From positions 1 to 31,088 of the IMG/VR virus record IMGVR_UViG_3300041809_000401: a stretch of 31,088 nucleotides of DNA. One strand, given 5' to 3'. A program made the position numbers and the translations under genes. This DNA is from a virus. This document shows positions 1 to 31,088 of the stretch, piece after piece; position 1 is the first letter of the stretch, and every line of letters begins with the position of its first letter. The notes beneath the pieces were generated by a model. That model did not search any database and was not told the origin of the DNA. It was given only the letters and a program-made list of their open reading frames with translations.

Positions 1-304
1 GTTCGCTGTACCTCTCGAAGAGGATGAGGTCCCCAGGGCTTATATCTAGCGCGGTCCACAGTGGACAGGCCAGCACGAAGCCCCATACTCTCGGCCACAT
101 GTCGTTCGTCGTAACGTACAGCCCCTCCTTCGTGAACCCATTAGGGACGTACGGGCGTACCAAGACAGTGTTAGGGCGTATCCGCATATGCACCACCTTC
201 GAGTAGCCCGGCAGGTCCTGAGCCACTAAGATCGACCCAAACCTAGGATACTTTTTTCTAAAGGAAACGAGGTCTGGCGACCGGGTTGGATGGTGGAAGA
301 TCAT
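1..304 (-). CDS. GroES-like co-chaperonin, second copy (3' end cut by window)
   Basis: The leftward reading frame is open from the ATG at 304 to the window edge, 101 codons without a stop. From the internal Met40 (ATG at 187) it reads like the start of GroES: IRPNTVLVRPYVP, then GLYVTTND, later ISPGDLILFERYSE, matching the strand pattern ending in GD.VLF of co-chaperonins. It shares GLYVT[TS][ND] with the GroES-like protein at 1159-1455. Two starts are possible. The ATG at 304 overlaps the zinc-finger gene. The ATG at 187 has AAGGTGG just upstream and begins exactly at the GroES domain; it would leave about 70 nt non-coding. I give the longer frame because it stays open and reads like protein. 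Family role: small ring-forming lid that works with a GroEL-type chaperonin, here probably for folding phage proteins. The mobile loop is short and the C-terminus is not visible. Confidence 0.65.
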   Translation of the reverse strand, partial: MIFHHPTRSPDLVSFRKKYPRFGSILVAQDLPGYSKVVHMRIRPNTVLVRPYVPNGFTKEGLYVTTNDMWPRVWGFVLACPLWTALDISPGDLILFERYSE

Positions 305-938
305 TTTTAGTTTCTTTCTTTGGGACGTCTGGAGGTTTTTTCACCTGGGGGATCACCGGGTACTGACGTAGTTCTTTAGCCAGGTACTCGAGTCCGTAGG
401 CGATCAGAGCTGTGAGTACTTCACTAGGTTGTACGCCGGAGACCTCGGCAATCTGGTAGGCCGGTATGAGGTAACGGTTAGGTAAGATCAGCCCAGTGGA
501 GGAGTGGCCGTCCGGGTCCTCCTTGAGGCCCTCAAGTTTCGCTTTGTTGTATATGCGACGGGTCCTTGACTTTATCTTGGTGTGCAGCAGCTCCTGTAGG
601 TACTGTGCAAACTTAGTCAGCTCCTGTGTGCCTAGCCCTGAACGTGCAGGGGATGCAAACAACTTAATAAGATAGCCCAGACCATCCGGCACAAGCTCTC
701 GTCTCGCTGCTCTTCGTCTGACTGCTGCATGTACTGAGCCTTTTTTCAGTTCGTGTACTTGTGTCCTGTGACGCACCAGACCGTTGACGTGCCGGAACTC
801 GTATTTACAGACCATGCAGCAGACCGGGGTTAGGTAACAACACTGGTGCATGCAGTCTATGATGTGCTTCGGGTTACGTCTGGCGGCCAACTCTTCATAG
901 TACTGTGGGGGTCTGTCCAAGGTCGTCAGTTGTGACAT
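258..938 (-). CDS. C2H2 zinc-finger protein, unknown function (226 aa)
   Basis: A canonical C2H2 finger is visible at residues 41-62: Cys41-x2-Cys44-x12-His57-x4-His62, with the usual aromatic and Leu positions (CKYEFRHVNGLVRHRTQVH). Four further cysteines (29, 33, 34, 40) lie just before it. The middle is basic (RRRAARRE) and the C-terminal third is a Lys/Pro-rich tail. The start ATG at 938 lies inside the upstream helix-turn-helix gene (44-nt overlap) with a weak AAAGAAG ribosome site. The finger suggests nucleic-acid binding or protein contact. I do not recognise the rest, and no nuclease motif is evident. It sits in an operon with an HNH endonuclease, a helix-turn-helix protein and two GroES-like proteins, so a regulatory or DNA-binding role is an inference only. 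Confidence 0.75.
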   Translation of the reverse strand: MSQLTTLDRPPQYYEELAARRNPKHIIDCMHQCCYLTPVCCMVCKYEFRHVNGLVRHRTQVHELKKGSVHAAVRRRAARRELVPDGLGYLIKLFASPARSGLGTQELTKFAQYLQELLHTKIKSRTRRIYNKAKLEGLKEDPDGHSSTGLILPNRYLIPAYQIAEVSGVQPSEVLTALIAYGLEYLAKELRQYPVIPQVKKPPDVPKKETKNDLPPSNPVARPRFL

Positions 939-1122
939 CTTCTTTATCCAACTTATCTGTCAGGTGGCTCCAAGCTATCTTGTGTTTGATGTTGAAGATA
1001 GTTGTAGTAGAAATGTTCATCCGCCTCGCTAACACTCGCACGGAGTCTGTCGAAACGTAGATGGTCTCGACCTCTGCTTCGCTTAGGAGGGTCATATGGT
1101 GGTCTGGTCCCCGCTGTCGCAT
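895..1122 (-). CDS. Small helix-turn-helix protein related to HNH endonuclease tail
   Basis: This 75-aa protein consists mostly of one helix-turn-helix: LSEAEVETI, then VRVLARRMNISTTTIFNI. A 42-residue stretch aligns without gaps to the C-terminal region of the HNH endonuclease at 1472-2095 (which starts LTEQQVKEI); about 14 positions are identical, including the Leu, Val, Ile, SxxT and WSxL positions. In HNH homing-type enzymes this segment is a DNA-recognition module. The start is uncertain: ATG at 1122 is the most upstream, while ATG at 1095 begins close to the domain. It could be a small DNA-binding regulator, or the remnant of an HNH gene that lost its nuclease half. It follows the GroES-like gene closely and overlaps the zinc-finger gene. 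Confidence 0.6.
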   Translation of the reverse strand: MRQRGPDHHMTLLSEAEVETIYVSTDSVRVLARRMNISTTTIFNIKHKIAWSHLTDKLDKEDVTTDDLGQTPTVL

Positions 1123-1158
1123 TCTCCCAGTCCCATTCTTCTTCTGCTGTGTTCAGCA

Positions 1159-1455
1159 CTACTTCTCCACCTTAACGATCACGGCTTCATCTTTGATGAT
1201 GAGGTACTTACGCCCTTCGATAGTGACCTGATGAGAGGTTGTGTTACTGTAGTATACTTCGTCGCCGGGTGCGAACTCACTAAGTTCTTGTGTGCCGTCT
1301 GAGTACTTCTTGGGACCACCGACCTCTAGGACGGTGCCGTGTCCCTCGTATGGGGAACGATCTGGGTCAGAGGTGACGTATAGGCCAGAGGAGGTCTTCT
1401 CTTGGTCTGGGAACTCTTCGACCATTAGTTTGCCTGGTGCGATCACGAGCTTCAT
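1159..1455 (-). CDS. GroES-like co-chaperonin (98 aa)
   Basis: Length (98 aa) equals that of typical GroES (about 95-100 aa). The pattern fits the family: IAPGKLMVEEFPDQEKTSSGLYVTSD (N-terminal strand, then a mobile-loop-like Gly segment, shown here in part), GHGTVLEVGG, FAPGDEVYYS (the conserved GD turn), and a C-terminal strand ending DEAVIVKVEK, as in the closing strand of GroES. An ideal AAGGAG lies 5 nt before the ATG. Family role: a heptameric cap assisting the GroEL chaperonin. Several phages encode one to adapt host GroEL to capsid protein folding; T4 gp31 is the established example. A related partial gene lies about 0.9 kb downstream in the same operon. Confidence 0.8.
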   Translation of the reverse strand: MKLVIAPGKLMVEEFPDQEKTSSGLYVTSDPDRSPYEGHGTVLEVGGPKKYSDGTQELSEFAPGDEVYYSNTTSHQVTIEGRKYLIIKDEAVIVKVEK

Positions 1456-1471
1456 ATGGACTCCTTTGGAA

Positions 1472-2095
1472 TCAGCGAGTGTGAGTTTTGTAGCGAAGGG
1501 GTCTTGGGACGAGGTTGAGGTAGGACCACGTCCGACCTGTCTGGATCAGATGCACCGCCGTCTTGGACACTTTGTAGGTGTCGGCGAGCTCCTTGAGTGG
1601 GGCTGTCGAGGCGTGGATCTCTTTGACCTGCTGCTCAGTTAGTTTGGCGGATCTGCAGTCGGTCCCCTGTGGGGTGTGTGGCACGTTGCTGGGGTCATAT
1701 GCTGTGAAACTCTCGAACAAGTGTGCGGGGTTCACGCACCGCTTCGTAGGACAGGAGTTATGAATGAACTTCTTAGGGACCTTAGACGTCTCTTCGTATA
1801 CTTTCTGTAGGACGCCCGCTTCGCACTCCAGGCCGTAGAAGTAGAACGCGAAACGCTTGATCTGGAGGCCGAACTGTGTTAGGTTGCCCAGTCTCGTGAA
1901 CATTGTCAACTTGTTCTTTGGTCTCTCCCACAGCCAGCACTGTTCAGTTGTAGTGTGCCGAGGGTCGGCGTTGTTCTTGAACTGGAGCGCCAACGTCAGC
2001 CACGTTAAGATAGTTGGTTCAGGGCGGTTGATAAGATAGGGGTGCTGTACATATTGACTGATGATGTAGTCGTCCGTCACGTCTGAGAGCTTCAT
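1472..2095 (-). CDS. HNH endonuclease with C-terminal helix-turn-helix (homing type)
   Basis: The protein (207 aa from the ATG at 2095) carries an HNH core: CWLW near residue 53, then HNSC...C at 112-120 and VNPAHLF at 121-127, the usual C-x4-C-x-NP-x-HL arrangement. A C-terminal helix-turn-helix follows (LTEQQVKEI at 152-160, YKVSKTAVHLI at 174-184). Such enzymes nick or cut DNA; many act as free-standing homing endonucleases in phage genomes, others help packaging. I chose the ATG at 2095 because it lies one base after the stop of the preceding gene. A longer frame back to 2173 would overlap that gene by 77 nt. The compact length and complete motifs suggest an intact enzyme. Confidence 0.82.
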   Translation of the reverse strand: MKLSDVTDDYIISQYVQHPYLINRPEPTILTWLTLALQFKNNADPRHTTTEQCWLWERPKNKLTMFTRLGNLTQFGLQIKRFAFYFYGLECEAGVLQKVYEETSKVPKKFIHNSCPTKRCVNPAHLFESFTAYDPSNVPHTPQGTDCRSAKLTEQQVKEIHASTAPLKELADTYKVSKTAVHLIQTGRTWSYLNLVPRPLRYKTHTR

Positions 2096-2096
2096 C

Positions 2097-2297
2097 TTAG
2101 TACGTCCACCCCTGCCTAGGATTCTCCGGGGCTGGGAAACGCTCGTCCCGGCGTAGGATGTGTTTGATCTCATCTACTAGATGGGCTGCAGTGGACTTTG
2201 TTATGGTGAAGGTGTCGGTGTGGACCTTGTTCTGGTAGACCTTTACACTTATGTTTATGTAGTCCTTCTCCTCCACTTCAATATTAGATATGTTCAT
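2097..2297 (-). CDS. Hypothetical small protein (66 aa)
   Basis: I do not recognise this protein. The ATG at 2297 is chosen because GAGGTG stands 6 nt upstream; a GTG three codons earlier would leave it inside the ribosome site. It overlaps the preceding gene by 14 nt and abuts the HNH gene, so it is an integral part of the operon. The sequence alternates hydrophobic and polar residues (INISVKVYQ, HTDTFTITKS), suggesting a beta sheet, followed by one helix (AAHLVDEIKHILRR) and a Pro-rich tail. It is soluble, without cysteines or membrane segments. Confidence 0.6.
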   Translation of the reverse strand: MNISNIEVEEKDYINISVKVYQNKVHTDTFTITKSTAAHLVDEIKHILRRDERFPAPENPRQGWTY

Positions 2298-2538
2298 GCT
2301 TCGCACCTCTAGTATAATCTAAGTGGTTCATAAGCATCCACGCTGCTTGGTTACGTGGCACTTCCCCGTATGATTGATAATAATACATACGTGCTTCTTC
2401 TCCGTACAGGGCCGCCTCCTCTGCGTTAGGTTTGCACACAAACGTCAGTACTCCCATGGCATCGTCCGGCAGGTCCTTAATGATCTGTATGAGTACATCT
2501 TTTGTTGCTATGTTGTCAAGCATTCTTTCAATGTCCAT
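2284..2538 (-). CDS. Hypothetical acidic protein (84 aa)
   Basis: Unrecognised soluble protein. It starts at an ATG preceded by GAGGA about 9 nt upstream, just after the stop of the 62-aa gene. The N-terminal half looks helical and acidic (MDIERMLDNIATKDVLIQII). A strand-like GVLTFVCKP and a Tyr-rich helix (EEARMYYYQSYGE) follow. The tight spacing to both neighbours supports translation in the same leftward operon. No motif points to a function. Confidence 0.6.
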   Translation of the reverse strand: MDIERMLDNIATKDVLIQIIKDLPDDAMGVLTFVCKPNAEEAALYGEEARMYYYQSYGEVPRNQAAWMLMNHLDYTRGAKHEHI

Positions 2539-2543
2539 GATCT

Positions 2544-2732
2544 TCAGTCCTCATAGCCTTGCTCCCACATGTCCCAGACCTTCTGCTCCAGCTGTTTCTT
2601 GACGCACTCCTTACATCTACAAAATGTAGGCAGGTACGAGACCTTCGGGTCCGGCAGATTAGCCAGCTTCCAATCTGTTATGGCCTTAGAATCAAACTCA
2701 GGTAACTTGTCTTTATCTTTGTCGTCAGGCAT
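2544..2732 (-). CDS. Hypothetical protein with CxCxxC motif, first gene of left operon
   Basis: This 62-aa protein has a perfect AAGGAGG 5 nt before its ATG and is the first gene leftward of the gene-free region, so it probably leads the operon that runs to the window edge. The N-terminus is charged (DDKDKDK). Residues 37-43 contain FCRCKECVK, a C-x-C-x2-C cluster that could hold a metal, although a fourth ligand is not obvious. A short helix follows. Function unknown. Confidence 0.6.
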   Translation of the reverse strand: MPDDKDKDKLPEFDSKAITDWKLANLPDPKVSYLPTFCRCKECVKKQLEQKVWDMWEQGYED

Positions 2733-2788
2733 AAAAGCCTCCTTAACTAGTAATTCGATTTTGTATAAGAGAGTCCTTCTCCAATTTA

Positions 2789-2807
2789 AGCATTAGGTCG
2801 AAATGCT
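2789..2807. repeat. Short dyad (AGCATT / AATGCT), possible operator
   Basis: The 6-bp arms at 2789-2794 and 2802-2807 are separated by 7 nt. The dyad lies 57 bp upstream of the first left-operon start codon, within a weak leftward promoter-like arrangement (TTGAAT, then TAATGC). This position would suit an operator, but six-base arms can occur by chance. Confidence 0.25.
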
Positions 2808-2840
2808 AGCCATTCAAAAAACGCATGCCCCCCTACCCCC

Positions 2841-2928
2841 CATTGTAAAGTTACGGGTACCCCGCCCTAGGGGGACTCTGTATCGAAGGTTTGGTTTTGG
2901 TTGCAAGGTTGGCCCAATCTTTACAATG
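2841..2928. repeat. Perfect 10-bp inverted repeat flanking a GC-rich hairpin
   Basis: CATTGTAAAG at 2841-2850 is the exact reverse complement of CTTTACAATG at 2919-2928. Between them lies a second dyad, CCCC-GCCCTA-GGGG (about 2860-2874), and a GGTT-rich stretch. On the minus strand the neighbourhood contains runs GGG, GGGG, GGGGGG and GGGGGG within about 50 nt. No T-tract follows, so it is not an ordinary terminator. Confidence 0.5.
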
Positions 2929-3000
2929 ACTGGCGATTGATTGGACACATGGCTAGTTCTATGGTTGCGAGCTATACAAATGCTTAACAAAGTCAAGGTT

Positions 3001-3029
3001 GTGTTAAGCTAATGGATAACACTTGACAA
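3001..3029 (-). promoter_or_regulatory. Candidate leftward promoter, weak -10
   Basis: On the minus strand TTGTCA (3029-3024) is followed after 17 nt by TAACAC (3006-3001). The -35 fits the sigma70 consensus in five of six positions, the -10 in about three. It shares TTGTCAAG[CT]GTT with the site at 3174-3203. It would drive the left operon through a long leader. Confidence 0.25.
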
Positions 3030-3173
3030 AATCTGAGAAGTGTGTACTACGAACATGTGTTCTCTATACCTCGCCATAGCTGAGGACGTTAATTTGTTAA
3101 CGAATTGTGTGTTAATTACTAGTATGGAAGCGTTAACACTCTGACGGTTGAGTTGGACGGTGAGCTGAGGTGG

Positions 3174-3203
3174 TTTGTAAAGTTTCATGTGAACGCTTGA
3201 CAA
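3174..3203 (-). promoter_or_regulatory. Candidate leftward promoter next to terminator
   Basis: On the minus strand TTGTCA (3203-3198) precedes TACAAA (3179-3174) with an 18-nt spacer. It lies directly downstream of the terminator that ends the micro-gene operons, a logical place to restart leftward transcription. It is one of two copies of TTGTCAAG[CT]GTT in this gap. Confidence 0.3.
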
Positions 3204-3206
3204 CAC

Positions 3207-3236
3207 AAAAAAGACCCTCACCTTTCGGGAGAGTCT
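3207..3236 (-). terminator. Intrinsic terminator for leftward transcripts
   Basis: Read leftward, AGACTCTCCC, a GAAA-type loop and GGTGAGGGTCT form a hairpin with two mismatches, followed by six T (complement of A 3207-3212). It lies 17 bp beyond the stop of the gene at 3254-3415 and should end the micro-gene transcripts. Confidence 0.75.
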
Positions 3237-3253
3237 GGGCTATGTGAACAGGC

Positions 3254-3415
3254 TTACTTTACCAGGAGAAGGAAACGCTTGGTTTCGTTTGCTTCCTGCA
3301 AGACCTTGAAGGCTTTGTAAAGTTTCTGCTTCTTCGTCTTGTTGACTTCTTCTTTGTAAAGATTGTATGCTGCCGTCTCTTCGTTGTCCCATTCTTTAAG
3401 TATTCCTGTGTTCAT
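3254..3415 (-). CDS. Hypothetical charged protein (53 aa), last micro-gene before terminator
   Basis: Starts at the ATG at 3415, with AGAAGG 7 nt upstream. A longer frame to 3451 would place the promoter inside the gene and has no ribosome site. The protein is strongly helical and Lys/Glu-rich (NLYKEEVNKTKKQKLYKAFK), so it may form a helix bundle or coiled coil. Its leader shares 19 identical bases (CATGTCAAACCTTCTTTCT on the plus strand) with the leader of the gene at 3811-4020, including the start codon. Function unknown. Confidence 0.6.
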   Translation of the reverse strand: MNTGILKEWDNEETAAYNLYKEEVNKTKKQKLYKAFKVLQEANETKRFLLLVK

Positions 3416-3439
3416 GTCAAACCTTCTTTCTACTCTCTT

Positions 3440-3450
3440 AGTATAGCACA
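3440..3450 (-). promoter_or_regulatory. Extended -10 promoter element
   Basis: The minus strand reads TGTGCTATACT, an extended -10 (TG-n-TATACT) about 25 nt before the start codon of the 53-aa gene. No good -35 lies 17 bp further up, which extended -10 promoters tolerate. Confidence 0.4.
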
Positions 3451-3473
3451 CTATGACGAAGTTGAGTGTTAAG

Positions 3474-3602
3474 TTAGTTGTGGCAGAATGCGTGCTGGTA
3501 CAATGCTACGATGCTTGCTAATGCTAACAGACTAAAACCTAAGAATGTGATGTACATGGTTGCTTGACCTATCCTATCTAGAAAGCTCACGGTTGACCTC
3601 AC
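3474..3602 (-). CDS. Small single-span membrane protein (38-42 aa)
   Basis: The C-terminal two thirds form a clear membrane segment (YITFLGFSLLALASIVALY). The frame could start at the GTG at 3602, whose last bases overlap the TGA of the gene upstream (GTGA), or at the GTG at 3590, which has GAGG 6 nt upstream. Both support translation coupled to the preceding membrane gene. An ATG start further right at 3698 would lie entirely over the 45-aa membrane gene and is unlikely. A pair of tiny overlapping membrane proteins recalls holin/antiholin or host-takeover peptides, but no specific family is recognised. Confidence 0.55.
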   Translation of the reverse strand: MRSTVSFLDRIGQATMYITFLGFSLLALASIVALYQHAFCHN

Positions 3603-3736
3603 TTGTTGACAACGCCTAGGAGAGTGAGAAGTACGTCGCCTGCCAGAAACACGAGGCCTCCGACGAACGTAACGGCAGTAGCGAGAAAGAGTACCCATAC
3701 GAGCGGTGTCAGTAAGGCGTTGTAGTACTTACCCAT
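3599..3736 (-). CDS. Small hydrophobic membrane protein (45 aa)
   Basis: Opens at an ATG with TAAGGAGAA 5 nt upstream and lies directly behind leader module A. Apart from a polar first six residues and a short tail it is hydrophobic (LVWVLFLATAVTFVGGLVFL, then VLLTLLGVV), with one Asp at position 34, giving one or two membrane spans. The strong ribosome site and the GTGA overlap with the next membrane gene argue that this frame, not the longer Arg-rich frame over the same bases, is the real one. A pore-forming or envelope-modifying role is possible; the sequence gives no family. Confidence 0.65.
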   Translation of the reverse strand: MGKYYNALLTPLVWVLFLATAVTFVGGLVFLAGDVLLTLLGVVNK

Positions 3737-3742
3737 AACTAT

Positions 3743-3808
3743 TCTCCTTAGTGACGCTAGTTCCATGTATCTATTATCTCACTTACTAGTACTGATAGCT
3801 AGTACCTT
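3743..3808 (-). promoter_or_regulatory. Leader/promoter module, copy A
   Basis: Read leftward: GTACTAG, six bases, GTACTAGTAAGTGAGATAAT, ATAGATACAT, then AACTAGCGTCACTAAGGAG just before the 45-aa membrane gene. The TGAGATAAT block looks like an extended -10, the paired TACTAG boxes 13 bp apart like an activator or polymerase site. Two close copies are at 4181-4247 and 4483-4546. Confidence 0.6.
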
Positions 3809-3810
3809 TA

Positions 3811-4020
3811 CTAAACCTTAATCCAGTCATTGTGTCTCTTCGGTATGGTGAGTATGTAAGATTCTGCGGAACCCAGAGTCTTAAATTCCTTCTCATTGAA
3901 GAATCCACCATAATTCTCCACCATCAGCTGTGACTGTGCCCCCGTTCCGTTATCCGTACGAAATATGTGAAACACCTTCTTCTCAGGAGATGCTATTACA
4001 TGATAACTATACTTTGGCAT
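3811..4020 (-). CDS. Hypothetical protein (69 aa)
   Basis: Starts at an ATG with AGAAGG 7 nt upstream, inside the 19-base leader shared with the 53-aa gene at 3254-3415. A -10-like TAATAC lies about 30 nt upstream. The sequence alternates strands (YSYHVIASP, KVFHIFRTDN, SYILTIPK) and a short helix, so a small mixed fold is likely. No motif is recognised. It is followed immediately by leader module A, so each neighbour seems to have its own promoter. Confidence 0.6.
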   Translation of the reverse strand: MPKYSYHVIASPEKKVFHIFRTDNGTGAQSQLMVENYGGFFNEKEFKTLGSAESYILTIPKRHNDWIKV

Positions 4021-4077
4021 GTCAAACCTTCTTTCTTACGCTAGTGTATTAGTCTTGCTTCCCCGCAACTTCAGCCT

Positions 4078-4173
4078 TTAGGAAACCTTTTTAAGCAACT
4101 CGGCCAAAGTTTTGGCAGCATCTGATACCGGACGCTTTACTAACTTGCCGTTGACTATCGTGTAGCTTGTCAT
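4078..4173 (-). CDS. Micro-gene, 31-aa peptide
   Basis: A short frame with an ideal start: CTAAGGAG ends 7 nt before the ATG, directly downstream of leader module B. The peptide begins MTSYTIVNGKLVKRP and ends in an amphipathic helix (DAAKTLAELLKKV). The module and ribosome site are as good as those of its longer neighbours, which is the main evidence that it is translated. Function unknown. About 50 nt of leader for the next gene follows. Confidence 0.6.
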   Translation of the reverse strand: MTSYTIVNGKLVKRPVSDAAKTLAELLKKVS

Positions 4174-4180
4174 GTCGCTT

Positions 4181-4247
4181 CTCCTTAGTGACGCTAGTTC
4201 TTTGATGTATCTATTGTCTCATGTACTAGTTCTACTGTCTAGTACTG
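4181..4247 (-). promoter_or_regulatory. Leader/promoter module, copy B
   Basis: Read leftward: AGTACTAG, six bases, GAACTAGTACATGAGACAAT, ATAGATACAT, AACTAGCGTCACTAAGGAG. It is nearly identical to copies A and C in the TGAGA[CT]AAT block and the ribosome-site leader. It begins at the stop codon of the upstream gene and drives the 31-aa micro-gene. Confidence 0.6.
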
Positions 4248-4475
4248 TTATGTTAAGCTAACGTTAAAACCATACGTCTCATTATAGTGATTACAAGAAG
4301 ATAGGAATGCCTCTAGAGCATCTTTGGCATTCTTCCTAGCCTTGTTCCATGCGGGGAGCTTAGACTGATTGTTCTTGAAATAGTAGGCTTTCCATGCAGC
4401 TGTCTCTGCCCTCTTTGCCTTGTCATATGCTAGGCAGTATGACTCGCGGACCTTGTAATACTCGTATTCGTTCAT
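4248..4475 (-). CDS. Hypothetical helical protein (75 aa)
   Basis: ATG at 4475 with CTAAGGAGAA 7 nt upstream, behind module C. It is largely helical and rich in Ala, Lys and aromatic residues (YDKAKRAETAAWKAYYF), with a repeated A-x2-A/Y spacing similar in style to the 53-aa protein at 3254-3415. No membrane segment; one Cys at 61. Unknown function; probably an early host-interaction protein because of its size, position and private promoter. Confidence 0.6.
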   Translation of the reverse strand: MNEYEYYKVRESYCLAYDKAKRAETAAWKAYYFKNNQSKLPAWNKARKNAKDALEAFLSSCNHYNETYGFNVSLT

Positions 4476-4482
4476 ACTCGTT

Positions 4483-4546
4483 CTCCTTAGTGACGTGAGT
4501 TCTTATGCACTCATTGTCTCACATACTAGTACCGATAGCTAGTACC
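4483..4546 (-). promoter_or_regulatory. Leader/promoter module, copy C
   Basis: Read leftward: GTACTAG, CTATCG, GTACTAGTATGTGAGACAAT, then CATAAGAACT and CGTCACTAAGGAG. Same order and spacing as copies A and B, ending at the ribosome site of the 75-aa gene. Confidence 0.6.
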
Positions 4547-4556
4547 TTTTGTAATG

Positions 4557-4694
4557 CTAAGGTATGATAGTGATGAGTACTGTTGCAGTAGGATACGGGT
4601 GAACAGGGGTTACACTAGGTCCTGCATTACATGCGAAGCCTGTGCATACTACTAAGCATACAAGTACTATACACAGGCCTCGCGTCTTAGTCAT
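4557..4694 (-). CDS. Small secreted or membrane peptide with signal-like N-terminus (45 aa)
   Basis: The start is fixed by an ATGA overlap with the stop of the gene at 4691-4801. The N-terminus is a textbook export signal: MTKTRG, a hydrophobic run LCIVLVCLVVCTGF, then AC at 22-23, followed by a Pro/Thr-rich tail (VTPVHPYPTATVLITIIP). The FAC site resembles a lipobox only loosely. Size, Pro-rich tail and Cys recall Rz1-type outer-membrane spanins, but the match is by general features alone. A small periplasmic or membrane-anchored peptide is the safe reading. Confidence 0.55.
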   Translation of the reverse strand: MTKTRGLCIVLVCLVVCTGFACNAGPSVTPVHPYPTATVLITIIP

Positions 4695-4801
4695 GATACT
4701 ACTGTGTGCCATGTAGGATACTCTGTCCAAGTAGGGTTCTCGGCATATATCCAATCTAAAGCTTCCTCAGTCTCAGGATCAAACGTCACATCGTCTGTCA
4801 T
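4691..4801 (-). CDS. Micro-gene, 36-aa acidic peptide
   Basis: Sits between two ATGA overlaps: its ATG overlaps the stop of the 55-aa gene and its own stop overlaps the ATG of the signal-peptide gene. Such tiling is strong evidence for translation despite the size. The peptide is acidic and aromatic (DPETEEALDWIYAENPTW), with four Trp in all. GGTGA precedes the start. Function unknown. Confidence 0.55.
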   Translation of the reverse strand: MTDDVTFDPETEEALDWIYAENPTWTEYPTWHTVVS

Positions 4802-4965
4802 AGAGTTTCACCGGCAAATTCAATGGTGATTTCTCGTATGAGCTTACGAATGTCGTCTCGTATCTCTTGGTTATAGATTTCGTTTGTGTCAATAGTGTCA
4901 ATGATCGCATCGACATAGTATTGAACCATTGCTTCGCGGATTACTTCCTGTCCTGTTGCTCTCAT
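4798..4965 (-). CDS. Hypothetical helical protein (55 aa)
   Basis: ATG at 4965 with AAGGAG 6 nt upstream, 11 nt after the stop of the 77-aa gene, and an ATGA overlap downstream. The sequence is one or two charged helices (VIREAMVQYYVDAIID, then IRDDIRKLIREITIEF), possibly a helical dimer. Unrecognised. Confidence 0.6.
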   Translation of the reverse strand: MRATGQEVIREAMVQYYVDAIIDTIDTNEIYNQEIRDDIRKLIREITIEFAGETL

Positions 4966-4976
4966 GTCATTCTCCT

Positions 4977-5210
4977 TTATATCAGTACTGCCGCATAATC
5001 GCCATTAGGTAGGACACCTAGGGCAAATTCAGGAATGTCCATACGAAACCTCTTCTGAAAGGTTCTGTAAGCTAACCTATGAGCCTGATCAAATATCTCC
5101 ATGTCATATTCACGATACTCATATTCAGGTTTGAACCCTTCCGATTGTACGCTAAGTCTATTTCCCTTTGTGTTCGTAGGTCCATGATACTTAATCAATA
5201 GTGCTTTCAT
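4977..5210 (-). CDS. Conserved small phage protein with KYHGPTNTKG motif (77 aa)
   Basis: The N-terminus ALLIKYHGPTNTKGNRLSV is a signature I know from many small uncharacterised phage proteins, where a KYHGPTNT[RK]G segment opens a short domain. The middle is acidic (EYEYREYDMEIF), then a helix (AHRLAYRTFQKRF) and a final strand (GDYAAVLI). AAGGGGG lies 6 nt before the ATG, behind the diverged leader module D. First of four tightly linked genes. The biochemical function of the family is not known to me. Confidence 0.65.
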   Translation of the reverse strand: MKALLIKYHGPTNTKGNRLSVQSEGFKPEYEYREYDMEIFDQAHRLAYRTFQKRFRMDIPEFALGVLPNGDYAAVLI

Positions 5211-5212
5211 GT

Positions 5213-5280
5213 TATTCCCCCTTCGCTCTAGTTCTTATGTACTTATCTTAGCTAATGCTAGTAATGCTTCAGTCCTAGTA
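5213..5280 (-). promoter_or_regulatory. Leader/promoter module, diverged copy D
   Basis: Read leftward: TTACTAG and again TTACTAG 17 bp later, then TAAGATAAGTACATAAGAACTAG and AAGGGGG. It keeps the paired TACTAG boxes, the GATAA block and the ACATAAGAACT leader of copies A-C, but spacing and details differ. It overlaps the end of the 52-aa gene. Confidence 0.45.
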
Positions 5281-5433
5281 ATCATTGAAAGTATCCTTCC
5301 ATATTTCGAAGAGAAAGTCATCTAAATCGAAACCCTGTTCGAGGCACACTTCATACATACGGTCGAACTGACTAGCTATAATGTCGCGTCCGTAGTAATC
5401 AACTAAACTCTGTAATGTCTCTGATACAATCAT
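5275..5433 (-). CDS. Hypothetical acidic protein (52 aa)
   Basis: ATG at 5433, one base after the TAA of the 50-aa gene, with AGAGG 5 nt upstream inside that gene. Acidic and aromatic (FDLDDFLFEIWKDTFNDY), probably two helices. Its end overlaps module D. Unrecognised; typical of small early phage proteins. Confidence 0.55.
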   Translation of the reverse strand: MIVSETLQSLVDYYGRDIIASQFDRMYEVCLEQGFDLDDFLFEIWKDTFNDY

Positions 5434-5434
5434 G

Positions 5435-5587
5435 TTAACCTCTTACTCCTGGCTTAGTGGGGCGTGAAGCCGCAGTGTATACTGAACGCATACGCATTAG
5501 GCGTTGTTCTTCTTCATAGTTCTCAAAGAATTTCTCTTCTATAGTCTTAGAGAATAGTTTCTCGATTGCGCTAAGTACGTTCTTCAT
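5435..5587 (-). CDS. Hypothetical protein (50 aa), first gene of leftward early block
   Basis: First leftward gene after the divergent promoter; its ATG lies 25 bp from the -10 at 5612-5617. The ribosome site is weak (GAGA). A charged helix (AIEKLFSKTIEEKFFENYEE) is followed by a basic, Pro-containing tail. The direct adjacency to the next gene supports coding. Function unknown. Confidence 0.5.
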   Translation of the reverse strand: MKNVLSAIEKLFSKTIEEKFFENYEEEQRLMRMRSVYTAASRPTKPGVRG

Positions 5588-5611
5588 GTTGTTCTCGCTT
5601 TCTATGTATAC

Positions 5612-5640
5612 ATCGTATCATCCGTCTCTGTCTAAGTCAA
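5612..5640 (-). promoter_or_regulatory. Sigma70-like leftward promoter
   Basis: On the minus strand TTGACT (5640-5635), a 17-nt spacer and TACGAT (5617-5612), with TGA directly before the -10 (extended -10). This is the best sigma70-type promoter in the window and faces the micro-gene block, so host polymerase could start it at once on infection. I found no equally good promoter facing right in 5641-5742, although TACTATAAAG near 5690 is a candidate -10. Confidence 0.65.
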
Positions 5641-5742
5641 TCCTTAAATCTATGGATATCGTAAAGGTCTGACGTATCTTACTATAAAGAAGGACACAGT
5701 CACAAAGAAGAGAATACTACATACAGTAAAGGAGCACAGTCC

Positions 5743-6123
5743 ATGTCTAAGTACCCAGCAGTAACACTTAACTTCGAGGACTTCCAAAAGTCCGAAAACA
5801 ACACATTATGTCAAGAAGAGGAGAATACAATGAGTATGTCTACATTAGAGCTTGCTACGCGTTCATTAGCGAACGTACGCCCGCGTCCTTCGAGAGCAAT
5901 CGCACATCTCGCCATATTAGATGAGCCTACTTGGCGCATGATAAATGAGAAGTCTGTCTCTAGAGAGGCGTCACTCACTCAAATGTTTGAGTCTCTTAAA
6001 GAGGACTTTCTAAACGATAACAGAGCATTCTTTCGTGACAATTCACAGTTCTACGCGATGTATCGTCAAGCAGTACGTTTGTTAGGCCTGACTAAGGTCA
6101 CGCGCACTAAGAAGTCTAAGTAA
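5743..6123 (+). CDS. Hypothetical protein (126 aa), first rightward gene
   Basis: ATG at 5743 with AAAGGAG 8 nt upstream. A second ATG at 5830 (MSMSTLEL) has GAGGAG upstream and may be an alternative start, giving 97 aa. The C-terminal part is helical and charged (FESLKEDFLNDNRAFF, MYRQAVRLLGL) and ends in a basic tail (KVTRTKKSK). No domain is recognised. It is set apart from the replication genes by its own terminator, so it may be an immediate-early gene transcribed separately. Confidence 0.6.
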   Translation: MSKYPAVTLNFEDFQKSENNTLCQEEENTMSMSTLELATRSLANVRPRPSRAIAHLAILDEPTWRMINEKSVSREASLTQMFESLKEDFLNDNRAFFRDNSQFYAMYRQAVRLLGLTKVTRTKKSK

Positions 6124-6141
6124 CCGTTTCTGCCTAAATGC

Positions 6142-6169
6142 AAGGGGGCGATTTCATCGTCCCCTTTTT
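6142..6169 (+). terminator. Intrinsic terminator after first rightward gene
   Basis: GGGGGCGA, a short TTTCA loop and TCGTCCCC form a stable stem followed by five T. It separates the 126-aa gene from the thioredoxin-like gene 17 bp further on, so the following operon needs read-through or another promoter. Confidence 0.8.
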
Positions 6170-6185
6170 CTTCCCTGGAGCAAAA

Positions 6186-6488
6186 ATGAAACCAGAACCC
6201 GTCCAAAAGCTTAAGCCCACTATCAAATTCTTCTTCGCAGGTTGGTGCGGTCCAAGCCAAGCCTTCAGAATCGTTTTAAACCGCGCTCTAGAGTCCTACA
6301 GCGATATTTACATGCCTGTGGAGTACATAGACACGGACCAAGCCGAAGAATCAACCTTGAGGCGCTGGAAGGTCGATGGGGTGCCTACGACCATAATCGT
6401 GTCCGGTGCCGGTCGAGAACTGGCGAGATTAGTGGGCTACAACAAAGAAGAATATACCCTTAACTTTTTACGAAGAGGAGCACAGTAA
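6186..6488 (+). CDS. Thioredoxin-like protein with single active-site Cys (WCGPS)
   Basis: A 100-aa thioredoxin fold: IKFFFAGWCGPSQAF (strand, active site, helix), EYIDTD, then the cis-Pro loop DGVPTTIIV. The active site is WCGPS, so the second Cys of the usual WCGPC is replaced by Ser. It cannot reduce disulfides by the normal dithiol cycle, but could form mixed disulfides or act structurally. Start at 6186 because CTGGAG stands 5 nt upstream; an earlier ATG at 6138 would lie before the terminator hairpin. Directly precedes the prim-pol gene by one base. Possible roles are electron donation to the phage ribonucleotide reductase or, as host thioredoxin does for T7 polymerase, binding a polymerase; both are inferences. 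Confidence 0.85.
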   Translation: MKPEPVQKLKPTIKFFFAGWCGPSQAFRIVLNRALESYSDIYMPVEYIDTDQAEESTLRRWKVDGVPTTIIVSGAGRELARLVGYNKEEYTLNFLRRGAQ

Positions 6489-6489
6489 A

Positions 6490-8136
6490 ATGAGATTTGT
6501 CAAACTAAAACCTAATTCCAAAGTACCTGCCACAATGCACGGTCATCATGACTCAACAGATATACAACCTATAGGCAACTATGGCATAGTGCTAGATGGT
6601 GAGTATGTAGTATTTGACTTAGACTGCGACCATTATGAAAGAGACTATTTAGAGAGGAGGTTGCCTGTAACTTGGTCGCAAAAGACTTCACGCATTGATG
6701 CAGTAGGTATGCATTATCTTTATAAGATACCTAAAGGGTATAAAGGGACAAACACAATCATTAAGGCAAAAGATGGTACAAGAATCGCCGATGTGAAGTT
6801 TAACGGCTACATTGTAGGACCTGGGTCAATCGTCGATGATAGGCCCTACACGGTGATTCAACGATGCGTACCCACCGAGATACCCTTAGAGGTCTTAGAC
6901 CGTCTCCTTGGGCCTGCTAAGGCCCTTAAAACGCATTCTAAGACTAAGGATGAGTTTGATGTCATGCCGGACGGTCAAAGAGACAACAGTCTCCACAAGA
7001 TCGGCTCAACCCTTCGAGGCATAGGCTACTCAGAAAAGGGAATAGCCGAAGGTCTAGCCTCCTTGGTCAATTCTGGTCTAGTGGAACAGCCTGAAGGACG
7101 CGAAGTAGAAGCAGAAGACATAAAACGATTGGCTCATTCTTGCGTGGGCTACGCTACGGAGATAGAACCGACATTCACAATCAAAGAAACAACATGGAAG
7201 AATGCTAATGACTTACCTGAGAATCAACCTAACATAGAATGGATACTTTACAGATTCATACCACAGTACAAGTTGACTTTTCAATATGGCAAAGGAGGCA
7301 TAGGTAAAAGTTCATGGATACCTTGGCTAGTGGGTAAACTTCTCAAAGAGGGTCTGAAAGTCGGCTTTAGTGCAACAGAAGAAACTTTTGCACGTTTCAG
7401 TAATGCAGTCCGACTAAGTACACCCGACTTCACTAAAACTCTATTTAACAATTTGTATGACTTGGACAATGATTGGATGTTTCCAAGAGATGCGAACAAA
7501 CTAGCTGAAGGATTGGACAAGTGTCCTTTAGACTTTATTTACTTTGATTCTATCTATGATATCTTTGATCCTAAAGGAGCAGGCATATTTACTAACACAA
7601 GACAATGCTTGAAGCCTTTGTCGATTATAGCTCAAGAAAAGAAAGTAACCATACTAGGTACTTTTCATGAGAACAAGTCTGGCACATTTAACGGATCAAA
7701 AGAAATGGAGAGTATACCTAGGTCATTGATACATGCAACAGAAGAAGAAGGGAAATTAAGACTCCATGTAGAGAAGTCTAACAACAAGAAACCTGAACAT
7801 GACTTACTGTCTGTAGGTGATTGGGCTCTTGAAACGAATCCTGACGGCTCAATAGTACAGGAGAAGAACGAATCCGGTATCTGGACTAACAGTGAAATCT
7901 TCATAGTGCAAGGATTTAGCAAGATTGAAGAAGATTCTAAAGAAGAAGACTCCTCATCTGGTATGATACCTATATCAAGTCTAGCTCCTAATACCTCAGA
8001 TGATGAAGCTTACTGGAAAGTTTACATGTGTAAGAAGGATAACCCTACTTGGGGATGGTCTAAGATATCTGAGGAAACAGGTCTAACAAGAGATGTAGTA
8101 AAATTTAGACTTAAGAAGATGGGAAAAGACGAGTAA
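6490..8136 (+). CDS. Primase-polymerase fused to RecA-like helicase/ATPase
   Basis: The N-terminal half is a bifunctional primase/polymerase (AEP) domain: catalytic VFDLDCD (Asp43, Asp45), GMHYLYKIP with His75, and IADVKFNGYIVGPGS (99-113), the usual DxK...GYIV.PPS segment. A PriCT-like region follows (DGQRDNSLHKIGSTLRGIGY, 161-180). The C-terminal half has a Walker A, GKGGIGKS (267-274), and a Walker B, LDFIYFDS (347-354), as in RepA/AAA_25-type hexameric helicases. A winged-helix-like end (SKISEETGLTRDVVKFRL) may bind DNA. At 548 aa it is a complete replicative primase-helicase. The start lies one base after the thioredoxin gene, with GAGGAG 7-8 nt before it. The dyad-rich gap downstream may be its origin. 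Confidence 0.88.
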   Translation: MRFVKLKPNSKVPATMHGHHDSTDIQPIGNYGIVLDGEYVVFDLDCDHYERDYLERRLPVTWSQKTSRIDAVGMHYLYKIPKGYKGTNTIIKAKDGTRIADVKFNGYIVGPGSIVDDRPYTVIQRCVPTEIPLEVLDRLLGPAKALKTHSKTKDEFDVMPDGQRDNSLHKIGSTLRGIGYSEKGIAEGLASLVNSGLVEQPEGREVEAEDIKRLAHSCVGYATEIEPTFTIKETTWKNANDLPENQPNIEWILYRFIPQYKLTFQYGKGGIGKSSWIPWLVGKLLKEGLKVGFSATEETFARFSNAVRLSTPDFTKTLFNNLYDLDNDWMFPRDANKLAEGLDKCPLDFIYFDSIYDIFDPKGAGIFTNTRQCLKPLSIIAQEKKVTILGTFHENKSGTFNGSKEMESIPRSLIHATEEEGKLRLHVEKSNNKKPEHDLLSVGDWALETNPDGSIVQEKNESGIWTNSEIFIVQGFSKIEEDSKEEDSSSGMIPISSLAPNTSDDEAYWKVYMCKKDNPTWGWSKISEETGLTRDVVKFRLKKMGKDE

Positions 8137-8145
8137 AATCAATAG

Positions 8146-8190
8146 TGGAGGTTGGAGTATTTCTTTATTTATATAGGGGGGTAACCTCCA
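8146..8190. repeat. Dyad element 1 with TATAGGGG
   Basis: Perfect 8-bp arms TGGAGGTT (8146-8153) and AACCTCCA (8183-8190) enclose a T-rich stretch and TATAGGGGGG starting 18-19 nt after the left arm. It shares its plan, but not its arm sequence, with the element at 8238-8295. Confidence 0.6.
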
Positions 8191-8237
8191 TCCATCCAAA
8201 CATATGTTCGATAAGAAAAGATGAGTAAGTAATGAAC

Positions 8238-8295
8238 TGAACCCTGAACCTCTATCTTATTTTGTATAGTATAGGGGTCCAGGGTTCAGGGTTCA
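8238..8295. repeat. Dyad element 2 with TATAGGGG
   Basis: Perfect 13-bp arms TGAACCCTGAACC (8238-8250) and GGTTCAGGGTTCA (8283-8295) enclose TCTATCTTATTTTG and TATAGGGG, which starts 19 nt after the left arm. The arm itself holds a TGAACCC repeat. It ends 23 bp before the SNF2-type helicase start codon. Possible origin, promoter or leader RNA structure. Confidence 0.65.
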
Positions 8296-8318
8296 CCCCC
8301 TCGTGAAAGGGCCAAAAA

Positions 8319-9668
8319 ATGACCGAACTTCGCCCGTGGCAGGCCCAGGAACTCGCTGACCACTTCAACACTCCCAAACGTGCGCTCTTCGCCCAGCCCA
8401 GACTTGGCAAGACGCGTATGGCGATTGAGTACCTCAAGGCATGGCGACCGTCGTCCTGCCTGATAACGGCACCTAAGATAGTCTGCCCGTTCTGGGTAGC
8501 TGAAGCCAAGGAACAGGGCCTCACCGTGCTAGACGGGTTCTCGGGGACGATCAGAGACACTGTAATGCTTTTAAAGGCCCATCCTGAGGCCGTGGTAGTG
8601 ATTAACGATGACCGCCTACATGATGTGACCCAGCAGCTCCCAAAGTATCAGCCCGAGGCTCTAATCGCAGATGAGAGCCATCGCTTCAAGGCCATCTCAT
8701 CCCTCCGAGGTCGGGCCTTCCGCAAGCTTGGCCGTAAAGCACATTATGTTCGCATACTCACCGGAACGCCTACCCTTAACAATTATGGTAACCTATGGGG
8801 ACAGATGTCCGGCCTAGATACAGAAGAGTGGTTCTCATCCTATCAAAAGTTTAAGAACCGTTACCTGATAACTGATATGATGTTCGCTAGTAAGATTCTT
8901 GGTTACAGGAACCTACCAGAGCTTGAGGGCAAACTCAAGAAATGGTCTACGATAGTCAAACGTGAAGAAGTCTTCGGACCCGACACTTGGCAGTATGTCG
9001 AGAGAAAAGTATTTCTACCTCTTAAGGCTATGAATATGTATGGAAAGTTGGCGAAGGAATGGATAGCGGAGATAAACGGACAGACGATCAACGGAACTCA
9101 TTGTTTGACAAGATTCTTAAGATTCCAACAGATTACTTCGGGATTTGTAGGTACAGAGAATGGCAAGACTTTAGTTCATACAGCGAAGATAGACGCAGTA
9201 TGCGAGGACCTCGAGGAGATAATAGAATGCGGAGAGAAGGCTGTGATCTTTTGTCGCTACACTTGGGAAGTCGAGACTTACAAGAAAGAGATTGAGGAAC
9301 GCCTAAAATGCAAAGTGACAGAGATTCAAGGGTCAACGAACATAAAGGACAGGGAGGCCGCGATTCAGTCCATGAACCACGACCCATGTGCTCAGGTATG
9401 CGTTGTTCAAATCCAAGCAGCGTCCATGGGGATAAGTCTAGCTGGTGCCACGCATGCGATGTTCACTTCAGAGACTTTCTCCTATGCAGAGCAGCAGCAG
9501 GCAAGAGACAGAGTCTACGCACCAGGGGAACGCAAGTGTGTAACACACTACCGCGTCCCGAACACAATTGATATGTATATCGCAAAGACTTTAGAACTTA
9601 AGAAGTCCCTTGGTGATTCAATTCAGAATCAAAAGCTAGAAGAAATACTCTTTGGAGGAAACAGATAA
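8319..9668 (+). CDS. SNF2-type superfamily 2 DNA helicase
   Basis: All main SF2 motifs are visible in 449 aa: Q-motif-like LRPWQAQ (4-10), Walker A PRLGKT (27-32), motif Ia ITAPKIV, motif II DESH (118-121), motif III LTGTPT, and in the second RecA domain VIFCRYTWE, a QAASMGISLAGA segment (motif V), and QQQARDRVYAPGE (motif VI with two Arg). The YAPGE ending and DESH box match SNF2/phage UvsW-like translocases. Likely unwinds or remodels branched DNA during replication or recombination. AAAGGG lies 7 nt before the ATG. GC content and codon choice are noticeably higher in the first 400 bp than later in the gene. Confidence 0.88.
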   Translation: MTELRPWQAQELADHFNTPKRALFAQPRLGKTRMAIEYLKAWRPSSCLITAPKIVCPFWVAEAKEQGLTVLDGFSGTIRDTVMLLKAHPEAVVVINDDRLHDVTQQLPKYQPEALIADESHRFKAISSLRGRAFRKLGRKAHYVRILTGTPTLNNYGNLWGQMSGLDTEEWFSSYQKFKNRYLITDMMFASKILGYRNLPELEGKLKKWSTIVKREEVFGPDTWQYVERKVFLPLKAMNMYGKLAKEWIAEINGQTINGTHCLTRFLRFQQITSGFVGTENGKTLVHTAKIDAVCEDLEEIIECGEKAVIFCRYTWEVETYKKEIEERLKCKVTEIQGSTNIKDREAAIQSMNHDPCAQVCVVQIQAASMGISLAGATHAMFTSETFSYAEQQQARDRVYAPGERKCVTHYRVPNTIDMYIAKTLELKKSLGDSIQNQKLEEILFGGNR

Positions 9669-9742
9669 TGTTTGTCTTACAGATACTCGTAACGCTCATG
9701 CTCGCCATGTTCCTATACATAACATGGGCAGTACCTAGATAA
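9668..9742 (+). CDS. 24-aa single-span membrane peptide
   Basis: A tiny frame exactly fills the space between the helicase and the polymerase. Its ATG overlaps the helicase stop (TAATG) and its TAA directly abuts the polymerase ATG. GGAGG lies 10 nt before the start. The product (MFVLQILVTLMLAMFLYITW plus AVPR) is one hydrophobic helix with a short polar end. The precise tiling suggests translation; it may also serve to couple polymerase translation to helicase translation. A membrane anchor or regulatory peptide is conceivable; no family is known to me. Confidence 0.55.
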   Translation: MFVLQILVTLMLAMFLYITWAVPR

Positions 9743-11959
9743 ATGAAAACTTGTAACTTATGCCCATTATCGTTAGGTTGCCTGTCCCCTGTACTACAAA
9801 CCAAAGTCCAAGAATGTGAGGTTCTCATTGTTTGTGATAAACCAGACTCTAAAGCAGACTTTGCGGGTGCACCGTTCGCAGGTCCTTTGGGGAGACTTAT
9901 GCGAAGTCTCACGGATAAGGCTAACCTTGGTGCCTACCAGTCTGTTTACGCAGTCAAGTGTGCGATACCTGGCCGTGGTCAAACACTGCCTATCGCTTCC
10001 GTTGACGCGTGTCGTTCCTACCTCAAGGAAGAGATTGCTCATATTAGACCTAAGTACATTCTCTGTATGGGGGATGTCGCGTTACGCTCAGTTACCAAAA
10101 AGTCGGGAATACGGAATAATAGGGGAAATCAGCTTTCAGCTATACCTGAACTAGAAACGGATGCACATGTTTACTGTACCTACTCACTGGAGTACCTTTC
10201 TGAAAATTCGAATCTGGAAAGGACAGTGGTTGCAGATATCGGTCGTTGCAAGCAGGCTAAACTTGACACAGGAGTCCCATGGAAAATATGGGAAGGAGAA
10301 GAAATAGATGGTGATATACTTGCCTACGATATCGAGACAGTGGATAAGGAGGGGAACTTTACCGACTTCGCAACTAGTATTGCCATTTCAAACAAAGAAA
10401 TGTGCTATGTCAGTCTTGACATACAAGGCATATGTGAAAAATCACCTGGGCTGGTACAAGCTGTGGGCCATAACTCATTTCATTTCGATGGACCGATACT
10501 TCGGAAACAAGGCATTAGAGTTAGAGATTTCCATGATACCATGTATATGGCGTTTTTCATGGATGAGACTCAGCCTAGAGGTCTTGAAGCACTAGCAGTA
10601 AAGTATCTCGGTGTGCCGGGATGGAAAGAAGCCTTTCATGCCAAACTCGGATCAGACGAATTCTACTTCTATAACGCCAGAGACGCTTGGTACACCATGC
10701 AGCTTTTTAAACTCTTTAAAAGAGAACTTTCCAGAGATAAGCGATTCTTTCTCCTTGAAACTCTCATTTACCCTGTACGAAACATTTTTGACTCCATGTC
10801 CCTGCATGGTGTGTTCCTTAGTAAAGACTCAATACTTGAAACAAAAAAAGAAGTAGTTGCACAACTAGAGAGCCATTCCTTCGAAATCAACCCAAACTCC
10901 ACCAAACAAGTAGCCGCCAAATTGGACGAGCTAGGAATGTGGTACCCCCTCACCGAGAAGGGGCAGCCACACGTCTCTAAGGACATCTTAGAGGCTTACA
11001 GACACAATACACCCTTCGTTGCAGAGCTGCTGGAGTACAGGGAGCAGGCCAAGCAGCTCTCGACCTACATCAAGCCATATGAGAAGCTAGCCAACGAAGG
11101 GGACGGTCGGGCGCACCCGCAGTACAAAATGGTCTCAGTCGAGACAGGCCGTACTTCAGCGACCAAGCCGAACGTACAGAATCTTGACCGTAAGCTCAAG
11201 AAATTCTTCACCGCTCCGCCAGGGAAAGTGTTACTATCGGTAGACTACTCGGCGATAGAATTTCGAGTAGCGGCCTGGCTGGTCCAGGAGAGAGGCATCC
11301 TTGACAGGTTCGACAAAGATCCTAAGTGGGATCCTCACCGATACTTTGCAAGTGTGTTCTATGAAATAGAAGAATCCAAGGTTACGAAGGAACAAAGACA
11401 AATAGCAAAAAGTGGCAACTTCTCACAATTATATTGCGGCAACGGATTTACACTGTGGGAGTATGCTAAGAAGCAAGGGGTAGAACTGAACCTATCACTA
11501 TGCGAACGAGTACACGAGAAATGGCACAACACTTTTCCAGGATTTGAAAGATACTATGTTGAACGTAAACGAGAGATACTACAGACAGGGAAGATTGCGT
11601 GTCCCACGGGCTTTATTAGACACTTCGGAGATCCAGAGCTTATTCGACAGAATTATGGCCAAAAGTTCTTCGGGAAACTACGTCAAGCCGTCAACGTGCC
11701 AGTACAAAACCTGGCGGCACACATCGCGTTCTTAGCTATGAAACGTCTAGTCGAGTTCTGCTTCCCAATGGTGCTCTTCATACATGACTCCATAGGCTTC
11801 GAGATTGACGATGACTACGCCCTAGCCAGCAAGGTCAAGCACATTGAAAAAGTAATGTGCGAATGGCCCGTGAAGGCCCTCAAAGAGGAATACAACGTGA
11901 ACCTAACTGTCCCCCTTATGGTAGAAAGCGAAATAAAAAGAAATGAGTGTGATAGATGA
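9743..11959 (+). CDS. polA: DNA polymerase I family with 3'-5' exonuclease and N-terminal UDG-like Fe-S domain
   Basis: Three parts in 738 aa. Residues 1-180 resemble family 4 uracil-DNA glycosylase: Cys4-x2-Cys7 with Cys73 and Cys90 have the spacing of the 4Fe-4S ligands, APFAGPLGRLM (43-53) fits, but the catalytic GEAPG motif is CDKPD, so glycosylase activity is doubtful. Residues 190-330 are a DnaQ-type exonuclease (DIET 196-199, HNSFHFD 243-249, YNARDAW 310-316). The rest is a family A polymerase: motif A SVDYSAIEFR (Asp501), motif B RQIAKSGNF (552-560) followed by YCG instead of YG, motif C FIHDSIGFE (Asp682) with Ser replacing the usual Glu of HDE. SPO1-type phage polymerases are a known precedent for the UDG-like fusion. 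It is the replicative polymerase. Its end overlaps the PhoH gene by four bases. Confidence 0.9.
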   Translation: MKTCNLCPLSLGCLSPVLQTKVQECEVLIVCDKPDSKADFAGAPFAGPLGRLMRSLTDKANLGAYQSVYAVKCAIPGRGQTLPIASVDACRSYLKEEIAHIRPKYILCMGDVALRSVTKKSGIRNNRGNQLSAIPELETDAHVYCTYSLEYLSENSNLERTVVADIGRCKQAKLDTGVPWKIWEGEEIDGDILAYDIETVDKEGNFTDFATSIAISNKEMCYVSLDIQGICEKSPGLVQAVGHNSFHFDGPILRKQGIRVRDFHDTMYMAFFMDETQPRGLEALAVKYLGVPGWKEAFHAKLGSDEFYFYNARDAWYTMQLFKLFKRELSRDKRFFLLETLIYPVRNIFDSMSLHGVFLSKDSILETKKEVVAQLESHSFEINPNSTKQVAAKLDELGMWYPLTEKGQPHVSKDILEAYRHNTPFVAELLEYREQAKQLSTYIKPYEKLANEGDGRAHPQYKMVSVETGRTSATKPNVQNLDRKLKKFFTAPPGKVLLSVDYSAIEFRVAAWLVQERGILDRFDKDPKWDPHRYFASVFYEIEESKVTKEQRQIAKSGNFSQLYCGNGFTLWEYAKKQGVELNLSLCERVHEKWHNTFPGFERYYVERKREILQTGKIACPTGFIRHFGDPELIRQNYGQKFFGKLRQAVNVPVQNLAAHIAFLAMKRLVEFCFPMVLFIHDSIGFEIDDDYALASKVKHIEKVMCEWPVKALKEEYNVNLTVPLMVESEIKRNECDR

Positions 11960-12639
11960 GAACTTACAAAAACAATATGACCGATACATGCTTAAAGTGG
12001 GAGCCCAAGACCCGCAACCAGCTCACACTGAGGAACACGATAAAGAGCAAGCGTATTACTTTAGCGATAGGACCGGCAGGGACTGGCAAGACTTTCGTTG
12101 CGGTCTGCGTAGCTTTTGAGGAGTTGTTAAGTGGAAGAGTCTCAGGCATCGTCGTTAGCCGTCCTCTTGTTCCTGCTGGTTCTAGTTTTGGCTTTCTTCC
12201 AGGAACCCTCGCTGAAAAAGTAAACCCGTTCATGGAGCCTATATGGGACACCATCATCGACCTCAATCTTCCTAACATGCAGCGCATGCTGGACGGCGAG
12301 GACAGTACCATAGAGGTCGTGCCCCTCGAATTGATGCGCGGGCGCACCTTCTCCGAGAAGTTCATCATTATTGATGAAGCACAGAATGCAACACCCAAAC
12401 AAGTCGAGATGGCCATGACAAGACTAGGACGTGACTCTCGTATGGTGCTGTGTGGAGACGTGAGCCAAAGTGACATGCGTACTACCTCGGGGCTAGCAGT
12501 GGCTCTGGGTCTCTTCCGCCTGGAAGAAGAATTTGGTATTGTTCAGTTTGGGTTAGAAGACATTCAACGTGAAGGCATTACAAGAACAGTGATCGAAAAA
12601 TTCTATCACTACTTTAACAGAGGAAACAGTGCAGCTTAA
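11956..12639 (+). CDS. phoH: PhoH-like P-loop ATPase
   Basis: A 227-aa PhoH protein with Walker A GPAGTGKT (39-46), the family segment VVSRPLVPAG followed by FLPGTLAEKV, Walker B FIIIDEAQN, and the sensor-like VLCGDVSQSD. It lacks extra N-terminal domains, as usual for phage PhoH. PhoH is an RNA-helicase-like ATPase; in phages it is a common auxiliary gene of unclear role, often linked to phosphate stress or RNA turnover. The start overlaps the polymerase stop (ATGA). A GTG start of nrdA lies within its last codons. Confidence 0.9.
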   Translation: MRTYKNNMTDTCLKWEPKTRNQLTLRNTIKSKRITLAIGPAGTGKTFVAVCVAFEELLSGRVSGIVVSRPLVPAGSSFGFLPGTLAEKVNPFMEPIWDTIIDLNLPNMQRMLDGEDSTIEVVPLELMRGRTFSEKFIIIDEAQNATPKQVEMAMTRLGRDSRMVLCGDVSQSDMRTTSGLAVALGLFRLEEEFGIVQFGLEDIQREGITRTVIEKFYHYFNRGNSAA

Positions 12640-14374
12640 AATGGATGGCATAACAATTAACCGAAACAGAGACAACCTACTAACAGAACTGGGAAGTCGT
12701 ACTTTACACGACAGATACCTTCTCCCTGGGGAAGGACCTCAAGACTTGTTCGCCCGCGTGGCAGGAGCTTTCGCAGATGATGATTCACATGCTCATAGAC
12801 TTTACGATTATATGTCTCTTCTTTGGTTTATGCCTGCAACACCTATACTCTCGAACGGCGGCACGGATAGAGGCATGCCAATCTCGTGTTTTCTCAACGA
12901 AGTCCCGGACTCACTAGAGGGTATAGTAGACACCTGGAATGAAAATGTATGGCTCTCCGCTAAAGGCGGAGGAATAGGAACGTATTGGGGCAATGTTAGA
13001 TCAATCGGAGAATCTGTCCGTAAAGCAGGAGAAACTTCTGGAGTCATTCCTTTCATTCACGTACAAGATTCGCTCACACTGGCCATCTCTCAGGGATCTC
13101 TCCGACGAGGAGCTGCTGCTGTCTATTTACCAGTTAACCATCCAGAGATCGAAGAATTCCTTGAGATCAGAAAAGCTTCCGGAGACTTCAACAGAAAAGG
13201 ACTTAACTTAAATCATGGAATTACTATTAGCGATTCTTTTATGTGTGCTGTCAGGGGCGGCTATCTTCATAGCCTTGTTTCTCCGGTATCTGGAATGGTT
13301 GTCAAGTCTGTAGATGCTCGCGAACTGTGGCAGCGCATTCTGGAGACCCGTCTCCAAACCGGAGAACCGTACCTCCTGTTCATCGACACAGTGAACAAGA
13401 GCATCCCCCAACACCACAAGGACCTGGGACTCAAGGTTAAGACCTCCAACCTATGCAGTGAGATCACCCTTCCAACCAACTCTCAGCGTACAGCCGTCTG
13501 CTGCTTGGCCTCACTGAACCTAGAGACATACGATGAATGGAAGGACAATACGGTGATCGTCGAGGATATCCTCCGCATGCTTGATAACGTTCTGACCTTC
13601 TTTATCGCCAACTCAAAGAGCGAGAAGGCCGTATACAGCGCAATCATGGAGAGGTCAGTTGGATTGGGAGTCATGGGCTTCCACTCCTTCCTACAGTCGA
13701 AAGGGCTGCCGTTTGAGAGTGTGCTTGCGAAATCATGGAACCATCGCATATTTAAGAAGCTGAGACAGGAGGCAGATGCTGCTTCTATAAAACTAGGAGT
13801 TGAAAAAGGATCATGCAAAGATGCAGAGGCTGTGGGATCTCAAGGACGCTTTAGTAATAAGCTTGCTATTGCTCCTACTGCAAGTATTAGTATTATTTGT
13901 GGTGGAAGTAGCCCTGGCATTGAGCCTTACCCGGCAAACATATACAACCACAAAACTCTCTCTGGTTCGTATATTGTCAAGAACCCGTACTTGGAGAAAG
14001 TCTTAGACGGTATAGACTACGGCGAAGGCATAGAGATTCAGGACGTTTGGCAATCTATTATAGAGAAGGAGGGTTCTGTACAGCATCTACCTTTCTTGAC
14101 AAAGAAAGAGAAGGACATTTTCAAGACTGCCTTCGAGATAGACCAGAGGTGGATCATAGACCTGGCGGCGGATCGTCAAAAATACATCTGCCAGAGCCAG
14201 TCTCTGAATCTGTTCCTTCCGTCAAATATCCATAAATACGACCTCCACCAACTTCACTTTACAGCGTGGGAAAAAGGAATTAAGAGTTTATATTATGTCA
14301 GATCAAGGTCAGCAAGAAAAGCCGAATTTGTTGGAGAAACAAAGGACTATGCCCAATGCCTTGCTTGTGAGTAG
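12629..14374 (+). CDS. nrdA: Ribonucleoside-diphosphate reductase, class I alpha subunit
   Basis: Catalytic subunit reducing NDPs to dNDPs. The 581-aa form is shorter than cellular NrdA (about 760 aa) and lacks the ATP-cone regulatory domain. Visible: PISCFLNEV with Cys87, SNLCSEI with the radical-site Asn274, Cys276 and Glu278, Cys291/292 as the partner Cys, a Tyr pair in SLYYVRS for radical transfer, and a C-terminal CLACE Cys pair that takes electrons from thioredoxin-like donors. GTG at 12629 has AGAGGA about 4 nt upstream; an ATG at 12641 is an alternative. The 3' end overlaps nrdB by up to 80 nt. Missing the ATP cone means activity is probably not shut off by dATP. Confidence 0.93.
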   Translation: MQLKMDGITINRNRDNLLTELGSRTLHDRYLLPGEGPQDLFARVAGAFADDDSHAHRLYDYMSLLWFMPATPILSNGGTDRGMPISCFLNEVPDSLEGIVDTWNENVWLSAKGGGIGTYWGNVRSIGESVRKAGETSGVIPFIHVQDSLTLAISQGSLRRGAAAVYLPVNHPEIEEFLEIRKASGDFNRKGLNLNHGITISDSFMCAVRGGYLHSLVSPVSGMVVKSVDARELWQRILETRLQTGEPYLLFIDTVNKSIPQHHKDLGLKVKTSNLCSEITLPTNSQRTAVCCLASLNLETYDEWKDNTVIVEDILRMLDNVLTFFIANSKSEKAVYSAIMERSVGLGVMGFHSFLQSKGLPFESVLAKSWNHRIFKKLRQEADAASIKLGVEKGSCKDAEAVGSQGRFSNKLAIAPTASISIICGGSSPGIEPYPANIYNHKTLSGSYIVKNPYLEKVLDGIDYGEGIEIQDVWQSIIEKEGSVQHLPFLTKKEKDIFKTAFEIDQRWIIDLAADRQKYICQSQSLNLFLPSNIHKYDLHQLHFTAWEKGIKSLYYVRSRSARKAEFVGETKDYAQCLACE

Positions 14375-15353
14375 TGGAACCTACGATGTAACGCGTTTCC
14401 CCTGGGCCTACACATGCTGGCAGGAGCAGCAGAGAGTTCATTGGGTTGGTGAAGAAATTCCTCTAGGTAACGACCTCAAAGACTGGACCTCAGATCGTAT
14501 GTCGGACAGTGATCGCGCCCTGCTAACCCAGATTTTTCGGTTCTTCACTCAAGCAGATGTGGAGGTAGGCGGTAACTACATCGACCGCCTGCTTCCCGTC
14601 TTCAAGCCACTCGAGATACGCATGATGATGTCAGCCTTCACCAACATGGAGACGGTTCATATCGACGCCTACGCTCTCATCATCCAGACCCTCGGTATGC
14701 CTCAGAGTGAGTTCGAAGCGTTCCGAGACTACAAGGAGATGTCCGACAAGGCCGCCTACATGCACAAGTTCAGTATGGAGACGGACGCAGACGTAGCGAA
14801 GACCCTAGCCATGTTTGGAGCGTTCACAGAGGGCATGAGCCTGTTCGCCTCGTTCGCTATGCTGCTCAACTTTCCCAGGCGCAACCTTATGAACGGTATG
14901 GGACAGATCGTCACTTGGTCAGTGCGCGACGAGAGTCTGCATTGCGAAGCAATGATTAAGTTGTACCACGAGTGGAACAGGGAGACAGGGGCAGTAACCC
15001 CCAACGTCAAACGTAGTATTAGGACAATCGCGAGAACGATGTGCGACCTTGAAGAGAACTTCGTCGATCTAGCGTTCTCACTAGGCCCTGTTGAGGGAAT
15101 GACTACCGAGGGCGTAAAGGACTACGTCAGATTCGTAACCGACTGGCGACTGGTCCAGCTCTTATTAAAGCCAATCAACGGTTTCTTTAATAAGCAGGGC
15201 AAGCAATTAAAGCCTCACCCACTCCCCTGGCTAGTCGAGATCCTCAACGGCGTAGAATACGCGAACTTTTTTGAGCAGAGAGCTACAGATTACTCAAAGG
15301 GAGCCTCGCAAGGCTCCTGGCAACAGGTTTGGGAGAGCATAGATGAGAAATAA
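14295..15353 (+). CDS. nrdB: Ribonucleoside-diphosphate reductase, class I beta (radical) subunit
   Basis: All di-iron ligands are present: Asp88, Glu119, His122, Glu179, Glu213 and His216, and the radical Tyr126 sits four residues after His122 (VHIDAY), so this is a tyrosyl-radical type. Length (352 aa) is normal. FPWAYTCW...VHWVGEEIPL is the usual N-terminal region. The start is uncertain: ATG at 14295 overlaps nrdA by 80 nt with AAGAG upstream, while ATG at 14349 begins at MPNALLVS, still within nrdA. The C-terminus overlaps thyX by 11 nt. Partner of the alpha subunit immediately upstream. Confidence 0.92.
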   Translation: MSDQGQQEKPNLLEKQRTMPNALLVSSGTYDVTRFPWAYTCWQEQQRVHWVGEEIPLGNDLKDWTSDRMSDSDRALLTQIFRFFTQADVEVGGNYIDRLLPVFKPLEIRMMMSAFTNMETVHIDAYALIIQTLGMPQSEFEAFRDYKEMSDKAAYMHKFSMETDADVAKTLAMFGAFTEGMSLFASFAMLLNFPRRNLMNGMGQIVTWSVRDESLHCEAMIKLYHEWNRETGAVTPNVKRSIRTIARTMCDLEENFVDLAFSLGPVEGMTTEGVKDYVRFVTDWRLVQLLLKPINGFFNKQGKQLKPHPLPWLVEILNGVEYANFFEQRATDYSKGASQGSWQQVWESIDEK

Positions 15354-16068
15354 GGTGAGCTTTGAAGGTTGGTATGGCGGTGATATCACACATGCCAAGG
15401 CAGCCTGGACCTCAACAAACACTGAAATGCTGCAAATCAAAGAAAAAATGATGATGCAGAATGTAACTTGGAAGGACTTAATCCATGAACGAGCAGAACG
15501 AATCCCCGGACTCCTTAAAATGCTCGCTGATAATGAGCACGGAACACCGTTTGAGCGTAGTCTGTTGCATTTTAGTGTTACTTGCGACACTGCTAGCCAC
15601 ATCCATTTCCTCAAGCATAGGATGTTCAGCATCAACGGTGAGTCTGCAAGATATCGCGAATATACAGATGACAAATACTACCTCCCAGTAGACTGGCCCG
15701 AATTAGCTGAGTTCGCTCTGGAGGATATGACCAAGGTTGCTTATGATAATTATCACCTGGCCATAAAGAAACTAGAAGAAGATGGAGTAACCAGGAAGAG
15801 AGCAAAGGAGTCTGCTCGTTACTTCCTCCCCTACGCTATCCAAGTGAACCTCGATATGTCTTGTAACTTCAGGACCTTCGTTCACTTCCAGAAGCTTCGC
15901 AACTCAGAGCATGCACAACTAGAGATTCGCGAGATAGCACAAGAGATGCTGAGACTCGTACAGGAGGAGACCAATGGAGACTACCAATACTCCCTTGCAG
16001 CGTTTGGACTGGGACCCTTACTTTCTGAACATAGCGAAAGTGGTAGCACTGCGGTCAACGTGCCCTAG
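15343..16068 (+). CDS. thyX: Flavin-dependent thymidylate synthase
   Basis: Converts dUMP to dTMP using FAD and methylene-tetrahydrofolate. The ThyX signature RHRxxSxNExSxRY appears at 91-104 as KHRMFSINGESARY: first Arg is Lys and the Glu after Asn is Gly. FERSLLHFSVTC before it and MSCNFRTFVHFQKLR near the end (flavin/dUMP pocket) are typical; the catalytic Arg-rich loop around RNSEHAQLEIRE is intact. 241 aa, normal length. The last 95 nt are shared, in another frame, with the dCMP deaminase gene. Confidence 0.92.
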   Translation: MRNKVSFEGWYGGDITHAKAAWTSTNTEMLQIKEKMMMQNVTWKDLIHERAERIPGLLKMLADNEHGTPFERSLLHFSVTCDTASHIHFLKHRMFSINGESARYREYTDDKYYLPVDWPELAEFALEDMTKVAYDNYHLAIKKLEEDGVTRKRAKESARYFLPYAIQVNLDMSCNFRTFVHFQKLRNSEHAQLEIREIAQEMLRLVQEETNGDYQYSLAAFGLGPLLSEHSESGSTAVNVP

Positions 16069-16369
16069 ATTGGCCGTAGGATGCGTTATCACCTATCGTA
16101 ACAAGATAGTGACCACAGGATACAACGGAGCTACCCCAGGAGAGCCGCACTGCACAGAGGTCGGCTGCCACATCGTAGACGGTCACTGCAAACGAACGAT
16201 TCATGCTGAGAGGAACGCTCTCTCCCAGCTCAACTTACACGGCTACCCATTGAAGATGTATGTCACGCATGAGCCCTGTGACGACTGCAGAAGGAAAGCA
16301 AGAATGTACTTAATCGAAGAAATCATCTGGGACCAGCCATATGGAAAGGATAACCTCAGTGGAGATTAG
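15974..16369 (+). CDS. Deoxycytidylate (dCMP) deaminase
   Basis: Makes dUMP, the substrate of the ThyX next to it. Zinc site: HAER (His77, Glu79 as proton shuttle) and PCDDC (Cys102, Cys105). Cys60, Cys65, His71 and Cys72 form a second metal-binding patch like that of T4 dCMP deaminase. The N-terminal WDPYFLNIAKVVALRSTCPR is the family's opening helix. GGAGGAG lies 5 nt before the ATG. 131 aa is short compared with T4 (193 aa), so the allosteric C-terminal part is reduced. It overlaps thyX by 95 nt and the GNAT-C39 gene by up to 29 nt. Confidence 0.9.
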   Translation: METTNTPLQRLDWDPYFLNIAKVVALRSTCPRLAVGCVITYRNKIVTTGYNGATPGEPHCTEVGCHIVDGHCKRTIHAERNALSQLNLHGYPLKMYVTHEPCDDCRRKARMYLIEEIIWDQPYGKDNLSGD

Positions 16370-17249
16370 TTTTACGAACAACTACATTGCAACGGATATA
16401 TTTGAACTGCAATACGAGGAAGAACTGCGAGAGGATACAGAGACAAGAGAAGACATAATAAGAACTGGTCTAGTAGTTAATATGTTCCTAGACGACGTCT
16501 TGATCGGTGAATGTTTTGGCATCACTCCCATTGATTACATGTGGGTTATGGATAAAGGTCAGGGACTCTACAATGATGAGGATGCTATAGAAGATGTAGA
16601 TATGGCAGACGATGAATCGGTTTATGTATGGAGCACAACTGTCCTACCACAATATAGGGGTTTTGGATATGGGAAGAAACTCCGAGAAGAGTTTGCTAGA
16701 CACGCCTCTGAGGAATGTTACTCTAAGTTAGTGGGTCACGCTACGTCGCCAAAGATGATGCGTATAGTCAAAAATCTAGGAGGCATCTTTCATAAGAAAG
16801 GAGTTCATAAGAACTGGTTCGATACCGAACGTACTGCCCATTTTTACACACAGTTTCTTACCCAAACCAAAGACTACAACTGCGGGACTTTCGCTCTGGC
16901 CTACCTGTTGGAGCTTAAAGGCTATCCATCAGCCTCGCTTGAAGAACTTGAAAAGAATTTAAAGACAAATGATGAGTTCGGCACAAGTCCGTCTGCGATT
17001 CAAGCCTTCTTGAAAAAGAACAAGATAGCCCATAGAAGCATGAAGACACTAGAGCCTGACTCAATTATCGATATCACGGTCGATGGAGACGGCCATTGGA
17101 TGACCTTAATCAGTGAGTATAAGGGAAATCTGGGGTTGTGGCATGTGTATGATCCTGAAGAAGGTTATGTGACTCACACAACAGAATACCTTGAGGAGAA
17201 CTGGGTCTCTCCTAGATACGGCAAAAACAAAGGATTTACATTACTATGA
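16341..17249 (+). CDS. GNAT acetyltransferase fused to C39-like cysteine peptidase
   Basis: Residues 1-150 are a GNAT domain: TTVLPQYRGFGYGKKL has the acetyl-CoA loop Q/R-x2-G-x-G/A (Gln104, Arg106, Gly107, Gly109), followed by SPKMMRIVKNLGGIFHKKG (136-154), the C-terminal GNAT segment. Residues 165-302 are a papain-like C39 peptidase: DYNCGTFALAYLL with Cys181, GDGHWMTLI with His252, and HVYDPEEGY with Asp271, a complete Cys-His-Asp triad. There is no transporter. Similar GNAT/peptidase C39 fusions exist in bacteria, where they can neighbour ATP-grasp ligases. Start uncertain: ATG at 16341 lacks a ribosome site; GTG at 16359 has AAGGA 8 nt upstream. The stop overlaps the next gene (ATGA). 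Cytoplasmic; substrate unknown. Confidence 0.8.
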   Translation: MERITSVEISFTNNYIATDIFELQYEEELREDTETREDIIRTGLVVNMFLDDVLIGECFGITPIDYMWVMDKGQGLYNDEDAIEDVDMADDESVYVWSTTVLPQYRGFGYGKKLREEFARHASEECYSKLVGHATSPKMMRIVKNLGGIFHKKGVHKNWFDTERTAHFYTQFLTQTKDYNCGTFALAYLLELKGYPSASLEELEKNLKTNDEFGTSPSAIQAFLKKNKIAHRSMKTLEPDSIIDITVDGDGHWMTLISEYKGNLGLWHVYDPEEGYVTHTTEYLEENWVSPRYGKNKGFTLL

Positions 17250-17953
17250 TTCGTGAACTATATCACCAAGAGATCGCCAGTCGTGTGAATGACCACGACG
17301 GTACGGCGCTACATGTCTCCGATCTCTCTGACTGCTCGCGCGCGGTATGGGCACGGCGGAACGGGATAGTAATGGAGCCTTACAACGATGACACTTACCG
17401 AAAGTTTGACATGGGCCTTGACGCAGAAGAACGCGTAGGCAAAGTGTTGGACCGTCTGACAGGCTATGTGATTGAACGGCAGCACGTTCATCATTTAGGG
17501 GATTCAATAGGGCATTCTGATTTTCTGGCGGTGTGCCTAGCGGATCCTCAAAAGAGCTTCGTGGTTGAAGTTAAGACTACGACATTTTTCCCAAAGATGA
17601 TAAATGGCAAACGTACCCGTGTTGAGCCAAAGAAGGAGGAGGTGCAATGGCATTATCGGATACAGGCAGCATCATATGCACTTGATGTTAATTTTCCTAA
17701 GTTTGTACTCATTATTATTTGCCGCGATTCTGGTATGATGGCTGAGCACGAATACGATACGGAGGATTACAGAGAGCATGTAGAGGAGATGCTCGCCGAG
17801 AAGGCGAATCTTACTAAACTCGGAGATCCTATGCCGCCTGCTTCGCCTCCAAAAGAGACTTTTAATCACAAAGGCAAAAGCTGGCGATGCTCATACTGCA
17901 GTTTTAGTGCTTGCGAGAAAAATGAAAACGCTTCCATGCTAGAGGTGACATAA
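17246..17953 (+). CDS. Cas4/RecB-like PD-(D/E)XK nuclease with Fe-S cysteines
   Basis: The nuclease core is clear: SDLSDCSRAVW (25-35), GHSDF (His90, Asp92), VVEVKTTT (Glu108, Lys110) and RIQAASY (Gln140). Cys30 with Cys215, Cys218 and Cys223 near the C-terminus reproduces the one-plus-three Cys pattern of the 4Fe-4S cluster in Cas4/AddB-like exonucleases. 235 aa is a normal length. No cas1 or cas2 lies nearby; phage Cas4-like enzymes usually serve recombination by resecting DNA ends. It starts in an ATGA overlap and its TAA overlaps the ATG of the putative annealing protein, an arrangement typical of exonuclease/annealing pairs. Confidence 0.85.
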   Translation: MIRELYHQEIASRVNDHDGTALHVSDLSDCSRAVWARRNGIVMEPYNDDTYRKFDMGLDAEERVGKVLDRLTGYVIERQHVHHLGDSIGHSDFLAVCLADPQKSFVVEVKTTTFFPKMINGKRTRVEPKKEEVQWHYRIQAASYALDVNFPKFVLIIICRDSGMMAEHEYDTEDYREHVEEMLAEKANLTKLGDPMPPASPPKETFNHKGKSWRCSYCSFSACEKNENASMLEVT

Positions 17954-18645
17954 TGAGTTTAGAATCAATAGATGCGACCTTCAAAGAAGCAGCACCACTC
18001 TCAATGGTCGAACGAGGTGTGCATAGCGCAAGAGAATTCGACTTACTCAAGGCCAGTCTGCTCGACCCTAAACGACATATCAATCACATCGGAGGACGCG
18101 ACAGGGTCAACGCGGGAGGCTGGCAGGTCATTGGTGCAGCTCTCGGGGTTCGTGTCGAGATCATTAGCAAGACTGCACACGGCGACCCTGGAGCATACCG
18201 TGAGCTGCTGGAGGACGCTAAGGGTAAGAAGATCGTCTCCTTCGCAGTGACCGTTCGTGCAACGTCTGGTGACCGTGTTCAGGAGCGTATGGGTCGATGC
18301 GACTCCAACGAAACCAAGCATGCTCAATATGAGCATAAATTAGAATCCGTTGCTATTACTAGGGCCATAAATCGCGCGGTCTGTGCAATAGTTGGAGGTG
18401 AGCCCAGCGACAATGCGGAAGAAGCGGAGGACGAACAAGCAGCCCTGCGAGAGGAGGAGCCAGAACAACAACGTCAGTATTCTTCCAAAGAACTCATGGA
18501 GCTTTACGAAAAGGGTTCTCACGAAGAACCGACATTCCGAACATGGCTGGTGAATAATATCAGGGGGTTCACCTTAGAAACTAAGAAACTCACCCAAGAA
18601 CAAAGTGTCATTGCTTACAAGAAATTAAAAGGAGAAGGGATATGA
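17953..18645 (+). CDS. Putative single-strand annealing (Rad52-like) recombination protein
   Basis: The region from HINHIGGRDRVNAGGWQVIG through VRVEIISKT, VTVRATSGDRV and SVAITRAINRAVCAIVGGEP (43-165) resembles a family of archaeal and phage proteins with a GGW/RGW core, a strand meander and a TRA.NRA helix, which I associate with Rad52-like annealing proteins. The assignment rests on this pattern and on the neighbours: a Cas4-like nuclease directly upstream and SSB-like and resolvase-like genes downstream. The C-terminal third is acidic and Gln/Glu-rich (possible protein-contact tail), then one small helical domain. 230 aa, TAATG overlap at the start. Confidence 0.5.
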   Translation: MSLESIDATFKEAAPLSMVERGVHSAREFDLLKASLLDPKRHINHIGGRDRVNAGGWQVIGAALGVRVEIISKTAHGDPGAYRELLEDAKGKKIVSFAVTVRATSGDRVQERMGRCDSNETKHAQYEHKLESVAITRAINRAVCAIVGGEPSDNAEEAEDEQAALREEEPEQQRQYSSKELMELYEKGSHEEPTFRTWLVNNIRGFTLETKKLTQEQSVIAYKKLKGEGI

Positions 18646-18845
18646 TTGTCGCAGACAATACTACAATTCCAGCTACAAGCCCTTGGACTACTTCAGCAAA
18701 GTTTGTTGCAAACTTTCCATACATTCCTTCAAGATTTACTATTGAAAATAATTTGATTGTGAGTAAAGGAAAAAAACACTACATTAAAGCCTATTCCGAG
18801 AGTGGAAAAGTAATCCTAATCCCTATCATCATTGAGGAGAAATAA
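18642..18845 (+). CDS. Hypothetical protein (67 aa)
   Basis: Starts in an ATGA overlap with the annealing candidate, with AAGGAG about 10 nt upstream. The sequence is strand-rich (NLIVSKGKKHYIKAYS, KVILIPIIIEE), perhaps a small beta barrel. AT-rich compared with its neighbours. No family recognised. Confidence 0.6.
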   Translation: MIVADNTTIPATSPWTTSAKFVANFPYIPSRFTIENNLIVSKGKKHYIKAYSESGKVILIPIIIEEK

Positions 18846-18846
18846 A

Positions 18847-19053
18847 ATGACCGAGAAAGAACTTGCTACACTTTATGCTTTGATGCTGAAGTACAGTACT
18901 CCAGAAGTTATACAAAGCCTGTACTACCCCACAGCGGATCAAAACCGGATAAACAAAATTCCGACCCTGTTCTTTACAGAACAACAACAAGAATATGCAA
19001 GAAAGAAACTCATTAACGCCTTTGTCATAGACAAAATTTTGGAGGAAGTATAA
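18847..19053 (+). CDS. Hypothetical protein (68 aa)
   Basis: ATG at 18847, two bases after the preceding stop, with GAGGAG 7 nt upstream. An earlier in-frame start at 18832 would overlap the upstream gene and lacks a ribosome site. The product is helical (KELATLYALMLKYS, QQEYARKKLINAFVIDKIL). Its TAA overlaps the ATG of the SSB-like gene. Function unknown. Confidence 0.6.
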   Translation: MTEKELATLYALMLKYSTPEVIQSLYYPTADQNRINKIPTLFFTEQQQEYARKKLINAFVIDKILEEV

Positions 19054-19538
19054 TGCCTGCACTCAAGAAGATCAATTTCAACGACCTTGCTAGCACGTAT
19101 GAACCCATCCCCGACGGCGAATACGAAATCAAACTCCATGACCTTGAGCCTGCCGTCTCAGGAGCTGGCAACGACATGCTCATTGTGACCTATGCGATTA
19201 CAAAAGGACCCCACAAGGGCTCAGAGACGCGCCAGTGGTATTCACTTAAGGTCGGGCAGTCCAAGACAGGCAAGGTGACCTGCATGGGTCTCAGCACCAT
19301 GGCTTCAATCTACAAGGCCATTGGAGTCCCAGAGAGCCACTACGCAGAACTCTCGCCGGACAAAGTTGAGGCAGGTCGTCTGTTCCAGAAGCTCGTTTCA
19401 GGGAAGACTCTTGACGCGTTCATTAAGACAGAGCCCAGAGAAGACGACGCAAACAAAACAAAATCAGTAGTGAAGATCCTTGGACTCGCAAACGGTTCGA
19501 CGGCTACTTTTGAAGATGAAGAAGAGATCGCGTACTGA
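19053..19538 (+). CDS. DUF669-like, probable single-stranded DNA-binding protein
   Basis: A 161-aa protein with the DUF669 look: FNDLASTYEPIPDGEYEIKL, then NDMLIVTYAITKGPHKG and a WYSL step, a GLSTMASIYKAIGVP helix and an acidic tail (FEDEEEIAY). DUF669 proteins are OB-fold-like SSB substitutes found beside phage recombination genes, and the acidic C-terminus is what SSBs use to recruit partners. Its place between annealing candidate and VRR-NUC nuclease fits. TAATG and TGATG overlaps on either side. Confidence 0.65.
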   Translation: MPALKKINFNDLASTYEPIPDGEYEIKLHDLEPAVSGAGNDMLIVTYAITKGPHKGSETRQWYSLKVGQSKTGKVTCMGLSTMASIYKAIGVPESHYAELSPDKVEAGRLFQKLVSGKTLDAFIKTEPREDDANKTKSVVKILGLANGSTATFEDEEEIAY

Positions 19539-19924
19539 TGAACAACACACCTGAGAACAAAGTCAAGATGGCCATTAAGAAGTACTTGGACACTTTGAAG
19601 CCTGAACTCTTCTACTTTGCTTGGCCGGGAGGGTCCTACGGTAGGGCAGGCATCTCTGACATCATAGTCTGTTACGGAGGGAAGTTTCTAGCCATAGAAA
19701 TTAAAAGTGAAGAGGCGTACAAGAAGCCCACTCATTTCCTGAGTGCCGCACAGCAAGAATTTTGCAAGAAAGTTGAAGGGGCAAGCAACGGCCTACATTA
19801 CTTGTGTGCTTGCAGTGTTGAGCAAGTCAAGAACCGAATCAGTTCCCTAACAGATGGAGAAGGCTACGTAAGACCAAGGGGACAAGCGACTGTGTTGGAA
19901 CTCCTAGAGAACTCAACGCGTTAA
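19538..19924 (+). CDS. VRR-NUC domain nuclease (Holliday-junction-resolvase-like)
   Basis: The VRR-NUC core is plain: Glu6, GRAGISDIIVCYGGKFLAIE with Asp41, and IEIKS with Glu54 and Lys56, then a Gln-containing helix (SAAQQEFCKK). 128 aa is complete for the phage-type, single-domain enzyme. Such nucleases cut branched DNA and help resolve replication or recombination intermediates before packaging. Last gene of the rightward block; its final 86 nt overlap the leftward 89-aa gene tail to tail, and I see no hairpin terminator after it. Confidence 0.82.
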   Translation: MNNTPENKVKMAIKKYLDTLKPELFYFAWPGGSYGRAGISDIIVCYGGKFLAIEIKSEEAYKKPTHFLSAAQQEFCKKVEGASNGLHYLCACSVEQVKNRISSLTDGEGYVRPRGQATVLELLENSTR

Positions 19925-20108
19925 CAAATACTAGGCCGCCTAAAACCTTTAGCATTGTTTCCAATTTGGTGAGACGCAACATAAGCGAGTTGGTTTTCTC
20001 CACCACACCCATGTCCCGTTTACTAGCAGAGATCCACATTCCAAAGAGGGCTTCGTCGTGATTGGCAAGCCCTTTTTCTATTCTGTTGATTCTATCGTTA
20101 GCTTCCAT
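19839..20108 (-). CDS. Coiled-coil plus membrane-anchor protein, XhlA/holin-like (89 aa)
   Basis: The N-terminal 50 residues are helical and charged (MEANDRINRIEKGLANHDEA, MLRLTKLETMLK); a hydrophobic segment follows (VLGGLVFVNALSSLG), then a second amphipathic or hydrophobic stretch (LVPLVLRSLLHLLG). This coiled-coil-then-membrane plan matches XhlA/hemolysin-type holin accessory proteins, but I have only topology to go on. GGAGG lies about 9 nt before the ATG. Last gene of the leftward virion block, overlapping the VRR-NUC gene by 86 nt; lysis genes often sit at such an end. Confidence 0.5.
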   Translation of the reverse strand: MEANDRINRIEKGLANHDEALFGMWISASKRDMGVVEKTNSLMLRLTKLETMLKVLGGLVFVNALSSLGVPTQSLVPLVLRSLLHLLGN

Positions 20109-20111
20109 TTC

Positions 20112-22649
20112 CTAGTCCTCCGGTGTAAACGCGTGTTTATCTATGTAACGCTCTCTTTTTCTGGCTGTCTTTTCTGAAGGGTTATGATGTATGTGCTGGT
20201 TCAAAGAGCTTATAAGGGCAGAAATCACATGATCCGCAAATGTCATAGGCTGCCCTGCCATAGACTTTCCTTGAGCATTTTCCATAGCTCCTGCAACAAC
20301 CCCAAGCGGGGCGAAGTGATTTTGGGCGATTTTAAATAAACCCTGGTCCCAGGTCTCATGAGTGTCCTGGGGGGCGTTCCAATCATTTGTCACCTCATTA
20401 ATATCATGAACTGCTCCCATCGTGGCAGTGTTAATAACGTACTGCAATGGATTAGTTGTCATCTGCCCTAATTCTTCTCCTGGGTCTGAACCACTGTACT
20501 TGTCTTCCTTAGCTCCTGCTCTGTTGTCCTGTACTTGTCCTTCAGTACGAAGTAACGTCTCAACATTTATCGGATTGTGTATTATAGAGTCAAGGAGAGC
20601 CTTTGGCAGTACTCCAAACTTGTAGGCCACATACGGACCACCAAAAGAAGCGAAGGTGCGGGCGAAGGCCGTAAGGGCGTTATAGTCTCCAAGCTTCTTA
20701 TTGATGAGAGCCCCTTTGATGTAGTGAGCCTTGGTACCGGCTACAGTCGGACCCATAACCCGGTCGAGATGCTCAAGCATGCCCGTTCTCCAACCAAGCT
20801 CCATCTTGTGCAGAATACCGCTAGACCTGTTAACCAGATCAGCGTACCCTGGTACGCCTCCCATGTGGCCTCCGATGTACTCAGGGACGCCTGCACCCAT
20901 CTCTGTGAGAGTGCTCTCTGCAACGTGGTCTACAGGCTTCACCATAGCCGCTACGCCTCTTGTAACAGCGTCTAAGCCGCCTCCCAAGAACTGCAGGGTG
21001 CCTACGTTACCGACGGCATGCGGGAGGGGGTTCAGCTCAATGCCAGCTCTGCCGAGATCCGCCGCAGTCTTAGCTGCCTTGGCAACAGGGGTAACTTTAG
21101 GAGCACGATAAGACTCCCAATCTGGTATGCTGCCTGCGCCCTTCTTAATGAGGGCCTTGCCGCCTGCTTCGGAAAACACGTCTTTGGATTTACGCGCTAA
21201 CTCGTTTTTGTGTACATTGTCTCTCAAATATGAGAAAAACTCAGACCTCTCGTCAGGGTCCATCTGTCGTATATTGTCTAGCTTGTTAGGACGCGCTTTA
21301 CGAAACGCTGCGTCCAGGTCAGGCCGTAGTTTCTGCATCTTCTCTTGGACCTTAGCAGTTCTCTCAGCGAGTCCTGCTTTATCCCCACGGGCTAGACCTT
21401 CGTTAATGCCTTTTGGGAACATTTTGTCAGTGACTTTTTTCTCCCACTCTTTCACTTGGCTCTTGGGGACCGGCAAATTTTCGTTCTTAAAGTCTGCATC
21501 TTTCAAAGAGCCCGTCCCCTGGGGACCATGTTCTGCAGCGTACTCCTGGAAACGAGCTGCTGAAGCATCTGCACTATGAACCACAGACTCGTCTTTTTTA
21601 AAATCTTGCACCTTACGAACGCGGGAGGCGTTCTCAAGCTGTACTCTAACGTCACGCCCCGTAGGAGTCAGACCGGCGTCTAGGAGGTCAGGACGGACAA
21701 CGAACGCGTCGTGCAGATTTTTAGCTATGTCTGCGGCAGAGTTCTTTGTACCTCTGTAAGCCTCCGCCAAATGCTCAAAGAAAGGGCCTGCACCGTGTTT
21801 CTTCAAGAGCCTGTAAGCTTGCCCTGTAATCAGACGGCCTGCCGTCACCCCGGCATGGATGAGAGGCTTGGTTGCAGGATTGACAGCCGCATGGTGAGCT
21901 GCCGTAACGAGAAGTTGTGAAGCACTCGGAGCATCCGCTAACTTATCCGCAAGGCCCATATCTCTAATAGCTGTAGCCCCGTCAGAGGCCCAAGCGAACG
22001 GGTCGGCTAGAGTGTCTGCGCCTACTTTGTTTAATGTCTTTAGAGCGTTCCGCACAAGAGGCGTAAGCTGGCCTAGGTGAGACATGAGTGCACTGTGCAT
22101 TGTCATGTCGATATCAACGTCTGTTGGCAGGTGCAGGCCCCGCTGAAATGATTCACGAGCAGCGTTTACACTCTGCGATGAGGGGTGCCAAACTAGGTCA
22201 TTGAGGGTAGTCATACGGTCGTGAAAATCAGTCACCTTTGAAAGTGGAGTGTTCCCCGCTAGAGGACCCTTTCTAAAGGCTTGAGTTATGCCCTCGACTT
22301 CCCGGCCGGGAGTGCTAATTACATTTAAATCTTCAGATGCTTCTGTCCCCACGGCCCTAATAGCCTCGTCTTGTGCGCTTCTGATGTTACCCTCCCAACC
22401 CTTCAGAACTTGTGCAGTGTTCTTCTGCTTGGCCTGCATCTGTGACCAGATACTAGGGGTGGAGGACTTGTCAGGCACGAACCCTCCCCCAGCAGGAGGA
22501 GTAGCTTGCCGTAGAGTGGGACCCACTTGAGGAGTAGAGACAGGTACCGGAGTACCTGTGGCCTTATTGTCAGGATCTGGAACGAAGCCCCCACCTCTAG
22601 AAGCGGGAGCTGCTGGAGCCGGAGTGGGGTCCGGTGTGAACCCACTCAT
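20112..22649 (-). CDS. Large internal virion (DNA-ejection type) protein, 845 aa
   Basis: No enzyme motif found. The N-terminus is Pro/Gly-rich and carries three copies of a short motif: GFTPDP (3-8), GFVPDP (21-26) and GFVPD (56-60). The body is helical, Ala/Lys-rich and soluble, with the low hydrophobicity and high helix content of podovirus ejection proteins such as T7 gp16 or P22 gp16. A Gly-rich segment near 555-620 could be membrane-active. The gene lies with the 433-aa and 310-aa low-complexity proteins, matching the usual trio of ejection proteins. ATG at 22649 overlaps the preceding stop (ATGA). Assignment is by size, composition and place; a lytic transglycosylase motif is not seen. 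Confidence 0.55.
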   Translation of the reverse strand: MSGFTPDPTPAPAAPASRGGGFVPDPDNKATGTPVPVSTPQVGPTLRQATPPAGGGFVPDKSSTPSIWSQMQAKQKNTAQVLKGWEGNIRSAQDEAIRAVGTEASEDLNVISTPGREVEGITQAFRKGPLAGNTPLSKVTDFHDRMTTLNDLVWHPSSQSVNAARESFQRGLHLPTDVDIDMTMHSALMSHLGQLTPLVRNALKTLNKVGADTLADPFAWASDGATAIRDMGLADKLADAPSASQLLVTAAHHAAVNPATKPLIHAGVTAGRLITGQAYRLLKKHGAGPFFEHLAEAYRGTKNSAADIAKNLHDAFVVRPDLLDAGLTPTGRDVRVQLENASRVRKVQDFKKDESVVHSADASAARFQEYAAEHGPQGTGSLKDADFKNENLPVPKSQVKEWEKKVTDKMFPKGINEGLARGDKAGLAERTAKVQEKMQKLRPDLDAAFRKARPNKLDNIRQMDPDERSEFFSYLRDNVHKNELARKSKDVFSEAGGKALIKKGAGSIPDWESYRAPKVTPVAKAAKTAADLGRAGIELNPLPHAVGNVGTLQFLGGGLDAVTRGVAAMVKPVDHVAESTLTEMGAGVPEYIGGHMGGVPGYADLVNRSSGILHKMELGWRTGMLEHLDRVMGPTVAGTKAHYIKGALINKKLGDYNALTAFARTFASFGGPYVAYKFGVLPKALLDSIIHNPINVETLLRTEGQVQDNRAGAKEDKYSGSDPGEELGQMTTNPLQYVINTATMGAVHDINEVTNDWNAPQDTHETWDQGLFKIAQNHFAPLGVVAGAMENAQGKSMAGQPMTFADHVISALISSLNQHIHHNPSEKTARKRERYIDKHAFTPED

Positions 22650-23947
22650 TGCACTTTATACAGCTTGCCGTCTCTAACTACGGCAGGCGTCCCATCGGCC
22701 ATCTTTCCTCTGGTGCCATTCTTGGCTCCTGGCGGAGCGTCCCCAAGGGATTGTTCAGATCCCCCCTGATTAGCACGAGGCAGAATACTCGCCTGTTTGC
22801 CACTTTGTTTGCTTATGGCAACACCCTGGTGCTGAAAATTGGTAAACTCACTGCGGGCCTTATTAGACTGCTGCGTGGCAGAATAGACAAGACTCTCTAG
22901 TCTGCCGATACTCCCCTGAAGCTTGATCCCAATAGGGTCATCTGCTAGTATGGTCCCACCATTTTTAGTAGCGGCATACGTGGCTAGGGCTTTCTTAGCG
23001 CCTTCCAACTGTCCTTCAGTTCTTGATGTGTACTCGTCAAGCGCCTGAGTAGCGAGGTGGAGATTCTTAAAAGAGCCGGGGTTGGTATTGTACTGCAGCT
23101 CCTGAAGACGAACACTCAGCTCCTGGCTCCGTAGGCCGAGGCTCTGTTCGGCTATTTGAAGTCTAGGACCCACGGCAGCAGCTTCTGCAGATGCTCGTCC
23201 GGCCTCAGCATTCATTTTGTTAATGACAGCATACGCCTTGGCTGTGTCTGTTGCACTTGTGTGCTCCTGTACGATAGCTCGTGCCTTCTCTAGACGTGAC
23301 CAAATGGGCAACTTGACATCATCAACATATTCTTTATGTGCTTCCGCCTTCTGGCCTGTAGTAGCGCGTGTTCCTGCGGCCTGGGCAGTCAGTCTCTTTG
23401 TCATCTGGTCATACGGTTGTATAGCCTTAGTTGTGTCAAATCCCTTTGGTTTTCCTCCTACGTCCCTTGTAGCATATGCTCGTACAGAAGGGTCCATAGC
23501 CATAAGTTTCGCTACTTCATCCGGGGTATAATCGCCGAACTGTTTGCTTTTCGTCGAGTCAACATCTATATTTCCATCTTTATCCATTGCAACTGGCATA
23601 TGAAGAGAACTCGAAGCATCAAGATAAGCCTTGCGAAGGGCAGGATCTTTCAGCATGTCAGGATGAGTGAGAAGCTGTCTATTAGTGTTAGTAACAAGAG
23701 TCTGTGCATTCTGTTGAGTAGCGGCAAGATTCGTCGCATCTAGACCAGCTTGTGCGACTTTGTTCTCAATGCCCTCATGCGTGATATCTGCGCCAGTCTT
23801 GGCAACATTGGCAGCAGACTCAGCCGCTTTTTGTTTTCTATCCCCTTTGTCTATGTTGCCTTGGTGCAGTCCTCCGAAGAGGCCGCCTAAGAGGCTTATA
23901 AGGCCGCCTGCCCCACCACCACCCATATTAGGTACACCATAGCCCAT
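22646..23947 (-). CDS. Internal virion protein, helical, 433 aa
   Basis: The N-terminus is Gly-rich with a short hydrophobic segment (GGAGGLISLLGGLFGGL), then long Ala/Gln/Asn-rich helices (for example QKAAESAANVAKTGADI and EIHEG-type heptads), ending in a Gly-rich linker and a small strand module (GTPAVVRDGKLYKVQ) often seen at the C-termini of virion proteins. Such a composition matches gp15/gp20-like ejection proteins. AGGAGAT precedes the ATG. The ATP-grasp gene lies 2 nt upstream and the 845-aa protein overlaps downstream, so these three are translated as a unit. Confidence 0.55.
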   Translation of the reverse strand: MGYGVPNMGGGGAGGLISLLGGLFGGLHQGNIDKGDRKQKAAESAANVAKTGADITHEGIENKVAQAGLDATNLAATQQNAQTLVTNTNRQLLTHPDMLKDPALRKAYLDASSSLHMPVAMDKDGNIDVDSTKSKQFGDYTPDEVAKLMAMDPSVRAYATRDVGGKPKGFDTTKAIQPYDQMTKRLTAQAAGTRATTGQKAEAHKEYVDDVKLPIWSRLEKARAIVQEHTSATDTAKAYAVINKMNAEAGRASAEAAAVGPRLQIAEQSLGLRSQELSVRLQELQYNTNPGSFKNLHLATQALDEYTSRTEGQLEGAKKALATYAATKNGGTILADDPIGIKLQGSIGRLESLVYSATQQSNKARSEFTNFQHQGVAISKQSGKQASILPRANQGGSEQSLGDAPPGAKNGTRGKMADGTPAVVRDGKLYKVQ

Positions 23948-23949
23948 GA

Positions 23950-25278
23950 TTATCTCCTCATCGCAGGGGTTGTCTCGTAACCATATTTTAACATGGTCTC
24001 AACATCTTTCAAAATGATCGTGGCTGCATCTGTCCTGTACTGCAAGTCCTGAACAGATAATTTATCCAAGAACTTGTATATCTTTTCGAACCCTTTACTT
24101 ATCGAAGGGTCCTCGGATACGGCGCAACCCACGAACCCTGTAGGGTCAGACACAAACAGACCCTTGTCTTCCTCCCACGATACCCCCACGGCCACAAAGA
24201 ACTTGTCCCATATCCCATCGTAGTTCTTTACACGAATACCGAGGGCAGGACTCTTGTCTTCCTTCAGTTCGTTGGGGTATGGCGGTACGCTAAGGCGCAC
24301 AGCGTAATAAGCAGTATTAACCCTAAAAAATGCATTTACATCTTTCCCTAACACCAAAGCTTCTAGAAACCCTGAAAGAGATGTGATACCTCTTTGTGAA
24401 GTAAGTTCAGAATCTATCCCTAATCTAGGTGTCCACTCAAGGAACCATGCTCCCTCTTTGTTTAGGATAGTATTGATGTCATATAGACCAGGAGGAGCAG
24501 AGTGAGACCTAAACTCAGCTTCAAGTGCGTCAAAGTGAAGTTGTTCATGTATCTTCGATTCTTCAGTATAAAACCAAACGACATTTAAAGAGCATCCTGT
24601 AGAAGACCCTTTGCCGTCGTTCATAAATTTCTTATTCTCAATAGTTCCTTCATACGGCCCAACAAAAGATTTACCGTTAAACCACCTAGCTGTCGATACT
24701 GCGACGCCTTTAATCTTTTCTTGTAGGATGCATTTAATACTGTCGCCAAAGCGTTCTTTAACATGTTCAAGATGCTCCATGACTTCTTCAGTGTCTTTAC
24801 TAACTAGCGTGACATCTGAGCCTAAGAATCGGTCTGACTTCCAGGCCCAACCGCCATCTCCAGATTCTTGCTCCGGGTCGGTCTCTAGAAACTTCTGGAC
24901 AGCAGATATGGAGGTGAACTTTTTCGTAGGTGGACACAGGATACCAACTTTCTCTGCCAGGGCTGCTCCCCAGTCGCGGTCCTTCTCAAGTTTATCCATG
25001 AAAGGTCCGGACCCTATCACGAGTTTGCCCGAGTCCTGAAGCTCCTTAGCGAAGTCACCATCTCCTGAGCAGTCAAAAAAATAGATTGTACTCGGGTCCT
25101 GTTCTCCCCAAGCCAACCACTCTTCTTTACTCTCAGTCAACGGCACGAGGCCGGTGCCGACCTTACGATTGTCTTTGAGCTGGTGATAAACGAGAACTGA
25201 GTCTTCCCCAAGCTCATCGTAAAGTCTCCTAGCCCAAGCTATTGAGGACCCCTCGAAGATGTAAAATGCGAACCTCAC
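23950..25278 (-). CDS. ATP-grasp ligase, PurD-like (carboxylate-amine ligase)
   Basis: The 442-aa protein follows the glycinamide ribonucleotide synthetase layout: pre-ATP-grasp domain (1-85), GSGPFMDKLEKDRDW (89-103, like the PurD segment ahead of the ATP-grasp domain), ATP-binding WAWKSDR with Lys147, ILQEKIKGVAVSTARWFNGK (184-203, like EExLxGxExS), DGKGSSTG (221-228, like the D.G.NTGG loop), Asp267 and FLEWTPRLG (279-287) for metal binding, where PurD has ExNxRFG. Residues AATIILKDVETML close the domain. So it likely activates a carboxylate as acyl phosphate and joins it to an amine. Lying inside the ejection-protein cluster, in an ATGA overlap with the 310-aa protein, it is unlikely to serve purine synthesis; peptide or virion modification is my inference. 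No substrate visible. Confidence 0.8.
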   Translation of the reverse strand: MRFAFYIFEGSSIAWARRLYDELGEDSVLVYHQLKDNRKVGTGLVPLTESKEEWLAWGEQDPSTIYFFDCSGDGDFAKELQDSGKLVIGSGPFMDKLEKDRDWGAALAEKVGILCPPTKKFTSISAVQKFLETDPEQESGDGGWAWKSDRFLGSDVTLVSKDTEEVMEHLEHVKERFGDSIKCILQEKIKGVAVSTARWFNGKSFVGPYEGTIENKKFMNDGKGSSTGCSLNVVWFYTEESKIHEQLHFDALEAEFRSHSAPPGLYDINTILNKEGAWFLEWTPRLGIDSELTSQRGITSLSGFLEALVLGKDVNAFFRVNTAYYAVRLSVPPYPNELKEDKSPALGIRVKNYDGIWDKFFVAVGVSWEEDKGLFVSDPTGFVGCAVSEDPSISKGFEKIYKFLDKLSVQDLQYRTDAATIILKDVETMLKYGYETTPAMRR

Positions 25279-26207
25279 ATCGCTGCCATAGCGCCCGCTT
25301 TAATGGCGGTTGATCCTAGACCTCCTAGAGTACTACCAAGACTTCCTAAGAGGGAATTGTTACTTGACTGTTGCGACTGAGCTTGGTTACCGAACCCCAC
25401 AGCCTGGTTGCCGTAGCCAGAGAATAGCCCAGACTGCAGGTTGCCTGCCTGCTCCGTAGCTCCTAGTCCTTGAGCAGAGGAGGCGAGACCTTGGGTCAGG
25501 GCAGTGTTACCTAGACCTAGGGCAGACATCAAATTCTGCAGAGTCTGCGTGTTGAGTCCTTCTCCGCCTGTGAGCGCCTGTTGGAGCATACTCATCGTCT
25601 GAGCGTCTAGGCCGGACGCAGTAGATGCGAGGCCCGTAGCGCCCTGCTGCTTGATTGTCTGATTCTGACCGGCCAAGGACCCCGCGAGGTTGCCAGAGGC
25701 CGTTAGGAGGGCGTTCTGATTGGCCTGCTGCGTTGCGGCAGGGTTCATGCCTGGCTGCATCTGATTAGCCATCGTAGCGTTGCTCTGAGCCATCTGCTGC
25801 TGCAGCTGGTTCTGAGCGTTCATCATCTGCCCTTGTCCCATGCCCTGCGACATCTCATTACTATAGAAACTTGAGAGGGCAGGGTTAGCTTGCGAGAGGT
25901 TCGTAGCTCCGGTGTTGGAGGCGTAGTTGGTGAACTGTTGCCCAAGCTGATTCTGATTGATCCCCGTCTGCCCGGACATGTTGCCCTGTGAGTTAAGAGC
26001 TGTTCCTAGACCTGCCTGCATGCCAGGAGCCACTGCTGCAGCGTTCCCAGCGATAGCAGAGGTCGTGGCAGGCATAGGAGCGTTGAGCCCTGCTGCCTGA
26101 GTGTTGAGCGTGTTGACATTGTTGTTTATGCCAGTGGCAGCCGTGCCCTGATTGTTAAGGGCTGACTGCATAGCTCCTTGAGCCGCTCCACCACTTCCAC
26201 TACTCAT
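25275..26207 (-). CDS. Gly/Gln/Asn/Ala-rich virion protein (310 aa), ejection type
   Basis: Almost entirely low complexity: long runs of Gly, Ala, Gln, Asn, Ser and Met with hydrophobic spacing, no charged stretches and nearly no aromatic residues. The C-terminus (LLGSLGSTLGGLGSTAIKAG) may form a membrane-active helix. Small Ala/Gly/Gln-rich proteins such as T7 gp14 and P22 gp7 are ejected first and form the outer-membrane channel; this protein has the right size and neighbours. GGAG 7 nt before the ATG. Confidence 0.55.
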   Translation of the reverse strand: MSSGSGGAAQGAMQSALNNQGTAATGINNNVNTLNTQAAGLNAPMPATTSAIAGNAAAVAPGMQAGLGTALNSQGNMSGQTGINQNQLGQQFTNYASNTGATNLSQANPALSSFYSNEMSQGMGQGQMMNAQNQLQQQMAQSNATMANQMQPGMNPAATQQANQNALLTASGNLAGSLAGQNQTIKQQGATGLASTASGLDAQTMSMLQQALTGGEGLNTQTLQNLMSALGLGNTALTQGLASSAQGLGATEQAGNLQSGLFSGYGNQAVGFGNQAQSQQSSNNSLLGSLGSTLGGLGSTAIKAGAMAAM

Positions 26208-26208
26208 T

Positions 26209-26628
26209 TTAGACTCCTACATACTCAGTCAACAGTACTTCAGTACCTATGGAGGTCGTTTCAGGCTCAGTGGAGATTTTAAAATGTCTCTTCTCAAGTG
26301 CTCTATGCCAAGCCTTGTTACCAATTTCAACATGCCCGAATTTATGGGTATGCTCGAATCCTAAAAAATACTCTATGAGGACCTTTATAGATTTAGGGTT
26401 ACCATAAAGTCCAACAGCACAGAGTTCTTCTGGAAGTTTACTTGACATCATCAAGCCTAGAACACCTTTTATATTGCCATGGTGTTCTCGTGTTCCGTAC
26501 CAAGTTATGTAGTTCTTCCAAGTCTCTGACCACTCGTAGGGGAATGGTAGACCTGCATTTGTCGTATATTCAAGAGCAAAAGGCAACGCCTCTTCATGCT
26601 TGATACGAGTTATGTAGTACTGTTCCAT
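26209..26628 (-). CDS. Divergent GNAT-like protein (139 aa), possible
   Basis: Size (139 aa) and pattern recall a GNAT acetyltransferase: an N-terminal strand and helix (YYITRIKHEEALPFALEY), strands GNIKGVLGLMM and ELCAVGLYGNP, a helix (SIKVLIEYFLGF), then HVEIGNKAWHRALEKRHFKI, which looks like the GNAT C-terminal N-x4-A-x2-R.GF segment. The acetyl-CoA loop R-x2-G-x-G is not recognisable, so it may have lost catalysis. GNAT-like small proteins occur in internal virion gene clusters of T7-type phages (gp13 neighbourhood). TAATG overlap with the Gln-rich gene upstream. Confidence 0.4.
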   Translation of the reverse strand: MEQYYITRIKHEEALPFALEYTTNAGLPFPYEWSETWKNYITWYGTREHHGNIKGVLGLMMSSKLPEELCAVGLYGNPKSIKVLIEYFLGFEHTHKFGHVEIGNKAWHRALEKRHFKISTEPETTSIGTEVLLTEYVGV

Positions 26629-26999
26629 TATTTCACCTTTAGTCCCATCTGTCCCATCATCTTCACCAGCTCAGGAGGCTGTTGAGCCTGTTGTTGGGCT
26701 TGCTGCTGCTGCTGGGGTGCTTGCTGCTGCTGTGGATTCATCGTTAGCAGATGCAGAAGCATTGGTAACAATTGTTGCATCGACATCTGCGCCGGACCCT
26801 CCGCTCCAGCCGGTGCAGGCTGTCCCGGCTGCAAGTTCGGCCCCATCCGTTGCAGGAACGATAATAGAGCCATCAGAGCTTCCGGCGGCACATTCGCAGG
26901 CGGCTGCTGCTGCCCAGGCTGCTGCGGCTGCTGCCCTTGTTGCGGCTGTCCCTGCCCAGCTTGTTGCCCCATCTGTGGGCCAGGCATCATACCACCCAT
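26628..26999 (-). CDS. Gln/Pro/Met-rich virion-associated protein (123 aa)
   Basis: Extreme composition: two Gln/Pro blocks (for example PQQGQQPQQPGQQQPPANVP and a Q-rich block near 90-108) flank two short amphipathic helices (LMALLSFLQRMG, LLPMLLHLLTM). The plus strand here is open in other frames only because of this repeat composition. GATGG/GAAAATAG precede the start weakly. It sits in the virion operon, so a structural or assembly role is likely; function unknown. Confidence 0.55.
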   Translation of the reverse strand: MGGMMPGPQMGQQAGQGQPQQGQQPQQPGQQQPPANVPPEALMALLSFLQRMGPNLQPGQPAPAGAEGPAQMSMQQLLPMLLHLLTMNPQQQQAPQQQQQAQQQAQQPPELVKMMGQMGLKVK

Positions 27000-27001
27000 C
27001 G

Positions 27002-27238
27002 CTATTTTCCTTTTCCATTTTTTCCGCCCATGCCTTGAAAAATCTTCGTCGCCGGTCGGTTGGCATATGCGTTACCAATAGCCTTGCCGACTTTACCGAC
27101 TGCGGTCTCTGCTTGGTTGAGGAACTGCTTGGGGTCAAACGCTGCCACTCCTGAAGAGTTCTTAGCCGGAGGCTTGGCTGCCGAGGCTTTCTTTTTTTTG
27201 ATGGGCTTTTTTGAGCTGCTTCCGTTTCCGCTTGGCAT
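27002..27238 (-). CDS. Lys-rich small virion-region protein (78 aa)
   Basis: ATG at 27238 is chosen for AGAGAG 7 nt upstream; a start at 27256 has no ribosome site. Residues 8-35 are very basic (SSSKKPIKKKKASAAKPPAK), then a short helical core (FDPKQFLNQAETAVGKVG) and a Gly/Lys tail. Strong positive charge suggests contact with DNA or with the acidic inside of the capsid. Unknown family. Confidence 0.55.
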   Translation of the reverse strand: MPSGNGSSSKKPIKKKKASAAKPPAKNSSGVAAFDPKQFLNQAETAVGKVGKAIGNAYANRPATKIFQGMGGKNGKGK

Positions 27239-27289
27239 GAGGTTTCTCTCTTTCATAGTACGCGAGTTGGCCTTGCTTGGCAGGAGTAA

Positions 27290-27529
27290 TCACTTCTTGT
27301 TTCTCTGGTTTACAGAAGTGTGTGGGTTTCTTGCTTTAGCCCTTTTAGGAGATGCACTTTTTTTGGCATATTTTCCTTGGCCTAGGATCTTCTCAATCTC
27401 ATCATCTGAAGCACCTTGGGGCTGACCGTCACCGGTACCTTGGCCGTTCATGCCGTTGCTTGTGCTAGCTTTACCTCTGCCTGGTTGTTGGGCATTCCAT
27501 GCTGCTCTACCTGCTGCCCCGTAACTCAT
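27290..27529 (-). CDS. Small Gly/Gln/Lys-rich protein (79 aa)
   Basis: Begins in an ATGA overlap with the 61-aa gene; GGGGAG lies about 9 nt upstream. A disordered Gly/Gln/Asn region (GRGKASTSNGMNGQGTGDGQ) precedes a short acidic helix (SDDEIEKILGQGKY) and a basic tail (KKSASPKRAKARNPHTS). Probably a minor virion or scaffold-like protein; no family recognised. The 51 nt to the next gene hold nothing notable. Confidence 0.5.
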   Translation of the reverse strand: MSYGAAGRAAWNAQQPGRGKASTSNGMNGQGTGDGQPQGASDDEIEKILGQGKYAKKSASPKRAKARNPHTSVNQRNKK

Positions 27530-27711
27530 TGATTTTTCTCCCCACCCTTGTAAGGGTTGATCTTACTTGCGAACTTACCGTAGTACTTCCCTTGGAACCC
27601 GTAGTGTCCTTGAAACTCGTGGCCCTGCACTTTCTTCGAGTACACGGATTCTATTTTAGGAATAGCATAAGCAGATAAAACTTTGCTTATCTTTGGATAT
27701 AATGCCTTCAT
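27526..27711 (-). CDS. Hypothetical basic protein (61 aa)
   Basis: GAGGTG 5 nt before the ATG and an ATGA overlap downstream support translation. Tyr/Lys/Gly-rich (KKVQGHEFQGHYGFQGKYYG contains repeats of GHEFQG/GHYGFQG). A short helix opens it. Function unknown; virion region. Confidence 0.55.
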   Translation of the reverse strand: MKALYPKISKVLSAYAIPKIESVYSKKVQGHEFQGHYGFQGKYYGKFASKINPYKGGEKNQ

Positions 27712-27742
27712 GCTACACCTCTCTCATAGATTCTACCACACG

Positions 27743-28231
27743 TCAAGTAGATTGGTAGAACAGTTGAGCGTAAACGATACCTGTGGCTATCGCGGGGTCC
27801 ACCTGTGCTTGAAACAGACGATACGAACCGCCTCCTAGGATCCCCTGCCCTATGATGATGTGCGGCGAAGCCGGTGCTCCTGTCGGTTGGATGTACATAA
27901 GAACGACCGGCGTAGCAGCCACTCCGCTCAGTATGAACTGCAGGGTAGACCCTGGGGGAATGGTAAGGGTGAGTCCTTGGGCCTTCACGTTCGTCACGGT
28001 GTTGGCGGAGTTTACACGATTGACTATGTTAGAGAATGTCAACAGATTCTTAGGGTTGAGTAAGAGGTTGATCTGTGCAAAGTCCGACCCTATGAGAGTT
28101 GGGGGGTTGATGCGAGGACCGTTGGATTTTGCAAGGTTCGTAACGCCCTTGAGGACATCGTAACCCTTGCCCGTGCTGTAGTTGCTCACCGAACGAGTAG
28201 TGCCTTGGTTGTTTGCTGGCGGAACAGGCAT
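27743..28231 (-). CDS. Virion-associated beta-rich protein (162 aa)
   Basis: The first 60 residues are polar and flexible. The rest is strand-rich, Gly/Ala/Thr-containing (GLTLTIPPGSTLQFILSG, TPVVLMYIQPTG, GIVYAQLFYQ), like small capsid-decoration or tail-attachment domains, where a jelly-roll or Ig-like fold is common. The start overlaps the stop of the 611-aa gene (TGATG). No named family is recognised. Confidence 0.55.
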   Translation of the reverse strand: MPVPPANNQGTTRSVSNYSTGKGYDVLKGVTNLAKSNGPRINPPTLIGSDFAQINLLLNPKNLLTFSNIVNRVNSANTVTNVKAQGLTLTIPPGSTLQFILSGVAATPVVLMYIQPTGAPASPHIIIGQGILGGGSYRLFQAQVDPAIATGIVYAQLFYQST

Positions 28232-30066
28232 CAGATAGTCGCCTGTGTTTGTATGAGTCTACGATCAACGAACCCATAAATGGTGATCTGCTGAATCTCA
28301 AGCTGTATCGAAGCGAACGTCTGCAGGAGGAACTGGACTTCGGATCCTCGCATAGACTGTGACCAGCTCTCTTGGTGACGTACTCCGTTCGTAGCGTCGT
28401 TCAAGTTTAAGGTGATCTGGTTGTAGTATGCGTCGTTGCCAGGGTTGGCGATACAGGTCAGGTAGGCGAGGGCAACCTGTTGAGGGCAGACAATCTCCCC
28501 GTAACGGAAGATTTTGTCTGTGGAAGAGTCTCCAGCATCCGTTATTCTTGAACGCACAAGGGACATGATGGGTTCGCCTAAGTCCGTGCCTCCAGTGAAC
28601 CACTGGTCGAACTCTCCGATGTGTTGGAGATTTAGGGCCAACACCTGCAGATGCACTCCATTCGCAGGGTTCTGAGAGGCTTCAACATCCACGTAAACAT
28701 GATTTGTAGCCCAACCAAGTTTCCACCAAGCCTGCGACCTCTGGTCATAGAAATAGGTCAAGTTTAGGGTAGGGAAGCTAATATGATACATACGGTCGTA
28801 CCAGAAGCCCACCATTTGAGACAAGTCATTGTCAGAGAGACCGGCCCAGAAGGACTTGATGTTTGATTGTTGGTACTGTCCATCCGACATGTTCAGAGGA
28901 GTCTGTCCATTGGAGAACCATACTCCTCGAGTGTTGCCCCATCCTGTCAGACCGTCCAAGGTAGCCACAGACAGGCCAGAACGACAGCCAGTGTCTGCGA
29001 CCTTAGTAGCGATGAAGTCTGCGTTGGTTGAACCCCAGACCGCGTACACACTGCGATATTTGTTGAGTATGAGTTGTGAGCCCTCACTGCTCATGCCCAT
29101 CGCTACATCATTGAACGAGTTCTCTCCAACAGGCAGAAACCCCGTAACGAGGTTGAAGCCCCAAGGTTCATTCAAATTGGAGTAGTAGACTAGTGACGGG
29201 TCTGTAGGTGTGCCCCATCCCCAAATACGCTCCTGGTGAGTGCAGATAAACGAAAACGGAAACGGCACATCGCGATTCACTGTGAGTAGTTGACCAACAA
29301 CCGCAGAATCGGCCAGATTGTCTAAATACACTGTAGTAGTGTTGTCGGGGATGGTAGCGATTAGAAAGAACTGATTGAGTACTCCGATACTCAAACGATA
29401 GATGTTACGCTCATTCACCTGGGGATCTGGTGAGATTGGGATATTGGTTAATTCAATGGCCTCAAAAGCTACCGTAAGAGGTAGAGATACAGTTCCTTGG
29501 GAGCTTTCTTGTGGGGCAAGGGAATTTCCAAATGTTATGCAGTAGTAGTATGTGCCGTCCAGGAGGCCGCCGCCAGCAGGAGCCAGCAGGGGAGCAGTAG
29601 GAGGAGCTGCAATGCCCCAGAAGGTCACTACTAGGTCAAGGTCAATCTTTAGGGGCGTATCGACGCTATTATTAACAAAACACCATTTTAATGAAAACAC
29701 AAACTGTGTGTTAAGTCCCGGTGTGAGAACTTCTGGGAGAACCAGTGCAGTATATGGGCCATCTAGAGGGCCTTCATAAAGGGTACCGACCCCACCAACA
29801 TCCACAGCGAAGATGTACGTATCAGGGAAACCAGGGCGTATGAACTTGGTGAACCCGTTGCACGGACCAGGCAGCAGTCCAATGAACGATCTGCCCAGGG
29901 CAGTGACGTATGACCCGTAGGTGTTGTTAGGCGTGATATTGAGGCAGTCAACGATGTTCGTAGGTGCGAGACGGAAAGGGGCGGTGGTTGTGTCGAGACC
30001 GCCTACAGGACCTAACTGGAGGATGGGTACGACCTCATCCCCCTTTACTTCTACTAGGGTGGCCAT
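28231..30066 (-). CDS. Large virion protein, probable beta-propeller-like tail component (611 aa)
   Basis: The opening (LGPVGGLDTTTAPFRLAPTNIVDCLNI, shown in motif form: GGLDT, then N.L..) and the repeated blade-like units (WGWGTPTDPSLVYYSN, SVYAVWGSTN, GVWFSNGQTPLNMSDG, YDRMYHISFP) resemble tail-hub or DNA-stabilisation proteins with a propeller fold, such as P22 gp10-type. Trp-Gly and Tyr/Asp turns recur at intervals of 40-60 residues. ATG at 30066 overlaps the TAA of the fibre-like gene. Likely at the portal or tail hub. Assignment by pattern only. Confidence 0.5.
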   Translation of the reverse strand: MATLVEVKGDEVVPILQLGPVGGLDTTTAPFRLAPTNIVDCLNITPNNTYGSYVTALGRSFIGLLPGPCNGFTKFIRPGFPDTYIFAVDVGGVGTLYEGPLDGPYTALVLPEVLTPGLNTQFVFSLKWCFVNNSVDTPLKIDLDLVVTFWGIAAPPTAPLLAPAGGGLLDGTYYYCITFGNSLAPQESSQGTVSLPLTVAFEAIELTNIPISPDPQVNERNIYRLSIGVLNQFFLIATIPDNTTTVYLDNLADSAVVGQLLTVNRDVPFPFSFICTHQERIWGWGTPTDPSLVYYSNLNEPWGFNLVTGFLPVGENSFNDVAMGMSSEGSQLILNKYRSVYAVWGSTNADFIATKVADTGCRSGLSVATLDGLTGWGNTRGVWFSNGQTPLNMSDGQYQQSNIKSFWAGLSDNDLSQMVGFWYDRMYHISFPTLNLTYFYDQRSQAWWKLGWATNHVYVDVEASQNPANGVHLQVLALNLQHIGEFDQWFTGGTDLGEPIMSLVRSRITDAGDSSTDKIFRYGEIVCPQQVALAYLTCIANPGNDAYYNQITLNLNDATNGVRHQESWSQSMRGSEVQFLLQTFASIQLEIQQITIYGFVDRRLIQTQATI

Positions 30067-31088
30067 TATGAAGTCCTAACAGCTTGGATTCGGTAGAACT
30101 CAGAGTATCCCGGAGAGTTCGATGAAGTAATTGTGTCGCCTCCTACGGCTGTCCCATAATCGTACATAATGACATAAGAAGCGAAGTTACCGACACTCCA
30201 TGTAATAGGAACACCTGTGAAAGATCCCCCTGAGTCGGTCATGGAAAAACTTCCAGCGCCGCCAATGCCTATTGTGCACTCGACTGTCACAGCCCATCCG
30301 TTAGCAGCAGTACCGGGGAGAAGGAGGCTCAGAGTGCCTGGGCCGTTGCCTCCACCGACTGCTCCGACTGTAGAGGCCATCGCGATTTGATGGACACTGC
30401 CAATGGGCACAAGAGCTGTGTTTGAAATTTGGATGTTGTATTCTGTTGGGGTCACCTGAGCAATAGTTATACTGCCATTTAATGACTCTAGTCCCACAAC
30501 AGGAGTCGCGCCATTTATAGTGATAGTATCGCCGGTTGCTATCTGCACGTTATGGAGCAGGGTGATCCCAGAAACCCCTAATGTAGTGGCATCCGTAACT
30601 GCAAGTATAGAAGTGCCTGTCACATTTAGATTATCGGTAGTTTCCCCTCCGGTAACCGTTAACCCAGCGTCTACTACTGCTCCCCCGGCTAGGAGTGATA
30701 TTCCTGCAATAGAAAGAGTAGAGTTCCCTGTAATATCCATGTCGAATGTAGCGTCGCCCTGAACCAAGAGAGTACTGTCCATAATGACAGGGCCTGTCAT
30801 TATGGTTGTGCCTGTTAGAGTGACGTTATTGAAGCCTGGGAACGGCACGAGGCCAGTGATCCGGGCTGCTGGAATTATGCCGTGTGTAAGAGTACCCGTG
30901 ATATCCACAGTCCATACTTGGGTGCCATTAACCACTAAGTTATCTAGCAGCGAAGTAGGTGCAGACGCAGTATTTGTGATATCCACTTCACGAGCAGTAA
31001 TCGCTATGCCAATGCCCGGATCCCACGTAGCCATGAGGCTGTTCATTGGGGCAGATACGCCTGTGACTTCTAACGGCGTACTGTCCAT
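30066..31088 (-). CDS. Tail-fibre-like beta-solenoid protein (partial, N-terminal end may lie outside)
   Basis: 340 residues, open to the window edge; a Met codon happens to sit at 31088-31086, so the true start may be further right. Residues 40-220 consist of short Thr/Gly/Ile/Val strands repeating with N-x-TG-x-S/T and L-x-V-x-G themes (LNVTGTSILAV, ITGNSTLSIAGIS, LTVTGGETTDN), the sign of a beta-solenoid shaft. The C-terminal 110 residues (GTLSLLLPGTAANGWAVTVE, IGGAGSFSMTDSG, FASYVIMYDYG) resemble a Gly-rich knob. Tail fibres and spikes of this build bind the host surface. Cysteine is almost absent, as usual for extracellular fibres. Confidence 0.6.
   Translation of the reverse strand: MDSTPLEVTGVSAPMNSLMATWDPGIGIAITAREVDITNTASAPTSLLDNLVVNGTQVWTVDITGTLTHGIIPAARITGLVPFPGFNNVTLTGTTIMTGPVIMDSTLLVQGDATFDMDITGNSTLSIAGISLLAGGAVVDAGLTVTGGETTDNLNVTGTSILAVTDATTLGVSGITLLHNVQIATGDTITINGATPVVGLESLNGSITIAQVTPTEYNIQISNTALVPIGSVHQIAMASTVGAVGGGNGPGTLSLLLPGTAANGWAVTVECTIGIGGAGSFSMTDSGGSFTGVPITWSVGNFASYVIMYDYGTAVGGDTITSSNSPGYSEFYRIQAVRTS

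Follow-up and report, generated by a model that had tools for sequence, protein, structure and literature searches.

What does a PurD-like ligase do among the virion genes of a phage? The window, i.e. the whole stretch of 31,088 nucleotides analysed here (IMG/VR virus record IMGVR_UViG_3300041809_000401), encodes a protein that the original prediction described as a PurD-like ATP-grasp ligase lying inside a cluster of ejection-protein genes, and as something other than an enzyme of plain purine metabolism. Using a combination of methods (profile searches, structure modelling, alignment, phylogeny and comparison of gene neighbourhoods), we propose that this ligase shares its ancestry with PurD but would no longer form glycinamide ribonucleotide.

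The ligase gene and its neighbours

The ligase gene belongs to the following block.

20112 to 22649, minus strand: 845-aa probable large internal or ejection protein with short N-terminal repeats, no database match
22646 to 23947, minus strand: 433-aa probable internal or ejection protein, no database match
23950 to 25278, minus strand: PurD-like ATP-grasp ligase gene, GTG start, TAA stop, 442 aa
25275 to 25278, minus strand: GTGA, 4-nt stop/start overlap of the ligase gene and the upstream gene, probable translational coupling
25275 to 26207, minus strand: 310-aa Q/N/G/A-rich protein, probable internal or ejection protein, no database match
26209 to 26628, minus strand: GNAT-fold protein of 139 aa, found repeatedly as a partner in the block (model and PDB profile match)
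26628 to 26999, minus strand: 123-aa Q/P-rich small block protein
28231 to 30066, minus strand: 611-aa tail or internal virion protein (phrog_511, E 3e-17)

The gene overlap and the 2-nt gap announced for this locus were both found, the GTGA being shared with gene 25275-26207 and the TAA lying 2 nt ahead of the ATG of gene 22646-23947. The TIGR00877 purD profile matched residues 78-420 of the ligase (E 5.6e-8) with a score of 32 bits, which does not reach the equivalog cut-off of 288. Pfam GARS_C matched weakly (12.7 bits, below the gathering score), several relatives of the ligase exceed the Pfam threshold for GARS_A, and PHROGs gave no match at 0.1. A profile built from 42 phage relatives retrieved the solved PurD structures from the PDB at E 3e-47. 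The AF2 model computed from the alignment of these 42 relatives (mean pLDDT 93.1) comprises the pre-ATP-grasp, ATP-grasp and C domains in the PurD order; its 15 best PDB matches were all PurD (TM 0.67-0.75), followed by biotin carboxylases, and a fold search against predicted viral proteins returned no whole-length match (query TM <=0.42). Both the profile and the model searches proposed in the original prediction matched the PurD family, in agreement with its reading of the protein, and a chance likeness to PurD is excluded.

In the window lineage, the ligase gene is flanked by the genes of the 310-aa protein, rich in Q/N/G/A, and of the 433-aa protein; in a second phage lineage it comes after that of the largest protein. 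The ligase gene has the orientation of the late block in phages: in all 64 loci where an upstream gene of at least 150 aa could be read, this upstream gene was on the same strand as the ligase gene, which it overlapped (typically by 4 or 1 bases) or approached within 60 nt in 40 of the 64. The other block members assigned with PHROGs are the head-closure protein Hc3 and a weak relative of phrog_598 ("DNA ejection"), and the L021 block encodes a protein of 1,416 aa that includes a transglycosylase domain. Since the proteins encoded by 20112-22649, 22646-23947 and 25275-26207 had no direct database match, including against solved ejection proteins, they are labelled ejection proteins from their position, their composition and the homologous slots of other phages. 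The location predicted for the gene stands as regards its fixed place in a virion or ejection block, and the ejection identity of its neighbours is to be read as probable.

The ligase is a core gene of both phage lineages as sampled, because it was present in 13/13 contigs with enough sequence downstream of the tail protein and in 41/41 testable contigs after the second-lineage internal protein (contigs were fetched by means of other block genes, and those devoid of the ligase end too soon). Pattern scans of IMG/VR, which are not exhaustive and whose first two sets may overlap, confirmed 169 stretches when the window-type profile was used and yielded at least 586 for that of the second lineage, next to 21 with a true PurD in a comparable scan. 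A PurD-like ligase was found in just one of 50,697 phage records, and this record comes from an uncultured phage. A search for prophage hosts in the order of G004 yielded mostly ordinary PurD and a weak match in G111, and no host of the second lineage. At least two deep phage lineages, represented by hundreds of contigs, possess a core and order-locked ligase of the virion block that has no PHROG.

The recurrent partner encoded by 26209-26628 has a GNAT fold (model pLDDT 90.6; PDB GNATs at E 1e-6). In MW202796, a second-lineage gene occupying a comparable position carries an N-acetyltransferase annotation; the grouping of the GNATs of both lineages into one family was rejected, their profile match being weak (27.6% probability). 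Another phage subgroup has a cupin gene in the corresponding part of the block. Elsewhere in the window, gene 16341-17249 (plus strand) encodes a GNAT fused to a C39-type peptidase, in which NCG, GHW and YDP residues look like a catalytic set. This fusion also occurs in L001, L002 and L003, and is absent from the other loci searched; the peptidase and the ligase of one phage may be linked.

The N-terminal tandem repeats of the 20112-22649 protein differ among phages (GFVPDPD, LPEIPV, DLPTS, WEDAPVV and PWEKYKQ types), repeat-bearing homologues being encoded in L011-L023, L050, L062 and L085. The second-lineage internal proteins (e.g. L217:8001-9494 and L062:6156-7718) have swappable-looking C-termini, e.g. 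GYRFKGGDP...W and LPSGAEFIAPDGSHRKKP, and a 27-residue stretch of the GYRFKGGDP...W type also matches Pseudomonas phage H66. No conserved acceptor tail was found on the neighbouring proteins, whose C-termini look like exchangeable modules. A scan of the window for tRNAs and Rfam families returned none.

Catalytic motifs and relatives in cells

The reference system for the ligase is PurD, or GAR synthetase (TIGR00877; PF01071 GARS_A plus PF02843 GARS_C; PDB 2yw2, 1gso and 3lp8), and we aligned 10 true PurD with 23 PurD-like proteins from cells and 31 from phages or phage-like sequences. Similarly to PurD, the ligase has the whole fold, the domain order, the ATP-grasp lysine, the metal Glu, the ExxxR...G loop and the C-terminal RxD. 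The residues common to the three aligned groups are E98, K147, K216, G224, T227, G228, G264, E281, R285, G287, R415 and D417 (window numbering); among them are the ATP-grasp lysine and residues of the metal loop, and the ATP- and metal-site residues are invariant even where identity to the window protein falls to about 20%. Three of the motifs and residues can be placed on the DNA.

24838 to 24840, minus strand: K147, invariant ATP-grasp lysine, equivalent to K145 of PurD (alignment)
24472 to 24480, minus strand: DxN motif D267-I-N269, nearly invariant in the family (alignment)
24418 to 24438, minus strand: metal loop EWTPRLG (E281 to G287), of which E, T, R and G are invariant in the aligned sequences

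Unlike PurD, the ligase has lost the PurD-fixed motifs GxGGREHA, PGNxG, GPExPL, the ADGLxxGKG loop and GDPExQ; DHK is turned into ExK, and GPNTGGMG is lost, TG alone being kept throughout. The PurD residues Y271 and G273 are replaced by D267 and N269, a new DxN, and N288 is replaced by T283 in every aligned PurD-like sequence. The ligase bears the resulting family signature, i.e. E214, K216, T227, G228, D267, N269, E281, T283 and R285 (ExT, ExK, TG and DxN). The altered metal motif that had been noticed at this locus is thus genuine (EWTPRLG) and is accompanied by a changed substrate site, but it is not a feature of this gene alone, a view which was rejected because the N-to-T change and DxN occur across the family. 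In other ATP-grasp enzymes, a further metal ligand is often present 12 to 14 residues ahead of the metal Glu, and from this spacing DxN may compensate for the lost metal-motif Asn. Since the score of the ligase (32 bits) stays far below the cut-off (288), and nearly all PurD-only motifs have been lost, the ligase is, by these marks, not PurD and no longer a purine enzyme; the loss of the PurD hallmark residues suggests that it probably joins molecules other than the PurD substrates.

Relatives of the ligase are not restricted to phages. A scan of GTDB genomes identified 264 confirmed stretches encoding such relatives, in Patescibacteria, Omnitrophota, Woesearchaeota, Nitrososphaerota, Balneolota, Gammaproteobacteria and other taxa. 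LE[FW]TxR[FL]G is present in all 68 of the relatives that were closely read, of which two (L098 and L102) look like DNA from phages. In 8 of the 14 genomes tested, a true PurD (443-583 bits) co-occurs with the PurD-like gene (about 91-112 bits), which is therefore a paralogue there and not the local PurD. In the maximum-likelihood tree, PurD stands apart on a long branch with 100/100 support, and each of the two phage clades is strongly supported, the support for a single clade of all phage sequences being equivocal (51/88). As judged from profile, motifs and tree, this is a separate PurD-like family with an E[FW]TxR signature, which comprises a large branch in phages and another on the chromosomes of bacteria and archaea.

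The chromosomal paralogue, e.g. Halarchaeum WP_123078225.1 (annotated by the GARS C domain alone), belongs to this family by the same three marks, but differs from the phage ligase in that it lies outside a phage block and has mixed neighbours, namely an arginase-family gene, DUF1611 genes and GNAT-fold genes. Adjacent genes that cluster with GNAT-fold proteins (Acetyltransf_6 or LPG_synthase_C) occur in L094, L105, L131, L139, L151 and L160. This location of the chromosomal relatives indicates that the family is not inherently one of virion enzymes, and no known function was found for the cellular LE[FW]TxRFG paralogue (L092-L169).

Possible roles of the ligase

Enzymes with PurD-type ATP-grasp chemistry activate a carboxylate as an acyl-phosphate, which is then attacked by an amine to form an amide. 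We infer from the aligned residues that the phage protein is an ATP-grasp carboxylate-amine ligase with an intact-looking site, the invariance of which supports this acyl-phosphate/amide chemistry, while its late, coupled and order-locked position argues for a function connected with the particle or with its delivery. The ligase would be made from a late mRNA, coupled to a probable ejection protein and in a strict gene order. Using ATP, it would turn a carboxylate into an acyl-phosphate, on which the attack of an amine would generate an amide, thereby joining an amino acid, or another small acid or amine, to a part of the apparatus for DNA ejection. Alternatively, the ligase would be built in or ejected with this apparatus, and would modify a host target early. 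The GNAT acyltransferase would be a frequent partner in the proposed modification.

That the ligase modifies a virion or ejection component, or a host target once ejected, is the reading we prefer, with a confidence that stays somewhat below even. The narrower version, in which a widespread phage-specific protein-modifying ligase would link, through an amide, an amino acid or a small acid or amine to an ejection protein or, after ejection, to a host protein, in a two-step modification with the GNAT that virion-module enzymes would perform in numerous uncultured phages, is put forward more tentatively; we infer both the substrate and the packaging of the ligase.

A comparison of the near-identical phages L003 and L004 bears on the target. 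The ligase is 99.5% identical between them (dN 0.002; dS 0.059) and is under strong purifying selection. The tail protein is 99.8% identical and the GNAT 38%, and the homologues of the 310-aa, 433-aa and 845-aa proteins are 84.5%, 84.5% and 75% identical, respectively, so that the GNAT and the ejection-type proteins differ at 15-62% of their residues. This sharp contrast spans the region from the GNAT to the large virion protein (L003:6723-12933), with the constant ligase amid it. A co-evolution of the ligase with the ejection proteins was looked for in this pair and not seen, the neighbours varying and the ligase being constant. From this constancy alongside changing neighbours, the target is probably not in the variable parts of the ejection-type proteins; a constant ligase would fit an action on a virion segment that is itself conserved, on a host target or on a small molecule.

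The last of these possibilities, which we regard as plausible though doubtful, is that the product of the ligase in the infected cell is a small compound, newly made or altered (an amino-acid amide, a dipeptide or an envelope precursor), the late operon setting the timing only. It is in line with the constancy of the ligase while the ejection-type proteins vary, with the arginase-family, DUF1611 and GNAT-fold genes adjoining the chromosomal relatives, and with the notion that members of the family in cells may have a similar task; however, a fixed slot of the virion block in divergent phages, together with core status, would be unusual for an accessory metabolic gene. The place among virion-type genes would suit a component of the ejection block with a structural or chaperone-like role, the fold being kept and the activity lost, but the invariance of the ATP- and metal-site residues down to about 20% identity to the window protein makes this unlikely.

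As to an ordinary PurD raising the purine supply, we consider it most improbable, in spite of the same fold and domain order and of the other nucleotide enzymes of the phage (RNR large and small chains, ThyX and dCMP deaminase). Plain PurD was rejected on the basis of the missed cut-off, the lost motifs, the separate tree clade and the coexistence of the cellular relatives with a real PurD. Furthermore, no other purine-synthesis enzyme was found with Pfam, NCBIfam or PHROGs among the scanned window ORFs (mostly of at least about 130 aa), as the original prediction had stated, and its view that plain purine metabolism is not at stake is likewise borne out. If our preferred reading is true and the ligase acts on ejection proteins or host targets, genome delivery would include a covalent modification step open to testing.

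Phage enzymes and purD annotations

A literature search, the scope of which lies outside the 2009 amidoligase survey (PMC3268129) where an earlier mention is possible, returned no description of this PurD-like family. LUZ24-like phages encode ATP-grasp, amidoligase and glutamine amidotransferase genes, which, likened by description and not by sequence, share with the ligase a phage-encoded amide-ligase chemistry. Unlike the late-block ligase, these genes belong in UFV-P2 to an early module, and the ATP-grasp protein has 291 aa. A possible working model for the ligase is offered by phage enzymes that modify host proteins, namely the GNAT protein Rac of LUZ19 and T4 Alt, which is named in the same report (PMC7552054); they differ from the ligase in fold and chemistry.

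Virome studies of snow, vents and oceans (PMC11097641, PMC12043954, PMC11360552) count purD/GART among viral auxiliary metabolic genes, with a more than 2.8-fold enrichment of GART in viruses for the ocean data. Given the at least 586 PurD-like stretches against 21 with true PurD in the IMG/VR scans mentioned above, part of the published viral purD/GART calls may correspond to this non-PurD family, and PurD-like ligases of phages may often be mislabelled as purine metabolism.

The further matches in "phage" records were rejected as relatives of the ligase, as they look like bacterial purD. The annotated records AGRM01000005 and CAKLQH020000004 (purH-purD order), which served as PurD controls, and unannotated ones such as OR848139 and MT837619, carry what appears to be ordinary bacterial purD. 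Since such phage-filed records hold bacterial-type purD, the phage collection seems to contain bacterial DNA.
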